Assembly (NCBI GenBank): GCA_020723345.1 | Contig: DYJA01000038.1 | Location: forward strand, 13,137 to 57,767 | Length of the DNA stretch: 44,631 nucleotides | Origin: Candidatus Aquidulcis sp. | GTDB taxonomy: Bacteria > Chloroflexota > Anaerolineae > UBA4142 | Direction of reading: 5' to 3' | In this document: positions 1 to 44,631 of the stretch, piece after piece | How the letters are laid out: the number at the start of each line of letters is the position of its first letter | How positions within the stretch are numbered: the stretch's first letter is position 1 | Program-made: the position numbers and the translations under genes | The notes under the pieces: generated by a model | Databases searched by the model: none | The model's input: the letters and a program-made list of their open reading frames with translations, nothing else | What the model was told of the DNA's origin: nothing

Positions 1-414
1 TAGTCCGACTTTGTGGATCACGCCCAGGATGTTGCGTTCCGCGACCGGCGCGTCGGGACCCATCACGAAATCGGGTCCGCCGAGCGCGTAAAAGTGCGTC
101 GTGTGATCGGTGACATAGAATGCGCTGTAGAGCAGTTCGCGCAGCAGTTTCGCGGGGCGCGGAATTTCGACGTGATACACCGCGTCCGCGGCTTTCGCGG
201 CTGCCATGTGATGCGCTTCCGGGCAAACGCCGCAGATGCGCCCGGTGATCACCGCCATTTCTTCGATGGGACGCCCGACGCAGAATCGTTCAAAGCCGCG
301 CAATTCGGGAATTTGAAAATACGTGTTCGCGACGTTCCCGTCGTCGTTCAAAAATATTTCAATCTTGCCGTGCCCTTCCAGGCGAGTGATTGGGTCTATG
401 GTTATGCGTTGCAT
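1..414 (-). CDS. mvhA: F420-non-reducing [NiFe]-hydrogenase large subunit, MvhA-type (3' part outside window)
   Basis: Only the first 138 codons are present; the gene runs off the left edge. The protein begins MQRITIDPITRLEGHG and carries the N-terminal nickel-binding L1 motif of [NiFe]-hydrogenase large subunits, RICGVCPEAH (about residues 59-68), so Cys61 and Cys64 would bind the NiFe(CN)2CO centre; Glu13 in RLEGHG is also conserved. By family knowledge it holds the H2-oxidising site and passes electrons to MvhG. The ATG at 414 is preceded by GGAGGTAA at good spacing, and it is the last gene of the hdrCBA-mvhDGA run. The C-terminal L2 motif cannot be checked. Class 3c is inferred from the neighbours (Hdr plus MvhD). 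Confidence 0.93.
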   Translation of the reverse strand, partial: MQRITIDPITRLEGHGKIEIFLNDDGNVANTYFQIPELRGFERFCVGRPIEEMAVITGRICGVCPEAHHMAAAKAADAVYHVEIPRPAKLLRELLYSAFYVTDHTTHFYALGGPDFVMGPDAPVAERNILGVIHKVGL

Positions 415-428
415 GTTACCTCCGTGGT

Positions 429-490
429 CAGTATTCAGTATCCAGTGTTCAGTGACTGAATACTGAACACTGTTTACTGTTTACTGTTTA
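429..490. repeat. CAGTRTTCAGT inverted/tandem repeat element between mvhG and mvhA
   Basis: The gap contains CAGTATTCAGT (429-439) and CAGTGTTCAGT (443-453), followed by their reverse complements (455-465 and 462-472), then tandem TTTACTG units. A hairpin is possible. The repeat runs into mvhG and supplies its TAA stop (488-490). A related TTAACTG array lies at the end of mvhD. Confidence 0.8.
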
Positions 491-1474
491 CTGTTCACTG
501 CTCCACGCCGCCTTGCTTGCCCTCAACAACGACCCCGGCATTCCAAAGCGATAGAACATTCCAGCCGGATCGGGAATGCCGTCCAGAATTTTTTCGACTT
601 CGTTGGGATCGCGCGAGTCAATCACCGACGCGACCGCGTTCAACAGGCGCGCGCCGTGATCGGGCGAATCTTCCGTCGCGCCGTAGCAGCCGACGCACGG
701 CACCGCGGCTTTCGGGCAGACCGCGCCGCAACCGCTGCGCGTCGCCGAGCCGCAGCACAGGATTCCTTGTTCGAGCAAACAGATATTCGGATCGGGTTTG
801 AAATCTTGGATGCGCGCGAACTTCACGATCTTTTTCTCGTTGCGCGTGCGCGTACATTCCTCGCACACGCTCGAATTGCCCGCGCCGATCACCGCGCCGG
901 TCGGCGGGAGTTGCGCCTTGCCCTGCAAAACCTGGACGACCAGATCGATCACTGCCGCGATTTGATGCGATTCCGGCGGACAGCCGGGCATGTAGTAGTC
1001 GACCGGCACGACCTGGTTGAGCGATTTGACTGCCGGATAAAGCGTCGGAATCGTGAGTTCGCCTTCGGGCGCGTCGAAGCGCGTCATCGGCAGGGTGTCG
1101 AATGGATTGTCCGTCGAAATCGTGCTGAACGCGGTGTCAATGATCGATTTCGTATTGCTCAGATTGGCGAGTCCGGGAATGCCGCCTTGCGTCGCGCACG
1201 CGCCGAACGCGACGAGGATTTGCGACTTGCGCCGGAGCAGATGCGCGATGTGTTCGTTCTCGTCGTTGCGGATCGCGCCGTTGAACAAGGTCAGCAGGAT
1301 CGACTTGTCCTCCATCGCTTCCACGTCTTTGTATTTCGCGTCCATTGCGACGGGCCAGAAGACGACATCGAAATTCGCGTCCACGTCGAGAATTTTTTCG
1401 TGCGTGTTCAGCACGGCGATTTCGCAGCCGCCGCACGCCGCTGCCCAGTACATTGCGAATTTCGGTTTGCTCAT
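488..1474 (-). CDS. mvhG: F420-non-reducing hydrogenase small (iron-sulfur) subunit, MvhG-type
   Basis: A 328-residue protein of the [NiFe]-hydrogenase small subunit/NuoB-like fold. It should relay electrons from the NiFe centre of MvhA to MvhD through [4Fe-4S] clusters. The N-terminus has the proximal cluster pattern (Cys14 and Cys17 in ACGGCE), then GACATQGG and MPGCPP. A Cys-rich C-terminal half (CEEC, LCCGSATRSGCGAVCP, PCVGCYG) fits the medial and distal clusters. No twin-arginine signal is seen, consistent with a cytoplasmic enzyme. The start ATG at 1474 overlaps the mvhD stop by four bases and is preceded by GGAGGTGG. The last residues (SSEQ) and the stop lie in the adjacent repeat, so the native C-terminus may have been altered. 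Confidence 0.95.
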   Translation of the reverse strand: MSKPKFAMYWAAACGGCEIAVLNTHEKILDVDANFDVVFWPVAMDAKYKDVEAMEDKSILLTLFNGAIRNDENEHIAHLLRRKSQILVAFGACATQGGIPGLANLSNTKSIIDTAFSTISTDNPFDTLPMTRFDAPEGELTIPTLYPAVKSLNQVVPVDYYMPGCPPESHQIAAVIDLVVQVLQGKAQLPPTGAVIGAGNSSVCEECTRTRNEKKIVKFARIQDFKPDPNICLLEQGILCCGSATRSGCGAVCPKAAVPCVGCYGATEDSPDHGARLLNAVASVIDSRDPNEVEKILDGIPDPAGMFYRFGMPGSLLRASKAAWSSEQ

Positions 1475-1938
1475 GCTGCCACCTCCGCAGCCGCCAACTG
1501 TTTACTGTTAACTGTTAACTGTTGACTGCTTTTCCAGTTCAGTGGACCGAGTTTGCGAATCTCTTCCACCATCCGCGTCACTTCGGCGGCGAAGATCGTG
1601 CCTTCTGCCGCGCTCGCCCAGAGCAGTTGGAGCCGTTGGGGTTCAATACCCATTTGCGCGATCAAGCGTCGCATCAAAAGGAAACGGCTCTGCGCTTTAT
1701 AGTTTTGCTCGACGTAGTGGCAATCGCCGGGATGGCAGCCGCTGATCAGCACCGCGTCCGCGCCATTCGCGAACGCTTGCAGCACGAACGTCGTATCGAT
1801 GCGCCCGGAGCACATCAAGCGAATCAACCGAATGTTCGGCGGATATTTCAAGCGCCCCAGCCCCGCCGAGTCCGCCGCGCGGTAACTGCACCAGTTACAA
1901 GTGAAACCGATTATCAAGGGTTCGAATTTGTCATTCAT
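1471..1938 (-). CDS. mvhD: F420-non-reducing hydrogenase delta subunit, MvhD-type [2Fe-2S] protein
   Basis: A 155-residue MvhD-family protein that by homology links the hydrogenase to HdrA through a [2Fe-2S] cluster. Cysteines in the expected order: FTCNWCSY, LMCSGR and GCHPGDCHY. I chose ATG 1938, which has GGAGAT eight bases upstream; in-frame codons further upstream lie in a repeat. The last about 19 residues (SSQQLTVNSKQLAAAEVAA) are encoded by TTAACTG-type tandem repeats and look like a repeat-derived extension rather than family sequence. The stop overlaps the mvhG start as ATGA, indicating translational coupling. Confidence 0.94.
   Translation of the reverse strand: MNDKFEPLIIGFTCNWCSYRAADSAGLGRLKYPPNIRLIRLMCSGRIDTTFVLQAFANGADAVLISGCHPGDCHYVEQNYKAQSRFLLMRRLIAQMGIEPQRLQLLWASAAEGTIFAAEVTRMVEEIRKLGPLNWKSSQQLTVNSKQLAAAEVAA
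1499..1528. repeat. TTTACTG/TTAACTG tandem repeat inside the mvhD 3' end
   Basis: Successive ACTGTTTACTG / TTAACTG / TTGACTG units match the array at 471-490. They are read in frame as part of the MvhD tail, so the same repeat family is intergenic in one place and coding in another. Confidence 0.75.
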
Positions 1939-1963
1939 AGTTTTATCTCCGTGGATCGTGTTC

Positions 1964-2020
1964 CGTGATGCGTGATGCGTGTTCCGTGTTCCGTTCACGT
2001 ATCACGCATCACGCATCACG
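1964..2020. repeat. CGTGATG inverted repeat between hdrA and mvhD
   Basis: CGTGATGCGTGATGCGTG at 1964-1981 is the exact reverse complement of 2003-2020, giving an 18-bp perfect stem with a 21-nt loop of related GTTCCGT units. It fills the only sizeable gap inside the hdr-mvh operon. Similar GTGATGCGTG/CACGAATCACG units reappear at the 3' end of the trypsin-STAND gene (about 30806-30830). Confidence 0.85.
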
Positions 2021-2022
2021 TT

Positions 2023-4050
2023 TCACGCCGGCACTTTCTCCTCCACGCTCGCGCCATTCACATTCAGCAGCATCAATCCATTCAACTGCGCCATGATCTG
2101 CTGGCTGCTGAAGACGGTACCGGCAATCGCGCCGGAGGGACACGCGGCAACGCACGTGCCGCAGCCCTGACAGAGCGCGGGGTTGACTTCGGAGTACGCG
2201 CGCTGTCCGTTTTTCTCGGGAATGTAACTGATCGCTTTGAAGGGACATTGGTTGTTGCAGATGCGGCACGCCGAACAACGATCTTTGTCGATGCTCGCGC
2301 GAATCGGCTCGACCGCGATTTCCTTTTGGTTGATCTTGCCGACGACACGCGCCGCCGCCGCCGCGCCTTGCGCGACGCTCGCCGGAATATCTTTGGGACC
2401 TTGCGCGCAGCCCGCGATGAAAACACCTTCGGTCATCGTCGCGACCGGATCGAGTTTGGGGTGGCGTTCGATGAACCAGCCCGCCGCGCTGCCGGAGATG
2501 CCGAAACGCTGCCCGACTTCTTTCGCGTCGTGGCGCGGTTCCAGCGCGGTCGAGAGCACGACCATATCCACGGGGACGCGTCGTTGTTTGCCGATGAGCG
2601 TATCTTCCGCCTGGATGATCAGTTTTCCTTCTTCGCCCGGCAAGCGCGCGGCGTCGGTCACTTCGGCGACGCGACCGCGCACGAAGAGCGTGCCTTCGCT
2701 CAGGACGCGTTGGTAGAATTCGTCGTAATCCTTGAACGCGGTTCGCATGTCGGTGTAAAAGTTGTACACCGTCGCGCCGGTCTTTTCCTTGATCAGGTGC
2801 GCGAGTTTCAAACTCTGCATGCAGCAGATCACCGAGCAATAATTGTTGTAGTGCTTGTCGCGACTGCCGACGCAGTGAATGATGCCGACCGACTGCGGCG
2901 CGGTGACGCCGTCGCGCAGCACGATCTTGCCGCCGGTCGGTCCGCCCGCGCTGGACAATCGCTCGAACTCCATGCTCGTGAACACATTCGCCAGACGACC
3001 ATACCCGTACTGCGCGATGCGGCGCGGATCGAACGGATCAAAGCCAGTCGCGAGAACGATGTTGCCCACCGGGAACGTGACAAACTCGTCTTGCTGCTTA
3101 AAGTCAATCGCGTTCGACTCGCAAAACTTTTCGCATGCCTTGCAAGTGCCTTTTTGGAAAAACGTGCAGTTCTCGCGATCGAGCACCGGGAATTTCGGAA
3201 CGGCTTGCGGGAACGGCTTGTAGATCGCTTTGCGGTGACCCAGCCCCGCCTCATACGCTTGATCGATCACTTTCTTCGGACATTTGTCCTGGCAGACGCC
3301 GCAGCCCGTGCATTTTTCTTTGTCGACGTAACTGGCTTTTTGGCGCACGGTCACGGTGAAATTACCGACGTACCCAGAGACTTGTGTGACTTCGCTGTAC
3401 GCCATCAAGTTGATATTCGGGTGGTTTCCCACGGAAACCATTTTAGGCGTGAGAATTCAAGCCGAACAATCGAGCGTCGGAAAGGTCTTGTCGAGTTGCG
3501 CCATCCGACCGCCGATGGACGGCTCGCGCTCGACGAGGTAGACCTGGTTGCCGCCGTCCGCGATTTCCAGCGCGGCTTGAATGCCCGCGATGCCGCCGCC
3601 GACGACGAGCGTCGCCGGATGAATCGGCAGGCGCATGGGTTCGAGCGGTTCGTGATAGATCACGCGCTCGACCGCGCCGGCGATAATCGCTTTGGCTTTT
3701 TCGTTTGCCGCGGCTTTGTCGGTGTGAACCCAGGAAACGTGCTCGCGGATCGAGACAAGTTCGCACAGGTACGGATTCAAGCCCGCGCGCTTGCACGAAT
3801 CGCGAAAAGTTTTTTCGTGCAGATGCGGCGAGCACGCCGCGACGACGACGCGCGTCAGCCCCAGTTCCTTGATGTCTTTGGCGATCAGGTCTTGCCCGGG
3901 GCTGGAGCACATGAATCGGTAATCGCGCGCGACGACAACACCGCGCGCTTTCAGTTTTTCGCCTGCCCACTTTGCCACACCAGCAACGTCGACCATTCCG
4001 GCGATGTTGCTGCCGCAGTGGCACACATAAACGCCAATCCGTTCTGTCAT
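2023..4050 (-). CDS. hdrA: Heterodisulfide reductase-like subunit A, probable selenoprotein with in-frame UGA
   Basis: HdrA is the FAD-containing, electron-bifurcating subunit. The reading frame from ATG 4050 (GAGGAGGTGG upstream, ATGA overlap with hdrB) runs to 3457, meets TGA, and continues in the same frame to 2023: 676 codons, about the normal HdrA length. Around the TGA the sequence reads TFPTLDCSA-UGA-ILTPKMVSVGNHPN. Families have Cys at this place (DCxxCILTPKM), and a Sec form is known in methanococci. So Sec198 is predicted. Domains: N-terminal CHCGSN segment, FAD motif VVGGGIAGIQAALE (about residues 143-156), ferredoxin segments CTGCGVCQDKCP and CTFF..CKACEKFC in the middle, and two C-terminal 4Fe-4S motifs CSACRICNNQCP and CQGCGTCVAACP. 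An ordinary nonsense mutation is possible but less likely, since both sides are fully conserved and no frameshift exists. Confidence 0.93.
3423..3459 (-). promoter_or_regulatory. Sec UGA codon and SECIS-like hairpin in hdrA
   Basis: On the coding strand the TGA (3457-3459) is followed, 17 bases later, by GGTTTCC-GTG-GGAAACC (3439 down to 3423), a perfect 7-bp stem with a G-containing three-base loop. The loop lies 24 bases after the UGA, inside the spacing usual for bacterial SECIS elements (roughly 16-37). The hairpin is also coding sequence. SelB recognition cannot be shown by eye. Confidence 0.65.
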
Positions 4051-5042
4051 TGTTCCACCTCCTCGCTGCCAGGCATCACAGGCATCGGCAATGCCTCTTT
4101 CGGGCGGCGCGGCTTGTGCGCAGGTTTGGCTTCTTCCTCGGGCGGCGGCACCTGCACGCCGATGCGCGAAAGCGCCGGACGCGCGTCCACGATTTCCGCG
4201 CCAATGCCCAACGTCGCCGCGTCGAGACCGAACGCCAAGCCCATCATCTGCGTAAAGTACAGCACCGGCACATGATAATCGCCCTTGTAGTACCGATTCA
4301 TCGCGCCCTGGAATCCGTCGAGATTCAATTGGCACATTGGGCAGACGGTCACGATGATGTCCGCGTGGTAGTCCGCCGCGCCTTTGACCAAGCGGCGAAT
4401 CATATCGAACGCGCTCGCTTCGCTGATCTGGGTCATGTGCCCGCCGCAGCAGTGCGCTTTCATCGGATAATCCACGACTTCCGCGCCCAACACTTTCATC
4501 AATTTATCCAACGCGGTTGGATATTCCGGACTGTCGGTTTGTCCGTACACTGCCGGGCGAGTGAGCAGGCAGCCATAGTACGGCGCGATCCGCAAGCCCG
4601 CGAGCGACTTGGTCGCTTGTTGCTCGACGGCTTTGTAGCCAACGTCGTTCACGATCACGTCGAGCAAGTGGCGCGTCTTGACCGTCCCAGGTTTGTAGTG
4701 CAAACCGCCCGCGCCGAGCGCGACGTTGACTTTGTCGGCAAGCGCCGCGTCGTCGGTCAAGTACTTGTCGGCTTTGCTCAAGTTCAGATAACACGCGCTG
4801 CAGGGCGCGACCATTTCGCGCAAGCCATCCGTCTTCGCCGCGAGCGCGAGCGTGCGCGCGATCAGCGAGTACGCCGCCATCCGATTCAGCGCGATGTACT
4901 CCGTCGCGCCGCAGCAATTCCAATCGTCCACCTCGACCAACTCGACGCCGAGTGGTTTGAGAATCGCTTCCATAGATTGCCAGTACGGGTACCCCGCCGC
5001 GCCTTTTTCGAGCGAACAACCGGGGAAAACGCTGTACCTCAT
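4047..5042 (-). CDS. hdrB: Heterodisulfide reductase-like subunit B (CCG-domain protein)
   Basis: A 331-residue HdrB-family protein. In Hdr complexes this subunit carries the two noncubane [4Fe-4S] clusters that reduce the disulfide (or an unknown equivalent in bacteria). Both cysteine-rich CCG modules are visible: WNCCGATEY then APCSACYLNL, and AHCCGGHMTQ then VCPMCQLNL. The N-terminus (MRYSVFPGCSLEKGA) is typical. Start ATG 5042 has GGGAGGTG upstream and overlaps the hdrC stop as ATGA; the stop overlaps the hdrA start in the same way. A Pro/Glu/Lys-rich tail (about the last 35 residues) goes beyond the usual domain. Without coenzyme M/B biosynthesis genes the true disulfide or other acceptor is unknown. 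Confidence 0.94.
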   Translation of the reverse strand: MRYSVFPGCSLEKGAAGYPYWQSMEAILKPLGVELVEVDDWNCCGATEYIALNRMAAYSLIARTLALAAKTDGLREMVAPCSACYLNLSKADKYLTDDAALADKVNVALGAGGLHYKPGTVKTRHLLDVIVNDVGYKAVEQQATKSLAGLRIAPYYGCLLTRPAVYGQTDSPEYPTALDKLMKVLGAEVVDYPMKAHCCGGHMTQISEASAFDMIRRLVKGAADYHADIIVTVCPMCQLNLDGFQGAMNRYYKGDYHVPVLYFTQMMGLAFGLDAATLGIGAEIVDARPALSRIGVQVPPPEEEAKPAHKPRRPKEALPMPVMPGSEEVEQ

Positions 5043-5638
5043 GCGGCACCTCCCATAATCTTGGCATCGTCTTCCGCTTCGATCTCCTTTGCTTTTGCCA
5101 AGATCGCGTGCAAGCCGTCCATCCCCTTGATGCGTTTGGGCGTGAAACCGATCCGCCCTTTCGTCACCATCCCCACGCCCATATCCGCAATCTTGAACAC
5201 TCCAAAAGGGTTGTGCCGGAGCATGTGCTGCGCCATCAGTCCCAGTTCGAACGAGCGTCCATTGTTTTCGACCCAAAAGATAAACGTCTTGGAGAAATCG
5301 GGCGCGATGGACTCGTCGTACAACTTCGACTTGACGGACATGCGTTTGAGCGTGTACATTAAATCGGTGACGTGAATTTCTTGAGGACAGCGCACTGTGC
5401 AGTAGTAGCACGAGACACAGTACCAGGGGGTGTTGCTGCGCAGGACTTGATCCTTCATGCCCGCGCGTACCATCGCAAAGAGATCGCGGGGAGTGTGCTC
5501 CATGTCAGGACCGGACGGGCAGGAACCGCCGCATGTCCCGCATTGGATACACATTTCCAGGTGAGGGTTGCCGGGGGTGGCGGCAATCACCTGATCGAGG
5601 AACGTCTTGGGTGTTCCATTTGACGCAACTTGTTGCAT
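5039..5638 (-). CDS. hdrC: Heterodisulfide reductase-like subunit C (2x[4Fe-4S])
   Basis: A 199-residue HdrC-type ferredoxin-like protein that carries electrons from HdrA to HdrB. Two [4Fe-4S] motifs are present: CIQCGTCGGSCPSG and CVSCYYCTVRCPQE, the second followed by the usual helical region (VTDLMYTLKRMSVKS). Start ATG 5638 is preceded by AAGGAGG at eight bases. First gene of the hdrCBA-mvhDGA operon. The order C-B-A-D-G-A with short overlaps suggests one transcript and a stable MvhADG-HdrABC-like complex. Confidence 0.94.
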   Translation of the reverse strand: MQQVASNGTPKTFLDQVIAATPGNPHLEMCIQCGTCGGSCPSGPDMEHTPRDLFAMVRAGMKDQVLRSNTPWYCVSCYYCTVRCPQEIHVTDLMYTLKRMSVKSKLYDESIAPDFSKTFIFWVENNGRSFELGLMAQHMLRHNPFGVFKIADMGVGMVTKGRIGFTPKRIKGMDGLHAILAKAKEIEAEDDAKIMGGAA

Positions 5639-5677
5639 ACAAGAACCTCCTTCCCAAGTTAGATACGTTCGTCCTAT

Positions 5678-5713
5678 CCTTGCGAAGGGATGTGGCTTTG
5701 AACCTTCGCAAGG
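5678..5713. repeat. CCTTGCGAAGG inverted repeat in the hdrC leader
   Basis: CCTTGCGAAGG (5678-5688) and its reverse complement CCTTCGCAAGG (5703-5713) can form an 11-bp stem with a 14-nt loop. A second copy of the family is at 5949-6008. Confidence 0.75.
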
Positions 5714-5722
5714 GTGAAGGGC

Positions 5723-5762
5723 AAAAAAAGCAATCTCTAGGCGATCACCGCCATGAGATTGC
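5723..5762 (-). terminator. Rho-independent terminator upstream of hdrC
   Basis: On the minus strand GCAATCTC (5762-5755) pairs with GAGATTGC (5737-5730), with an inner GGCG/CGCC stem, followed by seven T (5729-5723). It either ends transcription from the TolB-like gene or acts as an attenuator in the hdr leader, because a possible promoter lies just upstream at 5773-5801. Confidence 0.75.
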
Positions 5763-5772
5763 GTCATCACGT

Positions 5773-5801
5773 ACTATATCCAGAATTCGTCGGGCGAACA
5801 A
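5773..5801 (-). promoter_or_regulatory. Possible sigma70-type promoter for hdrC operon
   Basis: Minus strand TTGTTC (5801-5796), 17-bp spacer, TATAGT (5778-5773). The predicted transcript would meet the 5723-5762 terminator almost at once. Between here and the repeat at 5949 I see only a GGTCAAAA direct repeat (5899-5906 and 5910-5917) and a GGAACTAGTTCC palindrome (5933-5944). Confidence 0.4.
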
Positions 5802-5948
5802 CCAGAACCCCAAGCCACTCCGCCTGAGGTTGACGTCAGCATTTCTGCTGTTGGCATTTCGATTGTACTGGGCATGGGTGCGAATAAAGTGGCTTAAGGG
5901 TCAAAATCCGGTCAAAAATGAATGGTATTTTCGGAACTAGTTCCCCCG

Positions 5949-6008
5949 AACCTTGCGAAGGTTGATTTGAAGACACCAGTCGAACTTGCGATCAACCTTC
6001 GCAAGGTT
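5949..6008. repeat. 18-bp perfect inverted repeat abutting the TolB-like gene stop
   Basis: AACCTTGCGAAGGTTGAT (5949-5966) is the exact reverse complement of 5991-6008, with a 24-nt loop. It begins at the base next to the stop codon of the TolB-like gene. The core CCTTGCGAAGG is shared with 5678-5713. Confidence 0.85.
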
Positions 6009-6956
6009 TCAACGTACAGCGTACGAACAAGCCGGATGCACGCTCACCGCGGTGTCGCCCGATAAATTCACCAACCCCGATCCATCTATGTTGATCGAAA
6101 AGATTTGCGTCTCCGCTTCAAAGATGATACGCGTGCCATCCGACGACCACGTTGGCGCTTGCGCGATCCCGGCATTGTGCGTTACGCGCGTGCCCGGCGC
6201 AGAGCCGTCGACCTGCAAAATGTAAATGTCCCACGCGTGATCGCGCTGCGACAAGAACGCGATGCGCTTGCCGTCCGGCGACCACGCCGCGTCGCGATCC
6301 ATCGCTAGATCGTGCGTCAAGCGACGCAACCCGGAACCGTCGACGCGCATCACGTACAATTCCGAATTGCCGTCGCGATCCGAAGTGAACGCGATTGATT
6401 GTCCGTCCGGCGACCACGCCGGTTCCCAATCGAACGCGGCGTCGTAGGTCAGGCGCGTCACTTGCGAGCCGTCCGCGCGCATTTTGTAGATTTCCCAATT
6501 GCCGTCGCGATTCGACGCAAACGCGAGCCACTGGCTATCTGCCGACCAGGTGGGCTGCCAATCGAACGCCGGATGATGGGTCAAGCGCGTCACGTTCGAT
6601 CCGTTTGCATTCATCGCGTAGATTTCGTAGTTGCCGTCGCGATCCGAGGCGAACGCGATCTGACGACCATCCGGTGACCACACCGGCGTTTTGTCGTCGG
6701 CGCGATTGTCGGTCAGACGTTTCACGTCTGAACCGTCGGCGTTCATCGTGTAAATGTCCAAATAATGCCGCAGGTCGCGATCCGACGCGAACACGATGCG
6801 ATACGCGTTCGCCGCGATGAGCGCGGAAGGCGCGGGGAGTGTCGCGCGCGGCGTGGGCAGCGCGGGCGGCGAAAATGTGACGTTGACGATCGCGCACAAC
6901 ACTTGCGCGGCAAGCAGCAAGACGGCGAGAACGTCTAGTCCCATTCTCGAAAACAT
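6009..6956 (-). CDS. TolB-like WD40/PD40 beta-propeller protein, membrane-anchored
   Basis: A 315-residue exported or membrane-tethered protein with one hydrophobic N-terminal segment (LDVLAVLLLAAQVLCAIVNV), a Pro/Ala/Thr linker, and about six PD40 repeats of the form PxWSPDGxxIAFxSDRDGNxEIYxMxxDGSxxxRLT. This is the TolB-type propeller found in many Chloroflexota surface proteins; the ligand is unknown. I chose ATG 6956 because GGGAGGTG lies six bases upstream; a longer in-frame N-terminus exists but has no such site. A perfect inverted repeat starts immediately after the stop. A TATAAT on the minus strand at 7000-7005 may be its -10 box, although no good -35 is visible. Confidence 0.88.
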   Translation of the reverse strand: MFSRMGLDVLAVLLLAAQVLCAIVNVTFSPPALPTPRATLPAPSALIAANAYRIVFASDRDLRHYLDIYTMNADGSDVKRLTDNRADDKTPVWSPDGRQIAFASDRDGNYEIYAMNANGSNVTRLTHHPAFDWQPTWSADSQWLAFASNRDGNWEIYKMRADGSQVTRLTYDAAFDWEPAWSPDGQSIAFTSDRDGNSELYVMRVDGSGLRRLTHDLAMDRDAAWSPDGKRIAFLSQRDHAWDIYILQVDGSAPGTRVTHNAGIAQAPTWSSDGTRIIFEAETQIFSINIDGSGLVNLSGDTAVSVHPACSYAVR

Positions 6957-7081
6957 CGCGCACCTCCCGTGAGGCAAAAATGCCCTTCTTCCTAATTTGA
7001 TTATAGGACAATCGCGCGCGCGATAGAACAGGTATATCCCTAGCCGCACTTCCCAGGCGTTGGTCTAGGATCGCCTGGCGC

Positions 7082-7119
7082 AAAAAAACCAAGACCTTGC
7101 TTCTAAAGCAAGGTCTTGG
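7082..7119 (-). terminator. Rho-independent terminator after the NarL-type regulator
   Basis: CCAAGACCTTGC (7089-7100) pairs with GCAAGGTCTTGG (7108-7119), a perfect 12-bp stem with a 7-nt loop; on the minus strand it is followed by seven T (7088-7082). Confidence 0.85.
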
Positions 7120-7139
7120 CTGGTTGGTATTCACCCGTA

Positions 7140-7224
7140 TCATTGCGAGGAGTGCGAAGCGGTTACGACGAAGCAATCCAAGTCGCTCGGGGATTGCTTC
7201 AGACGAAAACCGTCCTCGCAATGA
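7140..7224. repeat. CATTGCGAGGA nested palindromic element, copy 1
   Basis: Outer arms TCATTGCGAGGA (7140-7151) and TCCTCGCAATGA (7213-7224); inner arms GAAGCAATCC (7170-7179) and GGATTGCTTC (7191-7200). The same nested design recurs at 30720-30805. It sits between the regulator stop and its terminator. Confidence 0.85.
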
Positions 7225-7236
7225 CGGTAAAAAGCC

Positions 7237-7878
7237 TTACGCCAATTTGTGTTCCAGCGCGTAGCGCACCAAATCCGCGATGGTGTGAACATTCAATTTG
7301 CTCATCAAATTGGTGCGATGCCACTCGACGGTTTTGGTGCTGATGCCCAACGTCGCCGCGATTTGTGGGTTCGTCTGACCGGCGACAATGTACTTGAGAA
7401 TTTCACATTCGCGCGGCGTCAGCGCGTCGGGCGCGGCGGGCGCGTCCTCGCTCAGCGCGCGCCATTCCTCCACGACCGTCGTCGCAATCGATGGATACAA
7501 AAACGTCTCGCCGCGCGCGACCGCGCGAATTGCGGTTATCAAGTCCGTGCCCAAGCCGCGTTTGGAAACAATGCCTGCTGCGCCTGCTTGCAACAGCGGC
7601 AACACGTACTGGCGATCTTCGTGCTGCGTGAGAATCAGCACGCGCGTCGCGGGACATTGTTCGCGAATCACGCGCGTCGCTTCCAGCCCGTTCATCTTTG
7701 GCATCGCGATATCCATCAGCACGATGTCGGGTTGGAGATCGCCCGCGCGCGCGACGGCTTCTGCGCCATCTTGCGCTTCGCCGACGATTTCGACGTCGTC
7801 GTAGTAATTGAGCAGCGCGCGCAATCCTTCTCGCAAGATCGCGTGATCATCCGTTATCAGAATCCGTATTTTCGCCAT
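7237..7878 (-). CDS. NarL/FixJ-family response regulator
   Basis: A 213-residue two-component regulator: receiver domain (about 1-120) with acidic pocket Asp10/Asp11, phospho-acceptor Asp56 (IVLMDIAMP) and Thr in LILTQ, then a LuxR-type helix-turn-helix (LTPRECEILKYIVAGQTNPQIAATLGISTKTVEWHRTNLMSKL). It probably pairs with the HisKA_3 kinase directly upstream (8090-10021), which is the partner class of NarL regulators, though a 211-base palindromic element separates them. Target genes are unknown. A strong terminator follows at 7082-7119. Confidence 0.93.
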   Translation of the reverse strand: MAKIRILITDDHAILREGLRALLNYYDDVEIVGEAQDGAEAVARAGDLQPDIVLMDIAMPKMNGLEATRVIREQCPATRVLILTQHEDRQYVLPLLQAGAAGIVSKRGLGTDLITAIRAVARGETFLYPSIATTVVEEWRALSEDAPAAPDALTPRECEILKYIVAGQTNPQIAATLGISTKTVEWHRTNLMSKLNVHTIADLVRYALEHKLA

Positions 7879-7891
7879 ACATCAGTCCTCT

Positions 7892-8079
7892 TGTCATTTC
7901 GAGAGCACATACCGCGCGAAGGCACTCCGCACAGTGCGCTACGTGCCTCACTACAAACGCGCCTCGTTTGTAGTACGCGACGCAGCAAAGTTCGCGGAGT
8001 CGCGTTGTAGCGGATTTAGAAGGCACTCCGCACAGTGCGCTGCGTGCCTCACTACAAACGAACACACAATGGAAATGAC
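7892..8079. repeat. Composite palindromic element between kinase and regulator
   Basis: Bounded by GTCATTTC (7892-7899) and its reverse complement GAAATGAC (8072-8079). Inside are two 41-base direct repeats, 7919-7959 and 8020-8060, differing at one base (AAGGCACTCCGCACAGTGCG...), each containing the palindrome CGCACAGTGCG, plus a CAAACG/CGTTTG hairpin. Open frames within it are artefacts. It has the build of a miniature non-coding repeat unit. Confidence 0.8.
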
Positions 8080-8089
8080 ACTTGTGCCA

Positions 8090-10021
8090 TTACCCTTCTC
8101 GCGGAATTGGCACGCGCGCGGTAATCGTCGTTCCTTTGCCCGGCGCGGTTTCCAACTCAAACTCGCCGCCCAAAATCGCGACGCGTTCTTGCATCCCGCG
8201 CAAACCCAGGTTCTTGCCGTGCCAGTCGCTCGTCTGCAACATTTGCGGATCGAATCCTGCGCCATCGTCCGCGACTTGCAACATGACCCAATCGTTCTGA
8301 TACGTCAAGCGAACCGTCACCGTTGTCGCGCGCGCGTGGCGCGTGATATTCGTGATCGCTTCTTGCGCGATGCGAAAGAGCGCGGTCTCCACCGGCAGCG
8401 GCAAACGAATTTTCGAATCATCTTCCTGCAAACGAAACGCGATGCCGCGCGGTTCGAGCCGTTGCTCGCCGTACCACGCAATCGCCGGCACCAGTCCCAG
8501 ATCGTCGAGCAGCGTCGGACGCAGATCGGCGATGAGGCGATGGACGTTTTTGAGGATCGTCTCGCCGATCGACTTGCAACTTTGCAGATGCGTGTCGGCT
8601 TTCGGCGGATCGTTCGCGAGCGCCATGCGCACCGTGTCCAGCCCGATCATCAACGCCGACAAACCCTGGCTCGTTTCGTCGTGCAGTTCGCGCGCGATCC
8701 GTTTGCGTTCGTCTTCCTGCGCGGAAATGACGCGGTGCAGCAATTCGCCGCGCAGTTGCTCTTTGCGCTGTACCTCGGCGTAGAGCCGCGCGTTCTCGCG
8801 CGCCGCGGCTTCGTACGCCGCCGTACGTTCCTTGACGCGCGCGTCGAGATCGCGGTTCAACGCTTGAATTTCTTCCGTCGAATTTTTCAAGCGCACGCGC
8901 ATTTCGTCCAGCGAACGCGACAAGATGCCCAATTCGTCGGGACCGCGCACTTGAATCGGCGATTCCAGATCGCCGTGCGCGATCCGGCGCGTCGCGGCGG
9001 TCAACGCTTGCACGGGCGTGATCAAACTGCGCGACATTAAGTACGCGAGCACCAACGCGCCGACCAACACAATCACCATCAACGTAAAGATGCGCGTTTG
9101 CAGCAAATACGTCGAAGCGAAAACCTCTTCTTCGCTTTGCCGGACGGTAACGCCCCACGGCGCGCGATTCAGCGGCGCGAACGCGAGAACTTCGGGACTC
9201 GGTTCGGCGTTTTCGGCGGTCGTATGACAATCGTGGCACGCGGACACCGCTTGCCGATGATCGCGAATCAAGCCCGCCAACGTGTTGCCGTGATCGCTCT
9301 GACTGCCGACGCGTTCCGGGCGCGTGCTCGCCAAAATCGTCCCGCCGATGTCGCCCAAGTCCATATAGCCGGTTTTGCCCAAGCCAATCGGATCGGTGAA
9401 GGTGCGAATGTTCGGACTCGTCAAGTCGATGCTGATCACCAACGCGTAGATCACGCTGCCGGAGGAATCGCGAATTGGCACGGCGGCGAGCGGCGACGGA
9501 CCCAGTTCGCCGACGGGTTGCGCGTAACGCGAAACGGCGAACGGCTTGCCGTCGAGTGCCGCGCGCACCGGATCGATTTCGCCGAAAGCAAGCGGATCGG
9601 TCAACGGCGGCTGCGCGGCGACGGCTTGACCGGCGCGGTCGACTAAATAAACCTGCGTGGTAAAAAAATCGGTGCGCCGCCGCGCGTACACCAGCGATTC
9701 ATTCACGCGCGCAGCGTCGCGCCAATTGGGTTGGCTCGCGGCTTCGGCGAGACCGTTTTCGATATTCGCCAAAACGTAGTCGATGTGGCTCGCCGCCGTC
9801 TGCGCGAGAATCACGCGTTCCTGCATCGTCCGCTGGGTGTTCTCGCTCAGCGCGGCGGTTCCCAGGTAAGCGAAGAGCGCGATCAATAAAATCGTCGCGA
9901 GAAAGACGAGCGCGATCACTTTCGCGCCCAGACCGATTCGGAGGTGGCGACGATTCGGGCGCGCGGGTTGATTCGATTGAAGATCGCGCGGCGCATCGCC
10001 GCGTGTTTCGCGCGTTGGCAT
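8090..10021 (-). CDS. Membrane sensor histidine kinase with heme-c motif in its extracytoplasmic domain
   Basis: A 643-residue kinase: TM1 (about 30-55, VIALVFLATILLIALFAYLG), a large extracytoplasmic cache-like domain, TM2 (IFTLMVIVLVGALVLAYLMS), HAMP, a coiled coil, HisKA_3 with the phospho-acceptor His in RIARELHDETSQGLSALM, and HATPase_c with N, G1 and G2 features (AITNITRHA, DDGAGF, NLGLRGMQER). Residues 262-266 read CHDCH, a CxxCH c-type heme site, so the sensor may bind heme and detect redox state, O2, NO or a similar ligand. ATG 10021 is chosen because longer starts lie in or upstream of a hairpin and a good promoter (10101-10129); its ribosome site is weak. Likely partner: the NarL regulator at 7237-7878. 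Confidence 0.9.
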   Translation of the reverse strand: MPTRETRGDAPRDLQSNQPARPNRRHLRIGLGAKVIALVFLATILLIALFAYLGTAALSENTQRTMQERVILAQTAASHIDYVLANIENGLAEAASQPNWRDAARVNESLVYARRRTDFFTTQVYLVDRAGQAVAAQPPLTDPLAFGEIDPVRAALDGKPFAVSRYAQPVGELGPSPLAAVPIRDSSGSVIYALVISIDLTSPNIRTFTDPIGLGKTGYMDLGDIGGTILASTRPERVGSQSDHGNTLAGLIRDHRQAVSACHDCHTTAENAEPSPEVLAFAPLNRAPWGVTVRQSEEEVFASTYLLQTRIFTLMVIVLVGALVLAYLMSRSLITPVQALTAATRRIAHGDLESPIQVRGPDELGILSRSLDEMRVRLKNSTEEIQALNRDLDARVKERTAAYEAAARENARLYAEVQRKEQLRGELLHRVISAQEDERKRIARELHDETSQGLSALMIGLDTVRMALANDPPKADTHLQSCKSIGETILKNVHRLIADLRPTLLDDLGLVPAIAWYGEQRLEPRGIAFRLQEDDSKIRLPLPVETALFRIAQEAITNITRHARATTVTVRLTYQNDWVMLQVADDGAGFDPQMLQTSDWHGKNLGLRGMQERVAILGGEFELETAPGKGTTITARVPIPREG

Positions 10022-10038
10022 GTTTCTGCTTGTTCGAC

Positions 10039-10072
10039 AAAAACGGCTCATTCCGTCATGGAACGAGCCGTT
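10039..10072 (-). terminator. Rho-independent terminator in front of the heme-c kinase
   Basis: Minus strand GGAACGAGCCGTT-like arm (10072-10060) pairs with the arm at 10054-10042 (12 of 13 bp, loop of 5), followed by a T run. It may end the receiver-ParA gene upstream or work as an attenuator, since a good promoter lies before it. Confidence 0.65.
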
Positions 10073-10100
10073 CGTGACTCTCGGATCACTTTTCACTTTA

Positions 10101-10129
10101 ATTCTACTGCGCGAACGCGCAAGTGTCAA
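10101..10129 (-). promoter_or_regulatory. Sigma70-type promoter for the heme-c kinase
   Basis: Minus strand TTGACA (10129-10124), 17-bp spacer, TAGAAT (10106-10101). The transcript would contain the 10039-10072 terminator before the start codon at 10021. Confidence 0.6.
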
Positions 10130-10142
10130 ACGACATCATCGA

Positions 10143-11357
10143 CTATTTTTTCGCCTGGCGTTGCGCCACGCGCGCGGCGGTGCGTTGATAAAGCGCGCTC
10201 GGTTTGGCAGGTGGTTGCTTTTGATGGTCGGGCTTGCTCAGAAAGTACGCCAAGTCTTCGAACAGCGCGCCGAGCGCGGTCGGCTGCGTTTCCAAAATCG
10301 GCGGCGCGCCGCGATTGATCGCGTGGACGAACGCGTCGGGCGCGAAGGGGATGACCACGTCGATCATGCGTTGCAGCGCGTCTTCGATCTCTTTGCGCGC
10401 CAAGCCGCGCCGCTCGAACGTCCAGTTCAACACCAGGCGAATGATGTTGCGCGGATATTTCAGTGTGTCGAAAACGTCGAGCGCGCACGTCGCGGCGTGC
10501 AGCGACGCAACTTCGGGCGCGAGCACGAGCAGGATTTCGTCCGCGTTGTCCAAGCCCGCGAGCGTGGTCGCGCTGAAATCGTGCGGCAGATCGAGAACGA
10601 GATAGTGATAGCGTTCTTTCAACACGGTCAGGACGTGCGAAACTTTTTCGCCTGTGATCAATTCGGCTTGCTCGGGGCGATTGGGCGAAGCCAGCACGAA
10701 CGCGCCGCTCGCGTGCGGCAAGAAGACTTGTTCGATCAGCGCGGCGTCCATTTCGCCGACCGGCGCGCGCGAGAGATCGCCCCAAGTTTTGCGAAGCGGC
10801 AGATTCAACATCAACGCGCTTTGCCCGCTCGTCAGCACGAGATCAATCAAGCCGACGCCGCCGCCCCACATCTGGGCGAGTCCCGTCGCGAGATTTGCGG
10901 CGATGGTCGACGTGCCGATGCCGCCGCGCAGCGAAAAGACCGCGATCGTTTTACCCTTGATCTTTTGGCTCTCGCCGGGCAGCGCGGTCACACGGCGGAG
11001 CAAGACGCGGATGCGCGCTTGCAGTTCCGTCGGCTCGAAGGGCTTGGTCATGTAATCGTCCGCCCCGGCTTCAAAGCCCTTGATCTTTTCCTGCACCGTA
11101 TCGTGACTGGTGAGGATCATGATCGGCAGTTGGGCGGTGCTCGTTTTCTGGCGCAATTGCCGGGTCAGTTCATAGCCATTCATCCCCGGCATTTCTACAT
11201 CCGAAACGATCAATTCCGGCAAAACTTCATCGGCGCGATTGAGCGCTTCGGGTCCGTTCGACGCGGTAAAGACATCGTATCCGGCTTGCTTGAGCGTGGC
11301 TTGAACCAGTTTCAGATTGACCGGATCGTCGTCGACCGCTAAAATTCGCGTTGCCAT
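10143..11357 (-). CDS. Receiver domain fused to CpaE/ParA-like ATPase
   Basis: A 404-residue protein. Residues 1-120 are a response-regulator receiver (acidic triad Asp9-11, phospho-acceptor Asp53 in IVSDVEMPGMNG, Lys in KPFEP). Residues about 135-375 are a MinD/ParA-type ATPase with the deviant P-loop FSLRGGIGTSTIAANLA, in which the usual GKT is replaced by GTST, as in CpaE proteins that position type IV/Tad pilus machinery. A Lys/Ala/Gln-rich tail follows. No pilus genes are in the window, so the target is open. ATG 11357 has GAGGGA upstream; it starts nine bases after the HD-GYP gene, so the two are probably co-transcribed. Confidence 0.9.
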   Translation of the reverse strand: MATRILAVDDDPVNLKLVQATLKQAGYDVFTASNGPEALNRADEVLPELIVSDVEMPGMNGYELTRQLRQKTSTAQLPIMILTSHDTVQEKIKGFEAGADDYMTKPFEPTELQARIRVLLRRVTALPGESQKIKGKTIAVFSLRGGIGTSTIAANLATGLAQMWGGGVGLIDLVLTSGQSALMLNLPLRKTWGDLSRAPVGEMDAALIEQVFLPHASGAFVLASPNRPEQAELITGEKVSHVLTVLKERYHYLVLDLPHDFSATTLAGLDNADEILLVLAPEVASLHAATCALDVFDTLKYPRNIIRLVLNWTFERRGLARKEIEDALQRMIDVVIPFAPDAFVHAINRGAPPILETQPTALGALFEDLAYFLSKPDHQKQPPAKPSALYQRTAARVAQRQAKK

Positions 11358-11366
11358 TGTTTTCCC

Positions 11367-14300
11367 TCACGATTCATTTTCGATTATCTTGAGAAATACA
11401 CTTACAACTTGGGGATCGAATGCCTTGCCGGATTGTTCGCGCAAGTGCGCCATGGCGCGCGCCGCGTCCCAGGCAGGCGAGTACGCGCGAGCCATCCGCA
11501 CCGCGTGCCAGCAGTCTACGACGGCGAACGCGCGCGCGGCAAGCGGGATCGCTTCGCCTTGCAGACCGCACGGATAACCCGAACCATCCCATTTTTCGTG
11601 ATGGCAGTATGGAATGTCGAGCGCGGGTTTCAAGAATTCGATCTGGGCGAGCAATTCGCGCGAGTAGACCGGGTGCTGCCGGACGATTGCGAATTCGGAC
11701 TCGGTCAGGGCACCGGGCTTGAACAAAATATTGTCGGGCACACCGATATTGCCGATGTCGTGTAACAGCGCGCCGCGCCGCACGTGTACCAAATCGGCTT
11801 CGCCGATGCCGAGCGCGCGCGCCAGCCGCACCGTCTCTTCGGCGACCTGACGAATGTGTCCGTCGGTTTCGCGTCCGCGCAGTTCGAGCGCGCGCGCCCA
11901 ACTTTCGATCATCGCTTCGGCGGCGAGCGAGAGTTCCAGGTTCGAGCGCTGCAACTCGTCGAAGAGCGTCACGCTGTCAATCGCAATCGCGGTTTGCAGC
12001 GCGAGGGCTTCGATAAAGTCCTGCCATTCCTCCGTCGCCGCGAGTGGACGGCGCAGGAAAATTTCCAGGACGCCTTTGAGTTGTCCTTTGGCGATCAGCG
12101 GCGCGCCCAAATAAGCCACAAATCCTTCGCGCGTTAGCATCGCCGCGCGCGCCGAACTATCCGGCGCGCGCCGCAAGTCTGGCGTATGCGCCACGCGGCG
12201 TTCGAACGCGACTTGACCGGCATATCCTTCACCCAAGCGGCAAGTTAGATGTTCCATTGCGCGCGTCGTAAACCCGTGCCCTTCGGCATACTTGAGAGAT
12301 TGGGTGCGTGGATTGAACAGCCACACGTCGGCGGCGTCGGCGTGCAGATACGTGACCACTTGATCGAGGAGGACGCGGAGCGTGAGCCGCAGATCGAGAC
12401 TGGCGGTGATCGCTTGATCGACGGCGCGCAGCGCGGTCAGACGCCGGACGTTTTGTTGGGCTTGTTCGAACAGATGCACGGTCTGTTCGTACAGCGCAGC
12501 GCGATGGAGCGCATTCGCCGCGATGTCGGCGAGCGCGATTAGGATGTGTAACTCGGCGTCGCCAATGGGAGCGTCTCGCCCGACAAAGAGCGCGCCGACG
12601 GTTTCCTTCTGCGCGATCAGAGGAACGCCGACAACTGCGGTTGGTTGACCCAGCTCGGGAGTGCGAACGAGCAGCGTGTCATTTGCCGCGTCGTTGCTGA
12701 TGTAGGGTTGTCCGGTGGCGATGACCCGCCCGGAGATACTCTGGCCGGGGGGAAATCGCTGACCGGTGGCTTGCGTCAATCGGCCGCGTCCCAATTCGAC
12801 GACGGTCTCGCTGGTGGCTGGATCGCGCGTGCAAAAATCAGCGCCGGGCGCATCCAACAAATACATCACTTGATCGAGAATGATCGGCAGCATCTCGGCG
12901 CGTGTAGTTGCCGCGCGCAGCGAAGTCGCCATCGTCGCGATGGCTTGGAGTTCGCGCTCGCGTTGTTTTTGCGCGGTCATGTCGTGAAAAATGCCTTGCG
13001 CGATGCGTTCCCCGGCGTACTCAATCATGCTCCCAGAAATTTCAACCGGGACGGTCTTGCCGTCTTGGCGCAAGAGCAGCCCATCGCGCAGGATACCCGA
13101 ACCAGTCTTGACGGTCGCGTTGAATGCGGTCAGCGCGCGCGGTAATTCGGCGGGCGAGAAAAATTGCTCAACGCGCATGCCGATAAATTGCGCTTTGGAG
13201 TAGCCAAAGAGTTCTTCGGCTTTGCGATTCGCGTCGATCAACGTGCCGTGAAGATCCGCGATCAGGATCGCGTCGCTCGCGTTGTCCATCAGCGCGCGGT
13301 ATTTTTCTTCGGACTGGACGACCGCGGCAGTGCGCTCCTCGACGCGTTGTTCCAGCGTTTGGGCGTATTCGCGCAATTGATTTTCTTTTTCGACGAGCGT
13401 ATCCGCCATCGCGTCGAACGCGCTTGCCAGTTGCCCGATTTCATCGCGTTGATTCAAGCGGGCGCGACGCGACATATCCCCGGCGGCGAGCGCGTTCGCC
13501 GCGTCGGCGACGACGCGGATGGGGCGCGCGACGCGGTACGCCACGAGCAGCAAGAGAAGAACTGCCGCCAGTTCCACCCCGATTGTGATCGTCCGCGTTC
13601 GATTGGCTTGGTCGCTTGCCACGGCAAAGATTTTGGCTTCGGGAGTGAAAATGCCATACAACCAGCGTTGGTTAGTGAGCGGAACGAGCGTAACCTGAAA
13701 TCTCACGCCGGTGTCGTCAGTGACGACCAGGTGAGGGTCGCTCGTTGGGTCATATAGCAGCGACTTGCCACGCTGAACCAACTCTTCCAAAGTATCGGCG
13801 TGGCTCAACAATTCGCGCGTCGCGGGTCCATAGCGCTCATCGAACATCAACGCGTTCCGGACATCGGTGGCGAGGGGCGCGAGCGGAGTGAACTGCAAAT
13901 CCGGGCGCGTGCCGTGCGCTAGACGGATGCCGAGATCGTTCCACAACACGCCGATGGCATCGCGTCCGGCGTAATTGGTGTCCCCGACAATCGCCTGTTC
14001 CAACGAGGTCATGGTGATCCGACTGAGAACTACGCCCTCAATCGCGCCTTGCGGATCGCGGATGGGAGCGGAAAAATATAGAAAGACTTGCCGGTCCTCC
14101 GGATCATAGCGAGGTTCGTCCAACGAAACGCGCCCGGCAATCGCATTGCGAAAAGCGGGCAGGGTGAGACAATTGTGTCCCACTTTGTCCTGGATTGTCG
14201 AAGTCAGCTCGGTGCCGGTTTGATCCACGATGCCCAAGTAGTTGTAGCGGTACGTATCGCTCGTCTGACGCAATTCTTGCTCAACCACTGCGCGCAACGT

Positions 14301-14588
14301 CGTGTTGGTCGGCACGCGCGCAAATGCCACCGTATTCGGCGCGCGGGCGAGCAGATCGGTGTGCGCGAGCGCGTGGGCGAGTGTGTCGTCGAGCACTTGG
14401 GCGGTCCCGCGCGCGCGCTGCAAATCTTGGGCGCGCGTTGCCGTCACGAGTTCCGCTTGGGCGGCTGCATCGCCAAACCAGCCAAAAAGTCCAATGGTGA
14501 CGACGAGCAGCGCGATGAGCGGAATCGCGATTTGAATAGCAAACGGCAAATTACGCCAGGGAAATACTTTGATAGGCGTTCGCAACAT
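11367..14588 (-). CDS. Multidomain sensor: extracytoplasmic cache-HAMP-PAS-GAF-GAF-HD-GYP
   Basis: A 1073-residue membrane sensor. TM1 (FAIQIAIPLIALLVVTIGLFGWFG), extracytoplasmic cache-like domain, TM2 (TITIGVELAAVLLLLLVAYRV), HAMP, coiled coil, PAS (YRALMDNASDAILIADLHGTLIDANR), two GAF domains, and a C-terminal HD-GYP phosphodiesterase domain with HDIGNIGVPDN and HHEKWDGSGYP. HD-GYP proteins hydrolyse cyclic di-GMP (some act on cGAMP). In the late motif the usual VVDxxDAL is VVDCWHAV, so one conserved acidic residue is His here; activity may differ. ATG 14588 is chosen because an extended -10 box (TGATATAAT) lies just upstream and longer starts would sit before it. Cotranscribed with the receiver-ParA gene. 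Confidence 0.9.
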   Translation of the reverse strand: MLRTPIKVFPWRNLPFAIQIAIPLIALLVVTIGLFGWFGDAAAQAELVTATRAQDLQRARGTAQVLDDTLAHALAHTDLLARAPNTVAFARVPTNTTLRAVVEQELRQTSDTYRYNYLGIVDQTGTELTSTIQDKVGHNCLTLPAFRNAIAGRVSLDEPRYDPEDRQVFLYFSAPIRDPQGAIEGVVLSRITMTSLEQAIVGDTNYAGRDAIGVLWNDLGIRLAHGTRPDLQFTPLAPLATDVRNALMFDERYGPATRELLSHADTLEELVQRGKSLLYDPTSDPHLVVTDDTGVRFQVTLVPLTNQRWLYGIFTPEAKIFAVASDQANRTRTITIGVELAAVLLLLLVAYRVARPIRVVADAANALAAGDMSRRARLNQRDEIGQLASAFDAMADTLVEKENQLREYAQTLEQRVEERTAAVVQSEEKYRALMDNASDAILIADLHGTLIDANRKAEELFGYSKAQFIGMRVEQFFSPAELPRALTAFNATVKTGSGILRDGLLLRQDGKTVPVEISGSMIEYAGERIAQGIFHDMTAQKQRERELQAIATMATSLRAATTRAEMLPIILDQVMYLLDAPGADFCTRDPATSETVVELGRGRLTQATGQRFPPGQSISGRVIATGQPYISNDAANDTLLVRTPELGQPTAVVGVPLIAQKETVGALFVGRDAPIGDAELHILIALADIAANALHRAALYEQTVHLFEQAQQNVRRLTALRAVDQAITASLDLRLTLRVLLDQVVTYLHADAADVWLFNPRTQSLKYAEGHGFTTRAMEHLTCRLGEGYAGQVAFERRVAHTPDLRRAPDSSARAAMLTREGFVAYLGAPLIAKGQLKGVLEIFLRRPLAATEEWQDFIEALALQTAIAIDSVTLFDELQRSNLELSLAAEAMIESWARALELRGRETDGHIRQVAEETVRLARALGIGEADLVHVRRGALLHDIGNIGVPDNILFKPGALTESEFAIVRQHPVYSRELLAQIEFLKPALDIPYCHHEKWDGSGYPCGLQGEAIPLAARAFAVVDCWHAVRMARAYSPAWDAARAMAHLREQSGKAFDPQVVSVFLKIIENES

Positions 14589-14607
14589 ATCTAATCTTTC
14601 TAATGCT

Positions 14608-14616
14608 ATTATATCA
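14608..14616 (-). promoter_or_regulatory. Extended -10 promoter for the HD-GYP sensor gene
   Basis: Minus strand TGATATAAT (14616-14608), a TGnTATAAT extended -10, 20 bases upstream of ATG 14588. No clear -35. Confidence 0.5.
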
Positions 14617-14657
14617 CCAATTCTTGTGGATTGCGCTAGAGAATATATCCTAACGCG

Positions 14658-14686
14658 TTGACAACCCGCGCCATTCACGCTACAAT
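14658..14686 (+). promoter_or_regulatory. Sigma70-type promoter for the C69 hydrolase-amidase pair
   Basis: TTGACA (14658-14663), 17-bp spacer, TACAAT (14681-14686). A leader of about 105 bases follows before ATG 14798; nothing else recognised in it. Confidence 0.7.
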
Positions 14687-14797
14687 GTGTGCGATGTTGG
14701 CGACGCTGCCAGCGTGCTGGTGCGTTACTTGCGCCTGTCTCGTCGCGATGGATCATCGTGGGGATGGGCGTTTCTGTTTTAGTGAGGAGGCAACTCG

Positions 14798-16129
14798 ATG
14801 TGTGATACTATCGTCGCGCTGGGCAGCGTTACCGCCGATGGCGCGACGCTCTTTGCAAAAAATTCCGACCGCGAGCCGAACGAAGCGCATCACATCGTTC
14901 GCATTCCTGCCGCGCGGCACGCGCCCGGCGCGCGGGTGAAATGCACGTACATCGAAATTCCGCAGAGCGAACAGACGTACGAGGTTTTGCTCTGCAAGCC
15001 GTTTTGGATTTGGGGCGCGGAGATGGGCGCGAACGAACATGGCGTCACGATTGGCAACGAAGCCGTGTTCACGAAAACCCCCTACGACAAAAAGCCCGGC
15101 TTGATCGGCATGGATTTCCTGCGTCTCGCGCTTGAACGCGCGAGCACTGCGCGCGCCGCGCTCGATGTGATTACGGATCTGCTCGCGCGGTACGGGCAGG
15201 GCGGCAATTGCGGTTTTGAGCACGCGACGTACTACCACAACAGTTTCATCATCGCCGATCCGCGCGAAGCGTGGGTGCTGGAAACCGCCGACAAACATTG
15301 GGCAGCCGAACGCGTACGCGGCATCCGCTCGATTTCTAACGGCATCACGATTGGCAATCAGTGGGATCTCGCATCGCCCGATCTCGTCACGTACGCGATT
15401 GAACGTGGCTGGTGTACAAGCCGCGACGACTTTCACTTTGCGCGTTGTTATTCCGATCCGCTCTTCACGCGCTTTAGCCGCTGCGCCGAACGCCAACGTC
15501 GCACGACCGACGCGCTTGCCGCGCCGCGCGGTAAGATCACCGTGGAGACAATGACGCGCGCGCTGCGCGATCACACCGCGGATACGAATTGGTCGCCCGC
15601 GCACGGACTCGCGACGTTTGACGTTTGCGCGCACGCCGGTTTCGGTCCGATTCGCGCGACACAGACGACCGGTTCGTTGGTCTCGCACCTCGCGTCGGAC
15701 GCGCAGACCCATTTCGTCACCGCGACTGCCGCGCCGTGTACGAGCATTTTCAAGCCGGTGTGGCTCGGCGGCGATTTGCCGAATACCGGCTCGACTCCCG
15801 CCGGTGAGTACGACGCGGCATCGCTGTTCTGGCGACACGAAGCACTGCACCGCGTGACTCTGCGCGATTACGCGATTGCGCGCGCGCATTATCGTGACGA
15901 GCGTGATGCGCTCGAACAAGGTTTCATTGCGGGCGCGCTCGCGCAGCGCAGCAAATCGGCGAACGAGCGCGGTGCGTTTTCCGCGCGTTGTTTCGCGCAA
16001 GCCGATGCGGCTGAAACGCTTTGGCTAGGGCGTGTCCAAGACCACGTTCCAAAATCATATCCGGGGTGGTTGTACGGGCGCGCGTGGCGCGCGTGGGATC
16101 GCGCGGCGCGAATGAAAAGGGAAATGTAG
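14798..16129 (+). CDS. Peptidase C69/secernin-family N-terminal-nucleophile hydrolase
   Basis: A 443-residue protein starting MCDTIVALGSVTADGATLFAKNSDREPNE, the hallmark of secernin/C69 (dipeptidase A-like) enzymes. After Met removal, Cys2 is the predicted Ntn nucleophile; NSDR and NEA are conserved. Other family-like blocks are WGAEMGANEHGVTIGNEAVFTK, the acidic/Asn core NCGFEH and a C-terminal CTSIFKPVW. The role is probably hydrolysis of a dipeptide or other amide; the substrate is unknown. ATG is preceded by GAGGAGGC. Eight bases downstream begins an amidase gene, so the two may process related amide substrates. Cytoplasmic: no signal peptide. Confidence 0.9.
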   Translation: MCDTIVALGSVTADGATLFAKNSDREPNEAHHIVRIPAARHAPGARVKCTYIEIPQSEQTYEVLLCKPFWIWGAEMGANEHGVTIGNEAVFTKTPYDKKPGLIGMDFLRLALERASTARAALDVITDLLARYGQGGNCGFEHATYYHNSFIIADPREAWVLETADKHWAAERVRGIRSISNGITIGNQWDLASPDLVTYAIERGWCTSRDDFHFARCYSDPLFTRFSRCAERQRRTTDALAAPRGKITVETMTRALRDHTADTNWSPAHGLATFDVCAHAGFGPIRATQTTGSLVSHLASDAQTHFVTATAAPCTSIFKPVWLGGDLPNTGSTPAGEYDAASLFWRHEALHRVTLRDYAIARAHYRDERDALEQGFIAGALAQRSKSANERGAFSARCFAQADAAETLWLGRVQDHVPKSYPGWLYGRAWRAWDRAARMKREM

Positions 16130-16137
16130 GAGGGAGA

Positions 16138-17826
16138 ATGTCACAGCCAACGTACGATCTCAAATCGGTGAAACTGCCGCGGCTCGCGGGCGGCGGCTTG
16201 CGCGCGTTCGTCGCGCTGATGGAGAACGCCGCCACGCGCGGTCTGATTATTCCCAAACTGCTGCGCGATGGCGGCATCGCGCGTTTGCGCGAACTGGCGA
16301 TTGACGATCCGCCGACGTTTCAACCGCGTTTTGAAGCACACCCGGCAAACACGCCGCCGCTCGATCTAACGCGATTCGCGCAAGCGCCGCGCGCGCCCGC
16401 CAAAGGTTTCACGTTTGCGACGACGCGCGATTACGCCAACGCGTATCGCGCGGGCGTGACGACGCCGGAGAAGATCGCGGAGCAAGTCCTCGCCGCGATT
16501 GACGACAGTATCACGCGCACGCCTGCTTTGCGCGCGATGATCGCGTGCCAGCGCGACGACGTGATCGCGCAAGCGCGCGCGTCGGCGCAGCGCTGGCGCG
16601 CGGGCAAACCGCTGAGTATTTTCGATGGCGTGCCGGTCGCGGTCAAAGATGAAGTGGACATGATCCCGTATCCCACGACGGTCGGCACGCGTTTTCTGGG
16701 AAAAACTCCGGCGCGCGCAGATTCAACCGTCGTCGCGCGGATGCGCGCGGCGGGCGCGCTTTTAATCGGTAAGGCGAACATGCACGAGATCGGGATCGGC
16801 GTGACCGGGTTGAATCCGCATCACGGCGTCACGCGCAATCCGTACAACGTCGCGCATTTCACCGGCGGCAGTTCGAGCGGCTCGGCGACGGCGGTCGCGG
16901 CGGGTTTGTGTCCGGCGGCGATCAGCGCGGACGGCGGCGGTTCGATCCGGATCCCGTCGTCGTTTTGCGGCGTGGTCGGATTGAAAGCGACGTACAGCCG
17001 CGTGAGCGAGTTCGGCGCGGCGCCGTTGTGCTGGAGCGTCGCGCATCTGGGTCCGATTGCCGCGACGGCGGAAGATGCCGCGTTGATGTACGCGATTATC
17101 GCGGGCGCGGATCCGAAAGACGCACACACCGCGCATCAACCGCCGGTCACGCTCGACGGATTCGCCAATCTCGATTTGCGCGACTTGACGCTCGGAATTT
17201 ACACGCCGTGGTTTCAACACGCGTCGCCCGCGCTGGTCGCGGAGTGCGAGAACATGGTCAAGCAATTGCAAGCGATGGGCGCGCGTGTGTGCGAAATCGA
17301 AATCCCGGAACTCGAAGCCGCGCGCGTCGCGCACGTGATCACGATCACCGCCGAAATGTGCGCCGGGTTGGATCGCTACTACGACGCGCATCACACCGAG
17401 TACGGCTTGGACGTCCGGACGAATCTCGCGCTGGCGCGTTCGTTCACCGCGCGCGATTATTTGCAGGCGCAGCGCGTTCGCACGCGCGCGCTCGCGCACT
17501 TTAATCGCGCGCTGGAGCAAGTCGACGTGATCGTCACGCCCGCGACGGGCTGTACTGCGCCCGCGATTCCGCTCGACGCGCTGCCGGACGGCGAATCGGA
17601 TTTGTCGACCTTGACGGAAATCATGCGCTTTGCGACCCCGGCGAATTTTACCGGACACCCGGCGATTGCGTTCCCGGCGGGTTACGACGCGTCCGGTTTG
17701 CCGGTCGGCTGTCAAGCGATTGGGCGCGCGTGGGAGGAACACGTTTTGTTCCGACTCGCGCACGCGGCGGAGCAGGTGGTGGAGCGGCGCAAACCGCCAG
17801 TACATTATCGCTTGTTGCCGGAGTAA
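16138..17826 (+). CDS. Amidase-signature family hydrolase
   Basis: A 562-residue amidase-signature enzyme. The Ser-cisSer-Lys triad is visible: Lys in GVPVAVKDEVDMI, the GGSSSGSATAVAAGL glycine/serine loop, and the nucleophile Ser in ADGGGSIRIPSSFCGVVGLK. The C-terminal TGHPAIAFPAGYDASGLPVGCQAIGRAWEE is also typical. About 110 N-terminal residues precede the core, as in the longer fatty-acid-amide-hydrolase-like group. ATG 16138 has AGGAGGG upstream; longer in-frame starts overlap the previous gene. Likely co-transcribed with the C69 hydrolase; substrate unknown. GatA is unlikely because gatB/gatC are absent and the N-terminus is long. Confidence 0.93.
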   Translation: MSQPTYDLKSVKLPRLAGGGLRAFVALMENAATRGLIIPKLLRDGGIARLRELAIDDPPTFQPRFEAHPANTPPLDLTRFAQAPRAPAKGFTFATTRDYANAYRAGVTTPEKIAEQVLAAIDDSITRTPALRAMIACQRDDVIAQARASAQRWRAGKPLSIFDGVPVAVKDEVDMIPYPTTVGTRFLGKTPARADSTVVARMRAAGALLIGKANMHEIGIGVTGLNPHHGVTRNPYNVAHFTGGSSSGSATAVAAGLCPAAISADGGGSIRIPSSFCGVVGLKATYSRVSEFGAAPLCWSVAHLGPIAATAEDAALMYAIIAGADPKDAHTAHQPPVTLDGFANLDLRDLTLGIYTPWFQHASPALVAECENMVKQLQAMGARVCEIEIPELEAARVAHVITITAEMCAGLDRYYDAHHTEYGLDVRTNLALARSFTARDYLQAQRVRTRALAHFNRALEQVDVIVTPATGCTAPAIPLDALPDGESDLSTLTEIMRFATPANFTGHPAIAFPAGYDASGLPVGCQAIGRAWEEHVLFRLAHAAEQVVERRKPPVHYRLLPE

Positions 17827-17832
17827 AGCAGA

Positions 17833-17866
17833 GACCCGAAGGAAGATAAATCCTTCGGGTCTTGTC
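17833..17866. terminator. Convergent terminator after the amidase
   Basis: GACCCGAAGGA (17833-17843) and TCCTTCGGGTC (17851-17861), an 11-bp perfect stem with a 7-nt loop, then TTGTCTT on the plus strand. It can serve the amidase and perhaps the converging MBL gene. Confidence 0.7.
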
Positions 17867-18616
17867 TTACACGCTCACGCGCGTTCCATCTTCGGCGACG
17901 ATGATTTCTCCGGTGTACTCGGCGCGCACTTGCGCGATGATGTCGACTTGCAGCGCGGGCGGATACAGATGATTGAGGATCACGCGCTTGACGCGCGCCG
18001 CGCGCGCCACGCGTCCGACCGCGTCGGCAGTCATGTGATCGTCTGTCGGATAGCCGCGCGGAAACGCGCACTCGCAGACGAACGCGTCGGCGTCGCGCGC
18101 GATTTCGACGAGCGCGGGATTTTCTTTCGCGTCGCCGGTGTACACCATCGCTTTGTCTTCCGCTTCGATCCGGTACGCGATGCTTGTCGCGGTGTGTCCG
18201 CTCGGCGCGGTCTCAATCGTCCACGCGCCAAACGCGATTCGCTCCGCGCTGATTTCGCGGATCGTCAATTCAAAACCGCGCGGCGCGACGCTGGAATACA
18301 CGCGCAGCAAACCTTCGTACAGCGCTTTGGTGTCGGGACAGCCAATCAGGTGAAGCGGGCGTGCGCGCGTGAAACCTGGCGTGTAATTCAATGCTTGCAG
18401 CAGCATCGCCAGATCGAGCGTGTGATCGGGGTGCAGATGCGTGAGGAAGACATATTCGAGGTCGCGATAACTGACGCCCGCCGCGTCGAGACGCGGAATC
18501 GTGCCGGGTCCCAAGTCGAAAAGGAGTGGTGTCGCGCCAATTTGGACGAGCACTCCGGCGGGACTGCGGCGCGGCAGCGGCACGCCGGTACCCGCGCCGA
18601 GGACGGTGAGTTGCAT
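17867..18616 (-). CDS. RNase Z-like metallo-beta-lactamase-fold hydrolase (distal copy)
   Basis: About 249 residues of the MBL fold. The metal motif is THLHPDHTLD (HxHxDH), with further ligands likely in SGHTATS, YTGDAKEN and the late NHLYPP. The start MQLTVLGAGTGVPLPRRSPAG resembles ribonuclease Z/arylsulfatase-like MBL proteins. ATG 18616 starts two bases after the stop of the upstream MBL gene; a TTG at 18622 is an alternative start. It is the last gene of an ABC transporter-MBL-MBL operon. tRNA 3' processing is possible by family, but two tandem copies beside a transporter suggest another phosphodiester or ester substrate. Confidence 0.88.
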   Translation of the reverse strand: MQLTVLGAGTGVPLPRRSPAGVLVQIGATPLLFDLGPGTIPRLDAAGVSYRDLEYVFLTHLHPDHTLDLAMLLQALNYTPGFTRARPLHLIGCPDTKALYEGLLRVYSSVAPRGFELTIREISAERIAFGAWTIETAPSGHTATSIAYRIEAEDKAMVYTGDAKENPALVEIARDADAFVCECAFPRGYPTDDHMTADAVGRVARAARVKRVILNHLYPPALQVDIIAQVRAEYTGEIIVAEDGTRVSV

Positions 18617-18618
18617 GA

Positions 18619-19386
18619 TCAAAACTCAAACCGCGCCAGATCTTTGCCGACTACAATTTGCCCACGAAACGTCTTTTGCGCTGCGGCGCGCCATTTCTTT
18701 GTATCGCAATGCGGCGGCAAATGCACCAACACCAATTTCCGCGCGTCCGCGCGCTGGGCTTGCGCGCCGGCTTGCCGCGCGCTCGTGTGCCCGTGATTCG
18801 ACGTGTTGAGCGTCGTCGCTTCGTGAAAGAGAATATCCGAGCCGCGCGCGAGATTTACAACCGGCGCGCACACTTGCGTATCGCTCGAATAGGTGATCGA
18901 TTTTTTCGACGTGTGGGATGTGACGCGCACGGCGACGGTGGGCAGGAGATGCATCGTCGGCGCGGTCGAGATCGAAAATTCGGGCGTCGTGATCAGCGCG
19001 GCGCGCGGGCGTGGCGGAATGCGGTGAAACTCGACCGGAAAAAAACCGAATTTGAACCAGCGGCGCCATTCGAACGCGCGCATCATCGCGCGCACCGCGC
19101 GCAGCGTTTCCGCCAATCCGTGAATGTGTAGAACCTTTTTGCGTCCCGCCAGCCACAGGTCGAGCAAAAAAACGGAGACGCCGTAAATGTGATCGGGATG
19201 ATGATGGGTCAGCAGCAAATGGTCAACCCTGTCGAGCGCGACATCGGCTTTGATCAGACGTTGTACGGGACTGCCCGCGCAGTCAATCAGGATCGCGCTC
19301 TGCTTTCCTTTCGCGACCAGATATGTATGTTCGCGCGTCTCATCGCTGAGCGCCGCGCCAGTGCCTAGCAAGATTATTTGCGCCAT
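18619..19386 (-). CDS. RNase Z-like metallo-beta-lactamase-fold hydrolase (proximal copy)
   Basis: 255 residues, MBL fold with LLTHHHPDHIYG (HxHxDH) and further candidates Asp in YSSDTQ and His in NHGHTS and VHLPPH. The start MAQIILLGTGAALSDETREHTYL is typical of ElaC/RNase Z-like proteins. ATG 19386 has GGGAGAT upstream and is one base beyond the permease stop. It shares fold but not close sequence with the next gene, so the pair is probably an old duplication or two unrelated family members. Confidence 0.88.
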   Translation of the reverse strand: MAQIILLGTGAALSDETREHTYLVAKGKQSAILIDCAGSPVQRLIKADVALDRVDHLLLTHHHPDHIYGVSVFLLDLWLAGRKKVLHIHGLAETLRAVRAMMRAFEWRRWFKFGFFPVEFHRIPPRPRAALITTPEFSISTAPTMHLLPTVAVRVTSHTSKKSITYSSDTQVCAPVVNLARGSDILFHEATTLNTSNHGHTSARQAGAQAQRADARKLVLVHLPPHCDTKKWRAAAQKTFRGQIVVGKDLARFEF

Positions 19387-19387
19387 T

Positions 19388-20809
19388 TCATCTCCCGTAC
19401 AGCCAGATCAAAATTTGCGGCGTGACATTCGTCTCGATCAATGCCGCAAGCGCGAGCAAAGGCAGTACGACGAACAAGATCATTTTGACCAGATCGGCGA
19501 GCGCGCGCATCAAGTTTTCTCCGGCCGTGACGCCCGGCGGCGGCGCGATGATCGACGCGCCCGCGCGCAGCGCGAACGCCGTCGCGAGGATCGCGGCGGG
19601 CAGTTCGATGACGCCGTGCGGCAGCAGCGCGGCGGCGAGGAAGACGACGCCGTCCATTCCCAGTACGCGAATTTCGCCGATGATGAAACCGACCAAGCCC
19701 ATCGTCGTCACCATCGGCAGACACGCGAGACTGCCGAAGGAAAACAAACCGAGGAGCGCGAAACCTAACAGCGAGCGCAAGTTGTAAAAGAAAATCGCGC
19801 CCGCGTCCAAGCGCGGCAGAATCGAATTGCCCGAAAATGCCGTCTGCTGGCGAATCAATTCCGGGTCGATCTTGATCGAGCCGATCAGATCGGCAGGCAG
19901 TGGGAACCACAATGCAAAAACCCAGCCGCCAATCAGCGCGATCAGCATCGCGCCGAGCGTCGTCGCAATCGGCAGACGATTTTCGCGCAGCAGGCGCGGC
20001 ACGTCATCGCGATAGACGCGCGCGATGGAAAAGTGCGCGCCGAGGAAAAATCGGCGGAACAGGCGCACGATTGCGCCGAGGTTCAGTTCGTCAATTTCGC
20101 GCGCGAGAATTTCTTCGCGGTTGAAGGTGCGAATCCCCGTGCGAATCAACAAAACATCTGCGACGAGCAGCAGCGCGAGAATGTACCACATCACGTCGTA
20201 CTGTCCCCAGAACAACAAAATGCTTTCGCCTTGCAAAAGAAACGCCATCGGGATGATGATGAACGACGCGAGCAGATTCGCCGCGCGCACGCTCGTGGTG
20301 TGGCTGGAGACGACGACTGCGCCGCTGACCATGACAAGGGCTTCCATCGTCGTCGTCATGAGGATCTGAAAGAGGACGCTCCATTCCGGGACGTACTGGA
20401 TCGAAAGATACAAGCCGAGCAGGTACGCGGCGACGCCAAGGTAACTCGCGAACAAGGGAGGAATCATCGCCGCGAGTAGTTTGCCGAGATACAACGACGC
20501 GTCCGAAATCGGCGTGTCGAGCAGCGGTTCCAGACTGCTGCGCTCTTTTTCGCCGACAAAAGTTTCGAGTGCGATGATGAGCGAAAACGAAATCGGGAAA
20601 AAGCCGACGATCATCACCGCGAACGGAACGAGGCGCAGCGGAATGATGGTCGCGTTGTACTGCTCGACGAAATTGATCGCGAGGCGCGTCGACAGATTCA
20701 TGATCCAGGGAAAGATCAGCGTGAGGATCAAGATCGGCGCGACGATGCGCCAGTCGCGCAACGAGTCGCGCACTTCGCGGCGGGTAATAATCAATGCGTC
20801 GGATAACAT
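19388..20809 (-). CDS. ABC-2 type permease fused to a SpoIIM-like membrane domain
   Basis: A 473-residue membrane protein. The N-terminal half (about 1-230) is a NatB/ABC-2-type permease (MLSDALIITRREVRDSLRDWRIV, then GEKERSSLEPLLDTPIS, the cytosolic coupling motif, and several TM helices). The C-terminal half (about 245-470) looks like a SpoIIM/DUF95 domain, with LLPHGVIELPAAILATAFALRAG, in which the HG..EL signature is visible. SpoIIM-like genes often lie next to ABC-2 transporters; here the two appear fused. It should pair with the ATPase at 20861-21805. The upstream gap is a repeat element, and no strong ribosome site precedes ATG 20809. Confidence 0.85.
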   Translation of the reverse strand: MLSDALIITRREVRDSLRDWRIVAPILILTLIFPWIMNLSTRLAINFVEQYNATIIPLRLVPFAVMIVGFFPISFSLIIALETFVGEKERSSLEPLLDTPISDASLYLGKLLAAMIPPLFASYLGVAAYLLGLYLSIQYVPEWSVLFQILMTTTMEALVMVSGAVVVSSHTTSVRAANLLASFIIIPMAFLLQGESILLFWGQYDVMWYILALLLVADVLLIRTGIRTFNREEILAREIDELNLGAIVRLFRRFFLGAHFSIARVYRDDVPRLLRENRLPIATTLGAMLIALIGGWVFALWFPLPADLIGSIKIDPELIRQQTAFSGNSILPRLDAGAIFFYNLRSLLGFALLGLFSFGSLACLPMVTTMGLVGFIIGEIRVLGMDGVVFLAAALLPHGVIELPAAILATAFALRAGASIIAPPPGVTAGENLMRALADLVKMILFVVLPLLALAALIETNVTPQILIWLYGR

Positions 20810-20818
20810 GGTCAGGAT

Positions 20819-20880
20819 AGGCGATCAGGCAATTGGGCGATCAGGCAACTGGTTGACTGGTTACTGATTGCCCGATTGAC
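20819..20880. repeat. CGATCAGGCAATTGGGC repeat element, copy 1
   Basis: Tandem GCGATCAGGCAA units followed by inverted ACTGATTGCCCGATTG units. The element supplies the stop codon (20861-20863) and the last residues of the ABC ATPase. A second copy, with the same units, is at 34746-34825. Confidence 0.75.
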
Positions 20881-21805
20881 CTGACGAGTCTTGGACTAGA
20901 CGAAGGTAGACTTCTTCCAAACTGCGCGGGACTTCTTGCAGCGTCAGAACGTCCGCGCCGATCGCTTGGAGTTGGCGCAGCAACAGTGGATTGGTGATTT
21001 CGGGCGACGCGGTGTGATAGGAGAGCGATATATCGTCCTGCGCTTGAATTTGCAAATGTCCGTTCAAGTAGGGCCACGGCTGGTTGAGTGGGCGCGTGAG
21101 CCGAACTTGCCACAGCGGCAAGCCAAGCAAGTCGCGTTTGAGTTGCGCGGGCGCGCCGAACGCGATCAGTTTGCCGCGCCGAATGACCGCGATGTGATCG
21201 GCGAGCGATTCGGCTTCGTACAAGTTGTGCGTGCAGAGAAAAATCGTGTGACCGCTGCCGCGCAAGGTCGCGATCGCGTCGCGCACTTGTTTCGCGCTGT
21301 GCGGGTCCATCGCCGAAGTGGGTTCGTCGAGAAACAGCACGCGCGGCGCATGGAGCATCGCACGAATCAGCGCCATTTTTTGGCGCATCCCTTTGGAAAA
21401 TTCGCCGAGGCGGCGGTCACGCGCGTCCCACAGTTCAAAGTGTTTCATCAGTTCTTCCGCGCGCGCGCAGCGCGTGGCGCGCGGCATGTGCTGCAACTCG
21501 CCGAAGAAATCGAGGTATTCGAGCGGGCGCATGCGGAGGTACAAACCGGGAAATTCGGTGAGATGACCGATGAGGTGGCGCACGATGCGCGCGTCTTGAA
21601 CCACGTCGTGTCCGGCGATGCGCGCGGATCCGCTCGTCGGTTTCAAGATCGAGGAGAGCATCCGGACCGTCGTGGTTTTGCCCGCGCCGTTGGGTCCCAA
21701 CAGCGCGAGGATTTCGCCTTCGGCAACCGTGAAGGTGAGGTGATCAACCGCCGTCAAAGTATCGAATTGTTTGGTCAGTTCGAGCGTTTCGATTAGAGGT
21801 GGCAC
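20861..21805 (-). CDS. ABC transporter ATP-binding protein (NatA/CcmA type)
   Basis: 314 residues. Walker A GPNGAGKTTT, Q-loop region LTEFPGLYLRMR (the Q position is diverged), signature FSKGMRQKMALIRAM (FSKGM replacing LSGGQ), Walker B VLFLDEPTSAMDP, and switch His in LCTHNLYEAE. A C-terminal extension of about 90 residues (LSLEEVYLRLV-type) is usual for ABC-2 exporters. The start is GTG 21805 with GAGGT seven bases upstream. The last residues (SSGQSGNQ) are encoded by a repeat element. With the permease-SpoIIM protein it should form an exporter; the cargo is unknown. Confidence 0.93.
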   Translation of the reverse strand: MPPLIETLELTKQFDTLTAVDHLTFTVAEGEILALLGPNGAGKTTTVRMLSSILKPTSGSARIAGHDVVQDARIVRHLIGHLTEFPGLYLRMRPLEYLDFFGELQHMPRATRCARAEELMKHFELWDARDRRLGEFSKGMRQKMALIRAMLHAPRVLFLDEPTSAMDPHSAKQVRDAIATLRGSGHTIFLCTHNLYEAESLADHIAVIRRGKLIAFGAPAQLKRDLLGLPLWQVRLTRPLNQPWPYLNGHLQIQAQDDISLSYHTASPEITNPLLLRQLQAIGADVLTLQEVPRSLEEVYLRLVQDSSGQSGNQ

Positions 21806-21822
21806 ACATGACCTCGGTACTG

Positions 21823-21851
21823 ATTATACGTCAGGGCGCAGCATCGGACAA
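21823..21851 (-). promoter_or_regulatory. Promoter for the ABC-MBL operon
   Basis: Minus strand TTGTCC (21851-21846), 17-bp spacer, TATAAT (21828-21823), 18 bases before the GTG start. Confidence 0.55.
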
Positions 21852-21871
21852 TGGGAATAGAATACCACAAC

Positions 21872-22711
21872 TCACAAGCGAAAAACGGTAACAAGTTTCT
21901 TTTCGGTTTCGCCTTCGATGGTCGCTTCCACCTCGACGAATCTTTCCAAGCCCGAGCCGCGCAATTTTTCTTTGAGCAAATCGTCCAGCTGAAAAATGCC
22001 CGCCGAATTGCTCATCGCGACGGTGATGTGGATCGGCTTGTCTTGTCCCTTGGTGATTTCGACTTTTTCAATCGCGGCAGCCGAAAGCGAATGGATGTTG
22101 ACCTGCCCCGCTTCAAACGGGATACGCGAGCGTCCTTTGGTCATATCGAGCGCGTCCGCGACGCGCACTACGCCGGCTTCGATTGTCATCGGCTTGCCGT
22201 CGCTCCGGTGCGCGATGATCGCGTGCAGCGTTTCAGCGCGGACGATGGTTCGCGCGGCGACGGAGTACAGTCCGTCAAGCAACGCGTCGATCTTGGGTTG
22301 CGCGATGAACAAACTATATTGCTCGTGATCGATTCGGTGAATCGACATGCCGAGATCGTGCGACAGCGCAGCCAGTACGACAATCACTTCGGCGTCATTG
22401 TTCGTCATCTTGTGATCGCGTACGACGCTGGGCACGACGCCGCTTTCGATCAGTTGGCGGAGCAATTTCAGCGCGATGTTCGCGACGATTTGGAAATGGA
22501 CGGGACCATGATCGCTCATCCCCAGGCGTGTCACCGCGTTGACATTCATCGCCGTCCACAGCGCGTACAATTCTTCGTCCGCGTTCACGCGTTCGACGAC
22601 TTGATGCAGAATCGGGTTGTGCCGCGTCGGCAGCCGGATCGTGACGTGCTGCTCCGGCGCGGCGAGTGCCTCTGCCGCCGGATTGGCTTCGTTCAATTCT
22701 GGTTCTGGCAT
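21872..22711 (-). CDS. HD-domain phosphohydrolase
   Basis: 279 residues with an HD-type metal-binding pattern: His in SDHGPVHFQIV, HD in LAALSHDLGMSIHRIDHEQ, a later AIIAHRSDG and VVRVADALDMTKGR (final Asp). This layout is that of HD phosphohydrolases that act on nucleotides or nucleotide second messengers; the substrate is not known. The acidic, Ala/Pro-rich N-terminus (first 20 residues) is probably disordered. It starts ten bases after the lipoprotein gene stop, so the two share a transcript. No similarity to RelA/SpoT is apparent. Confidence 0.8.
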   Translation of the reverse strand: MPEPELNEANPAAEALAAPEQHVTIRLPTRHNPILHQVVERVNADEELYALWTAMNVNAVTRLGMSDHGPVHFQIVANIALKLLRQLIESGVVPSVVRDHKMTNNDAEVIVVLAALSHDLGMSIHRIDHEQYSLFIAQPKIDALLDGLYSVAARTIVRAETLHAIIAHRSDGKPMTIEAGVVRVADALDMTKGRSRIPFEAGQVNIHSLSAAAIEKVEITKGQDKPIHITVAMSNSAGIFQLDDLLKEKLRGSGLERFVEVEATIEGETEKKLVTVFRL

Positions 22712-22721
22712 ATCTGCGTTC

Positions 22722-23423
22722 TCATTGTTCGATCTTGATGTCTGCCGTGCCGCCCAACACGATCCCGGTCTCCGAATAACTCAAGACGCGTAGATCAAGT
22801 TGCAGGAACACTTTGGGATTCAAGCGGCTGACCGATTGCAATGAATCCAATTCCTTGCGATAGGGATAACCATCCAATCCCAAGAACTGCGCGCCCTCCG
22901 GCTTTGAACCGACGTAAGCGATCCGTGTGCCCGGAACCATTTCATCTTTCTTGAGCGAAAAGGTGACCGGTGCTTTGAATTCCATCTGCGGCGTGCCCGG
23001 CGCGCCGCCGGGTTGAACCGTCACATTTGAAATTTCGAGGCGCGCCGTGCCGACCAACGTGAGCGATTGGTCGTCGAACGTCGCGACGCGCGTATTGAGT
23101 TTGAGATTCACGTTCGGCGCGGGCGTGCCCTGCCAATCCACCGTATCGGCGACTTGCTTGGGCGCGAGCAGACCGGTAATCAAAACTTTGGCTTGCCCGG
23201 TTTCGGTCTTGCCCTGGTACGCGATGGAAGTTCCGGGGAGAAGCATGCCGGTTTTGATCGTCAGCGAGACCGGCACATTGTCGTACAACAACATGTTGGG
23301 CGGTAACGGAGTCGGCGCAAACGGCAGTGGAATTGGGATCGCAGAACATCCGATAATCATTCCGACGAGCACGAGCGACGCGAATGCGACGTGCCAGTAT
23401 GAACGAATTGACTGATGTTTCAT
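22722..23423 (-). CDS. Predicted lipoprotein, unknown function
   Basis: 233 residues. The N-terminus has a basic start, a hydrophobic run (HVAFASLVLVGMIIGCSA) and a lipobox Cys, so it is an exported lipoprotein. The mature part repeats a pattern twice (VPVSLTIKTGMLLPGTSIAYQGK and APVTFSLKKDEMVPGTRIAYVG), suggesting two related beta-rich units; I do not recognise the family. ATG 23423 is preceded by AAGGAGG; longer in-frame starts run past the promoter and are rejected. It is co-transcribed with the HD-domain gene. Confidence 0.82.
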   Translation of the reverse strand: MKHQSIRSYWHVAFASLVLVGMIIGCSAIPIPLPFAPTPLPPNMLLYDNVPVSLTIKTGMLLPGTSIAYQGKTETGQAKVLITGLLAPKQVADTVDWQGTPAPNVNLKLNTRVATFDDQSLTLVGTARLEISNVTVQPGGAPGTPQMEFKAPVTFSLKKDEMVPGTRIAYVGSKPEGAQFLGLDGYPYRKELDSLQSVSRLNPKVFLQLDLRVLSYSETGIVLGGTADIKIEQ

Positions 23424-23457
23424 AGTCCTCCTTAGCGCGGAGTAGGAACCTGTCGAG

Positions 23458-23486
23458 ATTGTATCACAAGACGGGCGCGACAACAA
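23458..23486 (-). promoter_or_regulatory. Promoter for lipoprotein-HD operon
   Basis: Minus strand TTGTTG (23486-23481), 17-bp spacer, TACAAT (23463-23458) with an extended TGA upstream of the -10. Confidence 0.5.
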
Positions 23487-23499
23487 GGTAGGGTGGCGC

Positions 23500-23544
23500 A
23501 ATAAAAGTCGCGCGATTGCCTCGCCGAGCGAGGCAGTCGCGCGC
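23500..23544 (-). terminator. Terminator after tyrosine phenol-lyase
   Basis: A stem of 13 of 14 bp (23510-23523 with 23529-23542), loop of 5, followed on the minus strand by CTTTTATT. Confidence 0.65.
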
Positions 23545-23572
23545 TGCAGTTCCAATTCTAGCGATCACATAT

Positions 23573-24992
<1,420 letters not shown>

Positions 24993-25070
24993 TACTTTTC
25001 AAAGCATAAACCAAATTGCAGATCGGAGAAAGAGAAAAAGCGGTCAAGTTGCGTCCGCAAATGGACTGCT

Positions 25071-25098
25071 TTGACTTGTCGTTTCGTTGTGGTATAGT
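25071..25098 (+). promoter_or_regulatory. Promoter for the GAF histidine kinase
   Basis: TTGACT (25071-25076), 16-bp spacer, TATAGT (25093-25098), 15 bases before the start codon. Confidence 0.65.
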
Positions 25099-25112
25099 AT
25101 CGGCGGGATGTG

Positions 25113-26711
25113 ATGAAAATGCAATCGGATTCGCGCGAAGAACAGACGCGACTCGTCAATCGCGTTTCCCGCGCACGCTGGATCGTTCCGCTGGTTCTCG
25201 CGTTGTTTGGAACGGGCTACGCGCTGTTCAGCCAATGGTCGCCGCAAGATCGTGCGCCTGCGGCGTCTGATGTTCTTCAGGTTTTCTTGTTTCCCGGCTT
25301 GATTGTCCCGCTGTTTGTTTGGGCGGTCCTGACTTGGATTGTTAGTGTGGCGCGGAGAGCGAATTTGCAAATCCTGGAGAACCAAGCCGGGATCGCCAAC
25401 GAAAACGCGCGCCTCTTTCAAGAGACCAAGCAGCGGTACGAGGCGATGATCGCGTTGCACGAAACCTCGCTCGACGTGATCGCGCGATTGGACACGACGC
25501 AATTACTCGAAGCGCTCCTCCGGCGCGGGACGCAACTTTTGGGCGCGCAAGGTGGCGTGGTTTATCTGTACGACGCGCCGCAAGGAGTAATTCGCGCGGT
25601 GGCGAGTTACAAAACGTCGCGCGATTGGGTTGGCGTGACTTTGGAATTGGACGAAGGCGTCATCGGTCAAGTGATTCGAACCGGCAAGCCGATGATCGTC
25701 AACGACTACCACCACTGGTCGCAGCGCGCGGTGGCGTTCGAAGGGTCTTCGGAAACGCGCATCGTCGGCGTGCCGCTGAAATGGGAAAACCAGATCATCG
25801 GCGCGTTCGATATGGTGAACAACCCGGAAGGCAGACCGTTCACCGAAGACGACGTTTGGTTGACGAGTTTGTTCGCGGATTTGGCGAGCATCGCGATCAA
25901 GAACGCGGAATTGCACTCGCAGATCAAGCGATTCAGCCAAGAGTTGGAACAAAACGTCGCTGCCCGCACGCGCGAGTTGTCCAAAGCGAAAGAGGAAATC
26001 GCCGCGCGCTCGGAGCAGTTGCGTTTGCTTTTGGCAGAGACGATTCGCGTTCAAGAGGACGAGCGCGCGCGCATTGCGCGGGATATGCACGACGATGTGG
26101 TGCAATTGGTCACGGCGGCGCGCTGGGAGGCGCAAACCGCCGAGGTGTTCGCGGGATCGGAGTTGAAAAGTGAAGCGCGCACCAGTCTTTTGGCAGTGCG
26201 CGAGTTGTTGGATCAAACAGAGAAACAAATCCGCCGCGCGATCTACAATCTCCATCCGCCGATTTTGGACGCGGTCGGCTTGAAGCCAGCGCTGCAAAGT
26301 TACGCCGAACAATTCGAACGCATCTCCGGCACGGGCTGTCGGTTGGAAATCGTCGGCAACGCGATCCGCTTGCCGATTCGGGTCGAGAGTTGCATCTATC
26401 GTCTGATCGAAGAAGCGCTGACGAACATTGCCACGCACGCGCACGCGACGAAATCGTCGGTCGTTCTCGACTATCGCGATACAACACTTTGTGTCACCGT
26501 GGAAGATGATGGCTGCGGATTCGATCGGCAAGAATGGTTGCGTGAGTCAGTGCGAAATGGCAGCCATCTCGGTTTGTTGAGCATGCAGGAGCGTGTGGAG
26601 GGGCTGGGCGGAAGTATGCGCGTCGAGTCCGCGCCGGGGCAGGGGACGCGATTGACTCTCCAGATTCCGATTGAAAGAGGAGCCGTCGAATGGAACCGAT
26701 CCGAGTCCTGA
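25113..26711 (+). CDS. Membrane-bound GAF-domain histidine kinase (HisKA_3)
   Basis: 532 residues. Two N-terminal TM helices (WIVPLVLALFGTGYALF and VFLFPGLIVPLFVWAVLTWIVSVA) with a short loop, then a GAF domain (about 110-285; GVIGQVIRTGKPMIVNDY, GVPLKWENQIIGAFDMVN), a coiled coil, HisKA_3 with phospho-acceptor His in RIARDMHDDVVQLVTAARWE, and HATPase_c (EEALTNIATHA, EDDGCGFD, HLGLLSMQERVEGLGG). The start is ATG 25113; GTG 25110 is just possible. The last 22 bases overlap the next regulator gene, so this is a genuine kinase-regulator operon. The signal is unknown; GAF suggests a small molecule or redox cue. Confidence 0.93.
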   Translation: MKMQSDSREEQTRLVNRVSRARWIVPLVLALFGTGYALFSQWSPQDRAPAASDVLQVFLFPGLIVPLFVWAVLTWIVSVARRANLQILENQAGIANENARLFQETKQRYEAMIALHETSLDVIARLDTTQLLEALLRRGTQLLGAQGGVVYLYDAPQGVIRAVASYKTSRDWVGVTLELDEGVIGQVIRTGKPMIVNDYHHWSQRAVAFEGSSETRIVGVPLKWENQIIGAFDMVNNPEGRPFTEDDVWLTSLFADLASIAIKNAELHSQIKRFSQELEQNVAARTRELSKAKEEIAARSEQLRLLLAETIRVQEDERARIARDMHDDVVQLVTAARWEAQTAEVFAGSELKSEARTSLLAVRELLDQTEKQIRRAIYNLHPPILDAVGLKPALQSYAEQFERISGTGCRLEIVGNAIRLPIRVESCIYRLIEEALTNIATHAHATKSSVVLDYRDTTLCVTVEDDGCGFDRQEWLRESVRNGSHLGLLSMQERVEGLGGSMRVESAPGQGTRLTLQIPIERGAVEWNRSES

Positions 26712-27331
26712 TCGTCGACGATCATCCGATGGTGCGACGCGGTCTGCGAAATTTTTTGTCTTCCGCGTCGGACATTCTTGTCGTCGGCGAAGCGGAGGAC
26801 GGAGCAACTGCTTTGCGCGCCGCGACTGATCTATCGCCCAATGTCGTTTTGCTGGATATCCGGTTGACGGGACCGGACGGCGTCGCGGTGGCGGCGCAAC
26901 TGCGCAAAAGCGCGCCGCAAGTCAAAATTATTATTCTGACGGCGTATGACAACGACGATTACATTCAGGGCGCGTTGCGCGCCGGTGCCTACGCCTATTT
27001 GCTGAAAAGCAGTTCGGGCGAAACGGTCGTCGAGGCAATTCGCCAAGTGCATCAGGGCAAGCGTCTGCTGTCGCCGGGCTTGATGGATCGCGTCTTGGAG
27101 CAGTTCCAAGATTTGGCGCAGATCAAGGTCAAATCTCAATCGGGATTGTTGGAAGAAGAGATCAAAGTATTGGCATTGATCGCGCAAGGCGCGACGAACG
27201 AAGAAATCGCGCGCGCGATGTACTGGGGCGAACGAACGGTGAGACGCAAAGTGGATGAGATCATCGTCAAACTGGGAGTGAAGAACCGCGCGCAAGCCGT
27301 CGCCGAAGCGATCAAAAAGGGATTGATCTGA
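26690..27331 (+). CDS. Response regulator with diverged LuxR-type output domain
   Basis: 213 residues. Receiver with Asp10/Asp11, phospho-acceptor Asp56 (VVLLDIRLTGPDG), Thr in IILTAYD and Lys in LLKSSSG. The C-terminal segment LEEEIKVLALIAQGATNEEIARAMYWGERTVRRKVDEIIVKLGVKNRAQAVAEA fits a LuxR-type helix-turn-helix, although the usual TxRE start is altered (LLEEEIKVL). The gene overlaps the kinase gene by 22 bases and is followed by a bidirectional terminator. It is the partner of that kinase; targets unknown. Confidence 0.92.
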   Translation: MEPIRVLIVDDHPMVRRGLRNFLSSASDILVVGEAEDGATALRAATDLSPNVVLLDIRLTGPDGVAVAAQLRKSAPQVKIIILTAYDNDDYIQGALRAGAYAYLLKSSSGETVVEAIRQVHQGKRLLSPGLMDRVLEQFQDLAQIKVKSQSGLLEEEIKVLALIAQGATNEEIARAMYWGERTVRRKVDEIIVKLGVKNRAQAVAEAIKKGLI

Positions 27332-27350
27332 GCGCCGTTTGAAATCCATC

Positions 27351-27395
27351 GAAAAACGTCGGCGTACCTTGTCGAGGGCACGCCGACACTTTTTC
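27351..27395. terminator. Bidirectional terminator between regulator and FHA-lipase genes
   Basis: GTCGGCGT (27358-27365) pairs with ACGCCGAC (27380-27387), flanked by AAAAA on the left and TTTTT on the right, so it can end both converging transcripts. It overlaps the FHA-lipase stop codon. Confidence 0.8.
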
Positions 27396-29091
27396 AATGC
27401 GTCAGTTCCAGTTTGAGTCGCATCTTGACATCGTTATCCATGTACAACGCCGCGTGATGTTGATGGACGGGATGGATTTCGGCGTTCGGCAAAAATGCGC
27501 TCTCCTCCGGCACCGTGCTATCGCCCTTATCCTCCGTGATAAATTGGATGTGATCCCACCCGCCGGTCTGATTGCGATCCTCCAAAGTGGCGCGGGTGGG
27601 TGTTTGGATGCCGTACCCGAAAATGCTAATCGCGGAAACGCGGCACTTGGTTCCCAACTCACGCCGGAACTCGACGGCGTTCCGCAAATGTCCGCGATAT
27701 TCGTCGGGGCACCACTTTTCATCGTGGTACAGATCAATCGGATTTTTATACGAATCGAAAACGCAAGGATAAGTCGGCAGCATCGTGTAAATTGAAGGCG
27801 CACTCGCAATCGCGCGCTGAAAGGGTTCGGCGATTCCGTAGATGAATGGTTGTTTGCCGAATGCGCCGAACGCTTCGAGTGTCTTGGGCATGCCGCTGTG
27901 CGTACCGCCCAGCAACACCATCCGGTTGACGACGGAATAACCGTTCAGTTTTTCGACGTAATAGCGCGAGACGAGACAGCCCAGACTGTGCGCGATCAAT
28001 GTGATCGGCAACTGGGCTTCTTTCACCTTTTCGCGCCAATCATCAATCTGCTCCGCCAACTGTTTGGCAGCCACGCGCGGATCGAGCCGCCAGTCCCAGG
28101 GGAATTCGAGCAGATCCTTGCCGCGTTCGTATCCCAGGTCATCGCACAAGAAATCGCCCAGCGCTTTGTATCGTTCGATTTTCAAAAAGCGCGGTACGAT
28201 GACGACTTCGGAAACGAGCTGCCGCGCTTCGATGGATGCGGTGGAGGGGAAGCGATAAACCTCCGGGTGCGTGAAGAGGTCTTTGACGTTGGGCCAAATG
28301 CGTTCATCGCCGCGCCACAGCTCGGAGCCCATAAAGCCGGGAATGAACACGACGGGGTGCCGCGCGCCGAGCGGTAGCGCGAAAGATTGTTGCAGCCCCA
28401 GCGTCGGATCTTCGCACAGGGGCGCATTGAAAACGAGCGTGGCATCGCCGATGCGAAAAGAATCGCCGGCGCGCAGGGTGTATTTTTCGATGCGCTGATC
28501 GTTAATCCAGGTGCCGTTGTGACTGTCGAGATCGAGCAGCACGAAATTATCCGCCTCCCGAACGATCCGCGCGTGTTGCCGCGAGATATTCGTGTCCGGC
28601 AAAATGACTTGGCAACCGCTCTGGCGACCAATCGTAGTCGCCTCTGTTGTCAGAGGAACTTCCCATGTCCGCCAGCGCGTGTGAACGACCAAGCGCGGCT
28701 GGGACAAATCCGGCAACTCGATCTCCATCGCGCTGGAAGACAGGATGGTGGTCAATTCGTCGATGGTCTGGGGATTGGGTTCGTCGACGACTGGCGGCGT
28801 GGCGTGTTGCAGGCGCAGTGTCGAGTTGGCAATGCGAACCGTTTCGCCGATTTGCAGTGGTGCGCGCTTGATCGATTCGCCTTTGACCCACGTGCCATTC
28901 GTGCTGCCGAGGTCTTCGATGGCAAGACCCGTCGCGGTGTGGTGTATCCGCGCGTGTTGCCGCGATGCGCCAGGATCATCCAGCACAATATCGCAGACGG
29001 CTGAGCGACCCAGTGTCAGCTGTTCTTGCGTGACGCTATAGATCCGTACCTGACCGGGCGGTGTTGTGACGATGAGTTGAATTTCTGGCAT
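27394..29091 (-). CDS. Double-FHA domain fused to an LCAT-like alpha/beta hydrolase
   Basis: About 565 residues. Two forkhead-associated domains: one at about 10-95 (LGRSAVCDIVLDDPGASRQHARI, STNGTWV) and one at about 135-225 (IGRQSGCQVILPDTNISRQHARI, SHNGTWI), both with the phosphothreonine-binding Gly-Arg, Ser-Arg-x-His and Asn-Gly residues. The rest (about 240-565) resembles lecithin:cholesterol acyltransferase/phospholipase hydrolases: PVVFIPGFMGSELW, nucleophile Ser in AHSLGCLVSRYY, candidate Asp in DKGDSTVPEES and His in VHQHHAALY. No signal peptide, so it is probably cytoplasmic and recruited by Ser/Thr phosphorylation. Start ATG 29091 has GGAG seven bases upstream; ATG 29097 is an alternative. 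Confidence 0.88.
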   Translation of the reverse strand: MPEIQLIVTTPPGQVRIYSVTQEQLTLGRSAVCDIVLDDPGASRQHARIHHTATGLAIEDLGSTNGTWVKGESIKRAPLQIGETVRIANSTLRLQHATPPVVDEPNPQTIDELTTILSSSAMEIELPDLSQPRLVVHTRWRTWEVPLTTEATTIGRQSGCQVILPDTNISRQHARIVREADNFVLLDLDSHNGTWINDQRIEKYTLRAGDSFRIGDATLVFNAPLCEDPTLGLQQSFALPLGARHPVVFIPGFMGSELWRGDERIWPNVKDLFTHPEVYRFPSTASIEARQLVSEVVIVPRFLKIERYKALGDFLCDDLGYERGKDLLEFPWDWRLDPRVAAKQLAEQIDDWREKVKEAQLPITLIAHSLGCLVSRYYVEKLNGYSVVNRMVLLGGTHSGMPKTLEAFGAFGKQPFIYGIAEPFQRAIASAPSIYTMLPTYPCVFDSYKNPIDLYHDEKWCPDEYRGHLRNAVEFRRELGTKCRVSAISIFGYGIQTPTRATLEDRNQTGGWDHIQFITEDKGDSTVPEESAFLPNAEIHPVHQHHAALYMDNDVKMRLKLELTH

Positions 29092-29218
29092 CGGCATGCT
29101 CCAACCAAAAGGATTCTGTTCGCCAAGCGATTGACGATGATAGAGCGAGCCATCGTCCAGCGATTGCCTGCGCGAACGCGTGCTCGTGGGCGAGCAAAGA
29201 ACGGCGATTCCGCTAACA

Positions 29219-29246
29219 ATTATCGCATGGAATAGAATTTTGTCAA
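29219..29246 (-). promoter_or_regulatory. Promoter for the FHA-lipase gene
   Basis: Minus strand TTGACA (29246-29241), 16-bp spacer, GATAAT (29224-29219). The leader is about 120 bases. It diverges from the promoter at 29263-29291. Confidence 0.65.
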
Positions 29247-29262
29247 CTGGGGATTTCCGAAA

Positions 29263-29291
29263 TTGTCACACTGCTGAGAATGTGATAGAAT
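29263..29291 (+). promoter_or_regulatory. Promoter for the Pro-rich membrane protein and sigma factor genes
   Basis: TTGTCA (29263-29268), 17-bp spacer, TAGAAT (29286-29291), 22 bases before the GTG start at 29314. Confidence 0.6.
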
Positions 29292-29313
29292 TGCGCGCAG
29301 AAGGAAAAAGGTT

Positions 29314-29694
29314 GTGCGAAATTTCGACCCTGGGCGAGCGTGGGCTTTTGTGGTTGAGGCGATCCTGGCAAACCTGGTTTTGTGGATCGTCGTCGTTTCT
29401 TTGTATGGCTGGGCGATCAATCAGCCGGGCGAACCGGAGCCGACTCCGATGGGGGAAGAACTGCCGGTCATCGTCGAGGTGACGGTAATTGTGACGGCAG
29501 CGCCGCGTGATACGCCGTCGCCTACGGCGACGGTTCAAGAGACGCCGCCGCCGATGCCACCGATTCCACCGACGCCGGAACCCACGCGCCGCGAATTTGG
29601 CGAACCCACCAAGCCGCCCTATGTTTTTCCCACTCCGATTTACATTCCCGCCGTGCGCGCAAGCGCCACGCCGACGCGGGCAATTAGTAAATAG
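29314..29694 (+). CDS. Small membrane-anchored Pro/Thr-rich protein, unknown function
   Basis: 126 residues. One TM helix near the N-terminus (VVEAILANLVLWIVVVSLYGWAI) followed by an extracytoplasmic Pro/Thr/Glu-rich tail without globular character (TPSPTATVQETPPPMPPIPPTPEP...). The start is GTG 29314 with AAGGA upstream and a good promoter. I do not recognise a family; such TM plus Pro-rich stalk proteins are common in Chloroflexota. It lies directly before the ECF sigma/anti-sigma genes, so it may belong to an envelope-stress unit, but that is inference from position only. Confidence 0.7.
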   Translation: MRNFDPGRAWAFVVEAILANLVLWIVVVSLYGWAINQPGEPEPTPMGEELPVIVEVTVIVTAAPRDTPSPTATVQETPPPMPPIPPTPEPTRREFGEPTKPPYVFPTPIYIPAVRASATPTRAISK

Positions 29695-29730
29695 CGTATG
29701 GCAAATAGCGAATAGCCATCTGCCATACGC
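29694..29730. repeat. GCGTATGGCA inverted repeat
   Basis: GCGTATGGCA (29694-29703) and TGCCATACGC (29721-29730), with AATAGC units between. It fills the gap in front of the sigma factor and overlaps the end of the previous gene. Confidence 0.7.
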
Positions 29731-29741
29731 CATTAGCAACT

Positions 29742-30320
29742 ATGGACAACGACAGCGAACTCGTTCACGCCGCGCAAAACGGCGACCAACGCGCGTTTGC
29801 GCAACTCGTCGAAAAGTACGAGGCGCGCGTCTACAATCTCGCGCGGAAAATGATGCGCGATCCGCAGGACGCCGAAGACGTTTTGCAGGAAACGTTCATC
29901 AGCGTTTTTCGGCATCTCAAGGATTTTCAGGGCGACGCGAGTTTCTCGACGTGGCTCTATCGGATCGCGACGAACGCGAGTCTGATGAAATTGCGCGGAC
30001 GGAAAACGCCGCCGCTTTCGCTCGACGCGCCGGTGGAAATGGATGACGCGGGCGCGCTGCCGCGCGAAATCGTCGACTGGGGCATCACGCCCGAAGAAGC
30101 GCTGCTCAGCGGCGAAGTGCGCGCGCAAATGGACGCCGCGGTGGACGCGCTGCCCGAATCGCTGCGCGCGGTCTTCGTCTTGCGCGACATTGAGGGGCTG
30201 TCGGTGCAAGAGACCGCCGACGTGTTGAGCATCAGCGTGCCGAACGTCAAGACGCGTCTGCATCGCGCGCGGTTGATGTTGCGCGAGAATCTATCGGAGT
30301 ACTTCAAACGCGCCAAATGA
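29742..30320 (+). CDS. ECF-type RNA polymerase sigma factor
   Basis: 192 residues. Region 2 (FAQLVEKYEARVYNLARKMMRDPQDAEDVLQETFISVFRHLKDFQ, then FSTWLYRIATNASL) and region 4 (LPESLRAVFVLRDIEGLSVQETADVLSISVPNVKTRLHRARLMLRE) are both clear, as in RpoE-like group IV factors. No anti-sigma domain is fused. No evident ribosome site precedes ATG 29742, which directly follows a repeat element. A zinc-finger anti-sigma gene follows at 30441, the usual partner arrangement. Confidence 0.95.
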   Translation: MDNDSELVHAAQNGDQRAFAQLVEKYEARVYNLARKMMRDPQDAEDVLQETFISVFRHLKDFQGDASFSTWLYRIATNASLMKLRGRKTPPLSLDAPVEMDDAGALPREIVDWGITPEEALLSGEVRAQMDAAVDALPESLRAVFVLRDIEGLSVQETADVLSISVPNVKTRLHRARLMLRENLSEYFKRAK

Positions 30321-30357
30321 GCCAAAGATACCAAACGCGCCAAACAGAAATTGTTGG

Positions 30358-30399
30358 ACGCTGATTCACACAGATTAACACAGATAAGAAAATCAGCGT
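30358..30399. repeat. ACGCTGATT...CACAGATTAACAC repeat element
   Basis: Arms ACGCTGATT (30358-30366) and AATCAGCGT (30391-30399); the interior CACAGATTAACACAGATAAG is shared with elements at 32527-32594 and 32948-33012. Confidence 0.75.
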
Positions 30400-30440
30400 G
30401 CAGCAGTGTTTAACTGGGTCCAACTGGCATGGGAGTTTTT

Positions 30441-30707
30441 ATGAAACACGAACATACGGAGTTGTGCGCGCAACTGCAATCAGAATTGCCTGACTATCTT
30501 GACGGCGAAGCGCGCGCGGAAATCTGTCGCGCGATTGAAACGCATCTCGCGGACTGCGACGATTGCCGCGTCGTCGTGGACACGCTGAAAAAGACGATTA
30601 CGCTGTACCGCAACGCGCCGTGTGAGGATGTGCCGCAAGATGTTCACGCGCGGCTGGTGCGGGTGTTATCGTTGGTGTCAACGAATGATGAACGAATAAA
30701 CGAATGA
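30441..30707 (+). CDS. Zinc-finger anti-sigma factor (HC2 type)
   Basis: 88 residues with the ZAS signature HLADCDDC (HxxxCxxC), preceded by ELPDYLDGEARAEICRAIETHL, and a helical tail. It has no TM helix, so it would be a soluble zinc anti-sigma, possibly redox-sensitive, that holds the ECF sigma factor inactive. ATG 30441 is preceded by GGGAG; an in-frame ATG at 30429 lies before that site. The C-terminal STNDERINE is encoded by ACGAATGA-type repeats, so the native end may have been replaced. Confidence 0.88.
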   Translation: MKHEHTELCAQLQSELPDYLDGEARAEICRAIETHLADCDDCRVVVDTLKKTITLYRNAPCEDVPQDVHARLVRVLSLVSTNDERINE

Positions 30708-30719
30708 ACGCGCGCGGCT

Positions 30720-30805
30720 TTGTCATTGCGAGGACAGTTTTTGTCCGAAGCAATCTCCAATTCGCGGCTTGGAGATTGCTTCGCGAAAAACGCTCGCAAT
30801 GACAA
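30720..30805. repeat. CATTGCGAG nested palindromic element, copy 2
   Basis: Outer arms TTGTCATTGCGAG (30720-30732) and CTCGCAATGACAA (30793-30805), perfect; inner arms GAAGCAATCTCC (30747-30758) and GGAGATTGCTTC (30771-30782), perfect. Same family and same nested plan as 7140-7224. It separates the anti-sigma gene from the 3' end of the trypsin-STAND gene. Confidence 0.88.
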
Positions 30806-30812
30806 GCACGCA

Positions 30813-32510
30813 TCACGCTTCACGAATCACGCCCAGCACTTCTTCCGCATCCATCTTCCCCCAGTAATATCCCATCTCCTCCGTACGGAACGCGCTGAAA
30901 ATCATCAGGAACGCGCGCTCGGCGTCGCTCAGGTGCTCGTCGTAGCGGCGCAGGACGCGATGGACGCGCGCGTAACGTTCTTCGTTCGCAGTCGGAATCG
31001 GAATTTCGCCGACGTGCGCCACTTGCCCAGCGTGCCGCTCGACGAGGTACGCCGCGAGCAAACTGAGCGCCAAGGCGTGCCCGTCCCAATCCGCCACCAC
31101 CTGGTCGAGCGCGGCATCGTTCCCGCGCACGCCGATTTCGCGCAAGAGCGCGCGCCCATCGGCGGGGCTGAGGCGTTCGACATCGCGCTGGGTGTAGGTG
31201 GTATAGCCCATCAGGTCGAGCAGCGGCGCGCGGCTCGTGATGAGCAGGAACGACGAGTGTCCGCCCGCCGCAAAATAGCCGATGAACTCTTTGAGGTCGC
31301 CGCTCTTCAGCAAGCCGTACTGGTCGCCCTCCTGATGCTGCATCACTTCAAGCCCGTCGAGGACGAAGAGATAGCGCCCCGCGCCGAGCATCGCGCCGAT
31401 GATTTGCGCGCGCACGTTCGCGGACGGTACTTTGCGCGGGTCAATCTTGCCGCCGCTCATAAATTTCAACGCGGCTTCAAAAAATTCGTCCACGCTCGGG
31501 CGTTCGTAAAAGCCCCACCAGAACACGCCGTCGGGTAAGGGCGAAGCATTTTTCGATTTGCCCAGCAAATCGAAAAATGCTTCGCCCCTACAAATGCCGT
31601 CAACCCATTTTCTTGCCAACGACGATTTGCCTTCGCCGCCAAAACCGATGAGACCCGTCACGCGGCGATTCGGGTCGCGCCAATCGGCGGTGAGATGCGC
31701 GAGCAATTCCGCGCGCCCCACCCATTCCTTGAGCGGCGACGGCGCGTTGTTCCACGCGATTCCCACGTCGGGTGCGACTTGAGCGCGCGCGGCGGCAACA
31801 TCGGTCTTGGGTTGCGATGCGGCGCGCAGCGGCAAATCGTCATCGCGCAGCGCGAAATTGAACGGGTCGAAAGTGAGGACCGCGGCATCGGTCGCCCACG
31901 CGAGATTGTCGTCTTCCGATTGTCCGCGAGGATTCCAACGTTGCGTGACGAGACCGACGACGAGATTGCGCGCGACATCGAGCACCGCCGCGCCGCTCAT
32001 CCCAGGACGCACATCGCGCGTCCGCAATTCGATTGGCTCGCAATGCAAATCCGTGCCAGGAGGTAGAACGATTTCCGCCGCGCCCATAATTTTTCCGTCG
32101 GCGTGCCGCGCGAGATACGGACCGATGGGCGCGTACCCGTAACTGCGAAACGCGTTTCCGCACGATTGCTCCGCGCATCCCAGAATCGCGATTTGTTCGG
32201 GCGCGAGTGGCGACGCGCCGCCGACGAGTTGCAGCAAAACGATGTCGTCGTCGTGGCGCGGAAAGCACGCGGCGACGATGGCGCGGCGCGCTTTCGTCTC
32301 GGGTCCGCGCACCTGCGGAAAGTACACGCCGATTTCTGCGCTGTTTGCATCGCGCGGTTCAACGCCCGCCGCGCGAACGACGTGCGCGCATGTGATAATC
32401 GCGCCATCCATCGAAATTGCCACGCCCGTGCCGACAATCGCGTCGCTCTCGCGATGGCGAATCTGCACTGTCATCCCGCGCAGGTCTTGGAGGATTACGT
32501 TGTTGTCCAT
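30813..32510 (-). CDS. Trypsin-like protease fused to STAND NTPase, C-terminally truncated
   Basis: 565 residues. Residues 1-220 are a trypsin-like serine protease with triad candidates His43 (ITCAHVV), Asp89 (DDDIVLL) and Ser172 (RPGMSGAAV). Residues about 262-500 are a STAND/NB-ARC-like NTPase: Walker A GFGGEGKSS (289-297), Walker B YLFVLDGLE with Asp385, sensor LLITSR, and GHALALSLLAAYL in place of GLPLAL. A winged-helix-like part begins at about 525 but stops at 565, inside a repeat, so the usual TPR or other sensor repeats are missing. Residues 308-324 are encoded by a palindrome. ATG 32510 has GGAG upstream. With the Trypco1 protein before it, this resembles NTP-dependent conflict/immune systems in which the NTPase activates a protease effector. 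Confidence 0.85.
   Translation of the reverse strand: MDNNVILQDLRGMTVQIRHRESDAIVGTGVAISMDGAIITCAHVVRAAGVEPRDANSAEIGVYFPQVRGPETKARRAIVAACFPRHDDDIVLLQLVGGASPLAPEQIAILGCAEQSCGNAFRSYGYAPIGPYLARHADGKIMGAAEIVLPPGTDLHCEPIELRTRDVRPGMSGAAVLDVARNLVVGLVTQRWNPRGQSEDDNLAWATDAAVLTFDPFNFALRDDDLPLRAASQPKTDVAAARAQVAPDVGIAWNNAPSPLKEWVGRAELLAHLTADWRDPNRRVTGLIGFGGEGKSSLARKWVDGICRGEAFFDLLGKSKNASPLPDGVFWWGFYERPSVDEFFEAALKFMSGGKIDPRKVPSANVRAQIIGAMLGAGRYLFVLDGLEVMQHQEGDQYGLLKSGDLKEFIGYFAAGGHSSFLLITSRAPLLDLMGYTTYTQRDVERLSPADGRALLREIGVRGNDAALDQVVADWDGHALALSLLAAYLVERHAGQVAHVGEIPIPTANEERYARVHRVLRRYDEHLSDAERAFLMIFSAFRTEEMGYYWGKMDAEEVLGVIREA
31539..31587. repeat. Perfect 23-bp-stem palindrome inside the trypsin-STAND gene
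   Basis: 31539-31561 is the exact reverse complement of 31565-31587, with a 3-base loop. It is read in frame as residues 308-324, in a loop between Walker A and the FWWGFYERPSVDEF block, without a stop or frameshift. Confidence 0.92.
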
Positions 32511-32526
32511 TGCCACTCCGAGAACA

Positions 32527-32594
32527 GGACACAGATTAACACTGATGAACACTGATTTTTTCTTATCTGTGTTTACCTGTGTTCATCAGTGTCC
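32527..32594. repeat. GGACACAGATTAACACTGATGAACACTGA inverted repeat, between Trypco1 and trypsin-STAND
   Basis: Left GGACACAGATTAACACTGATG... and right ATCTGTG...GTTCATCAGTGTCC form an imperfect long hairpin. It fills the gap between the two genes and touches the Trypco1 stop codon. Same family as 32948-33012. Confidence 0.85.
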
Positions 32595-32926
32595 TATTTT
32601 GTTTGTGGTTTCTCGCGCTCCCACGTCAACTTGACGACGAAACTCGCTTCCGTGCTTGCCTGCGCGACGAGCGCGCCTGCCGCCACATCCAACTTCAATC
32701 CGAAATCCACTTCGACTTTTGCAGGGCGGTCGGAAATCGCGTCAATCGTCGCGACGATGCGCTTGGCGACGGCGTGAATCGTACTCATCGCCGCGTTGAT
32801 GGCTTGTTCGGATTGCTTGGCGAGGTCGGTGGGAGAGGGAAGACCGCGCGTCGTGTGTTCCAACCCAGGCGCGGGCTTGAACTCGACGAGAATTGGGGCG
32901 TGCTCGTCGATCGTGAAGGTAGGCAT
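32594..32926 (-). CDS. Trypsin-co-occurring domain (Trypco1/CU044_2847-like) protein
   Basis: 110 residues from ATG 32926 (AGAGGAG seven bases upstream). The C-terminal half VEVDFGLKLDVAAGALVAQASTEASFVVKLTWER is the signature of the small Trypco1-type domain, which in comparative genomics accompanies trypsin-like and STAND NTPase conflict proteins. The N-terminal part (PILVEFKPAPG) is a beta strand followed by a helical linker (TDLAKQSEQAINAAMSTIHAVAKRIVATIDAI). Directly upstream of, and co-directional with, the trypsin-STAND gene, which strongly supports the assignment. Its molecular role is unproven; it may be a sensor, substrate or regulator of the protease. Confidence 0.85.
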   Translation of the reverse strand: MPTFTIDEHAPILVEFKPAPGLEHTTRGLPSPTDLAKQSEQAINAAMSTIHAVAKRIVATIDAISDRPAKVEVDFGLKLDVAAGALVAQASTEASFVVKLTWEREKPQTK

Positions 32927-32947
32927 CGCTGACTCCTCTGAGAATGG

Positions 32948-33012
32948 GGACACAGATAAACACTGATACACACTGATAAGAAATCTGTGTCAATCTGTGT
33001 TAATCAGTGTCC
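32948..33012. repeat. GGACACAGATAAACACTGAT inverted repeat, upstream of Trypco1
   Basis: Left GGACACAGATAAACACTGAT... and right ATCTGTG...AATCAGTGTCC. It lies in the leader between promoter and Trypco1 start. Together with 32527-32594 it brackets the Trypco1 gene. Confidence 0.85.
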
Positions 33013-33045
33013 AATTGATTTTGAGTTGATTCGTGAGGCAACGCA

Positions 33046-33074
33046 ATTATACAACATTCCGCGCGTCGTGTCAC
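33046..33074 (-). promoter_or_regulatory. Promoter for the Trypco1/trypsin-STAND operon
   Basis: Minus strand GTGACA (33074-33069), 17-bp spacer, TATAAT (33051-33046); the -35 overlaps the stop of the permease gene. The leader of about 110 bases contains the 32948-33012 hairpin. Confidence 0.65.
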
Positions 33075-33832
33075 CCACTCAATCCCCACCGCGCGCGCAC
33101 GCGCGTCTCAATCGGCGCGAAGATGAGGCGATCCACGACCAGACCAATCGCGATGATGACGAGCATGACCGCCATGACTCGGCTCATATCATTCAGTTCA
33201 CGCCCCATATTCAGCAAATAACCGAGACCAAGACTGGTGCTAGCATATAGCAATTCCGCCGCCATCAGCGACCGCCACGCGAACGACCACCCCAGTTTCA
33301 TCCCTGTGATGATTTCGGGAAGCGCGGCGGGAAAAATCACGAGCGCGTACATTTTCCAGCCGTGCGCGCCCAGGTTGCGCGCTGCGCGCAGGTACAACGG
33401 CGGCGTGTTTTTTACGCCCGCTTCGGTCGCGGTGGTGATCGCGAGCAGCGCACCCATGATGACGACGAAGAAAATCGCGGTTTCGCTCATGCCGAACCAC
33501 AAGATCGCGAACGGCAGCCAGCAGATGGAAGGCAGTGTTTGCAGACCCAACGCGATTGACCCGACGGTCTCGTCGAGCAATTTGCTGCGCCCAATCGCGA
33601 GTCCGCTCAGAATCCCGATACTTGCCGAAATTCCAAAGCCGATCACGAGTCGCTGCATCGAAGTTACGATGCCGATGAGGTATGTGCCATTTTGAAAGCC
33701 GCGCACCAGCGTTTGGACGACGCCGAGCGGCGATGGGAAAATATACTCCGCCCACAACCCCGACCACGCGAGCGCTTGCCACACCGCGAGGAGCGCGGCG
33801 AAGAAAGTGAGTTTGCGCGTTAAGTTGTTCAT
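33071..33832 (-). CDS. ABC transporter permease, SsuC/TauC/NrtB family
   Basis: 253 residues with about six TM helices and the BPD permease coupling motif (ARNLGAHGWKMYALVIFPAALPEIITGMKLGWSFAWRSLMAAELL). LQTLPSICWLPFAILWFGMSETAIFFVV is typical of sulfonate, taurine, nitrate and related importers. ATG 33832 has AAGGAA upstream. Third component of the importer with the binding protein and ATPase encoded upstream; the substrate cannot be fixed from sequence, but Rrf2 control suggests a sulfur or redox-linked compound. Confidence 0.93.
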   Translation of the reverse strand: MNNLTRKLTFFAALLAVWQALAWSGLWAEYIFPSPLGVVQTLVRGFQNGTYLIGIVTSMQRLVIGFGISASIGILSGLAIGRSKLLDETVGSIALGLQTLPSICWLPFAILWFGMSETAIFFVVIMGALLAITTATEAGVKNTPPLYLRAARNLGAHGWKMYALVIFPAALPEIITGMKLGWSFAWRSLMAAELLYASTSLGLGYLLNMGRELNDMSRVMAVMLVIIAIGLVVDRLIFAPIETRVRARWGLSG

Positions 33833-33842
33833 AAGATTCCTT

Positions 33843-33901
33843 GCAGGGGAGCAGAGGAGCAGGAGAGCGTTCTCCCCTGCTCCTCTGCCCCCCTGCTCCC
33901 C
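33843..33901. repeat. GCAGGGGAGCAGAGG palindromic element, intergenic copy
   Basis: GCAGAGGAGCAGG..AGA (from 33851) folds back on TCTCCCCTGCTCCTCTGC (33871-33888). Its first 15 bases (33843-33857) are identical to 37319-37333, the copy lying in frame inside tgt. Confidence 0.85.
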
Positions 33902-33913
33902 GCGCGTATTGCA

Positions 33914-34735
33914 TCAGAGTACGTCGTCTCCCACCATTTGCGCTTCCAACGTTTGCAACAAACGCGCGTCCGCGTCACGTGTGCTTGCGAGCACATCCTC
34001 TTTCAGCACCGCCATAATTTCGCGCGCAAGATCGACGACCGCGTAACTTTCGATTTGGCGCGGACGCGGCAGATCGATGGTAAAGATTTTTTTGATGCGT
34101 CCAGGCCGCGCGGACAGCACGACGACGCGATCACCCAGCACGACGGCTTCGCGCACGTTGTGCGTTACGAACAAAATCGTCTTGCGCGTCTCGGTCCAGA
34201 TCGTTTGCAACTCGTCGTGCAGCAGATCGCGCGTCTGCGCGTCCAGCGCGCCGAATGGCTCGTCCATCAACAGCACGTCGGGATTGAGCGCGAGCGCGCG
34301 CGCAATCGCGACGCGCTGCTGCATCCCGCCCGAAAGTTCGTGTACCGATGCTTGCTCGAACTCGGCGAGATGCACCATTTGCAAGTACTTGCGCGCGATC
34401 ACTTGGCGTTCGGGTTTCGGCACGCCAATCATATTCAAACCGAATTTCACATTGTCGAACACGCTGAGCCAGGGGAAAAGCGCGGCGCTTTGGAAAATCA
34501 TTACGCGATCGGTACCGGTTCCCTGGATCGGTTTGCCGTCCATGCGCGCGTGTCCGCGCGTGGGCGCGTCGAGTCCGGCGATGACGTTGAGCAGCGTCGA
34601 TTTGCCGCAGCCCGACGGACCGAGTAGGCAGACGAACTCGCCCGCTTGCACGTCGAGATCAACCGCGTCGAGCGCGGTGAGCGCGCCGTTTTTGCTCTGA
34701 AAAGTTTTAGTCACATCGCGAATTTCGAGTTTCAA
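33914..34735 (-). CDS. ABC transporter ATPase, SsuB/TauB/NrtD family
   Basis: 273 residues with all ABC motifs: Walker A GPSGCGKST, Q-loop FQSAALFPWLSV, signature LSGGMQQRVAIARAL, Walker B VLLMDEPFGALD, and switch His in FVTHNVREAV. The C-terminal RPGRIKKIFTIDLPRPR is typical of sulfonate/nitrate importers. The start is TTG 34735 with AGGAGA six bases upstream; there is no nearby ATG. Gaps on both sides are filled by repeat elements, but all genes run the same way from the Rrf2 promoter. Confidence 0.94.
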   Translation of the reverse strand: MKLEIRDVTKTFQSKNGALTALDAVDLDVQAGEFVCLLGPSGCGKSTLLNVIAGLDAPTRGHARMDGKPIQGTGTDRVMIFQSAALFPWLSVFDNVKFGLNMIGVPKPERQVIARKYLQMVHLAEFEQASVHELSGGMQQRVAIARALALNPDVLLMDEPFGALDAQTRDLLHDELQTIWTETRKTILFVTHNVREAVVLGDRVVVLSARPGRIKKIFTIDLPRPRQIESYAVVDLAREIMAVLKEDVLASTRDADARLLQTLEAQMVGDDVL

Positions 34736-34745
34736 GTGGGTCTCC

Positions 34746-34825
34746 TGTTATTTGGCGATCAGGCGATCAGGCAATCGGGCAACCAGTTGATCGATTCCTG
34801 ATTGCCTGATTGCCCAATTGTCCGA
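34746..34825. repeat. CGATCAGGCAATCGGGC repeat element, copy 2
   Basis: GCGATCAGGCGATCAGGCAATCGGGCAACC on the left and inverted CCTGATTGCCTGATTGCCCAATTGTCCG on the right. It abuts the stop of the binding-protein gene and matches the 20819-20880 family. Confidence 0.8.
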
Positions 34826-35881
34826 TTATTGCACCGCCGCCAACCCTTTATCTTTCAGCACCGCGTTCAACAACGTCAAGTCGTAAATCTCATCCAGGTT
34901 TGGCGCGGTGTCGCCGAGAAAGCCGAGTTTGAACGCGGCGTCGGCGGAACCGAACAGCGACGCGCGAATGGGATCGTACGTGATGTTCTGGCGCGACCAC
35001 GCGTCGTCCAAAACGTCTTTCGATAGCGCCGCGCCTGTCAGTCGTTCGATTTCACTGTTCAGTTTTTGTTTTGCCGCGACGGGATCGCCGTTGATGCGCT
35101 GCGTCAATTCGACGTGCGCGACGAGAAATTTCTTGACGAGATCGGGTTGCGCTTTCAAGAATTTCGTGCTGACGATGATGTGTGCGACGACAAATTTCCC
35201 GTCTTGCCACAGCGCGCGTTCGTCGAGAAAAATTTTGCCATTCGCCTCGCGCGCCAACCGCGCGCCCCAGGGTTCGGGAACCCACGCCGCGTGAATTTCT
35301 TTTTTCAGGAACAGGGTGAGGATGTCGGGGTTTGCAATCGGGATGACTTGGGTGTCGCCGCCTTGCTCTTTCAATTTGAATCCTTGATTCATCAACCACG
35401 CTCGCGCGGCAACGTCTTGCGTATTGCCGAGTTGCGGCGTCGCGATTTTCTTGCCGCGAAAATCGGCGGGCGAATTGATCCCCGCGTCGCTGCGGACGAC
35501 GAGCACCGCGCCGCCGCTTGTCGCGCCCGCGACGATCCGCAGCGCCTCGCCCTTCGATTTGACGTAGCCGTTGAGCGCGGGGTTCGGTCCGATGTACGTG
35601 AGATCGAGTTGCCCCGCAAACAGCGCTTCAATCGCGGAGGGTCCCGCGTTGAAAATTTTGGGATCGATCTTCGCGCTATCGCCCAGCGCGCGCGCGAACG
35701 TACCGTCGGCAATGCCGATGACGGCTTGCGCGTGCGTGATGTTCGGAAAGTAGCCAAAGCGGACGATGGCGGGATTGCTTGCCGAAGGAGCCGCGGATTG
35801 GCTGGCGCAGCCGGTGAGTGCGATCACCCATGCGGCGAGTAGAATCGATCCAACCTGAACAACCCACGAATTGTTTTTCAC
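34826..35881 (-). CDS. ABC transporter substrate-binding lipoprotein, SsuA/NMT1-like family
   Basis: 351 residues. The N-terminus is a lipoprotein signal (VGSILLAAWVIALTGCASQ, lipobox LTGC). The mature protein (VRFGYFPNITHAQAVIGIADGTFA, FNAGPSAIEALFAGQLDLTYIGPNPALNGY, GGAVLVVRSDAGINSPADFRGKKIATPQLGNTQDVAARAWL) follows the aliphatic sulfonate/nitrate/taurine binding-protein family. The start is GTG 35881, overlapping the Rrf2 stop (GTGA), with GGAGG nine bases upstream. Co-transcribed with the regulator; substrate uncertain. Confidence 0.92.
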   Translation of the reverse strand: MKNNSWVVQVGSILLAAWVIALTGCASQSAAPSASNPAIVRFGYFPNITHAQAVIGIADGTFARALGDSAKIDPKIFNAGPSAIEALFAGQLDLTYIGPNPALNGYVKSKGEALRIVAGATSGGAVLVVRSDAGINSPADFRGKKIATPQLGNTQDVAARAWLMNQGFKLKEQGGDTQVIPIANPDILTLFLKKEIHAAWVPEPWGARLAREANGKIFLDERALWQDGKFVVAHIIVSTKFLKAQPDLVKKFLVAHVELTQRINGDPVAAKQKLNSEIERLTGAALSKDVLDDAWSRQNITYDPIRASLFGSADAAFKLGFLGDTAPNLDEIYDLTLLNAVLKDKGLAAVQ

Positions 35882-36354
35882 CGTGATATTCCTCCGATGT
35901 TTTTTGCGCGCCCAGATCGTTTTGGAGAGCGGCGCGATTTTGTGCGTGCGACTGCATCGGCGAGCGAGGTATTGTCGATCACTCCGACGATGGCTGTGCG
36001 TACCTGATTCATCACCGCGCGTAGCGCGCAGGTGCGTTCGTCCGGGCAGGTGCAGGGCTCGTACGCGATTTTGCTGATGCAACTGACCGGCGCAATCGTT
36101 CCATCGAGGATGCGGATGACTTCACCCAGCATGATGTATTTGGCTGGGCGTCCGAGCGTGTATCCGCCGCCCGCGCCGATCTGACTGCGCACGATGCCGC
36201 TGTTGCGGAGCGTGAGAAAAATCTGTTCGAGGAATTTGAGGGGGATATTGTTGCGCTTGGCGAGGTCCTTTAGCGGTACTGGGGAGAGGTCTTTGTGCGA
36301 CGCTAGATCCATCGATGCCAATAGTCCGTACTTGCTGCGTTTGGAGAGTTTCAC
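35878..36354 (-). CDS. Rrf2-family transcriptional regulator with cysteine cluster
   Basis: 158 residues. Winged helix-turn-helix (MKLSKRSKYGLLASMDLA, VPLKDLAKRNNIPLKFLEQIFLTLRNSGIVRSQIGAGGGYTLGRP) of the IscR/CymR/NsrR family. Cys92, Cys101, Cys103 and Cys109 lie where Rrf2 proteins bind an Fe-S cluster or sense redox or cysteine status. The start is GTG 36354 (weak AGGAAA site). The gene's own promoter has an inverted repeat just after the -10 box, so it probably represses itself and the ABC importer genes that follow without a break. A CymR-like role in sulfur supply is a reasonable guess. Confidence 0.92.
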   Translation of the reverse strand: MKLSKRSKYGLLASMDLASHKDLSPVPLKDLAKRNNIPLKFLEQIFLTLRNSGIVRSQIGAGGGYTLGRPAKYIMLGEVIRILDGTIAPVSCISKIAYEPCTCPDERTCALRAVMNQVRTAIVGVIDNTSLADAVARTKSRRSPKRSGRAKNIGGISR

Positions 36355-36373
36355 TGCGATTGTTTCCTATAAT

Positions 36374-36392
36374 TCCTACTAGTTTTGTAGGA
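36374..36392. promoter_or_regulatory. Probable Rrf2 operator
   Basis: TCCTAC (36374-36379), 7-base spacer, GTAGGA (36387-36392), directly downstream of the -10 box and upstream of the Rrf2 start. Its position fits repression by the regulator encoded next to it. Confidence 0.6.
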
Positions 36393-36421
36393 TTTATAGC
36401 AAACCAGACAAGATTTGTCAA
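36393..36421 (-). promoter_or_regulatory. Promoter for the Rrf2-ABC importer operon
   Basis: Minus strand TTGACA (36421-36416), 17-bp spacer, TATAAA (36398-36393): a near-consensus promoter abutting the operator. Confidence 0.75.
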
Positions 36422-36491
36422 GCACAGAGAGCATTCATTGTGTCCTGCCTGTTCGATTTGGCAAAGATGTGGGCTGCCGTTCCGGTCTTTT

Positions 36492-37742
36492 CTATTTGCG
36501 GAATTTGCCTTCTTGAATTGCTGTACGTACCTCGCGCATAAACCGCATCATCATTCGCAAATTGTGAATCGTCGCCAATCGATAGTAGATCAATTCTTTC
36601 GCGCGATGGAGATGGCGCAAGTACGCGCGCGAAAAATTCTGACAGGTGTAACAATCGCACGTTGGATCGATGGGCGCGCGATCCAGCGCAAAGCGCGCGT
36701 TGCCGATGTTGATGCGCTGCTCCGCATTCTCCGCGATTTCGCGCGCGACGAGCAGCGCGCCGTTGCGCGCCCACCGCGTCGGCGACGCGCAGTCGAACAA
36801 GTCAATCCCGCGCGCGACGCCTTCGACAATATCTTGCAGTTCGCCGATGCCGAGGAGGTGGCGCGGTTTGGCGTCGGGCAAAAGCGGAATCGTCCAATCC
36901 AAAATCGCGTGCATCTCTTTTTTCGATTTGCCGAGCGAGCCGCCGACGCAAATTCCGTCGAACGGCAAGCCGCCGATGACGCGCGCGCTCTCTTCGCGCA
37001 AATCGCGATACGCGCCGCCCTGCACGATGCCGAACAGCGATTGGTATTCGTGTCGCGTTTTGTTGTGTTGTGCGAGACAGCGTTCCGCCCAGCGATGCGT
37101 GCGCGCGAGCGCGGTACGCGTGTACTCGTACGAATCGAGCGGCGACGTACATTCGTCGAATGTGACGACAAAATCCGCGCCGAGTTGATGCTGAATTTGC
37201 AGCGAGCGTTCGGGATCGAGCCGCATCAGCGCGCCGTCGAGATGCGAGCGGAAGGTGACGCCGTCGTCGTCGATCTTACAAAGTGGTGTCGCACTGACAC
37301 GCGCAGGGGTGCGGGGGCGCAGGGGAGCAGAGGCGAAGTTTTTCTCCTCTGCTCCCTTGTTCTCCTGCTCCCCTGCCGAATCTTCGTCGGGAAATATATC
37401 CGCGATCTTCCCCACGCCGTCGCGAATCGCCGCGCCAAGCGAAAAAACTTGAAAGCCGCCGCTGTCGGTCATCAAGGGATGACGCCAGTTCATAAACGCG
37501 TGCAAGCCGCCGAGTTCCGCGATTTTTTCCGACCCAGGTCGCAGCGCGAGGTGGTACGTGTTCGCGATCAGCAATTGCATGCCGACGCGTTCGAGGTCGT
37601 CGGGCGTCAGTGCTTTCACCGATGCTTGTGTCGCAACTGCCATGAACGCAGGCGTTTCGATGTCGCCATGTGTGGTGTGGATCACGCCTGTGCGCGCGCG
37701 CGTGGTCGTGTCGTGCGATGTGATTTCGAATGTCAGAGTCAT
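36492..37742 (-). CDS. tgt: Queuine tRNA-ribosyltransferase with a repeat-encoded insertion
   Basis: 416 residues; usual bacterial Tgt is about 370-380. It exchanges guanine for preQ1 in tRNA anticodons. Conserved blocks: TDSGGFQVFSL (Asp93), FDECT, GIVQGG, GFDGICVGG-like, GIDLFDCASPTRWARNG (nucleophile Asp in this block), and zinc ligands Cys362, Cys364, Cys367 and His393 (TCDCYTC...TIHNL). Between FSLG and DDDGVTFRSHLDG is an unusually long loop (about 105-157), of which residues about 121-148 (Glu/Gln/Lys- then Arg/Pro-rich) are encoded by a palindromic repeat. The frame is intact and all catalytic residues remain, so it is probably active. ATG 37742 lacks a clear ribosome site. Confidence 0.95.
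   Translation of the reverse strand: MTLTFEITSHDTTTRARTGVIHTTHGDIETPAFMAVATQASVKALTPDDLERVGMQLLIANTYHLALRPGSEKIAELGGLHAFMNWRHPLMTDSGGFQVFSLGAAIRDGVGKIADIFPDEDSAGEQENKGAEEKNFASAPLRPRTPARVSATPLCKIDDDGVTFRSHLDGALMRLDPERSLQIQHQLGADFVVTFDECTSPLDSYEYTRTALARTHRWAERCLAQHNKTRHEYQSLFGIVQGGAYRDLREESARVIGGLPFDGICVGGSLGKSKKEMHAILDWTIPLLPDAKPRHLLGIGELQDIVEGVARGIDLFDCASPTRWARNGALLVAREIAENAEQRINIGNARFALDRAPIDPTCDCYTCQNFSRAYLRHLHRAKELIYYRLATIHNLRMMMRFMREVRTAIQEGKFRK
37319..37376. repeat. GCAGGGGAGCAGAGG palindromic element in frame inside tgt
   Basis: GCAGGGGAGCAGAGG (37319-37333) with inverted CCTCTGCTCCC (37346-37356) and CCTGCTCCCCTGC (37364-37376). Same family as the intergenic 33843-33901. Confidence 0.88.
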
Positions 37743-37790
37743 AGTTCACGATGCCGAGATTCGTTCTTCGTGTCTCTGCGTGGACAATGA

Positions 37791-37819
37791 ATTCTACCGA
37801 CTAGGTCACGCGCATGGTC
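37791..37819 (-). promoter_or_regulatory. Promoter for tgt
   Basis: Minus strand TTGACC (37819-37814), 17-bp spacer, TAGAAT (37796-37791). The -35 box lies inside the end of the 59-residue membrane protein gene. Confidence 0.6.
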
Positions 37820-37980
37820 AAGAACATTCCGGCGGCGATCAAGCCCATCAAGACCCAGGTTGCCCAAGCCACGTTCAGCGTCACGCTAAAGTACAATCCG
37901 ATCGGCGGGAGCATGATCAGCGCGAACGCGAGCATCTGCAACCAGAATTTGCGCTGCGCGTTAGATTTGTTTTGACTCAT
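37801..37980 (-). CDS. Small two-TM membrane protein coupled to the lactate permease
   Basis: 59 residues: a short basic N-terminus (MSQNKSNAQRKFWLQ) and two hydrophobic helices (LAFALIMLPPIGLYFSVTL and WATWVLMGLIAAGMFLTM). The ATG at 37980 overlaps the permease stop as ATGA, so its translation should depend on the permease. Not recognised as a known family. It may be an accessory or stabilising subunit of the permease; that is inference from coupling only. It is a real gene rather than a shadow, since it is exactly coupled and has clean TM composition. Confidence 0.75.
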   Translation of the reverse strand: MSQNKSNAQRKFWLQMLAFALIMLPPIGLYFSVTLNVAWATWVLMGLIAAGMFLTMRVT

Positions 37981-39530
37981 CGCGGCATCACTCCGATCAG
38001 AACCCAGGTCGCCAGACTGATGCCGACGATCAAGATCGCGATATACAGCAACAATGAACGCATAACCAAGCCCTCTTTGCCGCTCAAACCGGCGGTACTC
38101 GCGCCGACGATAATCTTGGTCGGCGCGATCACCGAGCCGATTGCCGCGCCGGAGGTCTGCGCCGCGAGAATGATCGCCGCGCTGTAACCGAGCAAATCGG
38201 CGGTGCGTTTTTGCAGCACGGTGAACACCACGTTCGAATTCGTATTCGAGCCGGTCATAAACGCGCCCAACACGCCGATCCACGGCGACGCGAGCGGAAA
38301 GAGCGCGCCCATTCCTTGCGCCAGCCCGCGCGCCAAAATTTCAGTCATGCCCGCGTGCGACATCACGGTCGCCATGCCGACCATCGCGGCGATGCCGATG
38401 GACGATGTGATGACTTGCTTGAGCGTCCCATTCGCGATGCGCGCGAGCGCGCCGGGTTGATACAAGCCCGCGCGGCGATAGACCAAGTACGCGATGAGCG
38501 CGGCGTACAGCAAAATCGCGCTCGCGTGAACGAGTAGATTGATCCGGCGGCCGAACTCGGCGGGCGTGATGAATCCAAGCGCGGTCCGCATCTCAGGAAA
38601 TTTGAGTTGAATCACGATGATTTGGCTCAAGAACGCGTTCAGCGGCGCGGCAAACGAAATGAGCATCGTCATCGCGATCAGCGCAAAGTACGCCGAAAAC
38701 GCGAGCAAGACCGCATCGCGCTTGATCGTCTGCGCTTGATCGTTTGCGCGATTGCCGCGGTACCAGCGTACCAAAATGAATCCGGCTGCCAAGCCCGCCA
38801 TTCCGCCGCCGAATCCGCCGATGCTCCACATCCCATTCGTCGCCAGCCAGTACTGCGTCAGCCCCATCAACGCGCTCATCACGAACCAGGGAATCCACAA
38901 TCGCCGCACTGCCGACCAGCCATCGGCGACGTGCAGCACCATCAAGCCGCAGCCGAAAGCCGCCAAGCCGAGTAAAAACGCGGCGGGCGCGGCAAGAACG
39001 TAGCCCGATATTCCACTCGCCGCGACCATCGCTTGAAACGATGTGCCGAGCGAGCCGAACGTCACCGACCAACCGTGTCCGAGTGACGGCGCGACGACCG
39101 CGACGAGCGGCGTAAATCCCAAGCCGATCAGCAACGGCGCGGTGACCGCGACCGGCACGCCGAACCCGCCGACGCCTTGGAGAAACGACGCAAAGGGCCA
39201 ACTGATCAACAGCGCTTGCATTCCGCGGTCGGCGGTTAATTGCGGCAGCGCGCGTCCGAGCGTCTTGATCGCGCCGGCTTCGTCCGCGACTTGGAAAAGG
39301 AAAAAAGCCGCCCAGATGATCAGCAGCACGTCGAGCGAAAGAAAAAGCGCTTTGGTTTGCGCGAGCGCGAGCAGATCGATCCCGGCGCCAAAGCGCGCGG
39401 CGGCGATCAAGATCGCGGCAAGCCAGCCCGCCGCCCCGGCTTTTGCGCCGCCCCACCGAAATACAACCATCAAAACGAGAATTACTAGAATCGGAGTGAG
39501 TGCCAGGAACCAATCGACGATGAAATTCAT
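37977..39530 (-). CDS. lctP: L-lactate permease (LctP/LldP/GlcA family)
   Basis: 517 residues, about 12-14 TM helices, normal for the lactate permease family. Family-like blocks: LLISWPFASFLQGVGGFGVPVAVTAPLLIGLGF, APSLGHGWSVTFGSLGTSFQAM and the C-terminal GAFMTGSNTNSNVVFTVLQ...LAAQTSGAAIGSVIAPTKIIVG. It imports lactate or glycolate with protons. ATG 39530 has AAGGA upstream; longer in-frame starts run into the preceding gene. It is 22 bases downstream of the PrsW-like gene and coupled to the small membrane protein. No lactate dehydrogenase gene is nearby. Confidence 0.93.
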   Translation of the reverse strand: MNFIVDWFLALTPILVILVLMVVFRWGGAKAGAAGWLAAILIAAARFGAGIDLLALAQTKALFLSLDVLLIIWAAFFLFQVADEAGAIKTLGRALPQLTADRGMQALLISWPFASFLQGVGGFGVPVAVTAPLLIGLGFTPLVAVVAPSLGHGWSVTFGSLGTSFQAMVAASGISGYVLAAPAAFLLGLAAFGCGLMVLHVADGWSAVRRLWIPWFVMSALMGLTQYWLATNGMWSIGGFGGGMAGLAAGFILVRWYRGNRANDQAQTIKRDAVLLAFSAYFALIAMTMLISFAAPLNAFLSQIIVIQLKFPEMRTALGFITPAEFGRRINLLVHASAILLYAALIAYLVYRRAGLYQPGALARIANGTLKQVITSSIGIAAMVGMATVMSHAGMTEILARGLAQGMGALFPLASPWIGVLGAFMTGSNTNSNVVFTVLQKRTADLLGYSAAIILAAQTSGAAIGSVIAPTKIIVGASTAGLSGKEGLVMRSLLLYIAILIVGISLATWVLIGVMPR

Positions 39531-39552
39531 CAACGATCCTTTCGCTGTAGAT

Positions 39553-40779
39553 TCAACGTAACCGTTCGGCGTTCTCGCGCAATTGCGCGACGCGCGCGCG
39601 CCACGCCTGCGCCAGTTCGTCGTCTTCCACTTTGCCGCCTTCTTGTTCGACTTGCCATTTGCGGTACGCCAATTCATTTTGCGCGTGCATGATCGCGTGC
39701 GCGGTCGCAGGCGCATAACCCGGCACATCGCGCACCTTGAACGGCGCGTCCGCGGCGATCAGCGCGTACTCGAGCGGAGTCACCGCGGTGTTCACTTCGC
39801 TTACCAACTGCTTGCGGATCAGTTCGACTTCCCACTTTTCGTTTTGGTAAATGCCGATGCTCAAAAGCACGAACGCCCACAGTTGCGACGCCAACGTACC
39901 TGCGGCAGTCGCCAGCCAAACGATTTGCGGCGGCGTCTCGGAGAAAAGCAATCGACTGCCGGTGAGCGCGCGAACGAGATCGTTGATGACTTTGGTGCCC
40001 AAGGTGTTCGCCAGGACGTTGGCGTAGATCGCGAGCGCGACGCCACTTACCGGCGCGAGCCATTTCAAGGTTGGATTGCGCGTTTGGCGCGCCAATCCAA
40101 ATCCCGCGCCGAACAACGCGCTGTAAATGAAATGTCCATTGATGCCGAGAAAAACGAATTGCAACGCGGCGAGCGATAAAAAGGGCGGCGTCCCGCTGAT
40201 CGCAAATTCGTTCAGCAGAAAAATCGTGTACTGCGCGGCGTTGAACCCCAAGCCGACCATCGCGCCGTACAACATTCCGTCGCGCAAATCGTGCAAATCC
40301 GAGCGCAGCAGCCAGAACAGAATGAGAATCGCCGCGCCTTTGACGACTTCCTCGACCATCGGCGATGTTACGACCGCGGTGAACGTTTCGGCGGAGAATC
40401 CGAAGATTTTTCCGCCCGATTGTTTGGCGAGTCGGAGCATATAGCCGTACAGCGTGTTGCTGAACGCGAGCGAGACGCTCGCGCTGACCGCCGCGCCCCA
40501 TAGCGCCACGCCTGCCAACAGGAGCGGCGATTCGTGCTCGCGGCGATCCAGGTACCACACAAAGAGAATCGCGGGACCGCTTGCGATGACGGCGATCAGT
40601 ACGCCGATCACAAACGCTTCGATCATGCGCGGCGCTCCGCCATAGAGGGGCCACAATAAATTATACGCGCCGATGCCGAGCAGCGCGACAAATAAAATTG
40701 CCACCAAGGTTGCAGTTCGACGGTCGCGCAGCGGCGATCCTGCTAACAAGTGTTTGATTTCCAAAGACGTGTCCTGCAT
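39553..40779 (-). CDS. PrsW-like intramembrane metalloprotease homologue
   Basis: 408 residues, about eight TM helices in the first 320 residues, then a soluble helical tail. PrsW-type motifs: YLDRREHESP, SPMVEEVVKGAAI (EExxK), GAMVGLGFNAAQYTIF (normally GxGFAxxEN; the Glu-Asn pair is Gln-Tyr here) and GINGHFIYSALFGAGFGLAR (conserved His). PrsW proteases cut anti-sigma factors in the membrane. The lost Glu may weaken or abolish activity, so it may be a non-peptidase relative. ATG 40779 has AAGGAC upstream. Confidence 0.85.
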   Translation of the reverse strand: MQDTSLEIKHLLAGSPLRDRRTATLVAILFVALLGIGAYNLLWPLYGGAPRMIEAFVIGVLIAVIASGPAILFVWYLDRREHESPLLLAGVALWGAAVSASVSLAFSNTLYGYMLRLAKQSGGKIFGFSAETFTAVVTSPMVEEVVKGAAILILFWLLRSDLHDLRDGMLYGAMVGLGFNAAQYTIFLLNEFAISGTPPFLSLAALQFVFLGINGHFIYSALFGAGFGLARQTRNPTLKWLAPVSGVALAIYANVLANTLGTKVINDLVRALTGSRLLFSETPPQIVWLATAAGTLASQLWAFVLLSIGIYQNEKWEVELIRKQLVSEVNTAVTPLEYALIAADAPFKVRDVPGYAPATAHAIMHAQNELAYRKWQVEQEGGKVEDDELAQAWRARVAQLRENAERLR

Positions 40780-40801
40780 AAATGTCCTTCTTTCGTTTTG
40801 A

Positions 40802-40810
40802 TGGTATAAT
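40802..40810 (+). promoter_or_regulatory. Extended -10 promoter for hutI
   Basis: TGGTATAAT (TGnTATAAT), about 80 bases before ATG 40892; no good -35. The same TGGTATAAT recurs at 42240 and 44151. Confidence 0.5.
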
Positions 40811-40891
40811 CAGGCGAGCCAAGTTTCTCGCAGATTCACTTTGTCGAGAATATAGCCGCGATTTCTACGAATGTCAAAACGGAGAACGCGT

Positions 40892-42232
40892 ATGGAAAAA
40901 CACACCAACAATGTGCTCGCTCCCATCGATCTGATCGTCCATTCCGCCAATCAAGTCTTGACGCTTGGCGGCGACGCGCCTAAACGCGGCGCAACGCAGG
41001 GCGATCTCGGAATCCTGCGCGATGGCGCGGTCGCGATCCGCGGCGAGCGGATCGTCGCGGTGGGCGATACGCTCGACTTGCTCGCGCTCGCCGACGCGCA
41101 CACGCGCACGCTTGACGCGCGCGGCAAGATCGTCCTGCCCGGTTTTGTCGACGCGCACACCCACGTCGTCTTCGCCGGAGATCGCGCGAATGAATTCGAA
41201 ATGCGGTTGGGTGTTGCCACGCCCTTAAGGACGTGGCAATACCTCGACATTCAAAAAGCGGGCGGTGGGATTATGAGCACCGTCCGCGCGACGCGCGCGG
41301 CAACGCGCGACGATCTCATCGCGCAATCGCGCGCGCGACTGGACGCGATGCTCGCGCACGGCACGACGACCGCCGAAGTGAAGACCGGCTACGGCTTGGA
41401 AACCGCGACCGAACTCAAGATGCTCGGCGCGATTGCCGCGCTCGCCGCCGAGCACGCGATTGATCTCGTCCCGACTTTTCTCGGCGCGCACGTCGTGCCG
41501 GAGGAATTTACGGGGCGGGAGGAAGAGTATGTGGATTTGGTTGTTGATGAGATGTTGCCCATAATTCAAAATTCAAAATTCAGAATTCGGAACCTACGAA
41601 AGGGAATTTTGAATTCCGAATTTGGAATTTTGAATTGTGACGTCTTTTGCGACGACGGCGCGTTTACGCTCGCGCAGACGCGGCGCATTCTGACGCGCGC
41701 GCAAGAACTTGGTTTCGGCTTGCGCGTCCACGCCGACGAGTTTGCAAATCTGGGCGCGGCGGCGCTGGCGGCGGAACTGGGCGCGGCAAGCGCGGATCAC
41801 TTGATGGTGACGCGGCGCGACGAAATGCAAGCGATGGCGCGGGCAAACGTCGCCGCCGTCCTTTTGCCGGGCACGACCTTTGGGTTAGGCAAGACGAATT
41901 TCGCGGACGGGCGCGCGTTCATCGAGGAAAATGTGCCGGTCGCGCTCGGCAGTGACATCAATCCGGGAACGTGTTGGTGCGAAGCGATGTCGTTCGTCAT
42001 CGCGCTCGCGTGTCGTTACGCAAAACTGACGCCCGCGCAAGCCATCGTCGCGGCGACGCTCAACGGGGCGTACTCGCTCGGCATCGCGGAACACGTCGGT
42101 TCGCTCGCGCCGGGAAAAATCGCGGATGTGCTGATCGCGGATGTGCCGGACTATCGGCATCTCGCGTATCGCTTCGGCGCGAATCCGATCGAGACGGTGA
42201 TCAAGCGAGGTCGCGTCATTTCTTTGATTTGA
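40892..42232 (+). CDS. hutI: Imidazolonepropionase with two palindrome-encoded insertions
   Basis: 446 residues (family about 400-420). It hydrolyses imidazolone-5-propionate to N-formimino-L-glutamate in histidine breakdown. Amidohydrolase blocks: VDAHTHVVFAGDRANEFEMRL, AGGGIMSTVRATR, HGTTTAEVKTGYGLE, FLGAHVVPEEF, FCDDGAFTL, VHADEF, DHLMVT, LLPGTTFGLG and GSDINPGTCWCEAMSF. Two regions are abnormally long: VATPLRTWQ after EFEMRLG, and about 25 Asn/Phe/Ile/Arg-rich residues before NCDVFCDDG. Both coincide with palindromic DNA in frame. ATG 40892 has GGAG eight bases upstream; ATG 40871 is less likely. No other hut genes are nearby. Confidence 0.94.
   Translation: MEKHTNNVLAPIDLIVHSANQVLTLGGDAPKRGATQGDLGILRDGAVAIRGERIVAVGDTLDLLALADAHTRTLDARGKIVLPGFVDAHTHVVFAGDRANEFEMRLGVATPLRTWQYLDIQKAGGGIMSTVRATRAATRDDLIAQSRARLDAMLAHGTTTAEVKTGYGLETATELKMLGAIAALAAEHAIDLVPTFLGAHVVPEEFTGREEEYVDLVVDEMLPIIQNSKFRIRNLRKGILNSEFGILNCDVFCDDGAFTLAQTRRILTRAQELGFGLRVHADEFANLGAAALAAELGAASADHLMVTRRDEMQAMARANVAAVLLPGTTFGLGKTNFADGRAFIEENVPVALGSDINPGTCWCEAMSFVIALACRYAKLTPAQAIVAATLNGAYSLGIAEHVGSLAPGKIADVLIADVPDYRHLAYRFGANPIETVIKRGRVISLI
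41214..41239. repeat. 26-bp palindrome in frame inside hutI (first)
   Basis: TTGCCACG-C-CCTTAAGG-A-CGTGGCAA, self-complementary except for one position pair. It encodes the extra residues between EFEMRLG and YLDIQKAGGGI. Confidence 0.85.
41563..41636. repeat. AATTCAAAATTC palindromic element in frame inside hutI (second)
   Basis: AATTCAAAATTC (41563-41574) pairs with GAATTTTGAATT (41625-41636), with further AATTCGG/CCGAATT pairing inside. Its A+T-rich composition contrasts sharply with the gene. It encodes about residues 224-249. Confidence 0.9.
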
Positions 42233-42239
42233 TCGCTGG

Positions 42240-42248
42240 TGGTATAAT
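42240..42248 (+). promoter_or_regulatory. Extended -10 promoter for the Ala/Thr/Gln-rich lipoprotein
   Basis: TGGTATAAT eight bases after the hutI stop, about 160 bases before the start at 42412; no clear -35. Confidence 0.5.
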
Positions 42249-42411
42249 TGCCTCAGCGTCTCGTTCTGAGTGGTCGTAAAGGGGGTGAAGCGGAAAACCG
42301 AATTGCGTATCTGACGAAAAGCAGGTCTGGGTTGAGCAAGGTTCGAGTGATCAGATGTTTGTAAATCTTTGCGCGGCAAGCCGCCTCGGGTTTGCCGTAA
42401 AGGAGACTAGA
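42249..42411 (+). other. Long leader of the lipoprotein gene, function unknown
   Basis: A 160-base untranslated leader. I see small hairpins such as GCGG-AAAA-CCG near 42290 and CGGCAA (42374-42379) pairing with TTGCCG (42392-42397) just before the ribosome site. No riboswitch class could be matched with confidence. Confidence 0.3.
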
Positions 42412-43305
42412 ATGTGCAGACTGATTCTCTTGTTCGCGGCACTGATGCTCGTGGCGTGTTCACCTGTTTCGATTACCATTTCGTTAGGCGCTACACCTAC
42501 TCCTACGTTGACCTCGACGCCGGAGGTCATTCCAACTTGGACTTCTGACGCCACCGCGGAGGCGGAGAGAACCGCGATTGCTCAAACACGGGCAGCGGAA
42601 GCAGCGCAGTCGCGCGCGGTTGCCACGAGCGCGGCGACGGCGCAAGCCAATGCAACTACGCAAGCCCGCGCTGCCGCGACGAACATGACGGCAACCGCGC
42701 AAGCGAAGGCGACTGCCACCGCGCAAGCCAACGCCTCGGCAACCGCGCAAGCAGCCGCGGCGACCAAGACGGCACTCCTCGCGTTTGCGGACGCCTTGAT
42801 TGCAAAGGCAGGCAGACCGGAGCGGGAAAAGGAAGGGGAGATCAGCGAAACCAAATGGTTCTGGGTCAACGGCAATTGGAAGAATTTTGTACTCGACGTC
42901 CAATTGTTCAACCCGGCTGATCCGGCAGTACATCCGTGGGATTATGGCGTCGAGTTTCGGAGACCAAGCAAGGACAAGTACTTGACGCTGCTGCTGCGGT
43001 CGGACAAGACCTGGGTGTTGTTTCATCCGGAAAGGACAACTGCGGATTCCACCATTTTGACCCGCGTGAGCAGCGGGACGGTCGCGCCGATGGATAATTC
43101 GACGACCGGGTCGAATAAAATTCGTCTCGTCGCATACGAAAACGCCGCCTTTCTGTATATCAACGGTGTGTTCGTTTCGACCATGGATCTTTCTGTGAAC
43201 CTATCCGCAGGGGAGTTGTATTTGGTTACTGGGTTTCTCACCGTTGACTATTTTGCCGGGTCGATAGTCCGCTTCAAAGACCTCAGCGTCGCCGGCTTGC
43301 CGTAA
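42412..43305 (+). CDS. Lipoprotein with Ala/Thr/Gln-rich repeats and C-terminal jelly-roll-like domain
   Basis: 297 residues. Lipoprotein signal with lipobox Cys (LLFAALMLVACSP), a Pro/Thr linker, then about 85 residues of low-complexity ATAQAxATxQA repeats, likely a helical stalk. The C-terminal about 150 residues (WFWVNGNWKNFVLDVQLFNPADPAVHPWDYGVEFRR, NKIRLVAYENAAFLYINGVFVSTMDLS) resemble LamG/3-keto-disaccharide-hydrolase-type beta sandwiches that bind ligands at the surface. ATG 42412 has AAGGAG upstream; a longer in-frame start lacks one. The function is unknown; a surface-exposed binding or adhesion role is guesswork. Confidence 0.85.
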   Translation: MCRLILLFAALMLVACSPVSITISLGATPTPTLTSTPEVIPTWTSDATAEAERTAIAQTRAAEAAQSRAVATSAATAQANATTQARAAATNMTATAQAKATATAQANASATAQAAAATKTALLAFADALIAKAGRPEREKEGEISETKWFWVNGNWKNFVLDVQLFNPADPAVHPWDYGVEFRRPSKDKYLTLLLRSDKTWVLFHPERTTADSTILTRVSSGTVAPMDNSTTGSNKIRLVAYENAAFLYINGVFVSTMDLSVNLSAGELYLVTGFLTVDYFAGSIVRFKDLSVAGLP

Positions 43306-43344
43306 AAAATTTCCCGGTGGCATCAAGCCACCGGGAAATTTTGT
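43306..43344. terminator. Bidirectional Rho-independent terminator
   Basis: AATTTCCCGGTGGC (43308-43321) pairs perfectly with GCCACCGGGAAATT (43327-43340), loop of 5, with A on the left and T on the right. It serves the lipoprotein and the converging GAF-ANTAR gene. Confidence 0.88.
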
Positions 43345-43361
43345 TTCTGGTGTGGGCGCGC

Positions 43362-44066
43362 CTAGACTTGCTCCGCTAAAATGATCGCCTCCGCGACCTC
43401 GCGCATCGAGCGGCGCGAGGCGCGCGCTTGATGTTGGATGCGCGCGAACGCGTCCTGCTCGTCGATCTTGTGGCGTTTCATCAGAATCCCTTTCGCGCGC
43501 TCGACGAGTTTACGCGTCTCTAGCGCCTCTTTCAAGCCGCCGATTTCGTCGTACAGCAGCGCTTTTTGCAATTCCCCGGCGGCGATATCGGCGATCAGCG
43601 CGAGCAACTCGATGTCGTCTTCCGAGTACGCGCGGTCTTCGCGCGTTTGCACGTTGATCGCGCCGATGACTTGATCGCGCGCGATCAGCGGCGCGGCGAG
43701 GAGCGACCGAAACGCGGTCTCTTTGGTTTCGGGCAAATACTTGAAACGCGGATCGCGCGATGCGTGGCTGGCGGCAATCGGCTTGCCGATCTTTGCGGCG
43801 TGCCCCGTCAACCCTTCGCCTAATTTCAGGCGCGCGTGTCCAATCGCGTCGGGCGCCAGCCCGGTGGTCGCTTTGAGCACGAGATAATTGTGATCGTCCA
43901 GCAAATAGATCGAACACGAGTCGGCGGAAATCACGCGCGCGGTCTTGCGCGTGATCAACGCGAGGATTTGATCGAGCGAGCCAGCCGCACTGATCGCGCG
44001 AGTGATCTCGCGCAGGGTGCTGAGCTGACCTTGCAGTTTCTTTGCCAGGGAGTCGGTAGATGTCAT
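43362..44066 (-). CDS. GAF-ANTAR RNA-binding antiterminator
   Basis: 234 residues. GAF domain at about 20-170 (EGLTGHAAKIGKPIAASHASRDPRF, SLLAAPLIARDQVIGAINVQTRED) and ANTAR domain at about 180-232 (ALETRKLVERAKGILMKRHKIDEQDAFARIQHQARASRRSMREVAEAIILA). ANTAR proteins bind paired hairpins in nascent RNA and prevent termination, here presumably under control of a ligand bound by GAF. No histidine kinase domain is present. ATG 44066 has no ribosome site, and the promoter -10 ends nine bases before it, so the mRNA is probably leaderless. Targets are unknown. Confidence 0.92.
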   Translation of the reverse strand: MTSTDSLAKKLQGQLSTLREITRAISAAGSLDQILALITRKTARVISADSCSIYLLDDHNYLVLKATTGLAPDAIGHARLKLGEGLTGHAAKIGKPIAASHASRDPRFKYLPETKETAFRSLLAAPLIARDQVIGAINVQTREDRAYSEDDIELLALIADIAAGELQKALLYDEIGGLKEALETRKLVERAKGILMKRHKIDEQDAFARIQHQARASRRSMREVAEAIILAEQV

Positions 44067-44074
44067 AGTTCGAG

Positions 44075-44103
44075 ATTATATGAGAGTGCGGCGGATTTGG
44101 CAA
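44075..44103 (-). promoter_or_regulatory. Promoter giving a leaderless GAF-ANTAR mRNA
   Basis: Minus strand TTGCCA (44103-44098), 17-bp spacer, TATAAT (44080-44075). Expected transcription start is near 44068, two bases from the ATG. Confidence 0.65.
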
Positions 44104-44131
44104 ATGGCGTGTGGTGTTGCCGTGCACGGAT

Positions 44132-44159
44132 TTGTCGTACCGCGAGATTGTGGTATAAT
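44132..44159 (+). promoter_or_regulatory. Promoter for the truncated phosphoesterase gene
   Basis: TTGTCG (44132-44137), 16-bp spacer, TATAAT (44154-44159) with TGG extension. Confidence 0.55.
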
Positions 44160-44187
44160 CTGCGCCGTAGTCATTGGGAGGATCAGA

Positions 44188-44487
44188 ATGCCAAGAAGAA
44201 TCAAACCAAAGGAGACCAAGCGCGATTGGCGCTGGTGGACGAATATCCTGTTGAACAGCGCGGTCGTCTTGAGCATGGTGCTCGGCACAGTTTTTGTGTT
44301 TGCAGGCGTGCCAACGCCAAGCGCGCTGCCCACGCTCGAAGTTCCGACAGCCGCGCCGCCAACTGTCGCGCCGCCAACGCCAGCGCCGTCAGCCACGCCG
44401 ACGCCTAAAGCCAGCGTCGATTATCAATTCGCCGTCGCGGGAGATTCCCGGGACGGCGATGTTATGTGCGGTATTACACGCTCTTGA
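44188..44487 (+). CDS. Membrane-anchored protein, probably a truncated calcineurin-like phosphoesterase
   Basis: 99 residues from ATG 44188 (GGGAGG upstream). One N-terminal TM helix (TNILLNSAVVLSMVLGTVFVFAG), a Pro/Thr/Ala stalk, then VDYQFAVAGDSRDGDV, which looks like the first strand and metal-binding Asp of metallophosphoesterases (FAVxGDSRxGD). The frame then ends within a few codons (MCGITRS), overlapping the end of the converging Hsp20 gene by 14 bases. Thus only anchor, stalk and the first strand remain; the catalytic domain is absent. It is probably a remnant left by a rearrangement at about 44465. Confidence 0.6.
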   Translation: MPRRIKPKETKRDWRWWTNILLNSAVVLSMVLGTVFVFAGVPTPSALPTLEVPTAAPPTVAPPTPAPSATPTPKASVDYQFAVAGDSRDGDVMCGITRS

Positions 44488-44631
44488 CTTTGATGACTTT
44501 GGGTTTGATTTCTTCCGTTTTCGGAATCGTCAGCGTCAGCACGCCGTTCTCGAATTTCGCGTCGGCTTTGTCGGCTTGCACCGGCAACGCGAGTTCAATC
44601 GAGCGCGCGAACGGACCGTAGCGCTGCTCTT
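44474..44631 (-). CDS. Small heat shock protein Hsp20 (5' part outside window)
   Basis: The last about 52 codons of an Hsp20/alpha-crystallin protein. The visible end, RYGPFARSIELALPVQ then ADKADAKFENGVLTLTIPKTEE and KPKVIKVKSV, is the typical final part of the alpha-crystallin domain (FENGVLTLTxPK) with a short C-terminal tail. By family it forms ATP-independent holdase oligomers. The gene runs off the right edge, so its start and promoter cannot be seen. Its stop overlaps the end of the truncated phosphoesterase frame. Confidence 0.92.
   Translation of the reverse strand, partial: EQRYGPFARSIELALPVQADKADAKFENGVLTLTIPKTEEIKPKVIKVKSV

Follow-up and report, generated by a model that had tools for sequence, protein, structure and literature searches.

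A palindromic insert in hutI of a Chloroflexota bacterium belongs to a genome-wide class of polarised heptanucleotide-repeat blocks

Heptanucleotide repeats have been reported from bacteria for decades, and neither their period of seven nor their spread has a settled explanation. The STRRs of Calothrix are reportedly heptanucleotide repeats, and AACAGTC is a rotation of the Calothrix unit CAACAGT. In many bacteria heptanucleotides outnumber all other long simple repeats, an excess put down to contact with the polymerase (Mrazek 2007, as cited in PMC4679880), and families built on a single unit include TAACTGA in the Beggiatoaceae (PMC4679880) and GGGNATC in Xanthomonas and Nostoc (PMC4692102). 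Palindromic DNA is represented by the Rickettsia palindromic elements (RPE), which lie in frame in conserved housekeeping genes and are tolerated by the protein (PMC2229807). REPINs, or REP doublets, with their RAYT transposase, are inverted pairs of short repeats of defined polarity that occur genome-wide (PMC3116915). In vertebrates, interstitial telomeric sequences are inserted at double-strand breaks, and a head-to-head arrangement is known (PMC7215372, PMC8537989). G2L4, a bacterial reverse transcriptase of the group II intron-like kind, repairs breaks by microhomology-mediated joining (PMC12337344).

The element considered here occupies 41563-41636 of the window, the whole stretch of 44,631 nucleotides that was analysed. 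Its host gene is hutI, encoding imidazolonepropionase, an intact open reading frame of 453 aa (40871-42232, plus strand) that scores 454.6 bits against the TIGR01224 hutI profile, above the curated cut-off of 298. The element reads AATTCAAAATTCAAAATTCAGAATTCGGAA-CCTACGAAAG-GGAATTTTGAATTCCGAATTTGGAATTTTGAATT, an (AATTCAA)n array followed by a short spacer and an inverted array, with the reading frame kept. The 5' arm (41563-41592, plus strand) comprises about four heptamers, AATTCAA, AATTCAA, AATTCAG and AATTCGG. The spacer or junction CCTACGAAAG (41593-41602) is specific to this locus, those of other sites in the host genome being unrelated by eye, and the 3' arm GGAATTTTGAATTCCGAATTTGGAATTTTGAATT (41603-41636, minus strand) consists of inverted heptamers. 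In each arm one sense of the unit, termed 'U', points inward. A repeat search places the inverted arms at 41560-41588 and 41611-41639 (29 nt, 90% complementary), and the predicted RNA fold of the block reaches -34 kcal/mol, compared with -15.6 +/- 3.0 for shuffles (z -6.1). With up to one mismatch, AATTCAAAATTC has six matches in the window, all within this block, where 0.35 would be expected and none of 100 shuffles reaches six.

The arms, the fold and the intact frame bear out the preliminary description of a palindromic, A+T-rich element in frame in hutI. The repeat unit given there needs correction: it is the heptamer AATTCAA with period 7, and a 12-mer (period-12) reading of the repeat is rejected. 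The exact 7-nt period, with its strand polarity, is the defining property of the element and had been missed. Nor do two insertions of one sort lie in hutI, as had been thought. The palindrome at the first site, TTGCCACGCCCTTAAGGACGTGGCAA (within about 41205-41240), adds only six residues (18 bp), which are missing from 12 of 12 aligned relatives. It is not heptameric and is a single copy in the host genome at up to two mismatches, so a shared origin with the heptamer block is rejected.

In the protein, the heptamer insert directly precedes the CDVFC strand, a placement already proposed and now upheld by alignment with solved HutI structures. These have only a short connection where the insert falls, and HutI of B. 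subtilis (2bb0) has about 15 residues fewer at this position. An AlphaFold2 model of HutI built from 13 sequences is poor (pLDDT 53); it leaves residues 236-253 unstructured between a helix (217-234) and a strand (255-258), and serves as agreement with the alignment only. The encoded peptide is most likely neutral filler.

Heptanucleotide-repeat blocks form a class that is spread through the whole genome, and the hutI element is a single member of it. A search of the whole genome, proposed in the preliminary description, finds the motif dispersed, AATTCAAAATTC having 98 exact copies in the 6.34 Mb, Anaerolineae-like host genome and its reversed control pattern none. The AATTCAA copies share only heptamers; their spacers and flanks are unrelated on inspection. 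AATTCAAAATTC is also abundant in some other members of the order (66 copies in G009, 54 in G016 and 43 in G008), and it is near absent elsewhere in the class. Without regard to any one unit, the period spectrum of an unbiased 444.6 kb sample of the host genome contains 26 arrays at period 7 and 16 at period 14. All remaining periods have 0-6 arrays each, and a Markov simulation yields 0 at period 7. Period 7 leads or is level in the samples from order relatives, most clearly in G001, G016 and G008, and the two class outgroups sampled have 0 arrays and 1 array. Unit sequences are many per genome, dozens across the host and its order relatives, and no one unit dominates. In many blocks a locus-specific spacer lies between two arms; arrays with a single arm are common too, and arms differ in length. 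Adjacent units within arrays often differ by one base, with the variants in blocks. The window itself holds further examples, namely period-7 arrays of ACTGTTT (469-500) and ACTGTTA (1497-1528) and a two-armed block CGTGATG... / ...ATCACGC (1964-2020).

The arrays of G016 extend up to about 200 nt (L127 3544-3690; L129 1599-1800), with unit variants again in blocks (TGACTGA and TAACTGA; ACGTGAG and ACGTGAA), and TAACTGA is the very unit reported in the Beggiatoaceae. A minor excess of period-8 arrays accompanies period 7 in the bulk samples L110-L117 and L124-L129 (five arrays in G001, seven in G016).

A heuristic gene model puts 31 of the 53 AATTCAA sites inside coding frames and classes 5 of the 21 arrays of the unbiased sample as coding-like, so that arrays as a whole are over-represented outside coding regions. 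The genes carrying AATTCAA include those of valyl- and phenylalanyl-tRNA synthetases, chorismate synthase, HisF and diaminopimelate decarboxylase. Where coding sites have runs of at least three perfect units, the stop-free sense is used 12 times and the sense with TGA every 21 nt once, a bias that purifying selection predicts.

Nearly every relative in the family has an insert at the same position of HutI, filled by a heptamer array with another unit, and the insert is thus not private to the strain. The loop contains AATTCAA in the host genome, GACCGAA with a near-inverted GTCGTCG array in a congener, GAGATTG/CAATCTC in G009, and ACAAATT with a nested hairpin and TCACTCG in G012; the units are AGGATGA in G006, AAATCGA in G008 and AAAAGTC in G013. 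Among the f2 genomes, three species have AATTCGA, a fourth has AGATGGC with its inverse, and a fifth has no array. The preliminary description had named an assembly error and a linker conserved in relatives as the two findings that would speak against it. The first is very unlikely, since different heptamer arrays occupy this position in independent relatives; as for the second, the site of the linker is conserved and its sequence differs. Loops of HisF, AroC, LysA, ValRS and PheT, whose family assignments were confirmed, repeat the pattern of a fixed loop with a unit that changes between lineages, these five genes having been picked because they carry an array in the host genome, so that the pattern is no estimate for all genes. 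Short, empty ValRS loops occur in G006, G010 and five f2 genomes, and the array in this loop is therefore probably the derived state; the empty loops are too diverged for the boundaries of the insert to be set.

Single proteins may hold several heptamer-encoded inserts, as in a HemN-like (L028 1001-2332) and a LeuC-like protein (L037 5017-6390), with inserts such as NSKFENRNS, SEFPISNLQSPI and NSKFEIQNSNLQSPISNL, and several membrane proteins have them likewise. GC-rich, hairpin-like pieces of roughly 25-40 nt (e.g. ACACTTGCACCGCACGCAAGTGCAGGTGT and TGTCCTGGGCGAAGCGAAGGACC) also lie in frame, nested in or beside heptamer arrays, in L063 and L065 (hutI loops), L185 (lysA), L151 (hisF) and L199 (valS). 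In the sampled DNA these nested pieces had no repeats except for one match of GTCCTGNGCGAAGCGAAGGA in the G008 sample, probably the known hutI copy itself.

A further regularity of the class is one of orientation. In each unit family one strand sense, U, reads 5' to 3' inward from both sides, across loci and genomes. In a first pass over same-unit inverted pairs, 52 of 53 sites kept the orientation of their family, and all nine intragenic two-armed AATTCAA sites obey the rule. A stricter, leave-one-out treatment of same-unit pairs gave 55:3 in its favour, three pairs breaking it; the labels derive from a moderate sample of 61 strict same-unit pairs, near-self-complementary families are ambiguous, and sites that recur at orthologous loci from one genome to another are only partly independent. 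Pairs made of different units, with polarity learned from other sites, fell in the order Ur 16 times and rU 0 times under strict criteria (p=3e-5) and 40:1 under looser ones. Counting all pairs within 45 nt gives 64:5. Neighbours of the UU and rr kind make up 16 of 45 strict different-unit pairs. At distances of 150-3000 nt the count is rU 53 to Ur 20, which is no neutral control, every site forming a closed U..r block in itself. Gene orientation is rejected as the cause of the polarity, as the rule also holds where both arms lie within one gene. A universal unit logo is not claimed, the excess being weak (3.30 bits against 3.04 +/- 0.07 for random strands) and confounded by related units, and neither is a fixed array phase at the outer boundary, for which the search pattern itself biased the result.

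The class can thus be described, with near certainty, as blocks of 7-nt units, frequently in two arms with a spacer, with U inward, many of them in in-frame loops, and with lineage-specific units that match the pool of repeats in their genome. It resembles the described heptanucleotide repeats in its exact 7-nt tandem units, which are widely dispersed, mostly extragenic and in some cases within ORFs, and shares with them the unit TAACTGA in the G016 arrays. It differs in that those reports concern one or a few units per genome, whereas here there are many units, inverted two-armed polarised blocks and recurrent occupation of enzyme loops. A literature search, mostly of papers open without subscription, turned up neither a turnover of units in fixed enzyme loops nor a rule of polarity. 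As kinds, heptanucleotide repeats are known, and so are palindromes in frame such as the RPEs; conserved loops with changing units, together with the polarity rule, look new.

An active process, as the preliminary description had suspected, is evidently behind the element. One candidate is local replication slippage with template switching at hairpins, in which a chance 7-nt duplication expands, fold-back copying yields the inverted arm, the unit drifts and the loop tolerates the result, the period of seven being the contact length of the polymerase. The one-base differences between neighbouring units, in blocks, are what slippage would leave behind, and the commonness of heptanucleotides among long simple repeats, with its published ascription to polymerase contact, points the same way. 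Slippage alone would, however, draw on the sequence of the gene, and the loop units follow the genome-wide pool instead. In four genes and seven genomes, 13-mers from the loops match bulk DNA of their own genome above that of other genomes (permutation p=1e-4). Dimers of AATTACC number 61 in the whole genome of G003, 41 in G008, 18 in G010 and 0 in f2, and the three rich genomes are those that use AATTACC in HisF, LysA or AroC loops; AAGACCG is confined to G001 and G002. Polarity, moreover, is fixed for each family across loci and genomes, including pairs of different units that are unable to template each other. As such arrays cannot pair together, hairpin stability, fold-back copying and the movement of whole hairpins all fail to account for them. 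Slippage with fold-back copying is thus an unlikely origin, if still a serious contender.

A mobile hairpin of the REPIN, MITE or RPE type, moved by a transposase in trans and with heptamer arms as its terminal inverted repeats, is improbable. The dispersed copies and their inverted arms of defined polarity recall REPINs and REP doublets, and palindromic in-frame DNA inside conserved genes is found here as it is for RPEs (PMC2229807). RPEs, however, are copies of 105-146 bp with a recognisable family sequence, whereas the present blocks share only the heptamer and are non-homologous between genomes at the same site. Beyond the heptamer there is no conserved REP core or spacer, the arms are tandem heptamers and mixed-unit pairs occur; spacers and flanks prove unrelated between copies on inspection, arm lengths are variable and one-armed arrays common. 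A correctly polarised pair of different units cannot be one transposed hairpin, and no target duplication is definable, the empty ValRS loops being too diverged. A selected function of the hairpin or of the peptide linker, in mRNA folding, regulation or protein interaction, is less probable again, and in our judgement quite remote: it would suit the strong predicted RNA hairpin (z -6.1) and the long-term occupancy of the same loop, whereas the loops of relatives often hold a one-armed or mixed array with no hairpin, peptide sequence and length vary with every unit, and some relatives have a short loop. An artefact of assembly or binning can be set aside. The named relatives nearest to the host are indeed metagenome-assembled genomes (Chloroflexi/Anaerolineales), and in G010 hutI is split between two contigs (C254 and C294), with the array site near the end of one of them. 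Arrays with unbroken frames nevertheless occur at identical codons in genomes that stem from different projects, and these independent relatives already refute an artefact.

The reading we prefer, tentatively and at somewhat under an even chance, is the addition of heptamers to 3' ends at breaks, followed by joining. The chromosome would first break, and a putative strand-specific, probably RNA-templated polymerase would extend both of the 3' ends, or one of them, by heptamer units. Joining of the ends would then give (U)n-junction-(rcU)n, much as in head-to-head interstitial telomere repeats. Slippage might later alter copy number and unit sequence, and purifying selection would spare none but the insertions that are free of stops, preserve the frame and lie in loops with room for extra residues. 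U inward from both sides is the outcome expected from two 3' ends growing toward a junction. The likeness to vertebrate interstitial telomeric sequences lies in the tandem short repeats and in the strand that runs 5' to 3' inward from each side; those, however, are eukaryotic, have one unit and a known telomerase, whereas here the units are many and the enzyme is only postulated. We infer this mechanism from the arrays themselves, as no recent gain of a block was seen directly and none was caught between near-identical strains.

Several points count against end addition. More than one addition per end must be assumed, because UU and rr neighbours occur. A search of 20 order members (G000-G019) found no Ku, which makes Ku-dependent joining unlikely and calls for another route, microhomology-mediated repair for example. 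G2L4 offers a possible class of enzyme for the joining; it is not known to add heptamers. A single template RNA would not readily account for so many unit families in one genome.

For practical work, heptamer-filled loops are a warning for annotation, protein modelling and assembly; the arrays may fragment assemblies, as the split of hutI over two contigs in G010 illustrates. The polarity rule is a sharp constraint, open to test, by which end growth can be told apart from slippage, from hairpin selection and from transposition. The recurrently filled loops in HutI, HisF, AroC, LysA, ValRS and PheT amount to a natural experiment in the accommodation of foreign in-frame sequence by enzymes. A more far-reaching proposition, speculative and unlikely as it stands, is that the Chloroflexota studied here possess an activity, either telomerase-like or based on a reverse transcriptase, by which broken 3' chromosome ends receive templated heptamers before they are joined. 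The loops of core enzymes would then be scars of past breaks, written with a set of templates that changes between lineages.
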